Source of the DNA: Curtobacterium sp. MCJR17_055
Lineage (GTDB): Bacteria > Actinomycetota > Actinomycetes > Actinomycetales > Microbacteriaceae
Reading direction: 5' to 3'
NCBI RefSeq assembly: GCF_003224335.1
Contig: NZ_QKLF01000003.1
Location: 1 to 64,000 of the forward strand
Length of the DNA stretch: 64,000 nt
Below are positions 1-64,000 of this stretch, piece by piece. Numbering within the stretch: position 1 is the first letter of the stretch; every line of letters starts with the position of its first letter. The position numbers and the translations under genes were made by a program. The notes under the pieces are model-generated. The model searched no databases. It was not told the origin of the DNA and saw only the letters and a program-made list of their open reading frames with translations.

Positions 1-72
1 CCGGAAGCTAAGCCTCTCAGCGCCGATGGTACTGCAAGGGGGACCTTGTGGGAGAGTAGGACGCCGCCGGAC
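1..72 (+). rRNA. rrf: 5S ribosomal RNA, 3' part
   Basis: The first 72 bases match the 3' half of bacterial 5S rRNA. They hold the conserved CCGGAAGCTAAGCC block at the very start and the GGGAGAGTAGGACGCCGCC segment near 50-68. The 5' end lies outside the window, so this is the tail of an rrn operon. A T-rich stretch and a long hairpin follow at once. The exact 3' end is estimated to within a few bases. Confidence 0.9.
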
Positions 73-91
73 TTCTTTTCACAGAACGATC

Positions 92-142
92 GAGCCCCTG
101 ACCGGGGTGAGCAGCAACGCTCACCCCGGCCAGGGGCTCTTT
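92..142 (+). terminator. Rho-independent terminator of the rrn operon
   Basis: A 21-base-pair stem (92-112 with 119-139, one A-C mismatch) with a six-base loop AGCAAC is followed by TTT. It lies just after the 5S rRNA and before gltX, where termination of the ribosomal RNA transcript is expected. Confidence 0.85.
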
Positions 143-211
143 CGCGTCCCCAGCCGCATCCTCGACGCAGGGGCGTCGCCCCCGACACCGATCGGCAGGG
201 GAGCGCCACGG

Positions 212-217
212 TAGGAT
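212..217 (+). promoter_or_regulatory. -10 box of gltX
   Basis: TAGGAT fits the actinobacterial TANNNT -10 pattern and ends 10 bases before the gltX ATG. Transcription would start about three bases upstream of the ATG, giving an almost leaderless mRNA. No clear -35 box or Shine-Dalgarno sequence is seen. Confidence 0.5.
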
Positions 218-227
218 CGACGGCGTC

Positions 228-1715
228 ATGACAGCGCCATTCTCCTCAGCCACCGGTTCCGACGTCCGCGTCCGGTTCTGCCCGTCGCCCACCGGAACGC
301 CGCACGTCGGCCTCGTCCGTACCGCCCTGTTCAACTGGGCGTACGCGCGGCACACGGGCGGCAAGCTCGTGTTCCGCATCGAGGACACCGACGCCGCTCG
401 GGACAGCGAGGAGTCGTACGGTCAGATCATCGAGGCGCTCCGCTGGTTGCGGCTCGACTGGGACGAGGGCGTCGAGGTCGGTGGCCCCCACGGCCCGTAC
501 CGGCAGTCGGAGCGCACGGACGTCTACGTCGACGCGATCGCGCGGCTCAAGGACGCCGGCCACGTGTACGAGTCCTTCGTGACGCCCGAGGAGATGGAAG
601 CGCGGAACCGCGCGAACGGGCGAGACCCGAAGCAGGGGTACGACAACCACGAGCGCGACCTCAGCGACGCCGAGCGTCAGGCCTTCCGCGACGAGGGCCG
701 AGAGCCGGCGCTGCGTCTGCGTGTGCCCGACCGTGACCTGGGCTTCCAGGACCTGGTGCGTGGCGCCATCACCTTCCCGCAGGGTTCGTTCCCGGATTTC
801 GTCGTGGTCCGGCCGAACGGCAAGCCGCTGTACACGTTCACGAACCCGCTCGACGACGCGCTGATGGGGATCACCCACGTCCTCCGCGGGGAGGACCTGC
901 TCTCCTCGACGCCGCGGCAGATCGCACTGTACGAGGCGCTCCACGAGATCGGGATGGCCGACTTCATCCCGCAGTTCGGGCACCTGCCCTACGTCATGGG
1001 GGAGGGCAACAAGAAGCTCTCGAAGCGGGACCCGGAGTCGAACCTGTTCCACCACCGGTCGAACGGGATGGTGCCGGAGGGGCTCGTCAACTACCTCGCG
1101 CTGCTCGGCTGGTCGATCGGTCCCGACCGTGACGTGTTCTCGGTCGACGAGATGACCGCCGCGTTCGAGGTCACCGACGTGAACCCGAACCCGGCACGGT
1201 TCGACCACAAGAAGGCCGAGTCGATCAACGGCGACCACATCCGTCTGCTCGACGCGGCGGACTTCCGCGAGCGTCTCAAGCAGTACCTGACCGCGTACCT
1301 CGACGAGCCGGCGACACGGGAGCAGGAGCGTGTCCTCGCCCTCGCGGCACCGCTCGTGCAGGAGCGCATGCAGCTGCTGAGCGAGGCGCCTGCGATGCTC
1401 GGCTTCCTGTTCACGTCGGACGCGGACCTCGTGGTGGAGGACGACGCCCTCGCCTCGCTCAAGGGTGACCCCGTGCCCGTCCTGCAGGCCGGCATCGAGG
1501 CGCTCGACGCGCTCGGGGACTGGGAGACCACGGCCATCGAGCAGGCGCTGCGTGCGGCGTTGATCGACGGACTCGGGCTCAAGCCCCGTGTCGCCTTCGG
1601 TCCGCTGCGCGTCGCGGTGTCCGGGCGACGGATCAGCCCGCCGCTCTTCGAGTCGATGGAGATCCTCGGCAAGGCGTCGACGCTCGCGCGACTGCGCTCC
1701 CTCGCGGCCCGCTGA
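228..1715 (+). CDS. gltX: Glutamyl-tRNA synthetase
   Basis: Class I aminoacyl-tRNA synthetase of 495 residues that joins glutamate to tRNA-Glu in the cytoplasm. The N-terminus carries the [20 protein letters not shown] block with the HIGH-like motif HVGL near residues 26-29, and the KMSKS-like motif KLSKR lies near residues 262-266. Length fits the bacterial family. The ATG at 228 is chosen because the conserved block follows closely and a -10 box lies just upstream. Two tRNA-Glu genes and one tRNA-Gln gene follow within 5 kb. Whether this enzyme also charges tRNA-Gln, as in bacteria lacking GlnRS, cannot be told from this window. Confidence 0.97.
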
Positions 1716-1720
1716 CGGCC

Positions 1721-2644
1721 GTGTACGACGTCGTCGTGGTCGGCGCGGGTCCCGCGGGGCTCAGCGCCGCGCTGAACCTGGTGCGGGCCAAGCGGACCGT
1801 CCTGCTCGTCGACGCCAACCGGCCCCGGAACGCGGCGACCCTCCGGTCGCACGGGTTCATCACACGGGACGGCATCTCGCCCCTCGAGCTCCGACGGCTC
1901 GGTCGCGAGGAGGTCGCCGGGTACCCGGAGGCCACGGTCACGCAGGCCGTCGTCGACCGCCTCTGGCGCGACGGTGACGTCTGGCGGGTGCACGGCAGCT
2001 GGCGGGGGACGGACGTGGACGCCGCTGCGCGCGCGGTCGTCCTCGCCACGGGTCTCCGTGAGGCGTTCCCCGCGCTGCCGTCGCTCCGCGCGTTCTACGG
2101 CACCGACGTGCACAGCTGTGTGGAGTGCGACGCCTACGACAAGGCCGGGCAACCGCTGGCCTTCATCTGCGAGACGGACGACGTCGTCGACCGCGCGCTG
2201 CTCGTCGGCGCGTGGACGGACGACCTGGTGGTGTACACGAACGGCGTGGCGCCGGTGACCGGCGAGGGTCGCACGCGGCTCGAACGCGCGGGCATCCGTG
2301 TCGACGCCCGACCGCTGGCCGACCTCGAGGGCGACCGCGACGGGATGACGGGTGTGCGGCTCGCGGACGGGCACGTCGAACCGCGCTCGGGCGCCTTCGT
2401 CCGCCCGGTGTGGCACGCGGACCTCGACTGGGTCGACGCCGACCTCGACCGGGACGAGCAGGGCCTGGTGCGGGTGGACCGGCTCGGTCGGACCGGCGCA
2501 CCCGGGCTGTACGCGGTGGGAGACATCACGCCGCCGGGACCGCAACAGCTCATCGTCGCGGCCGGTCACGGGGCGTCGACGGCCGCTGCGGTGCACCGCG
2601 ACCTGGTGGGTGGTCTCGAAGACCTCCGGGATGCTGTACAGTAG
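1721..2644 (+). CDS. Thioredoxin-reductase-like FAD disulfide oxidoreductase
   Basis: A 307-residue flavoprotein starting with GTG five bases after gltX. The N-terminus has the FAD-binding motif GAGPAG (residues 8-13), and a redox CxxC (CVEC, C133-C136) sits where TrxB has its active-site pair. The C-terminus has the second FAD motif YAVGDIT. The region after the CxxC, where TrxB binds NADPH through a GGGDSA-type motif, reads LAFICETDDVVDRALLV and lacks the glycine-rich loop. The N-terminal RNAATLRSHGFITRDG stretch resembles the GliT/TrxR-like dithiol oxidase group. I infer a dithiol/disulfide flavoenzyme whose electron partner may not be NADPH. Substrate unknown. Confidence 0.8.
   Translation: MYDVVVVGAGPAGLSAALNLVRAKRTVLLVDANRPRNAATLRSHGFITRDGISPLELRRLGREEVAGYPEATVTQAVVDRLWRDGDVWRVHGSWRGTDVDAAARAVVLATGLREAFPALPSLRAFYGTDVHSCVECDAYDKAGQPLAFICETDDVVDRALLVGAWTDDLVVYTNGVAPVTGEGRTRLERAGIRVDARPLADLEGDRDGMTGVRLADGHVEPRSGAFVRPVWHADLDWVDADLDRDEQGLVRVDRLGRTGAPGLYAVGDITPPGPQQLIVAAGHGASTAAAVHRDLVGGLEDLRDAVQ
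2637..2642 (+). promoter_or_regulatory. Candidate -10 box of tRNA-Gln
   Basis: TACAGT overlaps the stop codon of the preceding flavoprotein gene and lies about 46 bases before the tRNA. A small CCCCG/CGGGG hairpin (2654-2668) lies between box and tRNA. No good -35 box is seen. Confidence 0.3.
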
Positions 2645-2688
2645 TTGATCGTGCCCCGGACAACGGGGCGCAGGACCGCAGGGTCCGA

Positions 2689-2763
2689 TGGGGTATGGTG
2701 TAATTGGCAACACAGCGGTTTCTGGTACCGTCGTTCTTGGTTCGAGTCCAGGTACCCCAGCCA
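2689..2763 (+). tRNA. tRNA-Gln (anticodon CTG)
   Basis: The acceptor arm TGGGGTA (2689-2695) pairs with TACCCCA (2753-2759), followed by discriminator G and an encoded CCA (2761-2763). The anticodon loop TTCTGGT shows CTG at positions 34-36. The T arm GGTTCGAGTCC is canonical. It lies alone, with its own terminator just downstream. Confidence 0.97.
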
Positions 2764-2774
2764 GCAACGTGATC

Positions 2775-2802
2775 GAAGGCCCCCGGGAAACCGGGGGCCT
2801 TC
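2775..2802 (+). terminator. Terminator after tRNA-Gln
   Basis: The stem GAAGGCCCCCGG pairs with CCGGGGGCCTTC across a GAAA-type loop. The same outer sequence recurs in the hairpin after the tRNA-Glu pair at 5084-5117, suggesting a shared tRNA terminator design. Confidence 0.8.
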
Positions 2803-2947
2803 GTCGTTCCCGGGCTCAGCCGCGTGTTCGATCCGCCCGTCCACACCACGACCGGCCCATCATGGGCGGAACAGCACGCGCCACGCCCGAACGCCGACGA
2901 CGTCGTCGGCGGCGGCGTCCGGCGACCGACCACCGACAGGGGACGTC

Positions 2948-3238
2948 ATGATCATCTTCGGCAGCCGCACCAGGAGCGCCCTCGCCGGCGTCCTCTTCTT
3001 CGCCTGTGCCCTCTGCGGATCGACCGCCGCGCAGCGCCTGCACCGCCTCCGCACCTGGTTCACGCTCTTCTTCGTGCCCGTGTTCCCCTTCGGACACGGC
3101 CGCTACGTGCTCCAGTGCTCGTACTGTGGCGGACAGTCCGCCATGCCCCGCGACGGCGCGGAACGCTTCATCGCCGACGCCGAGCACGCCCAGGCCGCAC
3201 ACGCCGCCCAGGAGACCCTGCCGCCGGACGCCCGGTAG
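2948..3238 (+). CDS. Small zinc-ribbon protein
   Basis: A 96-residue protein with two CxxC pairs (C20-C23 in CALCG and C57-C60 in CSYCGG), spaced like a zinc ribbon. Between them lies a hydrophobic aromatic stretch, TWFTLFFVPVFPFG, typical of small zinc-ribbon proteins of the zinc_ribbon_15 kind. Function is unknown. The ATG at 2948 is preferred because the frame upstream of it is arginine-rich and unlike coding sequence, and it reads back through the tRNA gene. It stands alone between the tRNA-Gln terminator and a metallo-hydrolase gene. Confidence 0.7.
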   Translation: MIIFGSRTRSALAGVLFFACALCGSTAAQRLHRLRTWFTLFFVPVFPFGHGRYVLQCSYCGGQSAMPRDGAERFIADAEHAQAAHAAQETLPPDAR

Positions 3239-3334
3239 GGACCGGGCCGGGCGTCCGCCGGACAACCGGTGACGCGGGGAGCCGGGAGTCCGTCGGCCCG
3301 GCGACGGGCCGGACCCTGCGCGTGCAGGGCGGCG

Positions 3335-3340
3335 TACGCT
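3335..3340 (+). promoter_or_regulatory. -10 box, leaderless start of the metallo-hydrolase
   Basis: TACGCT ends seven bases before the ATG at 3348, so the transcript should begin at or next to the start codon. No Shine-Dalgarno sequence is present. Confidence 0.5.
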
Positions 3341-3347
3341 CGTCGCC

Positions 3348-3980
3348 ATGTTGGTCACGAAGCTCGAGCACGCGTGCCTCGTCGTCGAGGAGGACGGCGC
3401 CCGTCTGGTCATCGACCCCGGCGCCTTCACCCGCCCCGTCGAGGTGACGGGCGTGGTCGCCGTCGTCGTCACCCACGAGCACCCGGACCACGGCACCGCC
3501 GAGCAGGTGGCCGGCATCCTCGAGCGCAACCCGGGCATCCCCGTGTTCGGCCCAGCCGGTGTCGCCACGGCGCTGGCCGAGGTCGTCGCCGTGGACGTGG
3601 TGACCGCGGGGGAGGCCCGGACCGTCGGGCCGTTCTCCCTCACCTTCCACGGGACGCGACACCAGCTCATCCACTCGTCCGTCCCGGTGGTCGACAACAC
3701 CGGGGTGTTCGTCAACGGGCTGCTGTTCCACCCCGGCGACGCCTACATCGACCCGGGCGTGCCGGTGGAGCTCTTCGCGACGCCCGTCGGCGCACCGTGG
3801 CTCAAGATCGGTGAGCTCATGGACCACCTGGCAGCGGTGGCACCGCGACGCGCCGTCCCGATCCACGAGGCCACGCTCTCGGACATCGGGCTCGCCGGGC
3901 ACACCGACCGGATCCGTCAGGTCGTCGAACCCGCGGGCGAGGTCGTCTCGCTGGCGCCGGGGGAGTCGCTCCGGGTCTGA
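3348..3980 (+). CDS. MBL-fold metal-dependent hydrolase
   Basis: A 210-residue metallo-beta-lactamase-fold protein of the UlaG-like type. The metal-binding motif THEHPDH (H43, H45, D47, H48) is intact. Further likely ligands lie in HPGDAY and near the C-terminal HEATLSD segment. Substrate cannot be inferred. It ends inside the 3' end of the oppositely oriented DUF72 gene, a 64-base convergent overlap. It starts with ATG seven bases after a -10 box, so its mRNA is probably leaderless. Confidence 0.85.
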   Translation: MLVTKLEHACLVVEEDGARLVIDPGAFTRPVEVTGVVAVVVTHEHPDHGTAEQVAGILERNPGIPVFGPAGVATALAEVVAVDVVTAGEARTVGPFSLTFHGTRHQLIHSSVPVVDNTGVFVNGLLFHPGDAYIDPGVPVELFATPVGAPWLKIGELMDHLAAVAPRRAVPIHEATLSDIGLAGHTDRIRQVVEPAGEVVSLAPGESLRV

Positions 3981-4792
3981 GGGCGGCCGACGAGCCGGGC
4001 GAGGCCGAGTGCGTCCCAGGGGGCGTGCCGTTCCGCGTCGTTGTCGAAGAAGACCCACACGTCACGGCCCGCCTCGTCGTGGCGGCGGACGGTGTTGGCC
4101 CAGTCCGCCAGGGCCTCCGGTGGGTAGCCGTCGTGGTACGTGTGCGGCGCTCCGTGCAGACGGAGGTACGCCAGGGGCGCGTCCGTGTCGTGGACGAACC
4201 GGGGGAAGTCCCCGGCGTGTGAGTCCACGAGCGCGACCCGGTGCCGGCGGAGCACCGCGAGGTGCTCGGGCGTGACGGCGTCCGGCGACCGGACCTCGAG
4301 CGCGTGGTCGATCCGCAGCCTGGCGTGCTCCGTCGTCGTGGCGGGCTCGGCGACCTTGGCGTCGTGCCCGGTGGCGAGCGTGGCGGCGTCACCGTGCGAG
4401 CGGGGCAGGGCCGCCAGGAACGCGTCGAGGACCTCCGGCGTGGGCACGACCTGCTCGGGCAGCTGCCAGAGCACCGGACCGAGGGCCGGACCGAGCTCGA
4501 GCGGACCGGAGGCGAAGAAGTTCGCCAGCGCGGTGTCCACGTTCCGGAGCCGCAGCATGTGTGTGAGGTAGCGGCCGCCCTTGAGTGCGAACCGGAAGCC
4601 CTCCGGGACGGCCGCCCGCCAGGCGCGGTACCGGGACGGACGCTGCAACGAGTAGAAGGAGCCGTTGACCTCGACGGCCGGGAACCGATCACCGACGTGC
4701 TCGAGCCAGCGTCGTCTCGCGAGGCCCTCCGGGTAGAAGTCGCCGCGCCACGAGTCGTACTGCCAGCCGGACAGGCCGATGCGCACCGTCAT
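3917..4792 (-). CDS. DUF72 (YecE-like) protein
   Basis: A 291-residue protein of the DUF72 family, a TIM-barrel-like fold of unknown enzymatic role. The N-terminal RIGLSGWQYDSWRGDFYPEG, the EVNGSFYSLQ block and the C-terminal DVWVFFDND are the usual family landmarks. The ATG at 4792 is chosen over an in-frame upstream start because it is preceded by TACGGT (4799-4804, minus strand) at six bases and because family members begin just before the RIGxSGW motif. It converges on the metallo-hydrolase gene and overlaps it. Confidence 0.85.
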   Translation of the reverse strand: MTVRIGLSGWQYDSWRGDFYPEGLARRRWLEHVGDRFPAVEVNGSFYSLQRPSRYRAWRAAVPEGFRFALKGGRYLTHMLRLRNVDTALANFFASGPLELGPALGPVLWQLPEQVVPTPEVLDAFLAALPRSHGDAATLATGHDAKVAEPATTTEHARLRIDHALEVRSPDAVTPEHLAVLRRHRVALVDSHAGDFPRFVHDTDAPLAYLRLHGAPHTYHDGYPPEALADWANTVRRHDEAGRDVWVFFDNDAERHAPWDALGLARLVGRPQTRSDSPGASETTSPAGSTT

Positions 4793-4848
4793 CGACCCAC
4801 CGTATGCCCCGGTCGGCCCGGCGACACACCGGGACGGACGGGCTCGTT

Positions 4849-4878
4849 TTGGTGCTCGCTCACACCCTGTGCCATACT
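4849..4878 (+). promoter_or_regulatory. Promoter of the tRNA-Glu pair
   Basis: TTGGTG (4849-4854) and CATACT (4873-4878) are 18 bases apart. The -10 box ends 17 bases before the first tRNA-Glu. Both hexamers are imperfect, so this is a moderate call. Confidence 0.45.
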
Positions 4879-4895
4879 TGTCGAGTTGTCGGAAC

Positions 4896-4971
4896 GGCCC
4901 CATCGTACAGTGGCCTAGTACGCCGCCCTCTCACGGCGGTAACGCGGGTTCGAATCCCGCTGGGGTCACCA
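4896..4971 (+). tRNA. tRNA-Glu (anticodon CTC), copy 1
   Basis: GGCCCCA (4896-4902) pairs with TGGGGTC (4961-4967), followed by discriminator A and an encoded CCA. The anticodon loop CTCTCAC gives CTC. The T arm GGGTTCGAATCCC is canonical. It is the first of two near-identical copies. Confidence 0.97.
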
Positions 4972-5004
4972 CGAGTGACACACTCCGAACCGACACATCG
5001 CCGC

Positions 5005-5080
5005 GGCCCCATCGTATAGCGGCCTAGTACGCTGCCCTCTCACGGCGGTAACGCGGGTTCGAATCCCGCTGGGGTCACCA
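5005..5080 (+). tRNA. tRNA-Glu (anticodon CTC), copy 2
   Basis: Same fold and anticodon as the copy 33 bases upstream, differing at only three positions, all in the 5' half (D-arm region and one anticodon stem base that becomes a T-G pair). Encoded CCA at 5078-5080. Both copies are probably transcribed together. Confidence 0.97.
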
Positions 5081-5083
5081 GCA

Positions 5084-5117
5084 CGAAGGCCCCCACCCGT
5101 CCGGGTGGGGGCCTTCG
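5084..5117 (+). terminator. Terminator after the tRNA-Glu pair
   Basis: Two perfect 16-base arms (5084-5099 and 5102-5117) with TC between them form a very stable hairpin directly after the CCA. Its outer GAAGGCCCCC / GGGGGCCTTC matches the hairpin after tRNA-Gln. Confidence 0.85.
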
Positions 5118-5171
5118 TCGTCCCGCCCGGCAGCGGGTGCAGCCGGGGTGCGAGTGGGCAGGAGACGACGG

Positions 5172-5636
5172 ATGGACGGACGACCGGCGGGACCGCCGCC
5201 GCACCTGCGCGCCGGACTCATCGCGTTGGTCGCCCTCGGTGGAGCACTCGGCACCGCGGTCCGGGCCGTGCTCGCCGCCGTGCTGCCGCCCGTCGACGGC
5301 ATCAGCTGGACGATCCTCGCGATCAACGTCGCCGGGGCGTTCTGTCTCGGTCTGCTGCTCGAGCACCTCGCACTGACCGGCCCCGACGTCGGACGTCGGC
5401 GCACCGTCCGGCTGTTCGTGGGGACCGGCGTGCTCGGTGGCTTCACGACCTACAGCGCGCTGGCGGACGACACCGCTCGGCTCATCGACGTCGGGCGCTG
5501 GGGGGCCGGCGCCGGTTCCGCGCTGCTGACCGTGCTGCTCGGCCTCGCCGCGGTGGTCGCCGGGACCGCCCTCGCCGCGGGGCTCCGGCGGCGAGCCACG
5601 GCGTCGGCAGGGCCGGGGACGGGGCCGGCGCGGTGA
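5172..5636 (+). CDS. crcB: Fluoride channel CrcB/Fluc, first subunit
   Basis: A 154-residue protein with four hydrophobic segments. It carries the Fluc hallmarks INVAGAF and GFTTYSA (the asparagine and phenylalanine regions that line the pore). It exports fluoride passively as a dual-topology dimer. Start at ATG 5172 is preferred because GGAG lies seven bases upstream; an in-frame GTG at 5148 is the alternative. It overlaps the second crcB by four bases (GTGA). Adjacent crcB pairs often encode heterodimeric channels in Gram-positive bacteria. I looked for a fluoride riboswitch upstream and saw none. Confidence 0.9.
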   Translation: MDGRPAGPPPHLRAGLIALVALGGALGTAVRAVLAAVLPPVDGISWTILAINVAGAFCLGLLLEHLALTGPDVGRRRTVRLFVGTGVLGGFTTYSALADDTARLIDVGRWGAGAGSALLTVLLGLAAVVAGTALAAGLRRRATASAGPGTGPAR

Positions 5637-6007
5637 CGGCCGTGGGACTCCTGCTCGTCGCGGCGGGTGGCGGTGTCGGAGCCGCGCTGCGGTTCGTCCT
5701 GGACGGACTGGTGAAGGCGCGGGTGCGGCGGTTCCCGCTCGGCACGGTGCTCGTCAACGTCACCGGGTCGTTCGTCCTCGGACTCGTCACGGGGCTCGGT
5801 GGAGCCGGGACGATCGCAGTCCCGATGGTCACCGTGCTCGGGACGGGCATGATGGGTGGGTACACGACGTTCTCGACGGCGAGCGTCGAGACCGTGCAGC
5901 TCCTCCGATCCGGCAAGACCCGGCTCGCCGTCCTCAACGGCCTCGGCATGCTCGTCGTCTCGGTCGGCGCTGCTGCGCTCGGCCTCTGGCTCGGAAGGAA
6001 CTCATGA
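5633..6007 (+). CDS. crcB: Fluoride channel CrcB/Fluc, second subunit
   Basis: A 124-residue protein with four membrane segments and the Fluc motifs VNVTGSF and GGYTTFST. The GTG start overlaps the stop of the first crcB (GTGA), so translation is coupled and a heterodimer is likely. It overlaps the next gene by ATGA. The in-frame sequence upstream of 5633 is arginine-rich shadow of the first crcB, so the longer reading is rejected. Confidence 0.9.
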   Translation: MTAVGLLLVAAGGGVGAALRFVLDGLVKARVRRFPLGTVLVNVTGSFVLGLVTGLGGAGTIAVPMVTVLGTGMMGGYTTFSTASVETVQLLRSGKTRLAVLNGLGMLVVSVGAAALGLWLGRNS

Positions 6008-6606
6008 CCTCGGAACGCCCCGGCGAACTCGTCCTCGTCCGTCACGGAGAGACGGAGTGGTCGAAGAGCGGGCAGCACACCGGCCGCACGGACATCCCCC
6101 TCACGGCGAACGGGGAGGCCCAGGCGGAGCGTGCCGCCCGGTACCTCGCCGACCGCGAGTTCGCGTTGGCACTGTCCAGCCCACTGACACGTGCGCGCGA
6201 GACCGCCCGCATCATCGGCGTCGACCCGGAACTCGACGAGGACCTGTACGAGTGGGACTACGGCGCCTACGAGGGCCTCACGACGCCGCAGATCAAGGTG
6301 CAGCGGCACGGCCCGTGGGACCTGTGGACCGACGGGGTCCCGGCCGGTGACACCCCCGGCGAGAACGCTGCCGAGGTCCGGGTCCGCGTGGAACGGGTCA
6401 TCAACCGGGCGCGGCCCGTCCTGGCCGAGGGACACGACGCGATCGTCGTCGCCCACGGCCACGTCCTCCGCGCCCTCGGTGCGGCCTGGATCCGGCTCGC
6501 CCCGCAGGACGGTGCCGTGCTCAAGCTCGGGACGGCGACGGTCAGCACCCTCGGCTACGAGCACGGCCGCCCGGTCATCGACGCCTGGAACATCGAGCCG
6601 CGCTGA
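6004..6606 (+). CDS. Histidine phosphatase family protein
   Basis: A 200-residue phosphoglycerate-mutase-like phosphatase. It has the catalytic LVRHGETEW motif (the phosphohistidine in RHG) near residues 12-20, the partner arginine in SSPLTRARETA, and the second histidine in VVAHGHVLRAL. Acts on small phosphorylated compounds; substrate unknown. It starts by ATGA overlap with the second crcB, so the three genes are probably one operon. It ends 44 bases before a convergent acetyltransferase gene. Confidence 0.9.
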   Translation: MTSERPGELVLVRHGETEWSKSGQHTGRTDIPLTANGEAQAERAARYLADREFALALSSPLTRARETARIIGVDPELDEDLYEWDYGAYEGLTTPQIKVQRHGPWDLWTDGVPAGDTPGENAAEVRVRVERVINRARPVLAEGHDAIVVAHGHVLRALGAAWIRLAPQDGAVLKLGTATVSTLGYEHGRPVIDAWNIEPR

Positions 6607-6650
6607 GCACGGCCGACGGCGAGCAGCCGACCGCGCGCAGCGGTCCGCGC

Positions 6651-7088
6651 TCAGCCGTCCGTGCCGAGGACGACCGCCATGCCGAGGCTCGGCGCCACGT
6701 CCTCGAACCCGAGTGACCGGTAGAGGCGCTGCCCGGGCGGGTCCCCGATGAGCGAGACGTAGGCGCCTTCCGGGGCCCGCTCGCGCACGTCCGCGACGAG
6801 CCACTCGACGACGGCCCGTCCGAGCCCACGACGCTGGTGCCCGGGGTCGGTGGCGATGTCGACGACGTGGAAGTACCACCCGCCGTCGCCGATGACCCGC
6901 CCCATCGCGACCGGTCTCCCGTCCTCGTCGACGACGTGACACGCCGACCACGCGCCGTCGATCGCCGGCGCGCCCTGCTCGGCCGTCACCGGTGTCAAGC
7001 CGGAGTCACGTCGGAGGCGCAGGTAGTCCTCGAGCGGCGGTGCGGTGGGCAGCAGCGTGTAGGTCCCGGGCGTGGCGATGTCGTCCAT
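6651..7088 (-). CDS. GNAT family N-acetyltransferase
   Basis: A 145-residue protein with the GNAT acetyl-CoA binding motif region HVVDIATDPGHQRRGLGRAV (Q/RxxGxG/A is RRGLGR). It ends with the conserved LYRSLGFE strand-helix. Acceptor unknown. The ATG at 7088 is chosen because CACGAT, a -10-like box, ends six bases upstream and the sequence further upstream in frame is low-complexity. The upstream FUSC gene on the same strand ends 100 bases away. Confidence 0.88.
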   Translation of the reverse strand: MDDIATPGTYTLLPTAPPLEDYLRLRRDSGLTPVTAEQGAPAIDGAWSACHVVDEDGRPVAMGRVIGDGGWYFHVVDIATDPGHQRRGLGRAVVEWLVADVRERAPEGAYVSLIGDPPGQRLYRSLGFEDVAPSLGMAVVLGTDG

Positions 7089-7188
7089 GCGCCCATCGTG
7101 CCGCACGCGCCCGGCGTGCCGGACGTCCGGACCTGCCCTGCGCCGTTCGGGAGGCCCGGTACGGGACCGTCGGGACGACCGCGGTCCG

Positions 7189-8256
7189 TCAGACGGTCCG
7201 GATGCTGCTGGTCGCACCGAGCGGGCGGCCGCGCCGCCGCTCGACCGCACGCCCGACGGCGAGGAGCACGAGGCTCACCAGCGCGCCGAGGAGGGTCTGG
7301 CCGATCCGGTCGAGTGCGAGGAGCGTCGGCGCTTCGGGCACGCTGAGCCACGAGACCGCGAGGGCGAGCGGGGTGAGGAACAGCAGGCAGACGGCGTAGT
7401 TCCGGGCGACGAACACCTCGGCCCCGAACTGTCCGACGACCGCGATCACGACGATCCACCAGGCCGAGGGCTCGAGCAGCAGGATCCCGACCGCGATCAC
7501 CGTGCCGCCGACCGTGCCCACGACGCGCTGGACCGCGCGCGAGACGGTGTGCCGCTGCCGGAGCGCGGGCAGCGTCGACACGACGGCGATGACCGCCCAG
7601 TACGGGTGCCCGAGGCCGGGCAGTGCCTCGGCGAGGGCACCGGCAGCGAGTGCACCGACGACGTTGAGGGCGACCGTCTCCCAGAGGGCCGAGGTCCGGA
7701 GGACCGCGAGGGAACGGTGCTTGCGGTCCGCGAGCGGGCGGAAGCGGTGCGGCGCGTGCGGGTGCAGGACCAGCCGGAACGCGGCGCCGGACATCGCGAC
7801 GAGCCACGCCCAGGCCACCGCGCAGAGGATGACCGTCGCCACGAGGGGCAGGTCGGACGGACGCACGGGCACGAGCGCGGACACCACGAAGGCGAACACC
7901 GGGAAGATCGGCTGTGCCGGGATCGCCCGGAGTGCCGTCAGTGTGCCGACCGCGCCGACGATGACGACGACGAGCCCGACTCCCTGCAGCCAGAGCGGCG
8001 CGCCGAGGAGGGCGACGGCGATGCCCGCCGCCATGCACACGACCTGCATCGCGCCGGCGACCCCGGTCGTCACGGCGCGCTGTCGGTAGGGCTCGGTCGC
8101 GCCGAAGATCGCCGTGAACCCGGCGAACACCGCGAAGGCGGCGTACTGCGGCAGGCCGAGCGCGATGAGGAGTGCCAGCGGCACCCCACCGGCGATCGCG
8201 GCGCGGGCCGCGCCCTCGAGGTTGGTGGTGCGGGTCGAGTGCGCGGGCGTCGTCAT
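7189..8256 (-). CDS. FUSC-family membrane protein
   Basis: A 355-residue integral membrane protein with two halves of hydrophobic segments, as in aromatic-acid/fusaric-acid exporter-type (FUSC) proteins. The C-terminal half holds the family block GHPYWAVIAVVSTLPALRQR followed by GTVGGTVIAV. It probably exports small aromatic or other organic acids, but the substrate is not shown. It is divergent from leuC, with 145 bases between the starts. Confidence 0.8.
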   Translation of the reverse strand: MTTPAHSTRTTNLEGAARAAIAGGVPLALLIALGLPQYAAFAVFAGFTAIFGATEPYRQRAVTTGVAGAMQVVCMAAGIAVALLGAPLWLQGVGLVVVIVGAVGTLTALRAIPAQPIFPVFAFVVSALVPVRPSDLPLVATVILCAVAWAWLVAMSGAAFRLVLHPHAPHRFRPLADRKHRSLAVLRTSALWETVALNVVGALAAGALAEALPGLGHPYWAVIAVVSTLPALRQRHTVSRAVQRVVGTVGGTVIAVGILLLEPSAWWIVVIAVVGQFGAEVFVARNYAVCLLFLTPLALAVSWLSVPEAPTLLALDRIGQTLLGALVSLVLLAVGRAVERRRGRPLGATSSIRTV

Positions 8257-8325
8257 GTCCCCGCCATCCTCTCACCGCGACGGGTGTCGGGGACCGCGGG
8301 GCGGGCCTCCCGGGCGTCGTCGCGA

Positions 8326-8337
8326 TTGGTATACCAA
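8326..8337. promoter_or_regulatory. Perfect 12-base palindrome, candidate operator of leuCD
   Basis: TTGGTATACCAA is perfectly self-complementary and stands out in this G+C-rich DNA. It lies between a TACCAT -10-like box (8343-8348) and the position expected for the -35 box, 64 bases before leuC. That is the usual place for a repressor to block polymerase. No regulator gene lies next to it, so the protein that binds is unknown. Confidence 0.55.
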
Positions 8338-8401
8338 GCTGCTACCATGCTCGGACGACGCCGTGACAGCGGGGTCGGAACGCGGATGAGGAGGCACGGG
8401 C

Positions 8402-9853
8402 ATGGGCAGGACGCTCGCCGAGAAGGTGTGGGACGACCACGTCGTCGTCAAGGGTGAGGACGGCAACCCGGACCTCCTCTACATCGACCTCCACCTGGTG
8501 CACGAGGTGACGAGCCCGCAGGCCTTCGACGGCCTGCGGCAGGCCGGTCGTCCGGTGCGACGCCTGGACCTCACCATCGCCACCGAGGACCACAACACCC
8601 CGACGCTCGCCATCGACCGGCCGATCGCGGACCCGACCAGCCGCACGCAGATCGAGACGCTCCGCCGCAACTGCGAGGAGTTCGGCGTCCGCCTGCACTC
8701 GCTGGGCGACAAGGAGCAGGGGATCGTGCACGTGGTCGGTCCGCAGCTCGGACTGACGATGCCCGGCATCACGGTCGTCTGCGGGGACTCGCACACCTCG
8801 ACGCACGGGGCCTTCGGCGCCATGGCGTTCGGCATCGGCACGAGCGAGGTCGAGCACGTCCTCGCCACGCAGACGCTGCCGCTCAAGCCCTTCAAGACGA
8901 TGGCGGTGACCGTCGAGGGCACGCTGCGCCCGGGCGTCACGGCGAAGGACATCATCCTGGCGGTCATCGCGCAGATCGGCACCGGCGGCGGACAGGGCTA
9001 CGTGCTCGAGTACCGCGGCTCCGCGATCCGGGCGCTCTCCATGGAGGGCCGCATGACGATCTGCAACATGTCGATCGAGGCCGGTGCCCGTGCGGGCATG
9101 GTCGCCCCCGACCAGACCACGTACGACTACGTCCAGGGCCGCGACCACGCCCCGACGGGCGCCGACTGGGACGAGGCCGTCGCGTACTGGGACACCCTCG
9201 CGACCGACGACGACGCCGTGTTCGACGCCGAGGTCTTCATCGACGCGGACGCCCTCGAGCCCTTCGTCACCTGGGGGACGAACCCCGGTCAGGGCGTCTC
9301 GCTGTCCGACTCGGTCCCGTCGCCGTCCGACTTCACCGACCCGAACGACCAGGCCGCGGCCTCCCGAGCCCTCGAGTACATGGACATCGCCGCCGGGACG
9401 CCGATGAAGGACATCGCCGTCGACGCCGTGTTCATGGGCTCGTGCACCAACTCCCGCATCGAGGACCTGCGCGCCTTCGCGTCGGTCATCCGCGGGCGTC
9501 AGAAGGCGCCGGGCGTGCGGGTGATGGTCGTGCCGGGGTCCGCCCGGGTGCGCCTGGAGGCCGAGGCCGAGGGCCTGGACCGGGTGTTCACCGAGTTCGG
9601 TGCGGAGTGGCGCTTCGCCGGCTGCTCGATGTGCCTCGGCATGAACCCGGACCAGCTCGCGCCGGGGGAGCGCTGTGCCTCGACCTCGAACCGCAACTTC
9701 GAGGGGCGGCAGGGCAAGGGCGGCCGGACCCACCTGGTCTCGCCGCTCGTGGCCGCGGCGACCGCTGTCCGCGGAACGCTGTCGAGCCCGTGGGACCTGG
9801 AAGAGGACGACGCCCGCCTGGCCGTGCCGGCGACGGCTGGAGGGAACAACTGA
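8402..9853 (+). CDS. leuC: 3-isopropylmalate dehydratase large subunit
   Basis: A 483-residue aconitase-superfamily protein. With LeuD it converts 2-isopropylmalate to 3-isopropylmalate in leucine biosynthesis. The [4Fe-4S] cluster cysteines are visible as C348 (GSCTNS) and C408/C411 ([10 protein letters not shown]). The [14 protein letters not shown] block is intact. ATG at 8402 follows a GAGGAGG ribosome binding site (about 8389). Its stop overlaps the leuD start (TGATG). A palindrome in the promoter suggests control. Confidence 0.97.
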
Positions 9854-10449
9854 TGGAGAAGATCGGCACCGTCACCGGGATCGCGGCACCGCTGAAGCGG
9901 TCGAACGTCGACACCGACCAGATCATCCCCGCGGTCTACCTCAAGCGGGTCACGAAGACCGGGTTCGAGGACGCGCTGTTCTCCGGTTGGCGCCAGGACC
10001 CCGACTTCGTGCTCAACCAGCCCGCCTACCAGGGCGCGAAGGTCCTGGTCGCCGGCCCGGACTTCGGCACCGGGTCCTCCCGCGAGCACGCAGTGTGGGC
10101 GCTGCGCGACTTCGGGTTCCGCGTGGTCGTCTCACCCCGTTTCGCGGACATCTTCAAGGGCAACGCCGGCAAGCAGGGACTGGTCACCGCGATGGTGTCC
10201 GAGCCCGAGATCGAGCGGATGTGGGCGGCGATCGAGGCCCAGCCCGGGATCGAGGCGACCGTCGACCTGGCGACACAGCGCGTGTCGATCGGCGACATGG
10301 ACGTGGCTTTCGAGATCGACGCTTACACTCGTTGGCGGTTGATGGAAGGGCTCGACGACATCGGGCTCACCCTCCGTGACGAGACCTCGATCACGGAGTT
10401 CGAATCCCGCCGCTCCCGTTGGCGGCCGAAGACATTGCCGGTGAAGTAG
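9853..10449 (+). CDS. leuD: 3-isopropylmalate dehydratase small subunit
   Basis: A 198-residue swivel-domain partner of LeuC. It shows [17 protein letters not shown] and the substrate-loop region [17 protein letters not shown]. It begins by a one-base TGATG overlap with leuC, so subunits are made in a coupled way. The C-terminal [10 protein letters not shown] is a normal LeuD end. Its stop overlaps the start of murA (TAGTG), which ties amino acid and peptidoglycan genes into one transcript. Confidence 0.97.
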
Positions 10450-11816
10450 TGAACTCTCTCGTACAGGACGCAGCAGCTGCAGGGGCGCGCGTCGGGTTGA
10501 AGTCGGACGAGATCGTCATCCGGGGCGGCAAGCCGCTCGTGGGACGCATCGAGGTCCGCGGTGCGAAGAACCTGGCGACCAAGGCCATGGTCGCTGCGCT
10601 CCTCGGCGACACCCCGTCGATCCTCAAGGACGTCCCGGACATCTCCGACGTCAAGGTCGTGCGCGGCCTGCTCGAGGTGCACGGTGTCCGCGTGACGGAC
10701 CCCGCCCGTGGCGAGCTCATCCTCGACCCCTCGCGCGTGGAGTCGGCGCACTTCGCCGAGATCGACGCGCACGCCGGCTCGAGCCGGATCCCGATCCTGT
10801 TCTGCGGTCCGCTGCTGCACAAGCTCGGCGAGGCGTTCATCCCCGACCTCGGCGGCTGCCGCATCGGCGACCGCCCGATCGACTTCCACCTCGACGCACT
10901 GCGCGCCATGGGTGCCGTCGTCGACAAGCAGGTCTCGGGCATCCACATCACGGCCCCGAACGGCCTCAAGGGCGCGAACATCGAGCTCCCCTACCCGAGC
11001 GTCGGCGCGACCGAGCAGGTCCTGCTCTCGTCCGTCCTCGCCGAGGGCACCACCGAGCTGCGGAACGCCGCGATCGAGCCCGAGATCATGGACCTCATCG
11101 CGATCCTGCAGAAGATGGGCGCGATCGTCACGGTCGAACCGAGCCGCACGATCTTCATCGAAGGCGTCAAGTCGCTCCGCGGCTACACGCACCGTGCGAT
11201 CAACGACCGCAACGAGGCCGCGAGCTGGGCCTCCGCCGCGCTGGCGACCAACGGCGACATCTTCGTCGAGGGCGCCAAGCAGCAGGAGCTCATGACGTTC
11301 CTCAACGTCTTCCGGAAGGTCGGCGGCGGGTTCGACATCCAGGAGGACGGCATCCGGTTCTACCGCGAGCTCGACGTCCTCAAGCCCGTCGTCATCGAGA
11401 CCGACGTGCACCCCGGCTTCATGACCGACTGGCAGCAGCCCCTCGTCGTCGCGCTCACGCAGGCCGAGGGCCAGAGCGTCGTGCACGAGACCGTCTACGA
11501 GAACCGCTTCGGCTTCACCGACGCGCTCAACGAGATGGGTGCCGACATCGTCGTGCACAAGGAGGGCCTGCCCGGCCACGACCGTCGCGTCGCCCGTCGT
11601 CCCTTCGAGCAGGCCGCGGTCATCACCGGCCCGACCAAGCTGCACGGCGCGAACGTCCGCGTCCCGGACCTCCGCGGCGGCTTCAGCCACCTCATCGCGG
11701 CACTGACCGCGGAGGGCGAGTCGCACATCACGAACGTCGGCATCATCAGCCGCGGGTACGAGCACTTCATCCCGAAGCTCCGCAAGCTCGGCGCGGACTT
11801 CGACTTCGCCGGCTGA
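10449..11816 (+). CDS. murA: UDP-N-acetylglucosamine 1-carboxyvinyltransferase
   Basis: A 455-residue enzyme of the first committed step of peptidoglycan synthesis: it transfers enolpyruvate from PEP to UDP-GlcNAc. The RGAKNLATKAM motif and the LGGCRIGDRPID loop with the PEP-binding cysteine (C137, the residue alkylated by fosfomycin in MurA) are present. The GTG at 10449 overlaps the leuD stop and is preferred over an in-frame ATG at 10419 that would lie inside leuD. The repeat of the inside-out alpha/beta fold is complete. Confidence 0.95.
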   Translation: MNSLVQDAAAAGARVGLKSDEIVIRGGKPLVGRIEVRGAKNLATKAMVAALLGDTPSILKDVPDISDVKVVRGLLEVHGVRVTDPARGELILDPSRVESAHFAEIDAHAGSSRIPILFCGPLLHKLGEAFIPDLGGCRIGDRPIDFHLDALRAMGAVVDKQVSGIHITAPNGLKGANIELPYPSVGATEQVLLSSVLAEGTTELRNAAIEPEIMDLIAILQKMGAIVTVEPSRTIFIEGVKSLRGYTHRAINDRNEAASWASAALATNGDIFVEGAKQQELMTFLNVFRKVGGGFDIQEDGIRFYRELDVLKPVVIETDVHPGFMTDWQQPLVVALTQAEGQSVVHETVYENRFGFTDALNEMGADIVVHKEGLPGHDRRVARRPFEQAAVITGPTKLHGANVRVPDLRGGFSHLIAALTAEGESHITNVGIISRGYEHFIPKLRKLGADFDFAG

Positions 11817-11817
11817 C

Positions 11818-12693
11818 GTGGCGGAGCAGCACGACCACGGCGGCACCGGTGACGGTGCCGCCGTGGCACGACCGACGACCGGGCCCGACGCGCTGGAACT
11901 GCCACAGGTGGGACGACCCGGAGAGGTCCGCACGGGCCTCCCGGTCCCCGGTCGGCGGTGGCGACGCGGCGAGCTGAACCGGGCCTTCCGGATCACCGGG
12001 TCCGTCGTGATCCCGACCATCCGGTTCGCCTCCGGCTACCGCTGGCACGGCCCGAACCGGTTGCCGGAGGAGGGGGCGTTCGTCCTCGCCCCGAACCACT
12101 ACACGAACATCGACCCGCTCGTCGTCGGGACGACCGTGTGGCTGCACCGTCGATCGCCGCGGTTCCTCGCGAAGGCGTCGCTGTTCCGCGTGCCGGTGTT
12201 CGGCAAGCTCATGAGCGGTATGGGGCAGATCCCCGTCGAGCGCAACGGCCGGACCCGCCTGAACGACCCGCTGAAGGGCGGCAAGGGACTCGTGTCGAAC
12301 GGCGGCGCAGTCATCGTCTACCCCGAGGGCACGCTCACCCGTGACCCGGACCTGTGGCCGATGCGCGGCAAGACCGGGGCGGCGCGGATCGCCCTCGAGA
12401 ACGACGTCCCGCTCATCCCGATGGCCCACTGGGGCACGCAGCGGATCATGGCGCGGTACGGCAAGAAGCTCCGCCTGTTCCCGCCGGCGAAGGTCGACAT
12501 CGTCTACGGCGAGCCGCTCGACCTGTCGCGGTGGCGTGGGAAGCCGGTCGACCAGCAAGCCCTCACCGAGGTGACCGCGCTGCTCATGGAGCGCATCACC
12601 GCGCTGCTCGAGGGCCTCCGCGGTGAGCAGGCGCCCGCCGAGCGCTGGGACCCGACCGCGAACAAGCAGAAGGAGACCGGCAAGTTTGAGTGA
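11818..12693 (+). CDS. plsC: 1-acyl-sn-glycerol-3-phosphate acyltransferase family protein
   Basis: A 291-residue acyltransferase acting at the inner membrane face in phosphatidic acid synthesis. The NHx4D motif appears as NHYTNID, the second motif as VERNGRTR and the third as VIVYPEGTLTRDP. It begins with GTG one base after the murA stop. An N-terminal extension of about 60 residues, rich in Gly, Asp and Arg, precedes the conserved domain. The next gene makes glycerol phosphate, the backbone of its substrate. Confidence 0.9.
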   Translation: MAEQHDHGGTGDGAAVARPTTGPDALELPQVGRPGEVRTGLPVPGRRWRRGELNRAFRITGSVVIPTIRFASGYRWHGPNRLPEEGAFVLAPNHYTNIDPLVVGTTVWLHRRSPRFLAKASLFRVPVFGKLMSGMGQIPVERNGRTRLNDPLKGGKGLVSNGGAVIVYPEGTLTRDPDLWPMRGKTGAARIALENDVPLIPMAHWGTQRIMARYGKKLRLFPPAKVDIVYGEPLDLSRWRGKPVDQQALTEVTALLMERITALLEGLRGEQAPAERWDPTANKQKETGKFE

Positions 12694-13813
12694 CGCAGCC
12701 GACCGGACCAGCGCGCCCGGCCTCCGCCCGCACGACGACCACCCGGACCCCTCCGTCGCAGCCCGCGGCGCCGTGGACACCGCCGCGATCCGCGTCGTCA
12801 TGCAGTCGACCGACAAGCCACGGGTCGCCGTGATCGGTGCCGGCAGCTGGGGGACCACGTTCGCCAAGGTGCTCGCCGAGGGCGGGGCCGAGACCGTGCT
12901 CTGGGCCCGGCGTCCCGAGGTCGCGCGGGAGATCACCGAGACGAAGCGGAACTCGGAGTACCTGCCCGGCATCAACCTGCCGCGGACCCTCACCGCGTCG
13001 ACGTCGCTGGCAGCGGTGCTGTCCGGTGCCGAGCAGGTCTACGTGTCGGTGCCGTCGCAGACGCTGCGCTCGAACCTCGCCGCCATCCGCGAACTCCTGC
13101 CCGCGGATGTGCCCGTCGTGAGCCTCATGAAGGGCGTGGAGAAGGCGACCGGCCTGCGGATGAGCGAGGTGCTCCTCGACGGCCTCGGCATCGACCAGGA
13201 CCGCATCGCCGTCGCGAGCGGACCGAACCTGGCGCTCGAGATCGCCCGCCGGCAGCCCACCGCGGCCGTCGTGTCGTCGTCCAGTGCGGACACCGCGACC
13301 GCCGTGGCAGCCGTGGCGACGAACCCGTACTTCCGCTCCTTCATCAACACCGACGTGATCGGCACCGAGTTCGGTGGGGTCCTCAAGAACCTCATCGCGG
13401 TGGCGATCGGCATCGTCGACGGTGTCGGGTACGGCGAGAACACCAAGGCGTCGATCATCACCCGCGGCCTCGCCGAGATGACCGAGTTCGCGGTGTCGCT
13501 CGGCGCGCAGCCGTCGACGCTGTCCGGTCTCGCGGGCCTCGGCGACCTCATCGCCACCTGCCAGTCGCCGCTGTCGCGCAACAACACCGCCGGGCGCCTG
13601 CTCGGGCAGGGGTACCGGTTCGACGAGGTCGTGCGGCAGATGAACCAGACCGCGGAGGGCCTGGCCTCGGTCGCGCCCATCCTCGAGCTGGCCCGGGCGA
13701 ACGGCGTCGACATGCCCATCGTCGGACAGGTGGGCGAGGTCCTCGCCGGTAGGCTCGATCCGCGCAACATCGCGCCGCACCTCACGGAGACCGACGAGCC
13801 CCAGGGCGAGTGA
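12686..13813 (+). CDS. gpsA: NAD(P)-dependent glycerol-3-phosphate dehydrogenase
   Basis: Reduces dihydroxyacetone phosphate to sn-glycerol-3-phosphate for membrane lipids. The N-terminal Rossmann motif VAVIGAGSWGTTFAKVLAEG, the MKGVEKATG and GTEFGGVLKNL blocks, and the C-terminal GLAGLGDLIATCQSPLSRNN are all present. Start is uncertain: TTG at 12686 has AGGAG ten bases upstream and overlaps plsC, while ATG at 12800 gives the usual family length (337 residues) but has no ribosome binding site. I list the TTG start (375 residues), whose extra N-terminus is polar and unconserved in appearance. Confidence 0.93.
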   Translation: MSDAADRTSAPGLRPHDDHPDPSVAARGAVDTAAIRVVMQSTDKPRVAVIGAGSWGTTFAKVLAEGGAETVLWARRPEVAREITETKRNSEYLPGINLPRTLTASTSLAAVLSGAEQVYVSVPSQTLRSNLAAIRELLPADVPVVSLMKGVEKATGLRMSEVLLDGLGIDQDRIAVASGPNLALEIARRQPTAAVVSSSSADTATAVAAVATNPYFRSFINTDVIGTEFGGVLKNLIAVAIGIVDGVGYGENTKASIITRGLAEMTEFAVSLGAQPSTLSGLAGLGDLIATCQSPLSRNNTAGRLLGQGYRFDEVVRQMNQTAEGLASVAPILELARANGVDMPIVGQVGEVLAGRLDPRNIAPHLTETDEPQGE

Positions 13814-13844
13814 CCGGTCCCGGTACCCACCGCTTGGAGCGTCC

Positions 13845-14990
13845 ATGAGCAGCACCGCGCCCGCATCCGAACCGACCGACGCCGAGCGCACGCCGAGCGG
13901 CACCGACGAGCGGACCACCGTCGCCGTGCTCTTCGGTGGCCGGTCGAGCGAGCACGAGATCAGCTGCGTGACCGCCGGCGGCATCATGGACGTCGTCGAC
14001 CGCGACCGGTACGACCTGCTGCCGATCGGCATCACGAAGGACGGGGCGTTCACGCTCCAGGCGGACGACCCGTCGGTCTGGGCACTCCGGGGTCAGGAGC
14101 TCCCGACCGTGCCGGACAACGGCACCCGCGTCCGTTTCCCGCTCTCCGGCGACTCCCGTGGGTTCTCCGTCGAACTGCCGGACGGCTCGGTCGAGTCGCT
14201 CGGGGACGTCGACGTCGTCTTCCCGATCCTGCACGGACCCTTCGGCGAGGACGGCACCGTCCAGGGCCTGCTCGAGACCGCCGGCCTGCCCTACGTCGGC
14301 GACGGCGTCCTGGCGAGCGCCCTGGCCATGGACAAGCACGTCGCGAAGGCGGTCCTCGAGCACGCCGGGCTCCGGGTCGCCCCGTGGACGACGGTGCTCC
14401 GTCGGCAGTGGCAGGCCGATCCGGTCGACGTCGCCGAGACCGTCGCCGCGCACGGCTTCCCGCTGTTCGTGAAGCCCGCACGCGCCGGGTCGAGCATGGG
14501 CGTCTCGCGCGTCGACGACCCCGCTCAGCTCGGTGCGGCGATGGACCTCGCCTTCGAGCACGACAGCAAGGTCATCGTCGAGCCGCGGGTCGTCGGCCGC
14601 GAGGTCGAGGTCGCCGTGCTCGAGGGTCGTGACGGCGTGCCGCGGACGAGCCTGCCCGGGGAGATCGTCGTCGCCGAGGACGGCTTCTACGACTTCGCCG
14701 CCAAGTACCTGGGCGGTGACGAGCAGCTGCTGTGCCCGGCCCCGCTCACCGAGGCGGAGACCGACGAGATCCGTTCCGTCGGAGCGCGTGCCTTCGAGGC
14801 GATCGGCGGCGCCGGGCTGGCCCGTGTGGACTGCTTCCTGACGGACGACGGCTTCGTCGTGAACGAGGTCAACACCATGCCGGGGTTCACCCCGTTCTCG
14901 ATGTACCCGCGCTGCTGGGCGGCGTCGGGGCTGCCCTACCCGGAACTCGTCGCGGAGCTCATCGAGTTGGGACGCGCCGCGGTCCGCTGA
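13845..14990 (+). CDS. ddl: D-alanine--D-alanine ligase
   Basis: A 381-residue ATP-grasp enzyme that joins two D-alanines for the peptidoglycan stem peptide. The N-terminal VAVLFGGRSSEHEISCVTA, the glycine-rich loop ARAGSSMGVSRV and the metal-binding C-terminal segment FVVNEVNTMPGFTPFSMYP are intact. ATG at 13845 follows a TTGGAG ribosome binding site. It closes the murA-plsC-gpsA-ddl envelope string and ends 12 bases before a convergent lipoprotein gene. Confidence 0.96.
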   Translation: MSSTAPASEPTDAERTPSGTDERTTVAVLFGGRSSEHEISCVTAGGIMDVVDRDRYDLLPIGITKDGAFTLQADDPSVWALRGQELPTVPDNGTRVRFPLSGDSRGFSVELPDGSVESLGDVDVVFPILHGPFGEDGTVQGLLETAGLPYVGDGVLASALAMDKHVAKAVLEHAGLRVAPWTTVLRRQWQADPVDVAETVAAHGFPLFVKPARAGSSMGVSRVDDPAQLGAAMDLAFEHDSKVIVEPRVVGREVEVAVLEGRDGVPRTSLPGEIVVAEDGFYDFAAKYLGGDEQLLCPAPLTEAETDEIRSVGARAFEAIGGAGLARVDCFLTDDGFVVNEVNTMPGFTPFSMYPRCWAASGLPYPELVAELIELGRAAVR

Positions 14991-15002
14991 GGACCGTCCG
15001 GG

Positions 15003-15485
15003 TCAGTCGACGTCCTGCGGGTCGAGGCAGCGGTGGCCGTCCTCCGGCAGCCGTGACACGGCGTCACCGAGGTCCTGCAGGGCGTCGCCCGTCGCGCGGG
15101 AGGTGTCGATGACGACCTGGACCGCGGGGGACCGGCCGAACGTCGTGTAGACGACCTCCTTCCCCCGGTCGTCGCGGATCCAGTCCACGGAGCCCTGCGA
15201 GAAGCACGGCAGGTCGGAGACGGTCGGCACGGCGACACCGCAGTGGTAGAGCACGGCGGAGGGGGACCCCCACGCCGCCGTGGCCTGTGCGGAGGTGTTG
15301 CGGAGCGCCAGGGTGTCGTTGACGACCGCGGGCAGGCGGACCTGGGCATCGGCACACGCGGCCGCGTCCGCTGCGGGAGCGGGCTCCATGCGGACCGCGT
15401 TCGTGCAGCCGGACAGCCCGGCCACGACCGCCGCCGCGGCGAGCACGGTGGCGATGATGCGGGGTCCTCGGCGCGCGGTGTCCAT
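15003..15485 (-). CDS. DUF3515 lipoprotein
   Basis: A 160-residue secreted protein with an N-terminal signal (IIATVLAAAAVVAGLSGC) ending in a lipobox LSGC, so it is probably a lipid-anchored surface protein. The rest, with cysteines in AACADAQV, YHCGVAVP and PCFSQGS, fits the actinobacterial DUF3515 family. Function unknown. Start at ATG 15485 is supported by the lipoprotein signal and by a -10 box eight bases upstream. It is divergent from thiL with only 24 bases between start codons. Confidence 0.85.
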   Translation of the reverse strand: MDTARRGPRIIATVLAAAAVVAGLSGCTNAVRMEPAPAADAAACADAQVRLPAVVNDTLALRNTSAQATAAWGSPSAVLYHCGVAVPTVSDLPCFSQGSVDWIRDDRGKEVVYTTFGRSPAVQVVIDTSRATGDALQDLGDAVSRLPEDGHRCLDPQDVD

Positions 15486-15493
15486 CGGCGTCC

Positions 15494-15503
15494 AGGCTAC
15501 CGT
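15494..15503. promoter_or_regulatory. Overlapping divergent -10 boxes (DUF3515 gene and thiL)
   Basis: On the plus strand TACCGT (15498-15503) ends six bases before the thiL GTG. On the minus strand TAGCCT (15499-15494) ends eight bases before the DUF3515 ATG. The two boxes share bases 15498-15499, so both polymerases cannot occupy the site at once and each -35 region lies in the other gene. Confidence 0.55.
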
Positions 15504-15509
15504 TCTCGT

Positions 15510-16613
15510 GTGGACGCGACGCACGACGAGCACCAGCACGAGCACCGCACCGACGGTCCCGACGGCGTCGACGGGCGGGCGACCGCCGGAGCACAGCGCA
15601 CGACCGTCGGAGCGCTCGGCGAACTCGCGGTGCTCGACCGGGTCACGCGACGCCTCCCCGCCGGGTCCCCGGTCCTCGGGCCCGGGGACGACTGCGCCGT
15701 CGTCGCCGCCCCCGACGGCCGCTTCGTCGTGACCACGGACATGATGGTGCACGGCCCGGACTTCCGGTGGGCGTGGTCCTCGCCCGAGGACGTCGGCTGG
15801 AAGGCCGCCGCCACGAACCTCTCCGACGTCGCCGCGATGGGCGCCGTGCCCTCCGGTCTCGTCGTCGCGATCGCGGCTCCGCCGGACACCCAGGTCGCGG
15901 TGCTGGAGGGCGTCGCGGACGGGTTCCGACTCGCCGTCGACGCCCTCGCTCCGGGGTGCGGGGTGGTCGGCGGCGACCTGTCCACGTCGGCGACGTTCTC
16001 GCTGACCGTCACCGCGTTCGGGGACCTCGGAGGGCGGGACCCCGTCGTCCGGTCCGGTGCCCGGGTCGGTGACGTCCTCGCTGTCTCCGGGGAGCTCGGC
16101 GCCGCCGCCCGCGGCCTGGCCCGGCTGTTCCGGGACGGCGTCGACGCCGCGGGGGAGCCCGACGTCGAGCGGGTCCGGGCGAGCGGGGCCGACACGGACC
16201 CCGACGTCGCCCGGCAGCGCCGCCCGGTCCCCCCGATCGCCGACGGTCCGCTGGCTGCCGCAGCCGGTGCGACGGCGATGCTCGACCTGTCCGACGGGCT
16301 CGCGATCGACGCAGGGCGCCTCGCCCGGGCGAGTGGCGTGACCCTGGAACTCGACCCGGCCGAGGCGTCGGCGCCCGACGGGGTGGTGGACGAGGTCGCG
16401 CTGCACGGCGGCGAGGACCACGGGCTGCTGGCGACCTTCCCGGTCGGGACGCGCCTGCCGGGCGGCTTCCGCCGGATCGGCGTGGTGCGCGAGCGCACGT
16501 CCCACGCGGGAGCGGACCATGCGGAGCGGTCCGTGGACCTGGTTCGTGGCGGGACGCCCGTCCCGACGACGGGGTGGGACCCGTACGCGGACTGGGACGG
16601 CGTCGCGGGCTGA
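15510..16613 (+). CDS. thiL: Thiamine-monophosphate kinase
   Basis: A 367-residue kinase that makes thiamine diphosphate from thiamine monophosphate. It has the N-terminal LGPGDDCAVV, the substrate/metal block VTTDMMVHGPDFRW, GWKAAATNLSDVAAMG and the C-terminal AMLDLSDGLAIDAGRLA. The GTG at 15510 is chosen because a -10 box ends six bases earlier (leaderless). A histidine-rich leader peptide segment THDEHQHEH opens the protein, which is unusual but short. No thiamine riboswitch can fit in the 24-base gap upstream. Confidence 0.92.
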   Translation: MDATHDEHQHEHRTDGPDGVDGRATAGAQRTTVGALGELAVLDRVTRRLPAGSPVLGPGDDCAVVAAPDGRFVVTTDMMVHGPDFRWAWSSPEDVGWKAAATNLSDVAAMGAVPSGLVVAIAAPPDTQVAVLEGVADGFRLAVDALAPGCGVVGGDLSTSATFSLTVTAFGDLGGRDPVVRSGARVGDVLAVSGELGAAARGLARLFRDGVDAAGEPDVERVRASGADTDPDVARQRRPVPPIADGPLAAAAGATAMLDLSDGLAIDAGRLARASGVTLELDPAEASAPDGVVDEVALHGGEDHGLLATFPVGTRLPGGFRRIGVVRERTSHAGADHAERSVDLVRGGTPVPTTGWDPYADWDGVAG

Positions 16614-16687
16614 CGCAAAGTCGCACCCCCGCGCGCTCCGGCACCGGCCCGGCAGCAGGTCCGGCTCCGGTCGGAGCGGCGGTAGCC

Positions 16688-17251
16688 TCAGTCCGCGTCG
16701 GCCACGGCCTCCCATGCCACGGTGTCACCCCACGAGCGCTTGCTGAACCGGGTGAGCCCGGCCGGCCACGTGGGCTCGGGGGAGCGGGTGCCGCGTTCGA
16801 CGACGACGACCGCACCGGGCGTCACGCGTGACACGAGGGCCTCGAGCACGTCGGTGACCTCGGACTCGGCGACCTCGTACGGCGGGTCGATGAAGACGAG
16901 GTCGAACGTCTTCGCCGTCCCCCGCAGGTACCCCAGTGCGGGCTGCGCGTGGACGTCGATGCGGACACCAGGCGCGCGCTTCTGCACCGCGCGCGCGTTC
17001 TCGCGGCAGGCGGCCGCCGCGGACGCGGCGCGGTCCACCAGGGACACCTCGACCGCACCCCGGGACGCGGCTTCGAGGCCGAGCGCACCGGTTCCGGCGT
17101 ACAGGTCCGCGACCGAGGTGTCGTCGATGAGCCCGCGCGACTCGAGGGAGGAGAACAGCGCCTCGCGCACACGGTCGCTCGTCGGTCGGGTGCCGGACTT
17201 CGGCACCCGGAGCGTCGTGGACCCGGCGGCGCCGGCGATGATGCGCGTCAT
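16688..17251 (-). CDS. rsmD: 16S rRNA (guanine(966)-N(2))-methyltransferase
   Basis: A 187-residue SAM-dependent methyltransferase. It has the RsmD N-terminus MTRIIAGAAGSTTLRVPKSG, the TRPTSDRVREALFSSL block, the SAM motif VADLYAGTGALGLEAASRG and the catalytic DPPY. The ATG at 17251 matches the family start exactly and lies six bases after TACGGT (17263-17258, minus strand), implying a leaderless mRNA. It is divergent from recG. Confidence 0.94.
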   Translation of the reverse strand: MTRIIAGAAGSTTLRVPKSGTRPTSDRVREALFSSLESRGLIDDTSVADLYAGTGALGLEAASRGAVEVSLVDRAASAAAACRENARAVQKRAPGVRIDVHAQPALGYLRGTAKTFDLVFIDPPYEVAESEVTDVLEALVSRVTPGAVVVVERGTRSPEPTWPAGLTRFSKRSWGDTVAWEAVADAD

Positions 17252-17257
17252 GCTGCC

Positions 17258-17263
17258 ACCGTA
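17258..17263 (-). promoter_or_regulatory. -10 box, leaderless start of rsmD
   Basis: TACGGT on the minus strand ends six bases before the rsmD ATG. The same hexamer and spacing occur before the DUF72 gene (4799-4804). No ribosome binding site is visible. Confidence 0.5.
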
Positions 17264-17337
17264 GCGGGCCGCGGCGGCGACCCCGGCGTCCTCCACAGCC
17301 CCGCCGGGGAGGCTCGTGGCGGGTCGGACGTCGCGGG

Positions 17338-17343
17338 TACCGT
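17338..17343 (+). promoter_or_regulatory. -10 box, leaderless start of recG
   Basis: TACCGT ends six bases before the recG GTG at 17350. The same hexamer and spacing are seen before thiL. Confidence 0.5.
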
Positions 17344-17349
17344 TGGGGC

Positions 17350-19692
17350 GTGGCCACCTCCCGCACCGATGCCGCTCCGACGAGCCCAGCCGCGGGCGCT
17401 GACGCCGCCCGTGCGGGCGCTGCGTCGGTCGGCGACGCGCCGTCCGCTGCCGTGGGGGGACCCGTGCAGTGGGGCCCGGCGCCGCTCGACGTGCGGCTGG
17501 CGAACGTCCTCGGTGGGCGGACGGCGAAGGCGATCGAGAAGGCGTTCGGGCACCGCACCGTCGGGGAGTTCCTCGAGCACGCTCCGCGTCGCTACGCGGA
17601 GCGCGGCGCACTCACGGCGCTGGACTCGCTCGCGATCGGCGAGTCGGTCACGATCGTCGCCGAGGTGGTCGAGGTCCGGGAGCGCACCATGCGGGCGCGA
17701 CGGGGCTCCATCCTCGAGGCCAAGATCGGGGACGGGACCGGCCTGCTGACCCTGACGTTCTTCAACCAGGGGTGGCGGACGAAGGACCTCGTGCCCGGCG
17801 CCCGCGGGGTCTTCGCCGGCAAGGTCGGCGACTACCGCGGCGCCCGGCAGCTGGCGCACCCGGACTACGAGCTCTTCGACCGGGACGACCCCCGCGCCAC
17901 GGCGGACCCGGGGTCGGAGGAGGCGATCCGCTGGTCGCGCCAGCCGATCCCCATCTACCCGGCCACGGCTTCCCTGTCGTCCTGGCAGATCGCGAAGGCC
18001 ATGGGGGTCGTCCTCGACACGCTGCCGGACGTCGCCGACCCGATCCCGGCCTCCGTCCGGACCCGGCTCGACCTCGTGCCGTTCCGTCGGGCACTCGAAC
18101 TGCTGCACCGGCCGGAGAAGGTGTCCGACTTCAAACGGGCGCAGGACGCCCTGCGCTACCGCGAGGCGTTCGTGCTGCAGACCGCGCTGGTGCAGCGCCG
18201 GATCGCGGCGCGGGCCACGGCGTCCGTCGCCCGGACCGCGTCGCCCGGCGGCGTCCTCGAGCGCTTCGACGCGAGCCTGCCGTTCACCCTGACCGACGAC
18301 CAGCGGTCGGTCGGGGCCGAGATCGCGCAGGACATGGCCGGGACCTGGCCGATGCACCGGCTCGTGCAGGGCGAGGTCGGTTCGGGCAAGACCCTCGTCG
18401 CGATCCGGGCGATGCTCACCGTGGCGGAGTCCGGCGGACAGTCCGCGCTGATCGCCCCGACGGAGGTCCTGGCCGCGCAGCACCTCCGGTCGATCGTGAA
18501 GTTCCTCGGGCCGGACCTGGCCGCGGAGCTCCGTCCGGTGATCCTGACCGGGTCGCAGTCCACCGACGAGCGCCGGCGGGCGCTGCTCGCCGCGGCGTCC
18601 GGTGGGTCCCGCCTCGTGGTCGGCACCCACGCGCTGCTCGGCGACCGGGTCGACTTCGCCGAACTCGGCCTGGTGGTCGTCGATGAGCAGCACCGCTTCG
18701 GGGTGGAGCAGCGTGAGGCCCTGCGGACGAAGGGCTCGACGCCACCGCACGTGCTCGTCCTCACCGCGACGCCCATCCCGCGGACCGTGGCGATGACCGT
18801 GTTCGGCGACCTCGACGTCTCGACGATCCAGGGCATGCCGTCCGGCCGGGCCGGGGTCGAGACGTTCACCGTCGGGCTCGCCGAGCACCCCGGGTGGGAG
18901 TCCCGCATCTGGACGCGGATGGCCGAGGAGCTGGCGGACGGGCGCCAGGCGTTCGTCGTCTGTCCGGCGATCGACGACGCGCACGGCGAGGACGACGGGA
19001 CGCCCGGTCCCGCCGGCGACGGAGCCGCGGCCGACGGCACGCCGGGCGGCGCCGACGCCGACGGCACGCCGACCAGGAAGCCCGCGACGGTCCTCGCGAC
19101 CGCGGAACGGATGCGCGCCATGCCCGTGCTCGCGGGGCGGCGCATCGAGGTCCTGCACGGCCGGATGTCGGCGGAGGAGAAGGACCGCGTGATGACGTCC
19201 TTCGCCGACGGCGCGGTCGACGTGCTCGTCGCGACGACGGTGATCGAGGTCGGTGTCGACGTCCCGAACGCCTCGATGATGGCGGTGCTCGACGCCGACC
19301 GGTTCGGCGTCTCGCAGCTGCACCAGTTGCGCGGGCGCATCGGTCGCGGGCAGTACGCGGGTGTCTGCCTGCTCGTCACCGCCGCCGAGACCGACACGGT
19401 GTCACGGGAGCGCGTGGACGCGGTGGCCGCGTCCGACGACGGGTTCGAGCTGGCACGGGTCGACCTCGAACTGCGCCGGGAGGGCGACGTGCTCGGCGAA
19501 CGGCAGTCGGGTGGGCGGTCGTCGTTGACGCTCCTGCGCGTGGTGCAGCACGCCGACCTCATCGTGGACGCGCGGGAGGAGGCCGAACGCCTCCTGGAGG
19601 ACGACCCGGACCTGAGCGGCAGTCCCGCGCTCCGGGACGCCCTCGCACGCCGCCTCGACGAGTCCGACGCGGCCTTCCTCGGGAAGAACTGA
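17350..19692 (+). CDS. recG: ATP-dependent DNA helicase RecG
   Basis: A 780-residue helicase that remodels stalled forks and Holliday junctions. It shows an N-terminal wedge/OB domain, Walker A GEVGSGKT (residues 341-348), Walker B DEQH (445-448), TATPIPRT, and the C-terminal TTVIEVGVDVPNAS and QLHQLRGRIGRG motifs. Between motif IV-type VVCPAIDDAHGE and the next helicase strand there is a Gly/Ala/Asp insertion with three DGTP units (about residues 543-577), probably a flexible loop. The first about 40 residues are Ala-rich. GTG start supported by the -10 box. Confidence 0.96.
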   Translation: MATSRTDAAPTSPAAGADAARAGAASVGDAPSAAVGGPVQWGPAPLDVRLANVLGGRTAKAIEKAFGHRTVGEFLEHAPRRYAERGALTALDSLAIGESVTIVAEVVEVRERTMRARRGSILEAKIGDGTGLLTLTFFNQGWRTKDLVPGARGVFAGKVGDYRGARQLAHPDYELFDRDDPRATADPGSEEAIRWSRQPIPIYPATASLSSWQIAKAMGVVLDTLPDVADPIPASVRTRLDLVPFRRALELLHRPEKVSDFKRAQDALRYREAFVLQTALVQRRIAARATASVARTASPGGVLERFDASLPFTLTDDQRSVGAEIAQDMAGTWPMHRLVQGEVGSGKTLVAIRAMLTVAESGGQSALIAPTEVLAAQHLRSIVKFLGPDLAAELRPVILTGSQSTDERRRALLAAASGGSRLVVGTHALLGDRVDFAELGLVVVDEQHRFGVEQREALRTKGSTPPHVLVLTATPIPRTVAMTVFGDLDVSTIQGMPSGRAGVETFTVGLAEHPGWESRIWTRMAEELADGRQAFVVCPAIDDAHGEDDGTPGPAGDGAAADGTPGGADADGTPTRKPATVLATAERMRAMPVLAGRRIEVLHGRMSAEEKDRVMTSFADGAVDVLVATTVIEVGVDVPNASMMAVLDADRFGVSQLHQLRGRIGRGQYAGVCLLVTAAETDTVSRERVDAVAASDDGFELARVDLELRREGDVLGERQSGGRSSLTLLRVVQHADLIVDAREEAERLLEDDPDLSGSPALRDALARRLDESDAAFLGKN

Positions 19693-19706
19693 GCGGAGTC
19701 GGCCGG

Positions 19707-19712
19707 TATCGT
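19707..19712 (+). promoter_or_regulatory. -10 box, leaderless start of coaD
   Basis: TATCGT ends seven bases before the coaD ATG, and it lies after the recG stop, so coaD probably has its own promoter despite the short 27-base gap. Confidence 0.45.
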
Positions 19713-19719
19713 CGCTCAC

Positions 19720-20208
19720 ATGACGAAGATCGCCGTGGTGCCCGGCTCGTTCGACCCCGTGACGCTGGGACACCTCGACGTGATCGCCCGTGCCGTGGAC
19801 CTGTTCGACGAGGTGCACGTGCTCGTCGTGCACAACCCCGACAAGAAGGCGGCACTGTTCGACGCCGGCGACCGGGTCCGGCTCATCCGGGAGTCCGTCA
19901 CGGAGCTCGGGATCCCGGGCCGGGTCGTGGTCGGGGAGTGGACGGCCGGGCTCCTGGTCGACTACTGCCGGCAGGTGGGGTCGAAGATCCTGGTGAAGGG
20001 TGTGCGGTCCGGCGAGGACGTGGCCTACGAGACCCCGATGGCGATCATGAACCGGCACCTCGCCGGGGTGGAGACGGTCTTCCTGCTGCCGGACGCCGCC
20101 CGGGCGCACGTCTCGAGCTCGCTCATCCGGCAGGTGTCGTCCCTCGGTGGCGACGTGACGCCGTACGTGCCCGACGCGGTGGCCCGCGCGCTCGCCGGGC
20201 GGGCCTGA
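19720..20208 (+). CDS. coaD: Pantetheine-phosphate adenylyltransferase
   Basis: A 162-residue nucleotidyltransferase that makes dephospho-CoA from phosphopantetheine and ATP. The (H/T)xGH motif is seen in [14 protein letters not shown]. The C-terminal ISSS-like motif appears as [16 protein letters not shown]. Length matches the family. Placement after recG and rsmD is common in actinobacteria. Confidence 0.95.
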
Positions 20209-20274
20209 CGGCCGGACCGACGGACGGCCGCCCTCGACACGCTCCGGGTGCTCGACTCGTCGGCCTGAGCGGGG

Positions 20275-20280
20275 TAGGCT
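20275..20280 (+). promoter_or_regulatory. -10 box of the yceD-rpmF operon
   Basis: TAGGCT ends eight bases before the GTG at 20289, which predicts transcription from the start codon or one base before it. Confidence 0.5.
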
Positions 20281-20288
20281 GGTTGATC

Positions 20289-20867
20289 GTGTCTTCCTCC
20301 GTGAACAGCCCCTACGCCCTGCGTGTGCGTGACCTCGCGCACCGGCCGGGCGACATGCGCGAGGTGTCGCTCGACATCACCGTCCCGAGCACCCTCGGCG
20401 CCGGTCTCATCGCCGTGCGCGAGGGCGACCAGATGCACCTCGACGTGAAGCTCGAGGGCCTCCACGAGGGTGTGCTCGCGTCCGGCACCGCCCGGGCCGA
20501 GGCGACGGGGGAGTGCTCGCGCTGTCTCATCGACGTCAGCGAGCTCGTCGAGGTCGAATTCGCGGAACTGTTCGCGTATGATGCCTCGGAGGAATTCGAC
20601 TACCAGGTTCACGATGACCACGTGGATTGTGAACCGGTCGTCCGAGACGCGGTGGTGCTGTCACTGCCGTTCCAGCCGGTCTGCCGGCCGGACTGCCCAG
20701 GACTCGACCCGGAGACGGGTGAGCGCCTGGCGGACATCGGCGAGCGGCCGACAACCGCTGCCACCGATCCTCGCTGGGCTGCGCTCAGCGGGATCCAGTT
20801 CGACGACAGCACTCCCGACCAGACCACCGCGGACGAGGAGCGGACGCCGGCCGACCAGGCCGAGTGA
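20289..20867 (+). CDS. YceD/DUF177 family protein
   Basis: A 192-residue DUF177 protein. It carries the family's zinc-like cysteines (ECSRCLIDV, PVCRPDCPGLDPETGERL) and lies directly upstream of rpmF, the near-universal neighbourhood of this family, which is linked to 23S rRNA accumulation. The GTG at 20289 gives an N-terminus VSSSVNSPYALRVRDLAHRPG that fits the family and follows a -10 box. The acidic C-terminal tail (TPDQTTADEERTPADQAE) is unconserved in character. The long upstream in-frame reading through recG and coaD is shadow. Confidence 0.9.
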   Translation: MSSSVNSPYALRVRDLAHRPGDMREVSLDITVPSTLGAGLIAVREGDQMHLDVKLEGLHEGVLASGTARAEATGECSRCLIDVSELVEVEFAELFAYDASEEFDYQVHDDHVDCEPVVRDAVVLSLPFQPVCRPDCPGLDPETGERLADIGERPTTAATDPRWAALSGIQFDDSTPDQTTADEERTPADQAE

Positions 20868-20914
20868 CCGCCACCGCCCACGACTGACCACCGACCAAGC
20901 GAAAGAGAACCACC

Positions 20915-21118
20915 ATGGCCGTCCCCAAGCGCAAGCAGTCCCGTGCGAACACGCACGCCCGTCGATCGCAGTGGAAGGCCGCACCGGTCCAGCTCGTGAA
21001 GACGATCGAGAACGGCAAGGTCACCTACAGCCTCCCGCACCGCGCGAAGGTCGTCGAGGACTCGGCCGGCACGCCCCTGTACATGGAGTACAAGGGCCGC
21101 AAGGTCGCCGACGTCTGA
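20915..21118 (+). CDS. rpmF: 50S ribosomal protein L32
   Basis: A 67-residue bL32 protein starting [21 protein letters not shown], the standard L32 N-terminus. It lacks the zinc-binding cysteines found in some L32 forms, as the C-terminal part [18 protein letters not shown] shows no CxxC. Preceded by a GAAAGAGAA ribosome binding site. Follows yceD and precedes rnc. Confidence 0.97.
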
Positions 21119-21131
21119 TCGGACTCCCCTC

Positions 21132-21863
21132 ATGACTGCGACGTCCGGCGCCGCGGGGTCCCGCCCCGTGGGGTCGGACGTCGTTCGTCTGCGCGACCTC
21201 CTCGACGTGCCGGTGGACCCGGAACTCCTGCAGCTCGCCCTCACCCACCGGTCGTACGCGTACGAGCACGGCGGGATCGGGCACAACGAGCGGCTCGAGT
21301 TCCTCGGCGACTCCATCCTCGGGCAGGCCGTGACTGTCAAGCTGTTCCGTGACTACCCGGAACTCGACGAGGGCGAGCTCGCCAAGCGGCGCGCGAGCCT
21401 CGTCTCCACGGTCGCCCTCGCCGAGATCGCCCGCCACATCGGGCTCGGCGCGTACCTCCGGCTCGGCAAGGGCGAGGAGCAGACCGGTGGTCGCGACAAG
21501 TCGTCGATCCTCGCCGACACGGTGGAAGCCGTGATCGGGGCGACGTACCTGTCCGCCGGCGCCGACGCCGCCACCGACCTGGTGCTGCGGCTCGTCGCGC
21601 CGCTGCTGGTCGACCCCGCGCGGTTCGGCGCCGCGATGGACCCGAAGACGAGCCTGCAGGAGCTCGCCTCCGCGCGCTCGCTCGGCAACCCCGCCTACCG
21701 CATCACCGAAGCGGGCCCGGACCACGACAAGACCTTCCACGCGACGGTCGTGCTGCAGGGCGAGGACGTCGCCACCGGCACCGGCACGAGCAAGAAGACG
21801 GCGGAGATGTCCGCCGCGCTCGACGCCTGGACGCGACTGTCCGGACGTCCCGTCGAGGGCTGA
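21132..21863 (+). CDS. rnc: Ribonuclease III
   Basis: A 243-residue double-stranded RNA endonuclease that processes rRNA and mRNA. The signature HNERLEFLGDSIL carries the catalytic acidic residues. A dsRNA-binding domain closes the protein (DPKTSLQELASARSLGNPAYR to TSKKTAEMSAALDAW). It starts 13 bases after rpmF and is followed four bases later by mutM, an arrangement usual in actinobacteria. Confidence 0.96.
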   Translation: MTATSGAAGSRPVGSDVVRLRDLLDVPVDPELLQLALTHRSYAYEHGGIGHNERLEFLGDSILGQAVTVKLFRDYPELDEGELAKRRASLVSTVALAEIARHIGLGAYLRLGKGEEQTGGRDKSSILADTVEAVIGATYLSAGADAATDLVLRLVAPLLVDPARFGAAMDPKTSLQELASARSLGNPAYRITEAGPDHDKTFHATVVLQGEDVATGTGTSKKTAEMSAALDAWTRLSGRPVEG

Positions 21864-21867
21864 CCGG

Positions 21868-22833
21868 GTGCCCGAACTCCCCGAGGTCGAGGTCGTCCGC
21901 GCCGGCCTCGAACCCGCCGTCACCGGCGCCAGGGTGCTCGCCGTGCAGGTGCACGACGAGCGCGCGCTCACCCGCCACGACGGGCCTGCCGAGGACTTCG
22001 CGCACCGCCTGACCGGGCGGACGATCGCCGCGGCCGTCCGTCGCGGGAAGTTCATGTGGTTCCCGCTGGACCCCGACGGGGACCGACCCGAAGCACTGGT
22101 CGCGCACCTCGGCATGAGCGGCCAGATCCTGCTCGGCCGCGACCGACCCGCCGCACGGCACCGGCGGATCGTCCTCGACGTGCAGCCTCCCGGGACGGAC
22201 CGGGACGGCGTCCGGGAGGCACCGGTGCAGCTCGAGTTCGTCGACCAGCGCACCTTCGGGTCGATGGCGATCGACCGGATGCTGCCCACGGTCGACGGCG
22301 CTGCCGCCGGCCACGCCGGGCAGATCGACACGACCGACCCGCGAGCCGACTGGCGCCGACGGATCCCGTTCCAGGTGTCGCACATCGCCCGGGACCCGCT
22401 CGACCCCGCGTTCGACGACGACCGCTTCACCGCCGCGGCGCGGAAGCGGTCCAGCGGCATCAAGCGTGTGCTGCTCGACCAGGGGGTCATCAGCGGCATC
22501 GGGAACATCTACGCGGACGAGTCGCTGTGGGCAGCGCGCCTGCACTTCGACCGACCGGCCGACCGGCTGCCCCGGGCGACGCTGCACCTGCTCCTCGACG
22601 AGGTCCGGGCCGTGCTCCGCCGCGCGCTCGAGGACGGCGGGACGAGCTTCGACGCGCAGTACGTCAACGTGAACGGGCAGTCCGGGTACTTCTCGCAACG
22701 CCTCGCGGTGTACGGCCAGCAGGGGGAGCCCTGCCCGCGGTGCGGCACCGCGATCGTGCGTGAGGCCTTCATGAACCGGTCGAGCCACCGCTGCCCCGTG
22801 TGCCAGCCCGCTCCGCGGCAGCGCAGGCGTTAG
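21868..22833 (+). CDS. mutM: Formamidopyrimidine-DNA glycosylase
   Basis: A 321-residue base-excision repair glycosylase/AP lyase for oxidised purines. After removal of the initiator, the N-terminal proline and glutamate (PELPEVEVV) are the catalytic residues. The GNIYADESLW helix-two-turn-helix segment and the C-terminal zinc finger (CPRCG ... CPVCQ) are complete, so it is Fpg rather than a zinc-less Nei. GTG start four bases after rnc. The TAGCCT overlapping its stop codon is a plausible -10 box for smc. Confidence 0.95.
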   Translation: MPELPEVEVVRAGLEPAVTGARVLAVQVHDERALTRHDGPAEDFAHRLTGRTIAAAVRRGKFMWFPLDPDGDRPEALVAHLGMSGQILLGRDRPAARHRRIVLDVQPPGTDRDGVREAPVQLEFVDQRTFGSMAIDRMLPTVDGAAAGHAGQIDTTDPRADWRRRIPFQVSHIARDPLDPAFDDDRFTAAARKRSSGIKRVLLDQGVISGIGNIYADESLWAARLHFDRPADRLPRATLHLLLDEVRAVLRRALEDGGTSFDAQYVNVNGQSGYFSQRLAVYGQQGEPCPRCGTAIVREAFMNRSSHRCPVCQPAPRQRRR

Positions 22834-22863
22834 CCTGACGCGAACCGACCAGCCGGAGACCGC

Positions 22864-25800
22864 ATGTACCTGAAGAGCCTGACCCTCAAGGGGTTCAAGT
22901 CCTTCGCGCAGCCCACGACGTTCGCGTTCGAGCCGGGCGTCACATGCATCGTCGGCCCGAACGGCTCCGGCAAGTCGAACGTCGTCGACGCCCTTGCCTG
23001 GGTGATGGGGGAGCAGGGGGCGAAGACCCTCCGCGGCGGCAAGATGGAGGACGTCATCTTCGCCGGCACCGCCACCCGCGGTCCCCTCGGTCGCGCACAG
23101 GTGACCCTGACGATCGACAACGCCGACGGTCTGCTGCCGATCGAGTACGCCGAGGTGACGATCTCGCGGACGCTGTTCCGGAACGGTGGCAGCGAGTACG
23201 CCATCAACGGCGAGAACTGTCGGTTGCTCGACGTCCAGGAGCTGCTGAGCGACACCGGGCTGGGCCGGGAGATGCACGTCATCGTCGGGCAGGGCCAGCT
23301 CGACAAGGTGCTGCACGCCACCCCGGAGGACCGGCGCGGGTTCATCGAGGAGGCTGCCGGCATCCTCAAGTACCGCCGCCGGAAGGAGAAGACGCTCCGG
23401 AAGCTCGACGCGATGCAGACGAACCTGACACGGCTGTCGGACCTGGCGGGGGAGATCCGCCGGCAGCTGAAACCGCTCGGACGCCAGGCCGAGGTGGCCC
23501 GCAAGGCGCAGTCGGTCGCGGCCGTCGCCCGGGACGCCAAGGCCCGCCTGCTCGCCGACGACGTCGTGCGGTTGCGGCGCGAACTGCGCGACCACGTCGA
23601 GGTCGAGACCGGTCGGAAGTCCGAGCGCATCGTCCTGCAGGAGCGGCTCGAGCAGATCCGGCAGCGGCAGCAGCAGGTCGAGCAGAGCATGGTCGGCGAC
23701 GACGTCGACCGCGCCCGGACCGTGGTCCACCGGTTGGAGAGCGTGCAGGAGCGACTGCGCAGCCTGTCGATGCTCGCGAACCAGCGGCTGATGTTCCTCG
23801 CGCAGCAGGCCGAGGCACCGCAGCAGGGCCCGACCGTCACGCCCGAGCGGGTCGCCGGCGTCCGCGCCGAAGCCGACCGGCTCGACCTGCGTGCGCAGGA
23901 GATGCAGGGTGGGACGACCGCCGTCGGTGAGCGGGTGCAGGCCGCTCGTGCCGCACTCGACGCGCTCGACGAGCAGATCGCCGCGCAGGCTGCCCGCGTC
24001 GCGCAGCACGACCTGAACGGCCAGCGGCTCGCCGGGGCCGTCGAGGTGGCGCGCTCGCGGCGGTCGTCGGCCGTCGCCGACCGGGAGCGGCGGGAGCGAG
24101 CGCTCTCCGAGGCGGTCGTCCGTGCCGAGCAGGCCGCCGCCACCCTGGAGGACCTCGGTCGCGACCCGGCGCTGGACACCGACGACGAGACACTCACTGC
24201 GACGCTGGCGGCGGCCCGCGACCAGCTCGACCGAGCCCAGGCGGACCGGGACACGCACCGGGACCGACTGCACGCGCTCGAGCGCGAACGGGACGCCCTC
24301 GACGCCCGGATCGCCGCGCTCGCGCTCTCGATCGACGTCCGTGACGGTTCGCAAGCGCTCATCGACGCCGGTCGCGAGGGGATCGCCGGCCGGCTCGCCG
24401 ACCGTCTCACGGTCACGCCCGGGTACGAGGCGGCCGTCGCCACCGCACTCGACGGGCTCGCGGACGCCGTGCTCGCCGAGGACCGGCGGGCTGCGCTCGA
24501 CGCCGTCGACCACGCCCGGGCCGCGGACCTCGGTCGCATCGACGTGGTCGTCGCCGACGTGGCCGGCAGTGCGTCACGGCTGCCCGCCGCGCTGCCGCCC
24601 GGCGTCCGGGCCGCGCTCGACGTCGTGACCGGCCCGCCCGCGCTCACCGCGGTCCTGACCGAGACGCTGGTCGCCGACCGGGACGACGTCGACCTGGAGG
24701 CGGTGCTCGCGGCCGCCCCGGACGCCACGGTGGTCACGCGGTCCGGCGACCTCGTGCGCGCGGCGCGGGTGACCGGCGGCGGGCAGCGCTCGACGTCCCG
24801 CATCGAGTTGGCCGCGGACCGCGACGCAGCGGCCACCCGCCGGGAGACCGTGGTGGCCGAGGCGGAGGAGGCGGCCGCGGGCCTCCAGGCTGCGCGGACC
24901 GCGGTGGAGGCCGCACGGCGGGCGGTGGACGAGGCGGACCGGGCCGCGCGCGCCCACGCCCGCGCGACGGCGGAGTACGACCGGACCAGTGCCTCCGCCC
25001 GCGCCCGGGCGGAGAACACCGCTGCCGAGGTCGAGCGGCTGCGCGCAGCCCTCGCCGAGACGGACGGTGCGACTGCGGCCTCCGAAGCGGCACTCGCCGC
25101 GGCCGAAGCGGAGCTCCGGGCCTTCGCGGAGCGCCCGCGCCCGGTCGTCGACGCGTCCGCCCGGCCGGCGGCGCAGGACGCCGTCGACGCCGCCCGGGCG
25201 GCGGAGATCGAACACCGACTGCAGGTCGAGACCGCCCGCGAGCGTGCCCGGGCCGAGCGGCGTCGGGCGGACCAGCTCGAGCGGCAACTCGGAGCGGAGC
25301 GGGCGGCGGCCGAGGAGGCTGCGCGTCTCGCGGTCATCCGACGGGGGCAGATCGCCTCGGCCGAGGGTGTCCTGGCCGACCTGCCGGTGGTCCTCGCCGC
25401 CGTCGACCGTTCGCTGGCCGAGGCCCGGGTGCAGCTCGCGACCGAGGAGTCCGAGCGCACGAAGCGCAACACCGAGCTGCAGGGCATCCGGAACGAGGAG
25501 CGCGAGCTGCGGGACCGTCTGCAGACCATCACCGACGGGGTGCACTCGCTCGAGATGGAGATCTACGAGAAGCGGCTGCACCTGTCCGGGGTCCTCGACC
25601 GGGCGCAGAGCGAACTCGGGCTCGGCGAGACCGTGCTCGTCGCGGAGTACGGGCCGGACGTCCCCGTGCCGGTCGACGTGCTCATCGACCCGCGGGTGCT
25701 CGCACGACGGCACCGCGAGGCGGCACGAGCGGCCGCTGCCGAGGACGTGTCGACGGGGGCCGAGGACACGGCCGCTGACGACCTCGACCCGGTCGGTGTC

Positions 25801-26604
25801 GACGTCGACGAGACCGACGACACCGACGAGACCGTGCTCGCCGCCGGCTCGACCCTGCCCGGCGGGCCTGCCCTGCCCGAGTACGAGGCACCCGACGTCG
25901 ACCCCGCGGACGTCCCGACCACGCCGTACGTCCGCGCCGAGCAGGAGCGCCGACTCGCCGCGGCCGAGCGTGACCTCGGGCGGCTCGGCAAGGTGAACCC
26001 GCTCGCGCTCGAGGAGTTCCAGGCGCTCGAGCAGCGGCACGCGTTCCTGTCCGACCAGCTCGACGACCTGCAGAAGACCCGCGCCGACCTCCTGACGATC
26101 ATCGAGGAGCTCGACGGGAAGATGCAGACCATCTTCGCGTCCGCGTTCGAGGACACCCGCGAGGCGTTCGACGTCGTGTTCCCGATCCTGTTCCCCGGCG
26201 GTTCGGGATCGATCACGTTGACGAACCCGGACGACCTGCTCACCACCGGCATCGACGTGCAGGTCAAGCCCGCGGGCAAGAAGATCGACCGGCTGACGCT
26301 GCTGTCCGGCGGGGAGCGGTCCCTGGCTGCCGTGGCGCTGCTCGTGGCGATCTTCACGGCCCGGCCGAGCCCGTTCTACATCATGGACGAGGTCGAGGCG
26401 GCGCTCGACGACGCGAACCTCGGCCGCCTGCTCACCGTGTTCGGGCGGCTGCAGGAGTCGTCGCAGCTCATCGTCATCACGCACCAGAAGCGGACCATGG
26501 AGATCGCCGACGCGCTGTACGGGGTCTCGATGCGGCAGGACGGCGTGTCCGCCGTCGTCGGCCAGCGGGTGCAGAAGCCCGAGCCCGCCGCAGCGGTCGC
26601 GTAG
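22864..26604 (+). CDS. smc: Chromosome segregation protein SMC
   Basis: A 1246-residue ATPase of the bacterial condensin. Walker A GPNGSGKS (31-38), two long coiled coils around a hinge (about residues 490-640), the ABC signature LSGGERS (1147-1153) and Walker B with D1175-E1176 (YIMDEVEAALDD) are all present. A strongly acidic insertion (about residues 958-1019) interrupts the returning coiled coil just before the conserved LGKVNPLALEEF. ATG follows GGAGA. A possible -10 box TAGCCT lies at 22831-22836. Works with ScpA/ScpB, which are not in this window. Confidence 0.97.
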   Translation: MYLKSLTLKGFKSFAQPTTFAFEPGVTCIVGPNGSGKSNVVDALAWVMGEQGAKTLRGGKMEDVIFAGTATRGPLGRAQVTLTIDNADGLLPIEYAEVTISRTLFRNGGSEYAINGENCRLLDVQELLSDTGLGREMHVIVGQGQLDKVLHATPEDRRGFIEEAAGILKYRRRKEKTLRKLDAMQTNLTRLSDLAGEIRRQLKPLGRQAEVARKAQSVAAVARDAKARLLADDVVRLRRELRDHVEVETGRKSERIVLQERLEQIRQRQQQVEQSMVGDDVDRARTVVHRLESVQERLRSLSMLANQRLMFLAQQAEAPQQGPTVTPERVAGVRAEADRLDLRAQEMQGGTTAVGERVQAARAALDALDEQIAAQAARVAQHDLNGQRLAGAVEVARSRRSSAVADRERRERALSEAVVRAEQAAATLEDLGRDPALDTDDETLTATLAAARDQLDRAQADRDTHRDRLHALERERDALDARIAALALSIDVRDGSQALIDAGREGIAGRLADRLTVTPGYEAAVATALDGLADAVLAEDRRAALDAVDHARAADLGRIDVVVADVAGSASRLPAALPPGVRAALDVVTGPPALTAVLTETLVADRDDVDLEAVLAAAPDATVVTRSGDLVRAARVTGGGQRSTSRIELAADRDAAATRRETVVAEAEEAAAGLQAARTAVEAARRAVDEADRAARAHARATAEYDRTSASARARAENTAAEVERLRAALAETDGATAASEAALAAAEAELRAFAERPRPVVDASARPAAQDAVDAARAAEIEHRLQVETARERARAERRRADQLERQLGAERAAAEEAARLAVIRRGQIASAEGVLADLPVVLAAVDRSLAEARVQLATEESERTKRNTELQGIRNEERELRDRLQTITDGVHSLEMEIYEKRLHLSGVLDRAQSELGLGETVLVAEYGPDVPVPVDVLIDPRVLARRHREAARAAAAEDVSTGAEDTAADDLDPVGVDVDETDDTDETVLAAGSTLPGGPALPEYEAPDVDPADVPTTPYVRAEQERRLAAAERDLGRLGKVNPLALEEFQALEQRHAFLSDQLDDLQKTRADLLTIIEELDGKMQTIFASAFEDTREAFDVVFPILFPGGSGSITLTNPDDLLTTGIDVQVKPAGKKIDRLTLLSGGERSLAAVALLVAIFTARPSPFYIMDEVEAALDDANLGRLLTVFGRLQESSQLIVITHQKRTMEIADALYGVSMRQDGVSAVVGQRVQKPEPAAAVA

Positions 26605-26624
26605 CCGACGGTCGGAGACGGACG

Positions 26625-26696
26625 GGAGGCTCCCCACCGGCCGGTTCCGGACCGACGCGCCAGCGGCGGGTCGGCCGTGACCGGTGGGGAGCCTCC
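26625..26696. terminator. Bidirectional terminator-like inverted repeat between smc and terC
   Basis: Perfect 16-base arms GGAGGCTCCCCACCGG (26625-26640) and its complement (26681-26696) enclose 40 bases that can form a smaller inner hairpin. It sits between two convergent genes and shares its GACGGGAGGC edge with the palindromes at 33234, 38818 and 61915. No T run follows on the plus strand. Confidence 0.6.
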
Positions 26697-26719
26697 AGTC
26701 AGGCGTGGGGAGGTGGCGA

Positions 26720-27748
26720 CTACTTCGCGTCGGCCTCGACGGCGTCCGCCGGCTCGCCGGTCGGGGTGAGGCCGCGCTGCTGGCGCTTCTTCGACACGAC
26801 GAGGCTCGCGACCGTCGCGACGGTGATCGTCAGGAGGATGAAGCCCAGCGAGAACCAGATCGGGATCTCGGGCGCCCACTCGACGTGCTGACCGCCGTTG
26901 ATGAACGGCACCTCGTTGACGTGCAGGGCGTGGAAGACGAGCTTCACGCCGATGAAGGCGAGGATGACGGCCAGGCCCTGACCGAGGTAGATGAGCCGCT
27001 CGAGCAGGCCGGCGATGAGGAAGTAGAGCTGGCGGAGACCGAGGAGCGAGAACGCGTTCGCGGTGAACACGATGAACGCGTCCTGCGTCAGCCCGAAGAT
27101 CGCGGGGATCGAGTCGAGCGCGAAGAGCACGTCCGTCAGGCCGATCGAGACCATGACGAGCAGCATCGGGGTGAAGAGGCGCTTGCCGTCGACCTTGGTG
27201 GTGAGGCGGTCACCGTCGTAGTGCTCGGAGGTCGGGATCACGCGGCGGAGCAGACGGATGAGCTTCGAGTCGCCCTCCTCGGCACCGTGTTCGTCGCCGC
27301 CCTTGGCCTGCGACCACGCGAGCCAGAACAGGAGGAGACCGAACAGGTAGAAGACCCACGAGAAGTTCTCGATGATCGTGACGCCGAGGGCGATGAAGAC
27401 ACCGCGCGCCACGAGGGCGATCGCGACACCGACGAGCAGGACCTTCTGCTGGAACTCCTTCGGCACCGCGAAGGTCGTCATGATGATGAGGAAGACGAAG
27501 AGGTTGTCGACCGACAACGCCTTCTCGGTCAACCAGCCGGCGAAGTACTCACCGCCGGCCTGTCCGCCGCCGAACACCCACACGCCGACACCGAACAGGA
27601 TCGCGAGCGCGATGTAGACGATGGACCAGAAGGCCGATTCGCGGATGTGCGGCACGTGCGGCGTGCGCACGTGCGAGAAGAAGTCGAACACGAGCAGGCC
27701 GAGGATGCCTGCGATCGTGAAGAGCCACACGTACAGGGGGACGTCCAT
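26720..27748 (-). CDS. TerC/Alx family membrane protein (probable manganese exporter)
   Basis: A 342-residue integral membrane protein. It has the two TerC signature stretches with conserved acidic residues, EKALSVDNLFVFLII and TDVLFALDSIPAIFGLTQD, plus about nine hydrophobic segments and a soluble charged loop (GGDEHGAEEGDSKLIRL...). Family members such as E. coli Alx and Bacillus proteins export manganese or help metallate secreted enzymes. The ATG at 27748 has a strong GGAGG at six bases. A yybP-ykoY manganese riboswitch precedes it, supporting a role in Mn(II) homeostasis. Smc converges on it. Confidence 0.9.
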   Translation of the reverse strand: MDVPLYVWLFTIAGILGLLVFDFFSHVRTPHVPHIRESAFWSIVYIALAILFGVGVWVFGGGQAGGEYFAGWLTEKALSVDNLFVFLIIMTTFAVPKEFQQKVLLVGVAIALVARGVFIALGVTIIENFSWVFYLFGLLLFWLAWSQAKGGDEHGAEEGDSKLIRLLRRVIPTSEHYDGDRLTTKVDGKRLFTPMLLVMVSIGLTDVLFALDSIPAIFGLTQDAFIVFTANAFSLLGLRQLYFLIAGLLERLIYLGQGLAVILAFIGVKLVFHALHVNEVPFINGGQHVEWAPEIPIWFSLGFILLTITVATVASLVVSKKRQQRGLTPTGEPADAVEADAK

Positions 27749-27754
27749 GGAGAG

Positions 27755-27762
27755 CCTCCAGG
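27755..27762 (-). promoter_or_regulatory. Ribosome binding site of terC, target of riboswitch pairing
   Basis: On the minus strand CCTGGAGG contains the Shine-Dalgarno GGAGG six bases before the ATG. It can pair over eight positions (one G-T wobble) with CCTTCAGG at 27809-27802, which includes the 3' strand of the riboswitch closing stem. The pairings are mutually exclusive. Confidence 0.6.
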
Positions 27763-27804
27763 TCAGGGGCGTGCCACACAGGGAAAGTGGGTACGCCGGA
27801 GCCT

Positions 27805-27920
27805 GAAGGTCTCTTCCGCCGCGGTCCTGTCCGGTGATCCGGTGGGCCGCGACCGACGCCCCGGGTCCGGGTCGTTCCGGGCCGTACTGACGGGGTCGCC
27901 GAGAGGGAATACTCCCCTTC
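27805..27920 (-). ncRNA. yybP-ykoY manganese riboswitch of terC
   Basis: Read on the minus strand, the element opens with GAAGGGGAGTA (27920-27910), holds CGTCAGTACGGCC after the first helix, and closes with GGAAGAGACCTTC (27817-27805). The ends pair as GAAGG/CCTTC (P1). An inner helix forms between GGCGACC near 27900-27894 and GGTCGC at 27854-27849. The GGGGAGTA loop and the GAGACCTT segment are the two conserved Mn(II)-docking loops of the family (Rfam RF00080). The downstream gene is a TerC protein, the classic partner. Likely action is on translation, since no poly-T hairpin follows. Confidence 0.82.
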
Positions 27921-27929
27921 GCGACTCCG

Positions 27930-27935
27930 ACCCTA
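27930..27935 (-). promoter_or_regulatory. -10 box of the riboswitch-terC transcript
   Basis: TAGGGT on the minus strand would start transcription near 27923, three bases before the riboswitch begins. This fits an RNA that consists of riboswitch, short linker and terC. Confidence 0.45.
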
Positions 27936-27963
27936 CCGAAGGCCGGCACCGAGTGGGCACCCG

Positions 27964-27969
27964 TAAGCT
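27964..27969 (+). promoter_or_regulatory. -10 box, leaderless start of ftsY
   Basis: TAAGCT ends six bases before the ftsY ATG. It is back to back with the terC promoter, about 30 bases away on the other strand. Confidence 0.5.
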
Positions 27970-27975
27970 GGGAAC

Positions 27976-28845
27976 ATGGCGAGTAGTTGGTCCCTGTCCT
28001 CCCGGCTCCGTGGTCTGTTCCAGCGGAAGACCATCGACGAGACGACGTGGGAGGACCTGGAGACGGCGCTGATCGGCGCGGACTTCGGCCCCGACATCTC
28101 CGAGGAGATCATCGAGGACCTCCGTGCGCGCGTCGCCCGGTACGACACGACGGACCCCGCCGACCTCAACCGCATGCTGCGCGAGGTGCTCGAGGAGCGG
28201 CTGTCGAAGCTCGACACGACGCTCAAGCTGAGCAACCGTCCCGCCGTGGTCCTCGTCGTCGGCGTCAACGGCGTCGGCAAGACCACCACCATCGGGAAGT
28301 TCGCGAAGTTCCTCCGCACCTACGACCGCACGGTCCTGGTCGGCGCCGCCGACACGTTCCGCGCCGCGGCCGTCGAGCAGGTCGCGACGTGGGCGCAGCG
28401 TGCCGGCGTCGACGTCGTCCGCCCCGCACAGCCCGGGCAGGACCCGGCGTCGGTGGCGTACCAGACCGTCGAGCGTGCGATCCGCGAGGGCACGGAGATC
28501 GTCGTCATCGACACCGCCGGCCGGCTGCACACGAAGGCCGGGCTGATGGACGAGCTCGGCAAGATCAAGCGCGTCGTCGAGAAGCAGACGGAGATCGCCG
28601 AGGTCCTGCTCGTGCTCGACGCGACGACCGGGCAGAACGGGCTCGCGCAGGCGCAGGCCTTCATCGAGGGCGCCGGGGTCACGGGACTCGTCATCACGAA
28701 GCTCGACGGGTCGGCCAAGGCAGGGTTCGTGCTCAGCGTGCAGGAGAAGACGGGCATCCCGATCAAGCTCATCGGCCAGGGCGAGGGCATCAACGACCTG
28801 ACCGGCTTCACGCCGCACGTCTTCGTGCAGAACCTGGTCGGGTGA
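27976..28845 (+). CDS. ftsY: Signal recognition particle receptor FtsY
   Basis: A 289-residue SRP GTPase that docks SRP-ribosome complexes at the membrane. It consists almost only of the N and G domains: P loop GVNGVGKTTTIGKFA, DTFRAAAVEQ, DTAGRLHTK, TKLDGSAKAG and the C-terminal GQGEGINDLTGF. The long acidic A domain of E. coli FtsY is missing; instead a short basic N-terminus (WSLSSRLRGLFQRK) may bind membrane. Its stop overlaps the next gene's GTG. It lies 3.7 kb from ffh. Confidence 0.96.
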   Translation: MASSWSLSSRLRGLFQRKTIDETTWEDLETALIGADFGPDISEEIIEDLRARVARYDTTDPADLNRMLREVLEERLSKLDTTLKLSNRPAVVLVVGVNGVGKTTTIGKFAKFLRTYDRTVLVGAADTFRAAAVEQVATWAQRAGVDVVRPAQPGQDPASVAYQTVERAIREGTEIVVIDTAGRLHTKAGLMDELGKIKRVVEKQTEIAEVLLVLDATTGQNGLAQAQAFIEGAGVTGLVITKLDGSAKAGFVLSVQEKTGIPIKLIGQGEGINDLTGFTPHVFVQNLVG

Positions 28846-30200
28846 GTCCCGTCCTCCGCCGTCTGACCGACCGCGCTCCCGGCGGCGTCTCCGTCCTCGA
28901 GCTCGTGGTGATGTGCTGCGTCGCCGTCGCGCTCACGTTCGGGAGCCTGTTCCACAAGCTGCAGTGCGCGGCGGACGGGTTGGACCTGGCGTACGTGACG
29001 GGGCACGCGTGCCTCGGCGACACCCTCAGCCTGTGGGGGATCCGCGACCTCGGGTCGCACGTGTTCCCCTACGTCGGGGAGCTCACCGACCGCGGTCTGC
29101 CGCCCGGCACCCTCGAGTACCCGACGCTGACCGGCCTCTGGGCCTGGCTGTCGGCACTGCCCGTCGACTCGCTGCGCGGGTTCCTCGTCGTCACGGCGAT
29201 CACCTTCGTGCCCGTGGTGGTCCTGGTCACCGTGTTCCTGGCCCGCGTCGCCGGACGCCGCGCCTGGGTCTTCGCCGCGACTCCGCCGCTGTTCCTCTAC
29301 GCGCTCTACAACTGGGACCTGCTCACCGTGCTCTGCACCGCTGCCGGCCTGTTCGCCGCGGTGCGGTGGCCGGCCGGACGCGCACCCGTCTGGCGAGCGG
29401 TCGTCGTCGGGGCGCTGTTCGGCCTCGGCGGGGCCTTCAAGCTCTACCCGCTCGCGTTCGTCGCACCGTTCGTCCTCGCCTTCCTGGTCGACGCCGGTGT
29501 GGCGTGGCCGGACCGGTTCCGTCGCGCGGCCGCTGCCGTGGCGGGTGCCGTCGGCGTGGTGCTCGCGGCCAACCTGCCGTTCGTGGTCGTCAACGCCACG
29601 TCGTGGTTCTCCGTCATCCGGTTCCAGGGCACCCGGGCCATCGACCCGAGCACGATGTCGGTCTGGTACTGGGGCCTGCAGCCGTGGTCGGCGAACCCCG
29701 ACCCGGGCGTGCAGCACAAGCTGAACCTGCTCTCCACCGGAGCGACCGCGGTCGCCGTGCTGGCCGTCCTGGTCGTCGGGCTCCTCATCGGGCTCCGCCG
29801 CGGTCGGATGCCGTGGATCGAGACGAGTGCGGCCCTGCTCTGCGCCTACCTGGTCGCGAACAAGGTCGATTCGCTGCAGTACGTCCTGTGGCTCACCCCG
29901 TTCTTCGCGGTCGTGCGCATCCGCCTGTGGTGGGTCGTCGCGTACATGACGGCGAACCTGCTGCTCTTCGTCGGCTGGTTCCACAGCTTCGCGCTGAAGG
30001 CGGTCGGCATGACGGCGCGGAGCTGGGCGGACGAGGCGCAGTCGATCGGCATCTGGGGACAGATCATCCTGCTGCCGATCCTGGCGGTCGTCTTCCTCCG
30101 CAGTCGTGCCGTGGACAGTGACGTCGCGCAGGGTGTGGACGTCGACGTCGACCGGCGCGCGCAGCAGCCCGCTGACGTGTACCGTCCGGCTGGTACCTGA
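28842..30200 (+). CDS. Polytopic membrane protein, glycosyltransferase family 87 / DUF2029-like
   Basis: A 452-residue membrane protein with about ten hydrophobic segments. It starts by GTGA overlap with ftsY. Features such as the periplasmic loop with GLPPGTLEYPTLTG after the first segment, and FKLYPLAFVAPF in the middle, match DUF2029/GT87-type mannosyltransferase-like proteins, which use polyprenyl-phosphate sugars to decorate envelope glycolipids. Substrate unknown. The C-terminal 35 residues are polar with VDVDVDRR. Alternative: another GT-C fold transferase. Confidence 0.7.
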   Translation: MSPVLRRLTDRAPGGVSVLELVVMCCVAVALTFGSLFHKLQCAADGLDLAYVTGHACLGDTLSLWGIRDLGSHVFPYVGELTDRGLPPGTLEYPTLTGLWAWLSALPVDSLRGFLVVTAITFVPVVVLVTVFLARVAGRRAWVFAATPPLFLYALYNWDLLTVLCTAAGLFAAVRWPAGRAPVWRAVVVGALFGLGGAFKLYPLAFVAPFVLAFLVDAGVAWPDRFRRAAAAVAGAVGVVLAANLPFVVVNATSWFSVIRFQGTRAIDPSTMSVWYWGLQPWSANPDPGVQHKLNLLSTGATAVAVLAVLVVGLLIGLRRGRMPWIETSAALLCAYLVANKVDSLQYVLWLTPFFAVVRIRLWWVVAYMTANLLLFVGWFHSFALKAVGMTARSWADEAQSIGIWGQIILLPILAVVFLRSRAVDSDVAQGVDVDVDRRAQQPADVYRPAGT

Positions 30201-30221
30201 CCGACCGGAAGAGGACATCTC

Positions 30222-30389
30222 ATGCCCGCACTGCTCATCATCGCGATCATCGTCGGCGTCGTCCTGCTGATCACCGGCATCGTCAGCGCCGCGCTCAAGG
30301 CCCTGCTCTTCATCGGGCTGGTGCTCATCGTGCTCGCCGTCGTGGGGTGGATCCTCCGGCGCGTGCGCGGAGGCGGCTCGCGCGTCTGA
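30222..30389 (+). CDS. Small two-helix membrane protein
   Basis: A 55-residue protein, MPALLIIAIIVGVVLLITG onwards, almost entirely hydrophobic with a short KAL turn and a basic end RRVRGGGSRV. It has a good ribosome binding site GGAAGAGG and an ATG, and a hairpin terminator follows. It probably forms two membrane helices with a tight turn. It may be co-transcribed with the preceding membrane protein. Function unknown. Confidence 0.6.
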   Translation: MPALLIIAIIVGVVLLITGIVSAALKALLFIGLVLIVLAVVGWILRRVRGGGSRV

Positions 30390-30407
30390 CGTCGCGACAC
30401 CACGGCC

Positions 30408-30441
30408 ACTGGCGCGTCCCGTTCGGCGGGGACGCGCCAGT
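30408..30441 (+). terminator. Hairpin terminator after the small membrane protein
   Basis: ACTGGCGCGTCCC (30408-30420) pairs perfectly with 30429-30441 over an eight-base loop. The rest of 30442-30638 holds no gene that I can support. A 12-base palindrome GGGAGGCCTCCC (30488-30499) there may be a remnant of the GGGAGGCCCG family. Confidence 0.65.
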
Positions 30442-30638
30442 CGTCGTTCCGGTCGCGCTGTCGAGGTGACGAACGGCCCGGACCGGTGGGAGGCCTCCCG
30501 GCCGGCCGCTGCCGGTGGTGCCCGCCGGTCCGGGAGTCGTACCGACTGGCGCCCTGCCGGCGCCTCGAGCAGGTGCGCCATTGGACTGAGTACCGGGCCG
30601 GGGATGGTACCGGCCGGCTCTGGTGCTCCGGTGCGGTC

Positions 30639-31433
30639 TCACGACCAGCGGCGCACCTCCGCTCGGAAGTAGTCCTCGGCGATCTGGCGGGCCTCCGTCG
30701 CGGTGCTGCTCGGTGGGACGTCGTCGAAGCCGGCGGCACGGTCGAGTTCGTCGGCGACGAAGCGCTGGAGGACGTCCGGAGCGGTGGCCGTGCCCATCTC
30801 GCGGGTCCTCGCCTTCAGCTCGATGAGGTCCGCCGTGGCGTCACGGACGTGCGACGGGACGGTCGAGTCGGCCAGCAGGGTCGACAGGTCCATCGGCGGG
30901 GTCGCGCTCTCCGGGTGGTCGTGGAGCCACCGGAGTGTCGATGCTGGGCGGAGGACGTAGAAGAACCGCTTCAGCGTGAGGTCCCGCTCCTGCTGTCGGT
31001 GCGCGACGTGCAGGTAGTGTCGGCCGATGCGTCCGCGGTCCGCGACGGCCGCGGCCAGGGTCAGGAGGCGGTCGCGGAAGCCCTCGTCTCCGCTGTAGAC
31101 GATCGGGGATCGCAGCCACTCCGTCACGGTCGCGTTGCCGTTCACCAGGAGACGGACGGTCTTCGCCAGGTCCCACCCGTTGACGTCGAAGACGGCATCG
31201 AGTGGGGTCTCGATCACGTCCCGTCCCGGCCACAGTGCGAGGTAGTCGTCGGAGCGTCGCACGAAGAGGAACCGGCAGTCGTAGTCGCTGTCGGGCGACG
31301 GGAACCCCCAGGCCCGACTGCCGCTCTCGATCGCCCACGGCACGCGGACGCCGTGGTCCTGCTCGACGCCCACGAGCCGGCGGTCGATCTCTGCGACGAC
31401 GTCTGGGTCGAGTGTGGGGGGTACGTTCCGCAT
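30639..31433 (-). CDS. YcgL/RlaP-type predicted nucleotidyltransferase
   Basis: A 264-residue protein of the DNA polymerase beta superfamily. The catalytic GSRAWGFPSPDSDYDCRF region gives GS (38-39) and the two aspartates D50 and D52. It continues with FVRRSDDYLALWPGRDVIETP as in YcgL/RlaP proteins, which are linked to RNA repair in some bacteria. No RtcB, Pnkp or other repair gene is adjacent. A -10 box TAGCGT ends six bases before the ATG (minus strand 31445-31440), implying a leaderless mRNA. Confidence 0.8.
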   Translation of the reverse strand: MRNVPPTLDPDVVAEIDRRLVGVEQDHGVRVPWAIESGSRAWGFPSPDSDYDCRFLFVRRSDDYLALWPGRDVIETPLDAVFDVNGWDLAKTVRLLVNGNATVTEWLRSPIVYSGDEGFRDRLLTLAAAVADRGRIGRHYLHVAHRQQERDLTLKRFFYVLRPASTLRWLHDHPESATPPMDLSTLLADSTVPSHVRDATADLIELKARTREMGTATAPDVLQRFVADELDRAAGFDDVPPSSTATEARQIAEDYFRAEVRRWS

Positions 31434-31477
31434 GGCCCGACGCTAGCGCTCCACCACCCCGGCAGGATCGCGACTCC

Positions 31478-31582
31478 GTGCCGTGGGGGATCGTCACCCT
31501 CAGCGTCTTCGCCGGCGCGGTCGTCGTCACTGCGGTGGTGGCAGCCGGGCCGCGGCAGATCCGCCGGCGCGAGCGGGCGTGA
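31478..31582 (+). CDS. Possible 34-residue membrane protein
   Basis: A GTG-started reading frame for VPWGIVTLSVFAGAVVVT then AVVAAGPRQIRRRERA: one hydrophobic helix with a basic end, the layout of a small single-pass protein. CAGGAT ends nine bases upstream and could be a -10 box. There is no ribosome binding site and no known family, so this is only a candidate. Confidence 0.25.
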   Translation: MPWGIVTLSVFAGAVVVTAVVAAGPRQIRRRERA

Positions 31583-31653
31583 ACGGCACCGGCGGTGCGG
31601 TCCCGCGCCGCGCCTCCCGGGCCGACGACCGCGGACGGTAGGATGGTCGGATC

Positions 31654-33201
31654 ATGGCGCAATTCGGTTCACTCTCCGATCGGCTCACCGAGACCTTCCG
31701 CAACCTGCGGAGCAAGGGACGGCTGACCCCGTCCGACGTGGACGGCACCGTCCGCGAGATCCGGCGGGCCCTGCTCGACGCGGACGTCGCGCTCGAGGTG
31801 GTGAAGTCGTTCACCGCCGCCGTGCGTGAACGTGCGCTCTCGGACGAGGTCAACAAGGCCCTCAACCCGGCGCAGCAGGTCGTCCAGATCGTCAACGAGG
31901 AGCTCGTGGGCATCCTCGGCGGGCAGCAGCGCCGCCTCGAGTTCGCCAAGCGACCCCCGACGGTCATCATGCTCGCGGGTCTGCAGGGTGCGGGCAAGAC
32001 GACCCTCGCGGGCAAGCTCGGCAAGTGGCTCAAGAAGGACGGCCACACTCCGATGCTCGTCGCGGCGGACCTCCAGCGTCCGAACGCCGTGCAGCAGCTG
32101 CAGGTCGTCGGTGAGCAGGCCGGCGTGCACGTCTTCGCCCCCGAGCCCGGCAACGGCGTCGGTGACCCGGTCAAGGTCGCCAAGAACGCGATCAAGGCCG
32201 CCGTCGACCAGCAGTACGACACCGTCATCGTCGACACCGCCGGTCGACTCGGTGTCGACGCCGAGCTCATGAAGCAGGCGGCGAACATCCGCAAGGCGGT
32301 CGACCCGGACGAGGTCCTGTTCGTCATCGACGCGATGATCGGTCAGGACGCGGTGAACACCGCCCGTGCCTTCCAGGAGGGCGTCGACTTCACCGGCGTC
32401 GTGCTGTCGAAGCTCGACGGCGATGCCCGCGGTGGTGCGGCGCTGTCGGTCGCGTCGGTCACGGGCCGACCGATCATGTTCGCCTCGACGGGTGAGGGGC
32501 TCGACGACTTCGAGCCGTTCCACCCGGACCGCATGGCGAGCCGCATCCTCGACCTCGGCGACATCCTGTCCCTCATCGAGCAGGCGCAGGGTGCGTTCGA
32601 CGAGGAAGAGGCGCGCAAGGTCGCGGACAAGATCGCGTCCGACAACTTCACGCTGAACGACTTCCTGCAGCAGATGCAGCAGCTGCGCAAGGCCGGCTCG
32701 ATCAAGGGCATGCTCGGCATGCTCCCGGGTGCGAAGGGCATGCGCGAGGCGCTCGACAACTTCGACGAGCGGGAGATCATCCGCACCGAGGCGATCATCC
32801 AGTCGATGACGCCGCAGGAACGCGAACTGCCGAAGCTCCTCAACGGTTCCCGTCGCCTCCGCATCGCGCGCGGTGCCGGCTCGACCGTGACCGAGGTGAA
32901 CGCCCTCGTCAACCGGTTCGAGCAGGCCGCGAAGATGATGAAGACCGTGGCGCGCGGCGGTGTGCCGCAGATGCCGGGCATGGGACCGATCCCGGGCATG
33001 CACGGCGGCAAGAAGCAGCAGCCGCAGACCAAGAAGAAGAAGGTCGGCAACCCGGCGAAGCGCGCGGCGCTCGCGGCGGGCGCCCCGGCCGCCCCGCAGC
33101 AGGCACCGTCCGGTGCCGGGCTCGGGCTCGGCATGGGCAAGGGCGGCAAGGCACCCAGCGAGGAGGAGCTCGCCTCGCTCCAGAAGTTCCTCGGTCGCTG
33201 A
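31654..33201 (+). CDS. ffh: Signal recognition particle protein Ffh
   Basis: A 515-residue SRP GTPase that binds signal sequences and 4.5S RNA. N domain, then P loop GLQGAGKTTLAGKLG, DLQRPNAVQQLQV, DTAGRLGVD and TKLDGDARGG-type motif (SKLDGDARGG). The methionine-rich M domain follows (KGMLGMLPGAKGM, TPQERELPKLL, GSRRLRIARGAG). The tail has a lysine cluster KKQQPQTKKKKVG and a low-complexity Ala/Gly stretch. TAGGAT ends nine bases before the ATG. A long palindrome closes the unit. Confidence 0.97.
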   Translation: MAQFGSLSDRLTETFRNLRSKGRLTPSDVDGTVREIRRALLDADVALEVVKSFTAAVRERALSDEVNKALNPAQQVVQIVNEELVGILGGQQRRLEFAKRPPTVIMLAGLQGAGKTTLAGKLGKWLKKDGHTPMLVAADLQRPNAVQQLQVVGEQAGVHVFAPEPGNGVGDPVKVAKNAIKAAVDQQYDTVIVDTAGRLGVDAELMKQAANIRKAVDPDEVLFVIDAMIGQDAVNTARAFQEGVDFTGVVLSKLDGDARGGAALSVASVTGRPIMFASTGEGLDDFEPFHPDRMASRILDLGDILSLIEQAQGAFDEEEARKVADKIASDNFTLNDFLQQMQQLRKAGSIKGMLGMLPGAKGMREALDNFDEREIIRTEAIIQSMTPQERELPKLLNGSRRLRIARGAGSTVTEVNALVNRFEQAAKMMKTVARGGVPQMPGMGPIPGMHGGKKQQPQTKKKKVGNPAKRAALAAGAPAAPQQAPSGAGLGLGMGKGGKAPSEEELASLQKFLGR

Positions 33202-33233
33202 CCACGACCAGGGGTCGCGCACGCGACCACCAT

Positions 33234-33279
33234 CACGACGGGAGGCCCGTCACCGGCTGGTGACGGGCCTCCCGTCGTG
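33234..33279. terminator. GGGAGGCCCG palindrome, bidirectional terminator between ffh and ybdK
   Basis: Two perfect 21-base arms (33234-33254 and 33259-33279) with a GGCT loop. It lies between convergent genes, 32 bases after ffh and 13 bases before the end of the ybdK-like gene. Same core as the copies at 38818 and 61915. Confidence 0.75.
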
Positions 33280-33292
33280 CGTCCGGCGGGTG

Positions 33293-34423
33293 TCAGAGCG
33301 AGTCGCGCAGCTCCGCGACGAGATGCCAGACCACGGCGCGCAGGTCCCCGCTGTTCTCCTGCGCCACCGCGAGTTGGCGCTGGTAGGACGCGCCGCGCTC
33401 GATCATCGTGTCGAGGTGGTGCAGCTCCTGCTGGCAACCGAGCCGCTCGGCGACCGGGTCCAGCCGGGTGACGAGGTCGTGCACCTCGTCGGTCACGAGC
33501 CGTTCGTCGCCGGCGACGTTCGTGATGATCTCGGCCTCCATGCCGTACCGGGCAGCGCGCCACTTGTTCTCGCGGACGAACCAGGGCTGCATCGCCTGGA
33601 GGGTCTCGCCGGCGTCGAGCCGGTCGGAGCTCTCGGTCACCAGGCACTGCACGAGTGCGGTGACGGCGCCGACCTCGTCGAGCGTGGAGATCCCGTCGGA
33701 CACGCGGTTCTCCAGCGTGCCCCAGCCCGGCGACGGTCGGATGTCCCAGCGCAGGTCCTTCACGCCGTCGATCACGCCGGTGTGCACGAGGTCCCCGACG
33801 ACCTCCTCGAAGTTCGCCCATGCCCCGAGCTGGGGCGGGAGTCCGCCGGTCGGGAGCTGCTGGAACATCAGGGCCCGGTTCGACGCGTAGCCGGTGTCGG
33901 TGCCGCCCCAGAACGGACTCGACGCGGTGAACGCCTGCAGGTGCGGGACGTAGCCGAGCATCGCGTTCATGATCGGGACGGCCTTGTCCCGGTCGTCGAT
34001 GCCGACGTGCACGTGGACGCCCCAGATGAGCATCTGCCGTCCCCACCAGCGGGTCCGGTCGATGAGTTCCGCGTAGTGCTCGCTGTCCGGGGTGATCTCC
34101 TGCTGGTCCCACTGGGCGAACGGGTGTGTGCCGGAACACATCACGTCGGCGTCGAGGGGAGTCGCGGCGTCGATGACCTCGCCGATGATGCCGGAGAGTT
34201 CCCGCGTCGCCCCGCCGACCGAACGGTGGACGCCGGTGACGACCTCGACCGTGTTCGTCAGGAGCTCCTCCGTCACCCGGTCCGCATCGCCCAGGCGCTC
34301 CCGCACGGCTGCGAGCACAGCCGGTGCCCGGGGGGCGAGGTCACCCGTCGCGCGGTCGACGAGGGGCAGCTCCCACTCGACGCCGATCGTCGACGGGGCT
34401 GATTCGGTGAACCGGATGTCCAT
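33293..34423 (-). CDS. YbdK-type carboxylate-amine ligase (glutamate-cysteine ligase 2 family)
   Basis: A 376-residue enzyme of the GCS2 family, which can join glutamate and cysteine weakly. It shows TIGVEWELPLVDRATGDL, MCSGTHPFAQW, WGVHVHVGIDDRDKA, and the RWDIRPSPGWGTLENRV block. Physiological role in mycothiol-using actinobacteria is unclear. ATG at 34423 fits the family N-terminus and is preceded by CAGGAT at six bases (34435-34430, minus strand). It is divergent from the 2,4-dienoyl-CoA reductase-like gene. Confidence 0.88.
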   Translation of the reverse strand: MDIRFTESAPSTIGVEWELPLVDRATGDLAPRAPAVLAAVRERLGDADRVTEELLTNTVEVVTGVHRSVGGATRELSGIIGEVIDAATPLDADVMCSGTHPFAQWDQQEITPDSEHYAELIDRTRWWGRQMLIWGVHVHVGIDDRDKAVPIMNAMLGYVPHLQAFTASSPFWGGTDTGYASNRALMFQQLPTGGLPPQLGAWANFEEVVGDLVHTGVIDGVKDLRWDIRPSPGWGTLENRVSDGISTLDEVGAVTALVQCLVTESSDRLDAGETLQAMQPWFVRENKWRAARYGMEAEIITNVAGDERLVTDEVHDLVTRLDPVAERLGCQQELHHLDTMIERGASYQRQLAVAQENSGDLRAVVWHLVAELRDSL

Positions 34424-34503
34424 GGGGCCATCCTGCCCGTCCACCTGACGGATCGGCGGGGAGCGCGGCGTGTCCGCCCTGACGAGCACCCGCACGGGTC
34501 GCC

Positions 34504-34509
34504 TAGTCT
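34504..34509 (+). promoter_or_regulatory. -10 box, leaderless start of the flavin reductase gene
   Basis: TAGTCT ends seven bases before the GTG at 34517. A weak CTGACG lies at about 34479. Confidence 0.45.
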
Positions 34510-34516
34510 TCCTTGC

Positions 34517-36661
34517 GTGACCGCTGTCGTTCCGCCCGCCGCCACCGTGCCCGTCACCACCGTGCCCGCCGCCACCGTGCCCGCCGACCTCCGCACGGTC
34601 GGCTCGCCCTGGACACTGGGCCCACTGCACCTGCCGAACCGGGTGGTGATGGGGTCGATGCACACCGGGCTCGAGGTGCTCGACGACGGTGGGGTCGCGA
34701 TGGCGGCGTTCTACCGGGAACGAGCGGCCGGGGGAGCGGCCTGCATCATCACCGGCGGGATCGCCGTGAGCGACGAGGCGCGGGGCGGTCCGGACTTCGC
34801 GGTCTTCGGCGTCGGCGGGGCCGACGAGCGCTTCCGCACGGCGGTCGACGCGGTGCACGACGCGGGCGGGACGGTCCTCGCGCAGCTCTTCCACGCCGGT
34901 CGGTACGCCCTGGTCGGCGGGCTGCAGGACCGACACGGCCGACCCCAGCGCGCGGTCGCTCCGTCCGCGCTGCCCTGGGCTGCCGCGCGCGGGGTGGTGC
35001 CCGAGGAGCTGACCGCGGACGAGGTCCGGCGCACCGTCGAGGACTTCGCCGCCGCGGCGCGGACCGCCGCGGCGATCGGCTTCGACGGCGTCGAGATCAT
35101 GGCGTCCGAGGGGTACCTGGTCAACCAGTTCCAGTCGCCGCTGACGAACCTGCGCGACGACGAGTGGGGTGGGACCCCCGAGAAGCGCCGTCGGTTCGCG
35201 GTGGAGGTCGTGCGTGCGGTCCGCACCGCGGTCCCGGACCTGGCCGTCACGATCCGCCTGTCCGGAGCAGACCTCATGCCCGGCTCGTCGTCCGATGCCG
35301 ACGTCGACGCGCTCGTGCTCGAACTGCTGCCGCTCGGGCTCGACGCGATCTCGGTCGGCATCGGGTGGCACGAGTCCCGGACGCCGACGATCCAGGCCGC
35401 GGTGCCGCACGGCGCGTGGATCGAGCAGGCCGCCCGGATCGCCGACGTCGTCCGCGCCTCCGACCACCCGCACGTCCGGGTCATCGCCTCGAACCGGATG
35501 ACGGACCTCCGTGACGCCGAGGCCGTGCTGGCCGACCGACGGATCGACGCGGTGGCGCTCGCCCGACCGTTCCTGGCCGACGCGCAGCTCGTGGAACGGT
35601 CCCTGGCCGGCCGGCCCGACCTCGTGAACACCTGCATCGGCTGCAACCAGGCGTGCCTCGACCGGTCCGTGGTCGGCGCACCGGTGTCGTGCCTCGTCAA
35701 CCCACGCGCAGCCCGGGAGCTGCAGTTCCCCCTCCGACCCAGCTCGGAGCCGAAGCGCGTGGACGTCGTGGGCGGGGGACCGGCGGGACTCGCCGCAGCG
35801 GTCGACGCCGCCCGCCGTGGTCACGACGTCCGGCTGTGGGAGGCGTCGGACGTCCTGGGCGGACAGTTCGGACTCGCCGCGGTGATCCCCGGCAAGGAGG
35901 ACTACGCCGGTCCGGTGCAGGCCGCACGCGCGGAACTCGCGGAGCGCGGCGCCACCGTGCACCTCGGGCGGGCGGCGACCGTCGACGACCTGACGGGCAG
36001 CGACGCGGTGGTGCTCGCCTCCGGTGTCGTGCCCCGGGAGGTTGCCCTGCCCGGCGCCGACCTGCCGCACGTGCTCACCTACGAGCAGGCGCTCCGCGAG
36101 GGCGTGCCCGAGGGCAGCGTCGCGGTCATCGGCGGCGGCGGGATCGGCGTCGACACCGCCGCCTTCCTCACCGAGTCACCCGACGAGGCGGTCCGCGCCG
36201 TCGAGTTCGCCGCCCGCTGGGACGTTCCGGTCTCGACGGAACTGGTCGGTGACCTGCCACAGCGCCAGCCGACCGTGCACCGGACGGTCCGCCCGGGCCA
36301 CCTGGTCACGGTGCTCCGCCGGAACGGGAAGTTCGGCCAGGGCGTGGGCCTCACCTCGCGGTGGGTGGCGCTCGGTCGGCTCCGTGACGCAGGCGTCCGG
36401 ATGCTCGGTGACGTGCAGGAGTACCTCCGCATCGAACCGGGCGCGCTCTGGATCCGCGACGGGTCCGGCACGGAGGTCGCCGTCCCGGCGGACGTCGTTG
36501 TGCTCTGTGCCGGCCAGGAGGCGCGGGACGACCTGGTCGCGGGCCTCCGGTCCGCCGACGTGCCGTTCGCGGTGGTGGGCGGTGCCCGGGACGCCCGCGC
36601 GGTCGACGCCGTGCGCGCCACGAGTGAGGCCCTGGAGGCGGTCCGCGCGTTGGCGCCGTGA
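34517..36661 (+). CDS. 2,4-dienoyl-CoA reductase-like FMN/FAD iron-sulfur oxidoreductase
   Basis: A 714-residue enzyme with an N-terminal old-yellow-enzyme barrel ([21 protein letters not shown]-like [17 protein letters not shown]). A four-cysteine [4Fe-4S] site follows (C373, C376, C380, C392), then two Rossmann domains ([17 protein letters not shown] and [17 protein letters not shown]). This matches FadH, which reduces 2,4-dienoyl-CoA with NADPH in unsaturated fatty acid degradation; related enzymes act on other enones or amines. No beta-oxidation genes are nearby. The N-terminus has a short [17 protein letters not shown] repeat. Confidence 0.85.
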
Positions 36662-36858
36662 CCGCCCGGATCGAGTGCCCGGGGCGCGCCGCGCGTCGTG
36701 GCTCGCTTCCCGCTCGGGAATCTGCAAGAATGAACGGTCGAATCGTGTCCGCTCGACCCTCTATCCAGCGGATCGCGAGTCTCTCAGAGCTTCCACCGTG
36801 TGTGCCCCCACGCCCGCGGTTCCGGTTCAACCACAACACGTACGCAACAGGAGTCATT

Positions 36859-37269
36859 GTGGCTGTCAAGATCCGTCTCAAGCGCCTCGGCAAGATCCGA
36901 GCGCCGTACTACCGCATCGTCGTCGCCGACTCGCGCACCAAGCGCGACGGTCGTGTGATCGAGGAGATCGGCAAGTACCACCCCACCGAGGAGCCCTCGT
37001 TCATCGAGGTCCAGTCCGAGCGTGCGCAGTACTGGCTCGGCGTCGGCGCGCAGCCGACCGAGCAGGTCGCCGCGCTCCTCAAGCTGACCGGTGACTGGGC
37101 CAAGTTCAAGGGCGAGAAGGACACCGAGTCCAAGGTCAAGGTCCGCGAGCCGAAGCCGGCCTTCACGGTCGACAGCTCGAAGAAGGCCGTCCTCAAGCCC
37201 AAGTCGGAGAAGACGGCCCCGGCCGCTCCGGCAGCGGACGAGTCCTCCGACGAGACGACCGAGGCGTAG
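36859..37269 (+). CDS. rpsP: 30S ribosomal protein S16
   Basis: bS16 of 136 residues. The first 85 or so are the conserved protein ([24 protein letters not shown]). The C-terminus is an extended Lys/Ala/Glu tail, common in actinobacteria. GTG start with AGGAG ten bases before it. The 197-base region upstream holds an AAGAAT -10-like box (36726-36731), a GGTCGA/TCGACC hairpin and otherwise nothing I can name; this is probably the operon leader. First gene of rpsP-khpA-rimM-trmD. Confidence 0.96.
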
Positions 37270-37272
37270 TCC

Positions 37273-37509
37273 TTGCTCGAATCCGCGCTGACGCACCTCG
37301 TCAAGGGGATCGTCGATCACCCTGACGACGTGCGCGTCGCCAGCTCCACCTCCGCGCGGGGCGAGGTCCTCGAGGTGCGTGTGCACCCCGAGGACCTCGG
37401 CCGCGTGATCGGTCGCGCCGGACGCACCGCGAAGGCGCTCCGCACGCTCGTCACGGCCCTGGCCGACGGCAAGCGCGTGCGGGTCGACGTGGTGGACAGC
37501 GATTCCTAG
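37273..37509 (+). CDS. khpA: KH-domain RNA-binding protein KhpA
   Basis: A 78-residue protein with a single KH domain. The GxxG loop lies in VIGRAGRTAKALRTLV. In other Gram-positive bacteria KhpA works with KhpB in small-RNA binding and cell elongation control. TTG start three bases after rpsP. It sits in the standard place between rpsP and rimM. Confidence 0.9.
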   Translation: MLESALTHLVKGIVDHPDDVRVASSTSARGEVLEVRVHPEDLGRVIGRAGRTAKALRTLVTALADGKRVRVDVVDSDS

Positions 37510-37528
37510 GGAGACGACCCAGCTCCGG

Positions 37529-38107
37529 GTGGGTCGCATCACGAAGGCGCACGGGCTCAAGGGCGGCATCAAGCTCGAGCTCTACACCGACGACCCGGAT
37601 CGTCGGTTCACGCCGGGAGCGGTCTTCACGCTCCAGGTCCCCGACGACTCCCCGTGGTCGGGCAAGACCATCGCGCTCGACGAACTCCGCTGGTACAACG
37701 GCCACCCCGTCGCGTTCTTCGCGGGTGTCGCCGACCGGAGCGCCGCCGAGACCCTCGCGCGGGCGATCCTCTGGGTCGAGCAGGACACCGACGAGGACAC
37801 CGGTGAGGACGACGCCTGGTACGACCACCAGCTGGTCGGCCTGAAGGTCCTCCGCGACGGCGTCGAGGTCGGCACCGTCGCACGGGTCGACCACCTGCCG
37901 GCACAGGACCTGCTCGCGGTCGACACGCCCGATCGCGGCGAGGTCCTCGTGCCGTTCGTCGCGGCGATCGTGCCCGCGGTCGACCTCGACGCCGGCACCG
38001 TCACGGTCACCCCGCCGACCGGTCTGTTCGAGGACCCGGAGGACACCAGCCGTCCCGAGACGGTGACCCCACCGGCGACGTCCCCGGCCGCCGACACCGA
38101 GGACTGA
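37529..38107 (+). CDS. rimM: Ribosome maturation factor RimM
   Basis: Assists 30S maturation and binds S19. The N-terminal barrel starts [27 protein letters not shown] and the C-terminal PRC-barrel has [18 protein letters not shown] and [20 protein letters not shown]. The start is odd: GTG at 37529 is the only ATG/GTG/TTG, but it cuts into the first strand (TTQLRVGR in frame upstream) and has no ribosome binding site at normal distance. In-frame upstream codons include ATT at 37502 and ACG at 37514, so a non-standard start or a sequence error is possible. A 40-residue acidic, threonine-rich tail follows. Confidence 0.9.
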
Positions 38108-38109
38108 CC

Positions 38110-38796
38110 GTGCGGATCGACATCGTCACGATCTTCCCGGAGTTCTTCGGGGTGCTCGACGTCTCCCTGCTCGGCAAGGCCCGGCAGGGCGGCCTGCTCG
38201 ACCTGCACGTGCACGACCTCCGCTCGTGGACGACCGACCGGCACCGCACGGTCGACGACACCCCGTACGGCGGCGGCGCCGGCATGGTGATGAAGCCGGA
38301 ACCGTGGGCCCAGGCCCTCGACGCCCTGCTCCGCCCTGACGGCTCGTCGACGCTCGTCGTGCCGACGCCCGCGGGGACGCCCTTCCGGCAGACCATCGCC
38401 CGGTCCCTCGCCGAGCACGAGCACCTCGTGTTCGCCTGCGGTCGGTACGAGGGGATCGACGCCCGCGTGTTCGAATGGGCCGCGGCGCGCAGCACGGTCG
38501 TCGAGCTCTCCCTCGGTGACTACGTGTTGAACGGCGGCGAGGTCGCGGCGATGGCCGTGATCGAGGCCGTCGGACGGCTGGTCCCGGGTGTCGTCGGCAA
38601 CCCCGAGTCACTCGTCGAGGAGTCCCACGAGGACGGCCTGCTCGAGTACCCCTCCTACACGAAGCCGGCGTCGTGGCGCGGCCTCGACGTGCCGGACGTG
38701 CTGCTCAGCGGGCACCACGCGCGCGTCGCCTCCTGGCGCCACGAGCAGCAGGTGGAGCGGACGCGGCGCGTCCGTCCGGACCTGCTGCCGGACTGA
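38110..38796 (+). CDS. trmD: tRNA (guanosine(37)-N1)-methyltransferase
   Basis: A 228-residue SPOUT methyltransferase that makes m1G37 and prevents frameshifting. It has the N-terminal [13 protein letters not shown], the [17 protein letters not shown] loop, the SAM-knot [10 protein letters not shown] and [16 protein letters not shown] start two bases after rimM. The operon ends at the palindrome 38818-38863. Confidence 0.96.
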
Positions 38797-38817
38797 GCGG
38801 GTCGACGCGACCCCTCG

Positions 38818-38863
38818 ACGGACGGGAGGCCCGACACCAGCTGGTGTCGGGCCTCCCGTCCGT
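38818..38863. terminator. Perfect 46-base GGGAGGCCCG palindrome between trmD and map
   Basis: The two 23-base halves (38818-38840 and 38841-38863) are exact reverse complements meeting at ACCAGCTGGT. Convergent genes flank it on both sides, so it can act on either transcript. Confidence 0.75.
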
Positions 38864-38880
38864 TCGTCGGTGCTGCCGCC

Positions 38881-39663
38881 TCAGGCGCCGCGCTGCGCGC
38901 GCCGGAGGGTGAGGACCTCCGGGCCCTGTTCCGTGACGGCGACCGTGTGCTCGACGTGCGCGGCCCGTGACCCGTCGACACTGCGGAGCGTCCAGCCGTC
39001 CTCGTCCTGGACGAGCTCGTCCGTGCCCTGCATGAGCCAGGGCTCGATCGCGACGACGAGGCCCGGTCGGAGCTTCAGTCCGCGTCCCGGGCGGCCGTCG
39101 TTCGGGACGTGCGGGTCGCCGTGCATGGTGCGGCCGACGCCGTGCCCGCCGAACTGCAGGTTCACGTCGTACCCGGCGCCCCTGGCGACCGAGCCGATCG
39201 CGGCGGAGACGTCGCCGAGCTTGTTGCCCGGGGTCGCCTGCGCGATGCCGGCGGCGAGGCACCGTTCGACCGTGGTGATGAGACGCTGGTCCTCGTCCCG
39301 GGGCGTGCCCACCTGCACGGTGACGGCGGAGTCCGCGACCCACCCGCCGACGCTCGCGGCGAAGTCGAGGCTGACCAGGTCGCCGTCCTGCAGCACACGG
39401 TCGTACGGCAGCCCGTGCAGGGCCGCGTCGTTCACCGACGTGCAGAGGTTCTTGCCGAACGGCGACTTCCCGAAGGACGGGTGGTAGTCCACGTAGCAGC
39501 TCTCGGCGCCACGGTCCGCGATCATCCGCGCGGCCACGCGGTCGAGGTCGAGCAGGTTCACCCCGACGTCGACCGTCTCCAGCAGGGTGTCGAGGACGTC
39601 GGCGACGAAGCGGCCGGCGACACGCAGTCCGTCGAGTTCGGCGGGGGTGCGGAGTTCGATCAT
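38881..39663 (-). CDS. map: Methionine aminopeptidase, type I
   Basis: A 260-residue enzyme that removes initiator methionine. The N-terminus [18 protein letters not shown], the metal ligands in [19 protein letters not shown] (two aspartates), [15 protein letters not shown] (histidine) and the two glutamates in AIEPWLM and VEHTVAVT are visible. The ATG at 39663 is preferred over in-frame upstream starts because the conserved N-terminus begins there and CAGGAT ends six bases before it. Divergent from rplS. Confidence 0.95.
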
Positions 39664-39679
39664 GGGACCATCCTGCCGG

Positions 39680-39709
39680 TTGGCTGCGGTGGGGTTGTTG
39701 TGGCATGAT
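39680..39709 (+). promoter_or_regulatory. Promoter of rplS
   Basis: TTGGCT (39680-39685) and CATGAT (39704-39709) with an 18-base spacer, each four of six to consensus. Transcription would start near 39716, leaving a leader of about 114 bases. Confidence 0.45.
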
Positions 39710-39716
39710 GATCGAT

Positions 39717-39799
39717 CGTGCCCTGGCTGGACTCTGCCACGGGGGAGTCGCCGACACCGGGCACGCATCTCGTACTTTCCGAATTCGATCCGCGGCGAC
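39717..39799 (+). promoter_or_regulatory. Structured leader of rplS with alternative pairings
   Basis: CGTGCCC (39717-39723) pairs with GGGCACG (39759-39765) and encloses the hairpin GACTC (39730-39734)/GAGTC (39745-39749). GTCGCCG (39747-39753) can instead pair perfectly with CGGCGAC (39793-39799), which would break the inner hairpin. This resembles ribosomal-protein autoregulatory leaders but matches no family I can name with certainty. Confidence 0.4.
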
Positions 39800-39829
39800 C
39801 CGTGTGCGTCCGCAGGAAGTGACACCATC

Positions 39830-40183
39830 ATGCAGCTGCTCGACCACGTGACCGCCGGTGCCCTGCGCACCGACCACCCGGACTTCCGCCCCGGCGACAC
39901 CGTCAAGGTCCACGTCAACATCGTCGAAGGCACGCGTTCGCGTATTCAGGTCTTCCAGGGCGTCGTCATCGGCCGCCAGGGCCACGGCATCGGCGAGACC
40001 TTCACGGTCCGCAAGGTGAGCTTCCAGGTCGGCGTCGAGCGCATGTTCCCGGTGCACTCCCCGATCATCGACCACGTCGAGATCGTCACCCGCGGTGACG
40101 TCCGTCGCGCGAAGCTCTACTACCTCCGCGAACTCCGCGGCAAGGCGGCCCGCCGCAAGATCAAGGAGAAGCGCGACAACTGA
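39830..40183 (+). CDS. rplS: 50S ribosomal protein L19
   Basis: A 117-residue bL19: [26 protein letters not shown] is the family core, with [34 protein letters not shown] at the C-terminus. ATG at 39830 has AGGAAG upstream. It heads the rplS-lepB-rnhB group. A small CCCGG/CCGGG hairpin (40201-40214) and a GCGAGCCCC/GGGGCTCGC pair (40221-40266) follow and may lower read-through into lepB. Confidence 0.96.
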
Positions 40184-40339
40184 TCGCCTTCACAGCGACG
40201 CCCGGAACGCCGGGCCCGCTGCGAGCCCCTCGTCCATGTACGGTTGTGCATCGGCGGGGGGCTCGCCCGTTCCCGGAGCCGCTCGCGCTCCGGGGGCATG
40301 CGTCCCGGGCCCCCGGGGAACAGGTCGACGAGAGTGGAA

Positions 40340-41089
40340 ATGACGGACACGACTGAGGGCGAGGCCCGTCGCCCGCGGAACACGAGGAAGCCGCGGAACG
40401 GGGTGCTGACCTTCCTGCGGGACCTCGTCATCATCTTCATCGCGGCACTCCTGGTGTCCTTCCTGGTGAAGACCTTCCTGATCCGCTCCTTCTACATCCC
40501 CTCTGCCTCGATGCAGAACACGCTGCAGATCAACGACCGCGTGATCGTCAACGAACTCGTGCCGGACACCGTCGCCCTCAAGCGCGGGGACGTCGTCGTC
40601 TTCAAGGACCCGGGCGGGTGGCTCGACGGCGAGCAGCTGCCGAACGTGACCCCGACGTCGCCCGTCGGTCAAGCGGCCGACTGGCTGCTCACGCAGGTCG
40701 GGCTCGGGACCGGGGACAGCGACGACCACCTCATCAAGCGGGTCATCGGGCTGCCGGGCGACACCGTCGCGTGCTGCAACGACCTCGGTCAGATGACGGT
40801 CAACGGGGTCCCGATCACGGAGCCGTACCTCAAGCTCCCGGCCGGCGACACCCGTGCCTCGTCGACCGACTTCTCCGTCACCGTGCCGAAGGGCACCATC
40901 TGGGTGATGGGCGACAACCGGAACGACTCGAAGGACTCCCGGTACAACGGGGACACCCCGTCGAAGGGGTTCGTCCCCCTCTCCGACGTCACGGGCCGGG
41001 CGTTCGTCATCTCCTGGCCGATGAGCCGGTGGACCTGGCTCGACGACCATCCCGAGGTCTTCGCCGGCGTGGAGGAGCGGGACGAGTGA
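40340..41089 (+). CDS. lepB: Signal peptidase I
   Basis: A 249-residue membrane-anchored serine protease that removes signal peptides. A basic N-terminus, one transmembrane segment (DLVIIFIAALLVSFLV), the catalytic serine in IPSASM (S57), lysine in KRVIGLPGD (K133) and the C-terminal MGDNRNDSKDSR box are all present. ATG 40340 is chosen; GTG two codons upstream is possible. A pair of cysteines in ACCNDLG is unusual. The stop overlaps rnhB by GTGA. Confidence 0.95.
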   Translation: MTDTTEGEARRPRNTRKPRNGVLTFLRDLVIIFIAALLVSFLVKTFLIRSFYIPSASMQNTLQINDRVIVNELVPDTVALKRGDVVVFKDPGGWLDGEQLPNVTPTSPVGQAADWLLTQVGLGTGDSDDHLIKRVIGLPGDTVACCNDLGQMTVNGVPITEPYLKLPAGDTRASSTDFSVTVPKGTIWVMGDNRNDSKDSRYNGDTPSKGFVPLSDVTGRAFVISWPMSRWTWLDDHPEVFAGVEERDE

Positions 41090-41784
41090 CCCCGGTCCGT
41101 CCGTCCCTGCGGCTGGAGAAGTCGCTCTTCGCCGCCGGCCGGGTCACCGTGATCGGTGTCGACGAGGTCGGCCGTGGTGCCATCGCCGGGCCGGTCGGCG
41201 TCGGTGTCGCGGCGGTGACGGTCGACGTCCGTCGCGTGCCGCAGGGGCTGGCCGACTCGAAGCTCCTGTCCCAGGCGCGGCGGACCGAGCTCGTGCCGAC
41301 GGTCACCCGGTGGGCGCGCACCGCCGTCGGGATGGCGTCCGCCGAGGTCGTCGACGAGCAGGGCATCGTCGCCGCACTGGGGCTGGCCGGGGCGCGGGCG
41401 ATCACGACCCTCGTCGACGACGGGGTCTCGCTCGAGGGAGCGGTGGTGGTGCTCGACGGGTCGTTCGACTGGCTCTCGCGGGCCCTGCCGTCCGAGCACC
41501 GGCCACTCGACGTCCAGGTGCGGGTGAAGGCGGACCGTGACTGCGCCTCCGTGGCCGCGGCGTCCGTCGTCGCCAAGGTCGCTCGTGACGAGCTGATGAT
41601 CGCTGCGCACGACGATGCGCCGCACTACGCGTGGGCGTCCAACAAGGGGTACGGCTCGACCGCGCACTACGACGCCATCCGAACGGTCGGGCCGCATGCG
41701 CTGCACCGGAAGACCTGGTTGCACGCCGCCTCCGCGGTCGCGCTCGACGGGTTCGAGGAACTCGACCGCGTCGCCGTAGACTGA
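41086..41784 (+). CDS. rnhB: Ribonuclease HII
   Basis: A 232-residue enzyme cutting RNA in DNA-RNA hybrids and single ribonucleotides. The catalytic DEVGRG (D26, E27) is followed by AGPVGVG, the DSKLLSQARR motif, and VKADRDCASVAAASVVAKV with the later acidic residues. The last part carries the usual NKGYGSTAHYDAI. GTG start overlapping lepB, with GGAGG ten bases upstream. Confidence 0.95.
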   Translation: MTPVRPSLRLEKSLFAAGRVTVIGVDEVGRGAIAGPVGVGVAAVTVDVRRVPQGLADSKLLSQARRTELVPTVTRWARTAVGMASAEVVDEQGIVAALGLAGARAITTLVDDGVSLEGAVVVLDGSFDWLSRALPSEHRPLDVQVRVKADRDCASVAAASVVAKVARDELMIAAHDDAPHYAWASNKGYGSTAHYDAIRTVGPHALHRKTWLHAASAVALDGFEELDRVAVD

Positions 41785-41791
41785 GCGCGCG

Positions 41792-42115
41792 ATGGATGAC
41801 GAAGAATTCGACGACTACGACCGCGAGGTCGAACTTGCCCTGTACCGCGAGTACCGCGACGTCGTCGGGCAGTTCCGGTACGTGGTCGAGACCGAGCGCC
41901 GCTTCTACCTGGCGAACGAGGTCGAGCTGGTCCGTCGGGACACCGAGCACGACTTCTACTTCGAATTGACGATGAACGACGTGTGGGTCTGGGACGTCTA
42001 CCGGTCCGACCGATTCGTGAAGTCCGTTCGCGTTCTCACGTTCAAGGACGTGAACGTCGAAGAACTCACCGCGCGGGAACTCGAACTCCCCAAGGAACTC
42101 GCTCTCGACGAGTAG
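41792..42115 (+). CDS. DUF2469 protein
   Basis: A 107-residue acidic protein, MDDEEFDDYDREVELALYRE onwards, typical of the actinobacterial DUF2469 family found next to rnhB. No catalytic residues can be named. It starts seven bases after rnhB; a TAGACT box (41777-41782), overlapping the rnhB stop, may add a second promoter. Confidence 0.92.
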   Translation: MDDEEFDDYDREVELALYREYRDVVGQFRYVVETERRFYLANEVELVRRDTEHDFYFELTMNDVWVWDVYRSDRFVKSVRVLTFKDVNVEELTARELELPKELALDE

Positions 42116-42194
42116 GGGATCGCCGACGCATTCGGTCATTCCGGAAACTCCTGCGATACGCTGGACCGTATTCACGATCCTGAAGGAGTGAGAA

Positions 42195-42545
42195 ATGGCG
42201 CAGAAGGTCACTGTCCAGCTCGTCGACGATCTCGACGATTCGCCGATCGCCGCTGGCGATGGCCGCACGGTCGAGTTCGCGTTCGACGGTTCGTCCTACG
42301 AGATCGACCTGTCCAACGACAACGTCGACAAGTTCCGGGACGCGATCTCGGACTACATCGCAGCAGCGCGCAAGACCGCCGGTCGTCGCACCGGGTCGAC
42401 GGGCAAGCCCTCGTCGGCGCCGAAGCGCGGCAACTCCGAGGAACTCGGCAAGATCCGCGAATGGGCGAAGGAGAACGGCTACGAGGTCTCTTCTCGTGGT
42501 CGTATCTCGACGCAGGTGCAGGAAGCGTACGCAGCCGCACACTGA
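42195..42545 (+). CDS. lsr2: Lsr2 family nucleoid-associated protein
   Basis: A 116-residue H-NS-like protein. The N-terminal dimerisation part MAQKVTVQLVDDLDDSPI is followed by a basic linker and a C-terminal DNA-binding domain. The AT-hook-like RGR (101-103, in SSRGRISTQVQEAY) inserts in the minor groove of A+T-rich DNA. It silences foreign, A+T-rich genes in actinobacteria. Strong AAGGAG ribosome binding site; TACGCT (42157-42162) is a likely -10 box. It sits inside the otherwise conserved rnhB-DUF2469-yraN string. Confidence 0.95.
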   Translation: MAQKVTVQLVDDLDDSPIAAGDGRTVEFAFDGSSYEIDLSNDNVDKFRDAISDYIAAARKTAGRRTGSTGKPSSAPKRGNSEELGKIREWAKENGYEVSSRGRISTQVQEAYAAAH

Positions 42546-42578
42546 TCATCCCGATCGGCGTCCGTCGCCGATCACAGC

Positions 42579-42615
42579 AAGGGCCGGACATTCCGTGAGG
42601 AATAGTCCGGCCTTT
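42579..42615 (+). terminator. Terminator of lsr2
   Basis: AAGGGCCGGAC...TTCC pairs with GGAA...GTCCGGCCTTT with a one-base bulge, ending in TTTGT. It separates lsr2 from yraN. Confidence 0.75.
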
Positions 42616-42647
42616 GTCGTTGTGCGGGACATCGGGCCAACCGTTCC

Positions 42648-42685
42648 TCCACAGGACGGTCTTTCCGCGCGTCCATCCACAGGAC
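42648..42685 (+). repeat. Direct repeat TCCACAGGAC, DnaA-box-like
   Basis: The 10-base sequence occurs at 42648-42657 and 42676-42685, 28 bases apart, in the lsr2-yraN gap. Each copy overlaps a seven-of-nine match to the DnaA box TT(A/G)TCCACA. It may be an operator of the yraN-yifB-dprA operon or two weak DnaA sites. Confidence 0.4.
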
Positions 42686-42732
42686 ACCACGAGCCTTCTC
42701 CATTCGGTCGCGGCGTTCATCATCCTGACTCC

Positions 42733-43119
42733 ATGACGAATCGAGCAGCGCCACGAGTTCCGACCGACTCGCGGAGAGCAACGGGGATGACCGGAGAACG
42801 CCACGCCGTGGAATGGCTCGAGCGGCACGGGTTCCGGATCATCGACCGGAACTGGCGATGCGCACGCGGCGAGATCGACATCGTCGCGCGGACCGGCGAG
42901 ACCATCGTCTTCGTCGAGGTGAAGACCCGGACCGGCCAGGCCGCCGGTCATCCGCTCGAAGCCGTGACGCCGCAAAAGCTCGCCCGCATGCGTCGACTCG
43001 TCCCGGCCTGGTTCCACGCGAACCGCGACGAGACGGCGCGCGCGATCCGGCTCGACTGCATCGCCGTCACGATCGTGGCGGACCACGTGGCGATCGAGCA
43101 CGTCGAGGCGATCGGATGA
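42733..43119 (+). CDS. YraN family (UPF0102) predicted nuclease
   Basis: A 128-residue protein with the UPF0102 core: GERHAVEWLERHGFRIIDRNWRCARGEIDIVARTGETIVFVEVKTR. This is a restriction-endonuclease-like fold with the acidic and lysine residues E-ID-EVK in place. ATG 42733 is preferred; ATG 42787 would remove the conserved first helix. It overlaps yifB by ATGA. Confidence 0.9.
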   Translation: MTNRAAPRVPTDSRRATGMTGERHAVEWLERHGFRIIDRNWRCARGEIDIVARTGETIVFVEVKTRTGQAAGHPLEAVTPQKLARMRRLVPAWFHANRDETARAIRLDCIAVTIVADHVAIEHVEAIG

Positions 43120-44639
43120 GTGACATCGGACGGACGTCGGCCGTGGCGCTCGTGGGGGTGCGGGGGACCCTCGTCGAGGTCGAAGCGCACCTCACCAGTC
43201 AGCTGCCGACCTTCAGCATCATCGGGTTGCCGGACACGTCGCTCGGGGAAGCCCGGGAACGCGTCCGCTCGGCAGCGACCGTCGCCGACTGCCCGCTGCC
43301 GTCACGTCGCATCACGGTCAACCTCACCCCGGCCAGCGTCCCCAAGCGCGGCTCCGGGTTCGACCTGGCCATCGCGATGGCGGTCCTCGCCGCCGCGGGG
43401 ACGGCTCCCGGGGCCGACCGACGGACCGTCTACGTCGGAGAGCTCGGTCTCGACGGACGCGTCCGCCCCGTGTTGGGCATCATCCCGGTCGTGCTGGCGG
43501 CCCGCGAGGCCGGGATGGACCGCGTCGTCCTGCCGATCGGGAACCTCGCAGAGGCGCAGGCCGTCCCCGGGGTGACGCTCACCGGGGTGGACTCGCTCCG
43601 GTCCGCCGCGATCGACGCCGGTGCCGATCTCCCGGCCGGGTTCGCCGACCCGGTGCTCCTCCCGGTGCCGGTCGACGACACACCACCGCCGCTCGAGCTC
43701 GCCGACGTGGTCGGCAACGCCATCGGTGTCCGCGCGGTCGTCACCGCCGCCGCGGGCGGCCACCACGTCCTCCTGCTCGGGCCGCCGGGTTCGGGCAAGA
43801 CCATGCTCGCCGAACGCCTGCCCGCGCTGCTGCCGGACCTCGATGGCGACGCGGCACTCGAGGTCGCCGCGGTCCGGTCGGTCGCAGGGCACGGCGTGCG
43901 CTCCTGGACACGGCGACCGCCGTGGGAAGCGCCGCACCACTCGGCGTCGGCGGCCGCCCTGATCGGCGGCGGGACGGGGCAGCTCCGGCCGGGAGCGGTG
44001 TCACGGGCGACAGGCGGTGTGCTGTTCCTCGACGAAGCGACCGAGTTCCCCCGAGCGGTCCTGGACGCGCTCCGGCAACCCCTCGAAGCAGGGTGCATCA
44101 CGGTGCACCGCGCCGGCGGATCAGCCGAGTTCCCCGCCCGGTGTCAGCTCGTGCTCGCCGCCAACCCCTGTCCATGCGGGAACGCCGGGGGTGTCGGTGG
44201 CCCGGCCTGCACGTGTCCGCCGAGCGCGGTCCGGCGGTACCTCGGTCGCCTGTCCGGGCCGCTGCTCGACCGCATCGACATCCGGGTCGCGGTCGCCAGG
44301 GTGACGACCGGGACGCTCCGCGCGAGTGACGGGACGGCCCCGACCACCGATGCGGCGAGGCGGGTGATCGGCGATGCCCGGGAGCGCATGCGGACTCGGC
44401 TCCGGGGGACCGGATGGACCACGAACGCCGACGTCACCGGCACGTGGCTGCGCGGTGACGGCCGCGCCGCACCGGGTGCCTCCGACGTCCTCGACCGAGC
44501 ACTCGACCTCGGCACCCTGACGATGCGCGGATGGGACCGGGTGATGCGACTGGCGTGGACGATCGCGGACCTCGACGGCGACGACCGACCCGACCGACGA
44601 CACGTCGAGCGCGCGCTCGCGCTGCGGACGGCGCTGTGA
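43116..44639 (+). CDS. YifB/ComM-type Mg-chelatase-like AAA+ ATPase
   Basis: A 507-residue protein with an N-terminal Lon-protease-like fold (GLPDTSLGEARERVRSA) and an AAA+ domain with Walker A GPPGSGKT and Walker B GGVLFLDEATEF. It ends with the zinc-type cluster ANPCPCGNAGG...CTCPPSAVRRY and the Mg-chelatase C-terminal helices. The family acts as a helicase in branch migration during natural transformation in some bacteria. It is tied to yraN and dprA by start/stop overlaps (ATGA, GTGA). Confidence 0.92.
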   Translation: MSDIGRTSAVALVGVRGTLVEVEAHLTSQLPTFSIIGLPDTSLGEARERVRSAATVADCPLPSRRITVNLTPASVPKRGSGFDLAIAMAVLAAAGTAPGADRRTVYVGELGLDGRVRPVLGIIPVVLAAREAGMDRVVLPIGNLAEAQAVPGVTLTGVDSLRSAAIDAGADLPAGFADPVLLPVPVDDTPPPLELADVVGNAIGVRAVVTAAAGGHHVLLLGPPGSGKTMLAERLPALLPDLDGDAALEVAAVRSVAGHGVRSWTRRPPWEAPHHSASAAALIGGGTGQLRPGAVSRATGGVLFLDEATEFPRAVLDALRQPLEAGCITVHRAGGSAEFPARCQLVLAANPCPCGNAGGVGGPACTCPPSAVRRYLGRLSGPLLDRIDIRVAVARVTTGTLRASDGTAPTTDAARRVIGDARERMRTRLRGTGWTTNADVTGTWLRGDGRAAPGASDVLDRALDLGTLTMRGWDRVMRLAWTIADLDGDDRPDRRHVERALALRTAL

Positions 44640-45916
44640 GCACCGGGGGCAGGACTGCCCGGCGCAGGAGCGTCGACCGTGCCGCCGCGCTGTCACGACT
44701 CCGTGCCGCCGTCGTACGACCCGGCGAGCTGGGCACCGACGAACTCCTCGCCCGGGTCGCCTGGTCGACGGTCGTCGAGCCGGGGGACGGCACGGCCGGC
44801 GAGCTGGTGGGACGGCTGGGCGCGGGCCGCTCGATCCGTGCCGTCCTGCAGGCGCTCGACGACGGGCCGGTGGCACTCGGGGAGATGCTCGTCGACACCG
44901 GACGCGACTCGGCGGAGGACGACGTGCGCGACGAGCTCGCCCGGGCGGCCTCGGACCCGCTCGTGCCGGCACTCGAACGGTGGCGCCCACGGCTGCTCCG
45001 CCTCGACGTCGACGCCGTCCTGGGAGCAGCCTCCGCCGTGGGGTGCACGCTCCTCGTCCCGGGTGACGAGGACTGGCCGGCCGGGATCGACGACCTCGGT
45101 GTCCATGCTCCCCTCGTGCTGTGGCGTCGAGGAACGCGTCCGGTCGGTGACCTCCCGGGCATCTCGGTCGTGGGGGCCCGGGCGAACACGGTCCTCGGAG
45201 CGGAGGCCGCGGCGGAGATCACCTCGGCCGCGGCGGACGCCGGGTGCCTCGTCGTCTCCGGGGGCGCGTACGGCATCGACGCGGTCGCGCACCGGGTGGC
45301 CCTCGCAGCAGGTACACCCACGGTCGCGGTGCTCGCCGGCGGTGTCGACCAGCTCTACCCGGCGGGGAACAGCACCATGCTCCGGAGCGTCGCCGACCAC
45401 GGAGCCCTGCTCGCGGAGTGCCCGCCCGGCACCAGACCGTCTCGGTGGCGGTTCCTCGCCCGCAACCGGCTCATCGCTGCCCTGGGGTCGGTGTCGGTCA
45501 TCGTGGAGGCGGGTGCGCGGTCGGGCGCACTCAACACGGCCCACCATGCCGGGCAACTCGGGCGACCGGTCTTCGCCGTGCCGGGGCCGTACTCGTCCTC
45601 GGCGTCGGCCGGCTGCCACCGGCTGATCGCCGATCGCCGTGCCGAGATCGTCGTGCACCCGGCGGATCCCGTCGACGCGGCCCTCCGCACCCGGTCCGGG
45701 GACCCGACGACGGACCCTGCGGTGCCGATCGCCGCCGCGCGCGTCGATCCCGAGGTGCTCCGTGCCGTCGATGCCCTGAGCCGCCGGAGACCGATCCCGC
45801 TCGACGAGGTCGCCGTCCGGTCCGGGCTGTCACCGGCGGACGCGACCGACGCTCTCGCGCTCGCCGAGCTGCAAGGGCTGGTGACGCGGGGGCCTGGCGG
45901 GTGGACGGCCGCGTGA
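44636..45916 (+). CDS. dprA: DNA-processing protein DprA
   Basis: A 426-residue protein. The central Rossmann-like domain shows ISVVGARANT, VVSGGAYGIDAVAHRVAL, AVLAGGVDQLYPAGN and FLARNRLIAALGSVSVIVEAGARSGALNTA. A C-terminal winged helix (PIPLDEVAVRSGLSPADATDALALAELQGLV) follows. DprA loads RecA on incoming single-stranded DNA. GTG start overlaps yifB. The 164 bases after it hold only a short Ser/Gly-rich frame that I do not call. Confidence 0.93.
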   Translation: MSTGGRTARRRSVDRAAALSRLRAAVVRPGELGTDELLARVAWSTVVEPGDGTAGELVGRLGAGRSIRAVLQALDDGPVALGEMLVDTGRDSAEDDVRDELARAASDPLVPALERWRPRLLRLDVDAVLGAASAVGCTLLVPGDEDWPAGIDDLGVHAPLVLWRRGTRPVGDLPGISVVGARANTVLGAEAAAEITSAAADAGCLVVSGGAYGIDAVAHRVALAAGTPTVAVLAGGVDQLYPAGNSTMLRSVADHGALLAECPPGTRPSRWRFLARNRLIAALGSVSVIVEAGARSGALNTAHHAGQLGRPVFAVPGPYSSSASAGCHRLIADRRAEIVVHPADPVDAALRTRSGDPTTDPAVPIAAARVDPEVLRAVDALSRRRPIPLDEVAVRSGLSPADATDALALAELQGLVTRGPGGWTAA

Positions 45917-46068
45917 CACCAGACGACGGGGGGAGCCGGCGGCGGAGCGGGAGGACGACCAGCGCGACGTCCGGAGCGGGACCGGGACCGCCGTCGTCCT
46001 CCGCAGTCTCGGGTGGGGGACGGGCCGCGCACCCGGCGGGGTGACGGGAGCGTGCTCGATGCCGGCCG

Positions 46069-46074
46069 TACCCT
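46069..46074 (+). promoter_or_regulatory. -10 box, leaderless start of xerC
   Basis: TACCCT ends six bases before the GTG at 46081. No ribosome binding site is seen. Confidence 0.5.
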
Positions 46075-46080
46075 GACGAG

Positions 46081-47058
46081 GTGCACGACGACGAGGGACA
46101 CCACCGCGGGAGTGACCGGCTCGACCGGGCCGTGTCGGCGTTCCTGGAGCACGGCCGACACGGGCGCGGCCTCAGTGAGCAGACCGTGCGGGCGTACCGC
46201 GCGGACCTCGACGACCTCACGGCGTTCGCGTCCGGGCGGGGGATCGACCGGACCGACGGCATCACGCTCGAGCTCCTGCGCGACTGGTTGTGGACGGCGA
46301 ACGAGCGCGGTCTCGCCCGCTCGACGATCGCCCGTCGGAGCGCGTCGGTGCGCGCCTTCACCCGGTGGGCGAGCGAGTCCGGCGTGCTGCCGGTCGACCC
46401 CGGCGTGCGGCTCCGCGCGCCGAAGGGTGCCGCGCACCTGCCGCGCGTGGTCGCACAGGACCAGGTGCGGGAGATGCTCGACGGATTGAGCGCCCGCGCG
46501 GTCGGTGACGACCCCGCCGCCCTGCGCGACCTCGCCGTGGTCGAGCTGCTCTACGCCGCCGGCATCCGGGTGAGCGAACTCGTCGGACTGGACCTGACGG
46601 ACCTCGACCGGGAGCGCCTGACGGTCCGGGTGCTCGGCAAGGGCGGGAAGGAACGCGTCGTGCCGTTCGGGGTGCCGGCACGGGACGCCCTCGAGGACTG
46701 GCTCGAGCGCGGCCGACCGGCGCTCGCCGCCGCCGGTACTCCGTCGACCGGCGCACCGCCCGCTCGGACGTCCGCGGCGGGCACCGCCCTGTTCCTCGGC
46801 GACCGCGGAGCGCGACTCGGCACCAGGAGCGCCTACCGCATCGTGGCGAGACTGCTCGAAGCGCTACCGGGGGACGGGCCGAGCGGCCCGCACACCTTCC
46901 GGCACACGGCGGCGACGCACCTGTTGGATGGGGGAGCGGACCTCCGTGCCGTGCAGGAGATGCTCGGGCACGCCAGCCTCGGCACCACGCAGATCTACAC
47001 GCACGTCTCGTCCGCTCGGTTGCGCGAGGTGTACCGGACGGCGCACCCCCGCGCCTGA
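46081..47058 (+). CDS. xerC: Tyrosine recombinase XerC
   Basis: A 325-residue recombinase that resolves chromosome dimers at dif. The SAM-like N-terminal domain (SEQTVRAYRADLDDL) precedes the catalytic domain with R163, K187, H271, R274, H297 and nucleophile Y306 (QIYTHVS). A 20-residue Ala/Pro/Ser insertion around 218-238 lies in a loop. Its last 64 bases overlap the 3' end of the convergent M23 gene. No phage or integron genes are near, so the housekeeping role is likely. Confidence 0.94.
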   Translation: MHDDEGHHRGSDRLDRAVSAFLEHGRHGRGLSEQTVRAYRADLDDLTAFASGRGIDRTDGITLELLRDWLWTANERGLARSTIARRSASVRAFTRWASESGVLPVDPGVRLRAPKGAAHLPRVVAQDQVREMLDGLSARAVGDDPAALRDLAVVELLYAAGIRVSELVGLDLTDLDRERLTVRVLGKGGKERVVPFGVPARDALEDWLERGRPALAAAGTPSTGAPPARTSAAGTALFLGDRGARLGTRSAYRIVARLLEALPGDGPSGPHTFRHTAATHLLDGGADLRAVQEMLGHASLGTTQIYTHVSSARLREVYRTAHPRA

Positions 47059-47846
47059 CCGGTGCCCGCTCCGACGCCGGCGGCCAGCGCGTTCTCCGGC
47101 AGCAGGACCGGCCAGGCCGGTGCCGGCAGCAACGGGAGCGGATCGACGTAGCTGCCGTCGTCCCGAGCGCCGAGGTGCAGGCACGGCGTCACGGCAGGGC
47201 AGTGCCCGGACGCGACGACCCCGACCGGCGCCCCACGGTCGACACGGTCGCCCTTCCGGACGACCGGTCGCACGGGGTCGAGGGTGCTCACGAGCCCGTC
47301 TCCGTGGTCGATGGTCACGACCGGTCGACCTCCGACCGGGCCGGCGAACGTGACGGTCCCCGCGTCGGGGGCCGTCACGGTGGTGCCAGGGTCCGCGGCG
47401 ACGTCCAGACCACGGTGCCCGGGCCCGTACTCGGTCGCCGGGGGTTCCCACGGCCGCTGGACGACGTGACGTGCCGTCGGCCAGGACCACCGGGGCCGTC
47501 CCACCGTGGACCGGGCCGCGCCGGACGGGGCGGAGGCAGGTGCTGGCTCGACGAGGCCGGTCCGGCTCATCTGGCCGTCCTGGCCGACCGCGCCGACCGC
47601 GCCGACCGCGCCGACCGCGCCACCCGAGCCACCCGCGCCGATCTGGCCGCCCGCGCCGACGCCGTGGAATGCCGCCGCCCACCCCCGCTCCCCGGGCCGG
47701 TCGACCATCCCGGCGGCACGACCCGGGGCGGCGAGGTCGGCCACACCGACCCGACCCACCGGTCCGACCAGGCCGACCACGGCCACGGCCACCGATGCAG
47801 CCAGCCCCACCCGCAGGACGCCCGGCAGCGCCCTCCGAGTCCTCAT
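46995..47846 (-). CDS. M23 family endopeptidase-like secreted protein
   Basis: A 283-residue protein with one N-terminal signal/membrane segment (VLRVGLAASVAVAVVGLVG), a low-complexity linker holding GGAVGAVGAVGAVGQ, and a C-terminal LytM domain. The first ligand motif GHRGLDVAAD is intact, but the HxH motif reads PCLHLGAR, so the first histidine is replaced by cysteine. Many actinobacterial M23 proteins next to rpsB have this form and may be regulators of other amidases rather than active peptidases. Start at ATG 47846 is chosen for the signal; an ATG-led extension to 48032 is possible. Confidence 0.75.
   Translation of the reverse strand: MRTRRALPGVLRVGLAASVAVAVVGLVGPVGRVGVADLAAPGRAAGMVDRPGERGWAAAFHGVGAGGQIGAGGSGGAVGAVGAVGAVGQDGQMSRTGLVEPAPASAPSGAARSTVGRPRWSWPTARHVVQRPWEPPATEYGPGHRGLDVAADPGTTVTAPDAGTVTFAGPVGGRPVVTIDHGDGLVSTLDPVRPVVRKGDRVDRGAPVGVVASGHCPAVTPCLHLGARDDGSYVDPLPLLPAPAWPVLLPENALAAGVGAGTGQARGCAVRYTSRNRADETCV
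47583..47618. repeat. Four tandem 9-base repeats in the M23 linker
   Basis: The unit GCCGACCGC occurs four times head to tail and encodes the VGA-type repeat of the M23 protein linker on the minus strand. Unit length is a multiple of three, so copy number can change without breaking the frame. Confidence 0.8.
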
Positions 47847-47881
47847 CGCGGTCGCAGTCGCCGCGGACGCCGGGACCCGTG

Positions 47882-47953
47882 GCCACCCAGCCCGCCACTC
47901 AGCCCGCCACGGACACCGCCACGCACCCCGCCACGGACCCCGCCACCGACCCG
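47882..47953. repeat. Six tandem 12-base repeats between the M23 and sugar transporter genes
   Basis: Six copies of GCCACNNANCCC-type units lie head to tail. The region 47847-48274 (428 bases) lies between divergent genes and holds this array plus G+C-rich sequence. I see no further gene there. In the frame of the M23 protein the array would read as WRxx units if a longer N-terminus were used. Confidence 0.75.
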
Positions 47954-48274
47954 GTGCCGGCCCCCGCTCGGCACGCCGCCCCGCCACGCCCGGCACCACG
48001 CTTCCCCGTCCGCTCCTCGTCGCGCTCGTCATGCCACCCAGGCTCGCCGTCCCGACCCGGCCCCGAGGCGGACCGGAGCCCTCCTGTGGACGGAGCCCCG
48101 GGCCTCCCGGCCAGTGGAGGAGCGGCCGCCGCACGGCGCCCGATGTGCTCAACAACCCGCGAAGGGGTACTGTCGGGGCCGCTCCGGACACCGCAACGCC
48201 GCTCGGACGGCGATCCAGCCGACCGCCGGGGCACCGTGCACCACCCGGCACGGCGGCGGGAACCCAGGAGCATC

Positions 48275-49717
48275 GTGTCGACCAGGACCACCGAGCACGG
48301 CGAGGACCGTGCGTTCAAGGGGAAGGTCACGCTGTTCGCCGTCGCGGCGGCGGTCGGTGGCTTCCTCTTCGGCTTCGACTCGTCCGTCATCAACGGGGCG
48401 GTCGACGCGATCAAGGGGGAGTTCGACCTCTCCGACGGCGCCAGCGGGTTCGCGGTCGCCTCCGCCCTCATCGGGTGTGCGTTCGGCGCGTACTTCGCGG
48501 GACGCTTGGCGGACCGGTTCGGTCGTACCCGGATCATGTTCTGGGCCGCGGTGCTGTTCTTCGTGTCCTCGATCGGGTCGGGGTTCGCCTTCGCCACGTG
48601 GGACTTCGTCATCTGGCGCCTCGTCGGCGGACTCGGCATCGGCACCGCATCGGTCATCGCACCCGCCTACATCTCCGAGGTCTCCCCGAAGGCGATCCGT
48701 GGGCGCCTCGCGTCCTTCCAGCAGCTCGCGATCACGCTCGGCATCTTCGCCGCCCTGCTCTCGGACCAGTTCTTCGCGGTCACGGCGGGCAGCGCGTCGG
48801 CGGACGTCTTCGGCCTGCCGGCTTGGCGCTGGATGTTCCTGGTCGGTGTCGTCCCGTCGATCGTCTACGGCATCCTCGCGATCACGCTGCCGGAGTCGCC
48901 CCGGTACCTGCTCACCAAGGGCCGCGAGGACGACGCGCGTGAGGTCATGGGCAAGATCGTGCCCCGTGACACCGTGAACACGAGCCTGGAGGAGATCCAG
49001 GACGGCATCCAGAAGGAAGCGAACGAGAAGAAGGGCTCGATCCGCGGCAACCGCTTCGGCCTGCAGCCCATCGTCTGGGTCGGCATCATCCTCGCCGTCC
49101 TGCAGCAGTTCGTCGGCATCAACGTGATCTTCTACTACTCGACGACGCTGTGGCAGGCCGTCGGCTTCAAGGAGAGCGACTCGTTCCTCATCTCGACCAT
49201 CACTTCGGTCGTGAACGTCCTGGTCACGTTCATCGCGATCTTCCTCGTCGACAAGGTCGGCCGGAAGCCGCTGCTCGTCGCCGGTTCCGCGGGCATGTTC
49301 GTCTCGCTGACGATGGTCGCCATCGCGTTCTCGCAGGCCCGCATCGTCGACGGCGAGCCCTCGCTGCCCGGCGCCTGGGGCGTCATCGCCCTCGTCTTCG
49401 CCAACCTGTTCGTCGTCTCCTTCGGTGCGACCTGGGGCCCGCTCATGTGGGTGCTGCTCGGCGAGATGTTCCCGAACCGCATCCGCGCCACCGCGCTCGG
49501 CATCGGCTCGGCGGCGAACTGGATCGCGAACTTCATCGTCACGATCTCGTTCCCGGTGCTGTCCGGCTTCAACCTGACGGTCACCTACGGCATCTACGCG
49601 CTCTTCGCGCTGCTGTCGCTGTTCTTCGTCATCGCGAAGATCCCCGAGACCAAGGGCCGCTCCCTCGAGGAGATGGGCATCTCGGCCGAGGGCGACACGG
49701 TCAGCGCCAAGGCCTGA
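48275..49717 (+). CDS. MFS sugar porter (sugar:proton symporter type)
   Basis: A 480-residue transporter with 12 hydrophobic segments. Sugar-porter signatures are plain: GGFLFGFDSSVINGA in helix 1, RLADRFGRTR in loop 2-3, PESPRYLLTKGRE after helix 6, QQFVGINVIFYYST in helix 7 and PETKGRSLEEMG after helix 12. Substrate is probably a hexose or pentose. GTG at 48275 follows AGGAG by four bases. It stands between the M23 gene and rpsB, which are usually neighbours in actinobacteria, so it is probably an insertion in this lineage. Confidence 0.9.
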   Translation: MSTRTTEHGEDRAFKGKVTLFAVAAAVGGFLFGFDSSVINGAVDAIKGEFDLSDGASGFAVASALIGCAFGAYFAGRLADRFGRTRIMFWAAVLFFVSSIGSGFAFATWDFVIWRLVGGLGIGTASVIAPAYISEVSPKAIRGRLASFQQLAITLGIFAALLSDQFFAVTAGSASADVFGLPAWRWMFLVGVVPSIVYGILAITLPESPRYLLTKGREDDAREVMGKIVPRDTVNTSLEEIQDGIQKEANEKKGSIRGNRFGLQPIVWVGIILAVLQQFVGINVIFYYSTTLWQAVGFKESDSFLISTITSVVNVLVTFIAIFLVDKVGRKPLLVAGSAGMFVSLTMVAIAFSQARIVDGEPSLPGAWGVIALVFANLFVVSFGATWGPLMWVLLGEMFPNRIRATALGIGSAANWIANFIVTISFPVLSGFNLTVTYGIYALFALLSLFFVIAKIPETKGRSLEEMGISAEGDTVSAKA

Positions 49718-49737
49718 CGCTGCCGCCCACCCAGCCG

Positions 49738-49785
49738 GGAGGCCCGGATCGCGTGACCCTGCCGGGTCGCGTGATCCGGGCCTCC
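49738..49785 (+). terminator. Terminator of the sugar porter gene (GGAGGCCCG family)
   Basis: Two 22-base arms (49738-49759, 49764-49785) with two G-T wobbles and a TGCC loop, followed by TTCCTCTGTT. The GGAGGCCCGG edges match the palindromes at convergent gene ends, but this one separates genes in the same direction. Confidence 0.85.
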
Positions 49786-49878
49786 TTCCTCTGTTAGCAT
49801 CTATCCAGCAGCGCGCTGGTCGCGCTGACTTCGCGTGTCCACCAGTGCCGGCCTCCGGCACGTCCCGCGGCCATCGGT

Positions 49879-49981
49879 CCCGCTCTCACGAGCGGGCGGT
49901 CACGGGGCTGGGCGCCAGGGGCCACGACCACCGGTCGTGACCGACACAACCGCAACCGTGTGCACGGGCTCCGTCCCGTGC
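49879..49981 (+). promoter_or_regulatory. Structured leader of rpsB
   Basis: Three stable hairpins lie before rpsB: CCCGCTC/GAGCGGG (49879-49896), CACGACC/GGTCGTG (49923-49939) and GCACGGG/CCCGTGC (49962-49981). The last ends nine bases before the AAGGAGG ribosome binding site (49991-49997). A TAGCAT box at 49796-49801 may be the -10 element. Feedback by S2 is a reasonable guess. Confidence 0.45.
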
Positions 49982-50003
49982 GCCGAGAACAAGGAGGGAC
50001 GGC

Positions 50004-50930
50004 ATGGCCGTCGTCACCATCCGCCAGCTGCTCGACAGCGGCGTCCACTTCGGACACCAGACCCGTCGGTGGAACCCGAAGGTGAAGCGCTTCATCCTCG
50101 CCGAGCGCTCGGGCATCCACATCATCGACCTGCAGCAGTCGCTGGCCTTCATCGACCGTGCGTACGACTTCGTCAAGGAGACGGTCGCGCACGGTGGCAC
50201 GATCCTCTTCGTGGGCACCAAGAAGCAGGCGCAGGGCTCCATCGCCGAGCAGGCGACCCGCGTCGGCCAGCCGTACGTCAACCAGCGTTGGCTCGGCGGT
50301 CTGCTCACGAACTTCCAGACGGTCTCCAAGCGCCTCGCGCGCATGAAGGAGCTCGAGGAGATCGACTTCGACGACACGACGAAGGGCTTCACCAAGAAGG
50401 AGCTCCTCATCAAGAAGCGCGAGCTGGACAAGCTCCACAAGACCCTCGGTGGTATCCGCAACCTCACGCGGACCCCGAGCGCGCTCTGGATCGTCGACAC
50501 CAAGAAGGAGCACCTCGCCGTCGACGAGGCGCAGAAGCTCGGGATCCCGATCATCGGCATCCTCGACACCAACTGCGACCCGGACGAGATCACCTACCCG
50601 ATCCCGGGCAACGACGACGCGATCCGCTCCGTCGGCCTCCTCACCCGCATCGTCGCCGACGCCGCGGCCGAGGGTCTGAAGACCCGCCACAACGGTGGCG
50701 ACGACGACGCGGCCGCCGAGCCGCTCGCCGAGTGGGAGCAGGAGCTCCTCGGTGGCGACAGCGCGACGCCGGCCGCCGACGCCGCCCCCGAGGGTGCGAC
50801 CGTCGCCGAGAACGACGCTGACGCTCAGGTCGCCGCGAAGGAGATCGGCGAGCCGATCGCCGACGCCGACAAGAACGCCGAGCCGACGGCCGAGGCCGCC
50901 GCCGCTGCGGAGACCACCCCCGCCGAGTGA
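50004..50930 (+). CDS. rpsB: 30S ribosomal protein S2
   Basis: A 308-residue uS2. The core ([55 protein letters not shown] and [16 protein letters not shown]) is conserved. The C-terminal 70 residues are an Ala/Glu/Asp-rich tail typical of actinobacteria. ATG follows AAGGAGG. A hairpin separates it from tsf. Confidence 0.97.
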
Positions 50931-50936
50931 GCACCC

Positions 50937-50968
50937 GGGGCGCCGGACCGTCACCGGTCCGGCGCCCC
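50937..50968 (+). terminator. Attenuator-like hairpin between rpsB and tsf
   Basis: GGGGCGCCGGACCG (50937-50950) pairs perfectly with 50955-50968 over a TCAC loop, seven bases after the rpsB stop. There is no T run, so it probably reduces rather than ends transcription into tsf. Confidence 0.6.
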
Positions 50969-51020
50969 TGCTCCGCTCCCCACTCTCCACACACGCACAG
51001 TCCAGAAAGGACTCCAGGCA

Positions 51021-51848
51021 ATGGCAAACTTCACCGCTGCTGACGTGAAGAAGCTCCGCGAGGACCTCGGCGCCGGCATGATGGACGCCAAGAACGCCCT
51101 CGTCGAGGCTGACGGCGACTACGACAAGGCCGTCGAACTGCTCCGCATCAAGGGCGCGAAGGCCGTCGCCAAGCGCGACGACCGTGCGACCTCGGAAGGC
51201 GTCGTCGTCGCATCGGCCGACAACGGTGCCGCCACCGTCGTCGAGCTCGCCAGCGAGACCGACTTCGTCGCGAAGAACGAGAAGTTCACGACCCTCGCCG
51301 ACAAGGTGCTCGGTGCGGTCGCCGCTGCCGGTGCCACCGACGTCGCCTCGGCGAACGCGGCCCCGCTCGACGGCAAGACCGTCCTCGAGGTCGTCAACGA
51401 GAGCGCAGCGGCGCTCGGCGAGAAGCTCGAGGTCCGCACGGTCCGCCGTGTCGAGGGCTCGGCCTTCGAGATCTACCTGCACAAGACGAGCCAGGACCTG
51501 CCGCCGCAGATCGCCGTCGTCGTCGCCTACGAGGGTGACAACGCCGCCGAGGCCCGTTCCATCGCGCAGCACGTCGCGTTCGCGAACCCGTCGTACCTCA
51601 CGCGCGACGAGGTCCCGGCCGACGCGATCGAGAAGGAGCGCGCCACCGTCGAGGCGATCACGCGCGAGGAGGGCAAGCCCGAGGCCGCCCTCCCGAAGAT
51701 CGTCGAGGGTCGCGTCAACGCCTTCATCAAGGGCATCTCGCTCCTCGACCAGGACTACGCGAAGGACAACAAGATCTCCGTCGCGAAGGCCGCCGAGAAC
51801 GCCGGCATCACGATCCAGGGCTTCGCCCGCGTCAAGGTCGGCGCGTAA
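51021..51848 (+). CDS. tsf: Elongation factor Ts
   Basis: A 275-residue nucleotide exchange factor for EF-Tu. The N-terminal UBA-like domain has VKKLREDLGAGMMDAKNALVEADGDYDKAVELL, and the core has VELASETDFVAKNEKF. ATG with a GAAAGGA ribosome binding site. A hairpin follows 10 bases after the stop. Confidence 0.97.
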   Translation: MANFTAADVKKLREDLGAGMMDAKNALVEADGDYDKAVELLRIKGAKAVAKRDDRATSEGVVVASADNGAATVVELASETDFVAKNEKFTTLADKVLGAVAAAGATDVASANAAPLDGKTVLEVVNESAAALGEKLEVRTVRRVEGSAFEIYLHKTSQDLPPQIAVVVAYEGDNAAEARSIAQHVAFANPSYLTRDEVPADAIEKERATVEAITREEGKPEAALPKIVEGRVNAFIKGISLLDQDYAKDNKISVAKAAENAGITIQGFARVKVGA

Positions 51849-51858
51849 CGAACCCATG

Positions 51859-51892
51859 ACGGGGCCAGGAACCAACCGGTTCCTGGCCCCGT
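51859..51892 (+). terminator. Terminator of tsf
   Basis: A 15-base-pair stem (ACGGGGCCAGGAACC with its complement at 51878-51892) and an AACC loop, followed by TGTCGTG. It ends the rpsB-tsf unit. Confidence 0.75.
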
Positions 51893-51922
51893 TGTCGTGC
51901 GCCCCGGCGCACCGAGTACATT
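51892..51922 (+). promoter_or_regulatory. Candidate promoter of pyrH
   Basis: TTGTCG (51892-51897) and TACATT (51917-51922) are 19 bases apart, directly after the tsf terminator. A GAAGGG ribosome binding site lies further down, before the ATG. Confidence 0.4.
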
Positions 51923-51954
51923 TCCACGAGACCACGACGAAGGGTGCTTGACAC

Positions 51955-52674
51955 ATGACCGACGAGAAGACCGGACGCCGACGGGTCCTGCTGAAGCTCT
52001 CGGGAGAGGCGTTCGGCGCCGGTTCCCTGGGCGTGAACCCCGACGTCATCAGCTCCATCGCGAAGGAGATCGCGAACGCCGCTCGCGAGGTCGAGGTGGC
52101 CGTGGTCGTCGGTGGGGGGAACTTCTTCCGCGGTGCCGAGCTGTCGCAGCGCGGCATGGACCGGGGCCGCGCGGACTACATGGGCATGCTCGGTACCGTC
52201 ATGAACGCCCTCGCCCTCCAGGACTTCCTCGAGCAGGCCGGCGCCGCCACCCGTGTGCAGTCGGCGATCAGCATGACCCAGGTCGCCGAGCAGTACATCC
52301 CGCGTCGCGCCGAGCGGCACCTCGAGAAGGGCCGCGTCGTCATCTTCGGTGCGGGCGCCGGCCTGCCCTACTTCTCGACCGACACCGTCGCCGCGCAGCG
52401 TGCGCTCGAGATCGGTGCGGACGAGGTGCTCGTCGCCAAGAACGGCGTCGACGGCGTGTACTCCGCCGACCCGAAGAAGGACCCGACCGCCGAGAAGCTG
52501 CACCACGTCACCTACCAGGACGCACTCCTCAAGGGGCTCAAGGTCGTCGACGCCACCGCGTTCTCGCTCTGCATGGACAACGGCATGCCGATGCACGTGT
52601 TCGGCATGGAGGGCGAGGGCAACGTCCGCGCCGCGATCCAGGGCGAGCGCATCGGGACCGTCGTCAGCAACTGA
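51955..52674 (+). CDS. pyrH: UMP kinase
   Basis: A 239-residue amino-acid-kinase-fold enzyme making UDP from UMP. It shows [12 protein letters not shown], the [11 protein letters not shown] loop, [31 protein letters not shown] and [15 protein letters not shown]. Conserved position between tsf and frr. Confidence 0.97.
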
Positions 52675-52728
52675 CCGGGTCCCGACCGCCGACTGACTAG
52701 ACTCGACCCGTACCGAAGGAGAACCACC

Positions 52729-53283
52729 GTGATCAGTGACGTCATGACCGAGGCGACCGAGAAGATGGCGAAGGCCGTCGACGTCGCGAGGGACGACTTC
52801 GCCACCGTCCGCACCGGCCGCATCAACGCCGCGCTCTTCCAGAAGATCCCGGTCGAGTACTACGGTTCGCCGACCCCGCTCGCGCAGCTCGCGTCCCTCC
52901 AGACGCCGGAGGCCCGCACCCTCATCGTGACGCCGTACGACAAGTCGGCGCTCAAGGAGATCGAGCGTGCGATCGCGACCTTCCCGAACCTCGGGGCCAG
53001 CCCGACGAACGACGGCGAGATCGTCCGCGTGACGATCCCCGAGCTCTCGGCCGAGCGCCGCAAGGAGTTCGTGAAGATCGTCAAGGGGAAGGGCGAGGAC
53101 CACAAGGTCGTCCTCCGCAACATCCGCCGCAAGGCCAAGGACGACCTCGACGCGCTGAAGGGCGAGGTGTCCGACGACGACATCGCCCGCAGCGACAAGG
53201 AGCTCGACGCGCTGACGAAGAAGCACGTCGACCAGATCGACGAGGCGCTGAAGAAGAAGGAAGCCGAACTCCTCGAGGTCTGA
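52729..53283 (+). CDS. frr: Ribosome recycling factor
   Basis: A 184-residue RRF that splits post-termination ribosomes with EF-G. The [20 protein letters not shown] motif, [14 protein letters not shown] and the C-terminal three-helix bundle are standard. GTG start with a GAAGGAGAA ribosome binding site; TAGACT (52698-52703) is a possible -10 box. The stop overlaps the cdsA ATG by one base. Confidence 0.97.
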
Positions 53284-54275
53284 TGCGCCGTCCGGACCAG
53301 GGCGACGACCGCCCCACATCAGATGACCGCCGCATGACGGGGTTCCGACAGGACTTCGACGCGCGGGCGAGGGCGGCCCGGAGCGACTTCGAGGCGCAGA
53401 TCCGGCAACGTCGTGCCGAGTTCGGTGTGCGCAACGAAGCACTGACCGCCCGCACCGGGCGGAACCTGCCGGCGGCGATCGCGATCGCACTCGCGTTCGC
53501 GGTGGTCATGCTCGCGTCGCTCCTGGTCTTCAAACCGGTGTTCATGCTCGTCGCCGCGTTCCTGCTCGGCGTCGGCGTCTACGAGCTCGCGAGTGCGATG
53601 CGGTTCGCGGGTCGTGACGTCCCGAGGATCCCGAGCGTCGCAGTCGCGGTCGCGACCGTCCCGGCCGCCTTCCTCGGCGGGCAGGACTGGGCGCTGTCGA
53701 CGCTGCTCGGCGGCGTCGTCGTCATCTCGGTGTGGCGCCTCGTGGAGGTCGCCTTCGCCCGCACGAAGCCGTCGGCGCAGAACGTCGTCCGCGACCTCAC
53801 GAACGGGTTGTTCGTCCAGGCGTACGTGACGCTGCTCGGTGCCTGCGTGGTGCTCCTGTCCGCGCAGGACCACGGCGAACGCTGGGTGATCGCGTTCATC
53901 CTCGTGGTCGTCGCGGTGGACACCGGGGCGTACGCGACGGGCATCAACCTCGGCAAGCACCCGATGGCGCCGCGCATCAGCCCGAAGAAGACGTGGGAGG
54001 GCTTCGGGGGATCGGTCGCGGCGAGCATCCTCGTCGGCATCCTCGTCACGTGGCTGATGCTCGGACTGCCCTGGTGGACCGGGATCATCCTCGGGGTGCT
54101 CATCTCCGGATCGGCCACGCTCGGGGACCTCACCGAGTCGATGATCAAGCGCGACCTCGGGATCAAGGACATCTCTTCGTTCCTGCCGGGCCACGGCGGG
54201 CTGCTCGACCGGATCGACAGCATCCTGCCGTCGGCGGCCATCGCGTACCTGATGTACCTCGTCATCGTGCGCTGA
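53283..54275 (+). CDS. cdsA: Phosphatidate cytidylyltransferase
   Basis: A 330-residue membrane enzyme that makes CDP-diacylglycerol. About eight hydrophobic segments follow a charged cytoplasmic N-terminus of about 60 residues (RPDQGDDRPTSDDRR...). The C-terminal signature SATLGDLTESMIKRDLGIKD and FLPGHGGLLDRIDS is exact. TGATG coupling to frr. It supplies the phospholipid route that plsC and gpsA in this window feed. Confidence 0.95.
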   Translation: MRRPDQGDDRPTSDDRRMTGFRQDFDARARAARSDFEAQIRQRRAEFGVRNEALTARTGRNLPAAIAIALAFAVVMLASLLVFKPVFMLVAAFLLGVGVYELASAMRFAGRDVPRIPSVAVAVATVPAAFLGGQDWALSTLLGGVVVISVWRLVEVAFARTKPSAQNVVRDLTNGLFVQAYVTLLGACVVLLSAQDHGERWVIAFILVVVAVDTGAYATGINLGKHPMAPRISPKKTWEGFGGSVAASILVGILVTWLMLGLPWWTGIILGVLISGSATLGDLTESMIKRDLGIKDISSFLPGHGGLLDRIDSILPSAAIAYLMYLVIVR

Positions 54276-54344
54276 CCACACTCCGGACGGGGCTCCGCGC
54301 ACGCTGTCCCCGCGCGTCCAGGAAGTGCTCCGACACAGGCCTGG

Positions 54345-54350
54345 CACAAT
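54345..54350 (+). promoter_or_regulatory. -10 box, leaderless start of the DivIVA-like gene
   Basis: CACAAT ends six bases before the GTG at 54357. A ribosome binding site is absent. Confidence 0.45.
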
Positions 54351-54356
54351 GGCGCC

Positions 54357-54905
54357 GTGCCTTCGACGTTCCCGACTGCCCCCCGCTCGGTCCTCGGCTA
54401 CGACGCCGACGAGGTCGAGCGTTTCCTCGAGGACGCTCGGCGTGCCTACACCGCGAACGACAGCGCCCCCGGGATCGAGGCGGCGAAGATCCGCGCGACC
54501 GCCTTCTCGATGAAGAAGGGCGGCTACTCGACGCAACACGTCGACGCCGCGCTGGAACGACTCGAGGACGCGTTCGCCGCACGTGAGCGTGAGCGGGAGA
54601 TCGCCGACGTCGGCCAGAAGGCCTGGTACGCGGAGGCCCGGAGCAAGGCGTCCGACGTGGTCGCGCGACTCGGCCGACCCGACGGGCAGCGGTTCCAGCG
54701 CGTGAGCGTCCTGACGACCGGCTACCACCCGAAGGACGTCGACGCGTTCTCGCGCCGGCTGCACGGCTACTTCAAGGACGGCAAGCCGCTGAGCCTGACC
54801 GAGGTCCGGTCGATCGTGTTCCGTCCGAAGCACGGCGGGTACCGCGAAGCCCAGGTCGACGCCCTCCTCGACGCCGTCGTCGAGGTCATGCTCGCCGTGC
54901 GCTGA
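54357..54905 (+). CDS. DivIVA-domain-like protein
   Basis: A 182-residue protein with two DivIVA-type repeats. The first is GYDADEVERFLEDARRAYTAN and the second TGYHPKDVDAFSRRLHGYF, each followed by a related MKKGGYSTQHVDAALERLEDAF / PKHGGYREAQVDALLDAVVEV segment. The family is found in actinobacteria and is named for resemblance to DivIVA, though membrane-curvature sensing is not shown. GTG start, likely leaderless. Confidence 0.8.
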   Translation: MPSTFPTAPRSVLGYDADEVERFLEDARRAYTANDSAPGIEAAKIRATAFSMKKGGYSTQHVDAALERLEDAFAAREREREIADVGQKAWYAEARSKASDVVARLGRPDGQRFQRVSVLTTGYHPKDVDAFSRRLHGYFKDGKPLSLTEVRSIVFRPKHGGYREAQVDALLDAVVEVMLAVR

Positions 54906-54998
54906 CGGACGGGCGCAACGGGCCGCATCGGCGTCTGCCGAATCGCCGTCCCCAGGTGCTTCGCTTTCCGTGATCGTTCCGTTATCCTGGTCGGACTC

Positions 54999-55982
54999 AT
55001 GGGCAGGCACACGGCAGACACTCGATCCGACCGCGCGAACCGCGAACTGCACGATCACGCGATCGTCAGCGAGCGACGAGCGGCGAAGAACCGAACGCGC
55101 ACGGCGGAGACCTCGGTCGTCCGTCCCACCCCGGCCCAGCAGGAGCAGCCCGTCGCTCCCGTCATCGCGCCGGTGTCCGTCGCAGCGAACCGCGTCTCCG
55201 ACGCCGAGGCCACGCGGGCCGCAGCTGTCGTGACCGCTCCCGCCGCCCGGATCGTCCGCCGGTCCCGCGCGCGGTCCGTCGCGCCGTCGAAGCCGTCGAC
55301 CCCGCGGTCCTTCAACGGGTTCGTGCGGCAGCGTTCGACGATCCCGGCGATGTCGTTCCTCGCCGTGTCGGCCTTCGTCGGTGGATCGCTGTTCAACCCG
55401 ATGCAGACCGACGCCGCCACGGCCGCGCCCGTGCTCGCCCCGGCTCCGATCTCGACGCCCCAGCAGTTCTCGGCGCACGGCACGTACGGGGACTTCGACG
55501 CGGCCCGCGACGGGTTCGACGTCGTCAAGCCCGCGCCCAAGCCGACTCCCACGCCGACTCCGACCGCCACGCCCGCGGGGACCGACAGTGCGTCGAGCGA
55601 CACCGCGTCGACCGAGGACGACGCCACCGCAGCGCAGCCCGCCGCGAGCACGCCCCTGGCCGCCACCGCAGCGACGCCGGACCCTGGTAGCGCCCAGGCG
55701 ATCGCGCAGCAGATGGTCGCCGCCCGCGGGTGGGGCAACGACCAGTACAGCTGCCTGGTCTCGCTCTGGAACAAGGAGTCCGGCTGGCGGGTGAACGCCT
55801 ACAACCCGAGCGGTGCGTACGGCATCCCGCAGTCCCTCCCGGGCAGCAAGATGGCCTCCGCCGGTGCCGACTGGCAGACGAACCCCGCCACGCAGATCAC
55901 CTGGGGACTCAACTACATCACCGGTGTCTACGGCACGCCCTGCGGCGCCTGGGCGCACAGCGTCTCGTACAACTGGTACTGA
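54999..55982 (+). CDS. Membrane-anchored transglycosylase-like protein
   Basis: A 327-residue protein. It has a long basic cytoplasmic N-terminus (about 110 residues), one membrane segment (IPAMSFLAVSAFVGGSLF), a Pro/Thr linker KPAPKPTPTPTPTATPAG and a C-terminal SLT-like domain. That domain has the probable catalytic glutamate E260 in SLWNKESGWRVNAYNPSGAYGIPQ. It probably cleaves peptidoglycan glycan strands. TATCCT (54983-54988) ends ten bases before the ATG and may be its -10 box. Confidence 0.82.
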   Translation: MGRHTADTRSDRANRELHDHAIVSERRAAKNRTRTAETSVVRPTPAQQEQPVAPVIAPVSVAANRVSDAEATRAAAVVTAPAARIVRRSRARSVAPSKPSTPRSFNGFVRQRSTIPAMSFLAVSAFVGGSLFNPMQTDAATAAPVLAPAPISTPQQFSAHGTYGDFDAARDGFDVVKPAPKPTPTPTPTATPAGTDSASSDTASTEDDATAAQPAASTPLAATAATPDPGSAQAIAQQMVAARGWGNDQYSCLVSLWNKESGWRVNAYNPSGAYGIPQSLPGSKMASAGADWQTNPATQITWGLNYITGVYGTPCGAWAHSVSYNWY

Positions 55983-55994
55983 TCGGCGATCGCG

Positions 55995-56300
55995 GTGCCG
56001 CGGAGCAACCGGCCGCGTCGCCCGCGTGGTCGTGGCCACGATGACGTCCCTGAGGGGGCCGGACTCGAGCGACTGACGGGCGGTTGGCGCCGGACCGAAG
56101 TCCGTCGTGGCCGCGAGTGGTCGGTGCAACCGATCTCGGCAGCATCGGCGCAGAAGGAGTACCTCTGCCCGGGCTGCGGCCTGACGATCGAACCCGGGAC
56201 CGCGCACGTCGTCGTGTGGCGTGCGGACGGGGTGCTCGGCGACGCCGCCGACCTCGCTGCGCGCCGTCATTGGCACCATCACTGCTGGAGCATCGCATGA
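55995..56300 (+). CDS. Conserved actinobacterial small protein with CPGC/HHHCW motif
   Basis: A 101-residue protein. The first 25 residues are strongly basic (PRSNRPRRPRGRG), and the conserved second half is EYLCPGCGLTIEPGTAHVVVW...RRHWHHHCWSIA, which could bind zinc. Such proteins are often labelled ATP/GTP-binding in actinobacterial genomes without evidence. GTG start 12 bases after the previous gene. The stop overlaps the hydrolase gene by ATGA. Confidence 0.75.
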   Translation: MPRSNRPRRPRGRGHDDVPEGAGLERLTGGWRRTEVRRGREWSVQPISAASAQKEYLCPGCGLTIEPGTAHVVVWRADGVLGDAADLAARRHWHHHCWSIA

Positions 56301-57076
56301 CGACCGAACGCCCCGAGGGACAGACCCGCGAGCCGGTTGCGCCCGGCGAGGAGATCCGTTCCGGCACCGTGCTGCCTGCTCGGCGGACGGACGTGGAGCT
56401 CGTCACCGACGACCACCTGACGCTGGTGGGGGAGTTGGCCGAGCCGCTGGACCGACCGGCACGGGGGACACTCGTCACGCTGCACCCGCTGCCCACCGCG
56501 CAGGGCTTCATGGACTCGCACGTCCTGAAGAAGGCCGCGGCCCGGCTCCCCGCGCTGGCCGACCTGGCCGTCCTGCGGTTCAACTTCCGCTCCGTCACCT
56601 CACCGCGCGGGACGTCCGAGGGTGTCTTCGGCGACGGGGTGTCCGAGGGCTTCGACCTCCGGGCCGCCGTCGACGAGGTCGTCGTGCGGGGCCTGCCGAC
56701 GCCGTGGCTCGTCGGGTGGTCCTTCGGGACGGAGGTCATCCTGAAGCACGCGCTCGAGCACGTCGAGGCCGGGAACGTCGCCGGGGTCGTCCTGCTGTCG
56801 CCACCGCTGCACCGGACCACGGACGAGGAGCTCGCCCGGTGGTCGGGCGTGGGCGTGCCGGTGGTCGCCCTCGTCCCCGAGCACGACGACTTCCTCGTGC
56901 CGGACGATGCGGTCCGCCGGTTCGCCGTCGCACCGGACGTCCGGGTCGTGCCCGTCGCCGGCGCGAAGCACCTGTGGGTGGGGGAGAAGTACGTGCGGGT
57001 CGTCCTCGACGCCGTCGCGGACCTCGTCGTGCCGGGCAGCGCTCCGCTGCCCACGCACTGGCCGACGCAGGCCTAG
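56297..57076 (+). CDS. Alpha/beta hydrolase
   Basis: A 259-residue alpha/beta-hydrolase-fold protein. The nucleophile elbow is GWSFG with S142. LRFNFRSVTSPRGTSEG and the aspartate/histidine region VPEHDDFLVP and GAKHLWVG complete the fold. It resembles the YcjY/dienelactone-hydrolase-like group; substrate unknown. Coupled to the preceding gene by ATGA. A 29-base gap separates it from the convergent coiled-coil gene. Confidence 0.85.
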   Translation: MTTERPEGQTREPVAPGEEIRSGTVLPARRTDVELVTDDHLTLVGELAEPLDRPARGTLVTLHPLPTAQGFMDSHVLKKAAARLPALADLAVLRFNFRSVTSPRGTSEGVFGDGVSEGFDLRAAVDEVVVRGLPTPWLVGWSFGTEVILKHALEHVEAGNVAGVVLLSPPLHRTTDEELARWSGVGVPVVALVPEHDDFLVPDDAVRRFAVAPDVRVVPVAGAKHLWVGEKYVRVVLDAVADLVVPGSAPLPTHWPTQA

Positions 57077-57105
57077 CCCGACCAGCGCCGGCCCCGGGCG
57101 ACCGG

Positions 57106-58971
57106 TCAGCGAGCCGCGTCGCCGTCCGTCTCGAGCCGGGACTGGTCCGCGTCGTCCGCGCCGACCGTGGCGGGACGAGCGGCGCCCTGCTCCTCGATGA
57201 CGCCTGCCGCGTGCGTGAGCACGCCCCGCAGGTTCTCCAGGTAGCCGGCCACGGCCTCCCGCTCGGTGCGGATGGCGCCGAGACGGTCCTCGGCCTCGGC
57301 CAGCAGGAGCGCCGTCCGCTCCTCGGCGTCGGCCACGAGTCGGTGCGCACGTTCCTGGGCGTCGCGGACGAGGTCCGCGGCTCGTTCCCGGGCGTCGGAC
57401 TCCTGCTGTCGTGCGACGTCGGCGGCCTCCCGCTCGAGGCGGTCGGCGATCTCCCGGGCGGCGGCGGCGCGCCGCGTCGCCTCGGCGAGCTGCAGGTTCG
57501 CCTCGTCGAGGTACTTCTGCGTCTCGGTCACGGTGGCGCGGTGGCGTTCCAGGTACTCCTGCTCGGCGTCGTCCCGTCGGGCGGCCAACTCCGTCTCGAG
57601 GGCGGCCCGAGCGTCCTCCCGTTCGCGTTCGACGGTCGCCCGGGCTTCGTCACGCTCCTGCGCGAGGGCGGCGCGTGCCGTGTCGATCTCCTGTCGCAGG
57701 GCGGTCCGCTCGGCGAACAGGGCGTCGAGCTCGGCGCTCCGTCGATCGGCGATCTCGGTGTCGACCTCGGCGTGCTCGCGCTCCCGGCGTGCGGCGAGTT
57801 CGTTCTCGTGCTCCCGTGCAGCCCGCTCGGCTGCGGCTTCGGCGGCCTCGCGCTCCCGCTGGATGCGGTCGAGGTGGTCGGCCGTCTCGCGCTCGATCCG
57901 TTCCGTGGTCTCCTGGACGCGGCGGGCGTTCTCGGCGGCGGTCTGCTCGGTGTCGACACGGAGCTGCGCGTGCGCGGCCTCGATCTCCTGCTCGAGCGCG
58001 GTCCGCGCCCCGGCGAGTTCGCGTTCCCACGTGGCCCGGGCGGCGGCGAGGTCCTCGTCGAGCTGTCGGCGGCGGTCGTCGACCTCGGCTGCGAGTTCGG
58101 CGCGGCGGCGGTCGACCTCGGCGGCGAGCTCCGCGCGCGCGCTCTCGACCTCGAGGTCCAGGGCCTGTCGGGCTGCGCCGTGTTCGCGCTCCCAGGCCGT
58201 GCGCGCCTCGGTGAGGGTGCGCTCGAGGGCTTCGCGGCGGGTGCTCTCCTCGCGGTCGAGGTCCTCGAGTCGGCGGGTCTGGTCGGCTTCGAAGACGCTG
58301 CGACGGTGCTCCGTCTCGCGCTCGAGGTCGGCGGCGGCACGGCGGGCGGCTGCCGACTCCCGCTGCGCGACCTCACGGAGTTCGGCGACCTCGTGCTCGA
58401 CCTGGGCGCGCAGCGCGTTCGTCTCACGGATCGCGACCGACCGCACCTCGGCTGCTTCGGTCACGGCGGCCCCGCGGACGGCGGCGGCCTCGTTCCGGGC
58501 GTCCTGCACGAGGATCCCGGCTTCGGCACGCGCGCGCTCCACCGTGTCGGCCGACTCTGCCCGGGCGCGGGAGAGCTCGTTCGTCGCCCGGGTCCGCGCG
58601 TCCTCGAGCGTGTCGTGCGCTTCGTCGCGTGCTTCGCGCAGGACGCGCTCCGCCTCGGTCCGGCTGGTGGCACGGAGCCGCTGGGCGTCGATGTCGGCCT
58701 GGCTGATGAGCCGCGTCGACTGTTCCTCGGCCACGCGGAGCGTCGACTCCAGGCGGGTACCGAGGCCGCTGTACGTCGGCGTGCCGGCCTCGTCCAGTTC
58801 GCCCTGCAGGTCGGAGACGCGGGACTGCAGCAGGCGGATCTCCTTCGCCGCCTCGGCCCGGTCGGTGTTCGACTTGATGAGCTCGCGGCGGAGGTCGTTC
58901 AGAGCACGGTCGACCTCGTCCTTGCGGTACCCCCGCAGTTCGGTCCCGAACTCTGCCTCGTCGTTCGCCAC
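57106..58971 (-). CDS. Long coiled-coil protein with DivIVA-like N-terminus
   Basis: A 621-residue protein that is almost wholly charged coiled coil (Ala/Arg/Glu heptad-type sequence such as EREREDARAALETELAARRD). A short N-terminal motif FGTELRGYRKDEVDRALNDL resembles the DivIVA/Wag31 membrane-contact region. In other actinobacteria such proteins build polar or cytoskeletal scaffolds. GTG at 58971 has GGGAG at a good distance. The in-frame extension to 59733 is antisense shadow of the next gene. It converges on the hydrolase gene. Confidence 0.82.
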   Translation of the reverse strand: MANDEAEFGTELRGYRKDEVDRALNDLRRELIKSNTDRAEAAKEIRLLQSRVSDLQGELDEAGTPTYSGLGTRLESTLRVAEEQSTRLISQADIDAQRLRATSRTEAERVLREARDEAHDTLEDARTRATNELSRARAESADTVERARAEAGILVQDARNEAAAVRGAAVTEAAEVRSVAIRETNALRAQVEHEVAELREVAQRESAAARRAAADLERETEHRRSVFEADQTRRLEDLDREESTRREALERTLTEARTAWEREHGAARQALDLEVESARAELAAEVDRRRAELAAEVDDRRRQLDEDLAAARATWERELAGARTALEQEIEAAHAQLRVDTEQTAAENARRVQETTERIERETADHLDRIQREREAAEAAAERAAREHENELAARREREHAEVDTEIADRRSAELDALFAERTALRQEIDTARAALAQERDEARATVEREREDARAALETELAARRDDAEQEYLERHRATVTETQKYLDEANLQLAEATRRAAAAREIADRLEREAADVARQQESDARERAADLVRDAQERAHRLVADAEERTALLLAEAEDRLGAIRTEREAVAGYLENLRGVLTHAAGVIEEQGAARPATVGADDADQSRLETDGDAAR

Positions 58972-59157
58972 GCGTCGCTCCCTGCGGTCGTCCCGGACCA
59001 CCCCGTGCGGTCCGGACCCCGAGTGTAGTGGTGCGTCCAGGTCGGCCCCTGGAGGCGTGGACCAGGCCCGGGGGATGCGCCTCACAGCTGTCCTGGGTAC
59101 CCTGGACCGTTGTTTCGCGCGCCGTCCACCCCACCCCGGCGCGGAGGGAGAGAGTCC

Positions 59158-60900
59158 GTGCGGTTCGTCCTGGCGATCGTCAGTTTCGTCATCGGGGTGC
59201 TCCTCGTCGGTCTCGGCGTCGGGCAGCGCACGGTGTTCGCGCCCCCGTCCTCGATCGTCGCCGCGACCAGCGGTACGACGTCCGCCCCGGTGACCGTGAT
59301 CCCGGGGAGCGTGCTCAACGCCAACCCCGGCTACCAGCGCATCAGCGTCTCCGGCACGGGGAAGGTGTTCGCGGCCTACGGCAGGACGTCGGACGTCGAC
59401 GCCTGGGTCGGCGATGCCGCACACACGACCCTGCGCTACGACGCCGCAGCGGGCAAGCTCACGGCGCGCACCACCGGGACCGCGACGGAGGTGCCGGACC
59501 CGCGGGGCAGCGACCTCTGGTACCAGGAGTACGACGACGCCCGGCAGTTCACCGTGCGGCTGCCCGCGGACGTGTCCCTCGTGGTCGCCTCCGACGGGTC
59601 GGCGCCGGCCCCGTCGGACGTCTCCGTCACGTGGCCCCGCGACACCGCGACACCGTCCGTCGGTCCGCTCCTGACCGTCGGCGGGTTGTTCGTCCTCGGT
59701 GGGGTCGTCCTGCTGGTCTGGGCGTTCCTGCACCAGCGTCGGTCCCGTGGTCCGCGTCGTCGGAGCGGGGGCGGACGACCGCCGCGTGTCCGTGCCTCCC
59801 GTCGTGCCGCCGCTGCCGGGGCACAGGTCCCGGCACGGAGCCGACGCGGTCGTCGGTCCTTCGTGGCCGTGCCGGTGCTCGTCGCCGGTGCGCTCGTGCT
59901 GAGCGGTTGTTCATCCGAGTACTGGCCCCAGGGCGGCGACGCGGGCGCGACGCCCACACCGACCGCCACGGCGACCGGCGGTGCCGCACCTGCCCCGGCC
60001 ACGGCCGCCACGAAGCAGCAGATCTCGCGGATCGTCTCCCGCGTCGCCGACGTCGCCGAGCAGGCGGACGCGGACAAGGACGCCGACCTCGCCGGTACCC
60101 GGTTCGCCGGACCGGCCCTGGAGCTCCGGAAGGCCAACTACGCGATCCGGGACGCCGATGCAGAGGCGAAGCCGCTGCCGGCGATCGCGGCGGACGACGT
60201 CTGCGTGGCGCTCCCGCAGCAGACGGACTCCTGGCCGCGGACGGTCTTCGCAGTCGTCGCCGCGGACTGCTCCGACGAGCAGACCGCCCCGCAGGCGTTG
60301 ACGCTCGTGCAGCAGGACGCCCGTTCCGACTACAAGGTGGAGTACGCCGTCTCGCTCGAGGCGGACGCGCAGCTGCCCTCGCTCGCCCCAACCGCGATCG
60401 GTGCCGCGCAGCTCGCCCCGGACTCGAAGCTCCTCGCGCTCGCTCCGGACGAGGTGGCGGCGGCCTACGCGGACATCCTGTCCAAGGACGCCGAGAGCCC
60501 CTCCGCGGACCTGTTCGCGGGTGACGGCGACGACCTCCGCACCCGGATCGGCAAGTCCTACAAGGACGAGAAGGCGAAGTCGCTGGACGACACGGCCGAG
60601 ATCGCGTTCTCGTCGGAGATCCCGGACGACACCCCGCTGGCACTCGCCACGAACACCGCGGGTGCGCTCGTCTCCGTGGACCTCGACGAGGTCGAGGAGG
60701 TCACGCCGACGGCCACTGGGGCGAAGGTCAACACCGAGGGCGCCGTGAAGGCGCTGTCGGGCGTCGACTCGAGCACGAAGGGCGTGCGGGCGACGTACGG
60801 CGTCCAGCTGCTCTTCTCCGTGCCCCCGGTGGGCTCGGACGACAAGATAGAACTCCTCGGGTTCACCCAGGGCCTGATCGCAGCTAGTGAGGTGCAATGA
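59158..60900 (+). CDS. Membrane protein with internal lipobox-like segment (fusion)
   Basis: A 580-residue protein I do not recognise. Order: membrane segment 1 (RFVLAIVSFVIGVLLVGLGVG), about 140 outside residues, membrane segment 2 (about 171-192), a 45-residue Arg-rich inside stretch, then a hydrophobic segment ending in LVLSGC with C251, followed by a Thr/Pro linker and about 300 outside residues. The second part alone looks like a lipoprotein. GTG 59158 has GGAGGGAG upstream; TTG 59110 after TACCCT (59098-59103) is an alternative leaderless start. The stop overlaps the next gene by ATGA. Confidence 0.7.
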   Translation: MRFVLAIVSFVIGVLLVGLGVGQRTVFAPPSSIVAATSGTTSAPVTVIPGSVLNANPGYQRISVSGTGKVFAAYGRTSDVDAWVGDAAHTTLRYDAAAGKLTARTTGTATEVPDPRGSDLWYQEYDDARQFTVRLPADVSLVVASDGSAPAPSDVSVTWPRDTATPSVGPLLTVGGLFVLGGVVLLVWAFLHQRRSRGPRRRSGGGRPPRVRASRRAAAAGAQVPARSRRGRRSFVAVPVLVAGALVLSGCSSEYWPQGGDAGATPTPTATATGGAAPAPATAATKQQISRIVSRVADVAEQADADKDADLAGTRFAGPALELRKANYAIRDADAEAKPLPAIAADDVCVALPQQTDSWPRTVFAVVAADCSDEQTAPQALTLVQQDARSDYKVEYAVSLEADAQLPSLAPTAIGAAQLAPDSKLLALAPDEVAAAYADILSKDAESPSADLFAGDGDDLRTRIGKSYKDEKAKSLDDTAEIAFSSEIPDDTPLALATNTAGALVSVDLDEVEEVTPTATGAKVNTEGAVKALSGVDSSTKGVRATYGVQLLFSVPPVGSDDKIELLGFTQGLIAASEVQ

Positions 60901-61892
60901 CCAACGTCCCCCCGACCCCGTCCAGCCTGCGCGGAGCGGTCGACCTCTCGTCCCTCGTCGACCGCGCACAGCGGCCGCAGACCGCCCCCGCGACCACCGG
61001 TGCCGGTACGCCCGCGCCGACCGGTGCGGGACAGCCCGACGGCGTCCTGAGCGTCCCGTCGCTGGTCATGGACGTCACGGACCAGAGCTTCCAGGACGTC
61101 GTGCAGCTGTCGACGGTCGTCCCGGTCATCGTGGACATCTGGGCCGAGTGGTGCGGGCCGTGCAAGCAGCTCTCCCCGGTGCTCGAACGTCTGACCGAGG
61201 AGTACGCCGGCCGTCTCGTGCTCGCCAAGGTCGATGCCGACACGAACCCGCAGCTCGTGCAGGCCTTCCAGGCGCAGTCGATCCCCACGGTGGCCGCGGT
61301 CATCGGTGGACGTCCGCTCGGACTGTTCGTCGGTGCACTGCCGGAGGCCGAGGTCCGCGACGTCTTCGAGCAGGTGCTCCAGGCCGCCGAGCAGAACGGC
61401 GTCGCGGGCCGCGTGCAGGTCGACGGCGCTGCGGACGTGCCCGAGGGCGCCGAGCAGGGTGAGCCGGAGCCCGAGCCGCTGCCCCCGCACCACCAGGCCG
61501 CGTACGACGCGATCGAGCGCGGGGACTACGCCGCCGCGATCGCGGAGTACCGGACCGCGATCCTGCAGGACCCGCACGACCAGATGGCCGTCGCCGGGCT
61601 GGCGCAGGTGTCGCTCCTCGACCGGCTGTCCGGACGGACCGCGGACGAGATCCGCGCCGCCGCGGGAGCCGACCAGCGCGACGTCGCCGCACAGCTCGCG
61701 GTCGCCGACCTCGACATCAGCGGCGGGCACGTCGAGGACGCCTTCGGGCGCCTGCTCGACCTCGTGCCCACGGTCTTCGGCGAGGACCGCGAGGCACTCC
61801 GGGTCCGTCTGGTCGAGTACTTCGAGCTCATCGGCTCCGAGGACCCGCGCGTCGTCGCGGCGCGACGGCGGCTCGCCAACGCGCTGTACTGA
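60897..61892 (+). CDS. Thioredoxin/TPR protein, CnoX (YbbN)-like
   Basis: A 331-residue protein. After a Pro/Thr-rich start comes a thioredoxin domain with an intact active site WCGPC (C86, C89), then a hinge rich in Glu/Pro and a C-terminal TPR-like helical region (AAYDAIERGDYAAAIAEYRTAI ...). E. coli CnoX/YbbN is a chaperone-redoxin that guards GroEL clients from oxidation. Here the CGPC motif suggests real redox activity. It is translationally coupled to the upstream fusion protein. Confidence 0.88.
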   Translation: MTNVPPTPSSLRGAVDLSSLVDRAQRPQTAPATTGAGTPAPTGAGQPDGVLSVPSLVMDVTDQSFQDVVQLSTVVPVIVDIWAEWCGPCKQLSPVLERLTEEYAGRLVLAKVDADTNPQLVQAFQAQSIPTVAAVIGGRPLGLFVGALPEAEVRDVFEQVLQAAEQNGVAGRVQVDGAADVPEGAEQGEPEPEPLPPHHQAAYDAIERGDYAAAIAEYRTAILQDPHDQMAVAGLAQVSLLDRLSGRTADEIRAAAGADQRDVAAQLAVADLDISGGHVEDAFGRLLDLVPTVFGEDREALRVRLVEYFELIGSEDPRVVAARRRLANALY

Positions 61893-61914
61893 GCAGCCGC
61901 CGCGGAGCGGCCCC

Positions 61915-61966
61915 ACGACGGACGGGAGGCCCGGTACCAGCTGGTACCGGGCCTCCCGTCCGTCGT
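61915..61966. terminator. Perfect 52-base GGGAGGCCCG palindrome between the CnoX-like gene and glgB
   Basis: Halves 61915-61940 and 61941-61966 are exact reverse complements meeting at ACCAGCTGGT. Genes converge on it from both sides. It is the longest member of the family in this window. Confidence 0.78.
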
Positions 61967-61978
61967 CGCGTCGGTGCG

Positions 61979-64000
61979 CTAGTCCGCCAGGCGCAGCCAG
62001 ACCGCGCCGAGCGGCGGCACCACGAGGTTCGCCGAGGCGGGCCGGCCGGCCCACGGGACGTCCTCGGCCTGCACGGCGCCGAGGTTGCCGACACCGGAGC
62101 CGCCGTAGGCCGACGCGTCGGTGTTCAGCACCTCGTTCCACGTCCCCGCGGTCGGCAGACCGAAGCGGTGCTCGACGGGGACGCCCGAGAAGTTGACGAA
62201 CACGGCGATGCGCTCGTCACCGGCCTTGCGGAGGAAACCGAGCGTGGAGTGCGGTGCGTCGCCGCCCTCGAGCCACTCGAAGCCGTCCTGCGTGGCGTCG
62301 TGCGTCCAGAACGCCGGGTTCTCCTTGTAGACACGGTTCAGCTCGGCGACCAGGTCCTGGACACCGCGGTGTCCCGGGTCGTCGAGGAGCCACCAGTCGA
62401 GACCGTTCGCCTCGCTCCACTCGCTGGGCTGCGCGAACTCCTGTCCCATGAACAGCAGCTGCTTGCCCGGGTGCGCCCACATGAACGCCAGGTAGGCACG
62501 GACGTTCGCGAGCTTCTGCCACTCGTCGCCGGGCATCTTGCCGTAGAGCGAGCCCTTGCCGTGCACGACCTCGTCGTGGCTGATCGGCAGCGTGAACTGC
62601 TCGCTGAACGCGTAGACGAACGAGAACGTGATCTCGTCGTGGTGGTAGGAGCGGTACGCCGGGTCGCGCTCGACGTACTGGAGCGTGTCGTGCATCCAGC
62701 CCATGTTCCACTTCTGGCCGAACCCGAGCCCGCCCGCACTCGTCGGCTGCGTGACACCGGGCCACGAGGTCGACTCCTCGGCGATCATCACGATGCCGGG
62801 GTAGCGCTTGTACGCGGTGGCGTTCGTCTCCTGCAGGAGTGTGATCGCCTCGAGGTTCTCGCGGCCGCCGTGGATGTTCGGCAGCCACTCGGTGCGGGAG
62901 TAGTCGAGGTACAGCATCGAGGCCACGGCGTCGACGCGGAGGCCGTCGATGTGGAACTCCTCCAGCCAGTACAGCGCGTTCGCGACGAGGAAGTTCCGCA
63001 CCTGCGGCTGCCCGAAGTCGAACACGTAGGTGCCCCAGTCGAGCTGCTCGCCGCGACGGGGATCCGGGTGCTCGAACAGTGCGTAGCCGTCGAACTTCGC
63101 CAGCGCCCACTCGTCCTTCGGGAAGTGCCCGGGGACCCAGTCCATGATGACGCCGATGCCGGCCGAGTGCAGCCGGTCGATGAGGTAGCGGAGGTCGTCG
63201 GGGGAGCCGAAGCGCGCGGTCGGCGAGTAGTACCCGGTGACCTGGTAGCCCCACGAGCCGCCGAACGGGTGCTCGGCGAGGGGCAGGAACTCCACGTGGG
63301 TGAAGCCGGTGTACTGGACGTGCCCGATGAGGTCGTCCGCGACCTCGCGGTAGCTCAGGCCGGGGCGCCACGAGCCGAGGTGCACCTCGTAGATGCTCAT
63401 CGGCCGGTCGTGCGTCGTCGACGCGGCACGCTCGGCCATCCACCGGTCGTCGCCCTCGGACCAGGTGTGGTGGGCGCTCGTGATGACGGATGCGGTGAGC
63501 GGCGGGACCTCGGTGCGTCGGGCGAACGGGTCCGCCCGCTCCACCCAACCGCTGTCGGTGAGGATCTGGAACTTGTACCGCTGGCCCTCGAGGGCGCCGG
63601 GCCAGAACAGCTCCCAGACGCCGAGGTCGTTGAGACGGCGCATCGCGGTCGTGCGGCCCTCCCACCCCTCGAAGTCGCCGATCACACGGACGGCGGTGGC
63701 GCGGGGTGCCCAGACGGCGAAAGCGACGCCCTCGACGTCGTCGACGGTCTGCACGTGTGCGCCGAGGTGGTGCCAGAGCTGCTCGTCGCGGCCCTCGCCG
63801 AACAGGTGCAGGTCGAGCTCGCCGAGCGTCGGGGCGAACCGGTACGCGTCGTCGGTGGTCCAGGTGGCGTCGTCTTCGTAGTCCGCCTCGACGCGGTAGC
63901 GGCCGAGCTCGCCGGTGGTGGCACCGGCCCAGACGCCCTCGCCCTCGTGTCGGAGCTCGACGTCGTCGCCGTCCGGACGGACGATCCGGACCGCCGTGGC
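61979..64000 (-). CDS. glgB: 1,4-alpha-glucan branching enzyme (5' end outside window)
   Basis: The 3' 673 codons of a GH13 enzyme that makes alpha-1,6 branches in glycogen. The reading frame runs unbroken to base 64000, beyond an internal GTG at 63754, with [21 protein letters not shown] continuing upstream. That is normal GlgB sequence. A CBM48 domain ([23 protein letters not shown]) and the GH13 motifs [29 protein letters not shown] (nucleophile aspartate), MIAEEST (acid glutamate) and [15 protein letters not shown] are seen. The true start lies outside the window. Confidence 0.95.

Follow-up and report, generated by a model that had tools for sequence, protein, structure and literature searches.

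A probable yybP-ykoY manganese riboswitch acting on translation in the terC leader of Curtobacterium and related actinobacteria

The leader of terC in Curtobacterium sp. MCJR17_055 is very probably a translational Mn2+ riboswitch of the yybP-ykoY family. Comparative analysis of actinobacterial sequences reveals a covarying aptamer carrying the L1 and L3 motifs of the yybP-ykoY family, together with a predicted helix at the Shine-Dalgarno (SD) sequence that excludes P1.1, the closing helix of the aptamer. Family, terC target and translation-switch logic had all been proposed in an initial annotation of this DNA, and they find comparative support here in a covariance model (R1), the L1 and L3 motifs, base-pair covariation and the SD helix. 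In the mechanism that we envisage, the SD hairpin would win at low Mn2+ and leave terC untranslated, while Mn2+ would dock L1 against L3 and so stabilise P1.1. The stabilised P1.1 would then withdraw CCUUC from the SD, and the freed SD would allow TerC, an Alx-type metal homeostasis membrane protein, to be made. That the element binds Mn2+, in which direction terC responds and what TerC does here are inferred from the family.

Organization of the terC leader

The window, i.e. the whole stretch of 64,000 nucleotides analysed (contig NZ_QKLF01000003.1, positions 1 to 64,000), was read directly on its minus strand from 27920 to 27740, and the letters agree base for base with the initial annotation. 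This reading bears out a 116-base element bracketed before terC, with ends that pair as GAAGG/CCTTC. Likewise, all eight positions of the pairing proposed between CCTTCAGG and CCTGGAGG hold, one of them as a G-U pair. The features of the leader are as follows:

Starts at 27920, minus strand: GAAGGGGAGTA, by direct reading
Ends at 27805, minus strand: GGAAGAGACCTTC, by direct reading (27920-27805 = 116 bases)
27805..27920, minus strand: aptamer, P1.1 to P1.1, 116 bases (R1, E 1.2e-19 in its own genome; covariation)
27916..27920, minus strand: P1.1 5' strand GAAGG, pairing with CCUUC (two-sided GC/CG and AU/GC exchanges in relatives)
27910..27915, minus strand: L1 5' side GGAGUA, invariant in the 34-sequence alignment
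27906..27909, minus strand: P1.2 5' strand UUCC, covarying with GGAA
27883..27892, minus strand: L3 strand CGUCAGUACG, which reads CGTCANNAC in 100 of 101 leaders
27818..27853, minus strand: P4 region, of variable length and with approximate borders (two-sided changes in four of the six modelled pairs)
27817-27814, minus strand: P1.2 3' strand GGAA (alignment and model)
27813-27810, minus strand: L1 3' side GAGA (alignment and model)
27802..27809, minus strand: switch strand CCUUCAGG (CCTTCAGG in DNA), i.e. the P1.1 3' strand CCUUC plus AGG, with GAAGG or the SD strand as alternative partners
27755..27762, minus strand: SD strand CCUGGAGG (CCTGGAGG in DNA), forming eight pairs with CCUUCAGG
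27759-27755, minus strand: SD core GGAGG, within CCUGGAGG
26720..27748, minus strand: terC, 342 amino acids and stop, ATG at 27748 (Pfam TerC, E 2.1e-49)

The TerC protein also falls into NCBIfam TIGR03718 (R_switched_Alx), with 365.5 bits against a cut-off of 246.4. Among named relatives of this terC, those from Curtobacterium are the nearest. Further along the window, a long inverted repeat (26621-26700; arms of 38 bases, 76% complementary, with a 4-base spacer) separates smc from terC, two convergent genes, and is possibly a two-way terminator, and a tandem pair of highly similar tRNA genes occupies 4896-4968 and 5005-5077.

Library family and covariance model

The initial annotation had expected a search with the Rfam family RF00080 to detect the element, and had named the lack of a match as refuting. 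Indeed, RF00080 gives no match in the window at its gathering score, and at E up to 10 none in the 501 bases 27600-28100 or anywhere in the genome. Among 197 genomes of the class, however, RF00080 reaches its cut-off in none and, at E up to 0.1, has a match in 11. With this library, E. coli mntP likewise scores 41.6, under the gathering score of 45, for which reason we do not treat that score as defining the family. In alignments to RF00080, GGGGAGUAG stays unpaired and the model stops before the GAGACC strand, so that the closing helix P1.1 lies outside it.

R1 was built from 34 elements, with the window among its training sequences. In its own genome the window scores 94.1 bits, and a second match (E 0.72) was dropped as chance. 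At E up to 0.01, R1 has matches in 186 of 296 class genomes. When given five of the 11 weak RF00080 loci (L111-L114, L116), it finds all five (E 1.6e-10 to 2e-6), and with filters off it matches E. coli mntP at 379-483 (E 3.6e-4), which is not reported with the default filters. We do not take the absent RF00080 match as refuting, because RF00080 reaches its cut-off in none of the 197 class genomes and leaves mntP below it, and because R1 joins the actinobacterial elements with RF00080/mntP members.

Seven of the 11 weak RF00080 loci were read, the others (L115, L119-L121) being short partial matches that were left out. Five of the seven precede exporter genes, namely GDT1 (L113, L114, L116) and Na/Ca exchanger genes (L111, L112); the remaining two, L117 and L118, are without resemblance to the element. 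Weak Rfam matches to mir-1205 and Acido-1 on the opposite strand of 27600-28100 were taken as chance, as were four weak matches in 15 of 80 relatives, none of them RF00080. A plasmid search with the element gave short weak matches in four records.

When 29 further R1 loci were fetched, 26 were found to precede TerC. The three strong matches that do not (L127, L147, L152) are followed by genes for two proteins of about 290 amino acids that match no Pfam family and for a GreA/GreB-like protein. The set of terC leaders used below comprises the window, 75 and 25 further leaders, 101 in all; the three loci just named were left out for their lack of TerC, and L141, which has TerC, was missed by the regular expression.

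Conservation and covariation of the aptamer

Both motifs of the element, GGGGAGTA and a GAGACC-type strand, occur in this order upstream of terC in 75 of 80 loci; the L1 motif GGGGAGUA has GAGA opposite and is closed by P1.1. The five loci that do not show both motifs (L057, L071, L076, L077, L080) were dropped; the upstream region of L080 reads N, and the other four are terC relatives that do not have the GGGGAGTA element. L076 shares its strain with L047, which has the element, and L077 shares its strain with L052, so that the terC genes at L076 and L077 are second copies. Loci L081-L110, many of which are repeat genomes, are left out of these counts.

A consensus fold of 39 aligned elements contains 25 pairs, of which 14 are changed on both sides. 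In the 34-sequence alignment (A2), 95.0% of the cells of a 24-pair structure are paired, versus 36.3-58.0% when the partners are slid by 1-3 columns. Two-sided changes affect 120 cells and the covariation score reaches 0.458; shuffling gives 39.9 and 0.223, and none of 500 shuffles attains either observed value. Twelve pairs with double changes were reached by 16 of 500 shuffles, and the count of further pair types gives no signal (272 of 500). The covarying helices are P1.1, P1.2, P3.1 and P4. In P1.1, 98.8% of the cells are paired and two of the five pairs are changed on both sides; the helix reads GAAGG/CCUUC here and CAAGG/CCUUG or GGAGG/CCUCC in other leaders.

The L3 sequence has a single exception among the 101 leaders, L146, which still has UCA. 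In the corresponding L. lactis loop, UCA41AU43UC, N7 of A41 is reported to contact Mn2+ (PMC6754395), and by alignment to this UCA41 the A at 27888 would occupy the position of the Mn-sensing adenosine. Between GGGGAGTA and L3, terC leaders have 16-21 nt, versus 28 in E. coli mntP. A P2 hairpin is absent from the consensus fold of the aligned elements, and since the short L1-L3 distance leaves no room for one, the aptamer would be a three-way junction. Given the report of a three-way member, we do not treat P2 or a four-way junction as defining the family.

These motifs also bear on the signal. The element could be yybP-ykoY-like and answer chiefly to Ca2+, another metal or alkaline pH, and precedents are on record, as additional Ca2+ binding has been reported for an S. 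pneumoniae member (PMC9495176) and a response to pH for the E. coli alx element (PMC3874183). The retention of the L1 motif and of UCA in L3, and a downstream gene of TerC/Alx type, nevertheless argue against this, and we regard a different principal cue as quite improbable.

A switch helix between P1.1 and the Shine-Dalgarno sequence

CCUUC is common to P1.1 and to the SD helix, and the two helices therefore cannot coexist. In the window, opening of the SD core is predicted to cost 8.3 kcal/mol with CCUUC free and 3.3 kcal/mol with CCUUC occupied, and only one of 300 shuffled linkers reaches this SD-masking difference. The corresponding drop exceeds 2 kcal/mol in 79 of the 85 leaders outside a CAAGG type described below. 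The minimum free energy fold of the whole leader does not form the aptamer.

For the 101 terC leaders we compared two arms, ten bases beginning with the P1.1 3' strand and ten bases ending at the SD core, a core that reads GGAGG or GAAGG in 78 of them. In 40 of the 42 distinct arm pairs, the pairing runs unbroken from the first base over seven or more positions. Averaged over the three flank positions outside P1.1, 2.81 of 3 are paired versus 2.13 in permuted arms, a value reached in none of 5000 permutations, which ignore kinship. With one representative for each of the nine distinct arms the difference is weaker (2.56 vs 2.19, reached in 71 of 10000, kinship again ignored). The pairs are exchanged at position 4 (U-A 37, U-G 17, C-G 23, unpaired 1), position 6 (A-U 45, G-U 7, G-C 25, unpaired 1) and position 8 (G-C 38, G-U 2, U-A 21, C-G 7, unpaired 10), and as read from the aligned arms these exchanges are compensatory between lineages. 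For example, the arms are CCUUCAGG/CCUGAAGG in Curtobacterium, CCUUCAGUAC/GUACUGAAGG in Frigoribacterium and CCUCCGGU/ACCGGAGG in Geodermatophilaceae.

The initial annotation had looked to covariation of CCTTCAGG with the ribosome binding site in relatives, and such covariation is present, if with exceptions among the lineages. Outside the CAAGG type, 81 of 85 leaders have at least seven contiguous pairs, with compensatory changes, under a permissive count that admits other registers and 30 bases around the assigned start; those that fall short are L150 and three leaders of Geodermatophilus with one A-G mismatch (L061, L064, L068). None of the 16 CAAGG-type leaders has this pairing.

The same aptamer might instead exert its control mainly on transcription, by Mn-dependent termination, Rho-driven or intrinsic, with SD masking as a secondary effect. 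Such wiring is known within the family: Rho is reported to act in the E. coli mntP leader alongside the translational switch (PMC11647493), and L. lactis is described as employing a transcriptional switch (PMC11087558). Here, however, no terminator-like site occurs in 27600-28100, and it is with the SD that the switch strand covaries. We therefore judge predominantly transcriptional control unlikely and retain a switch in translation as the reading of this leader.

Leaders of the CAAGG type

In 16 leaders (L053-L055, L060, L063, L065-L067, L070, L072, L073, L078, L079, L129, L131, L132) the aptamer is kept, yet its P1.1 3' strand masks the SD in none of them. As far as hosts are named, these leaders come from Microbacterium, Plantibacter, Agromyces, Mycetocola, Rathayibacter, Naasia, two Microbacteriaceae and Pseudarthrobacter, the last of which we take to belong to a family other than Microbacteriaceae. 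The bases before the SD are predicted to pair with the 5' strand CAAGGGG at a mean duplex energy of -9.6, versus -7.4 when shuffled (0 of 300). A run of at least six pairs with CAAGGGG, formed by CCCCUUG-like bases beside the SD, is present in ten of the 16 and missing from L053, L070, L073, L078, L129 and L132. One pair of this helix is A-U in one of the two Plantibacter leaders L055 and L079 and G-C in the other, but L070 breaks the pattern.

Tentatively, one actinobacterial Mn aptamer may thus be wired to terC in two ways, a possibility that we would not yet favour: most leaders would mask the SD by the P1.1 3' strand, while in the CAAGG type CCCCUUG-like bases would compete for CAAGGGG on the 5' side; aptamer and gene would have been kept and the expression platform exchanged.

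The neighbouring ftsY gene

The opposite strand carries an ftsY-like gene that begins at 27976, 55 bases beyond the aptamer, and this proximity raises the question of whether the conservation stems from the promoter or leader of the divergent gene rather than from the terC RNA. ftsY is matched in just 53 of 100 element-bearing loci (which span at most about 1500 bases past the match), however, and the element remains with terC where ftsY is not found. Together with the base-pair covariation, this in effect refutes an origin on the ftsY side.

Significance and comparison with known systems

RNA-based Mn control of terC is probably much under-annotated in the class, given that R1 has matches in 186 of 296 genomes and RF00080 reaches its cut-off in none of 197. 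The R1 alignment can serve as a seed for an improved library family, and the switch, supported by covariation, is open to two-arm mutation. By title and abstract opening, with most subscription journals outside the scope of the search, we found no paper on this SD covariation or on an actinobacterial terC switch.

A close mechanistic counterpart is E. coli mntP, reported as a Mn-dependent translational riboswitch whose ribosome binding site is masked without Mn and free with it (PMC11647493). The mntP element (RF00080) shares with the terC leader the L1 motif, the P1.1 switch helix and the GAGACC strand. It differs in having a P2 hairpin (RF00080 alignment), a longer L1-L3 distance (28 vs 16-21) and another exporter gene downstream. 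Among actinobacteria, C. glutamicum terC (cg2157) has the same gene behind a leader of the same family, a likeness known here from the published annotation, which gives a yybP-ykoY leader with an Rfam score of 49.13 bits and an observed transcript (PMC3890552). For S. pneumoniae mgtA a three-way junction is reported, as proposed here, with another target and control of transcription (PMC9495176). In the gammaproteobacterium Vibrio parahaemolyticus, mneA and terC are said to lie downstream of a Mn-sensing element (PMC13274385). Family and mechanism are hence already known from E. coli mntP and C. glutamicum terC, and what is added here is comparative evidence for the switch.
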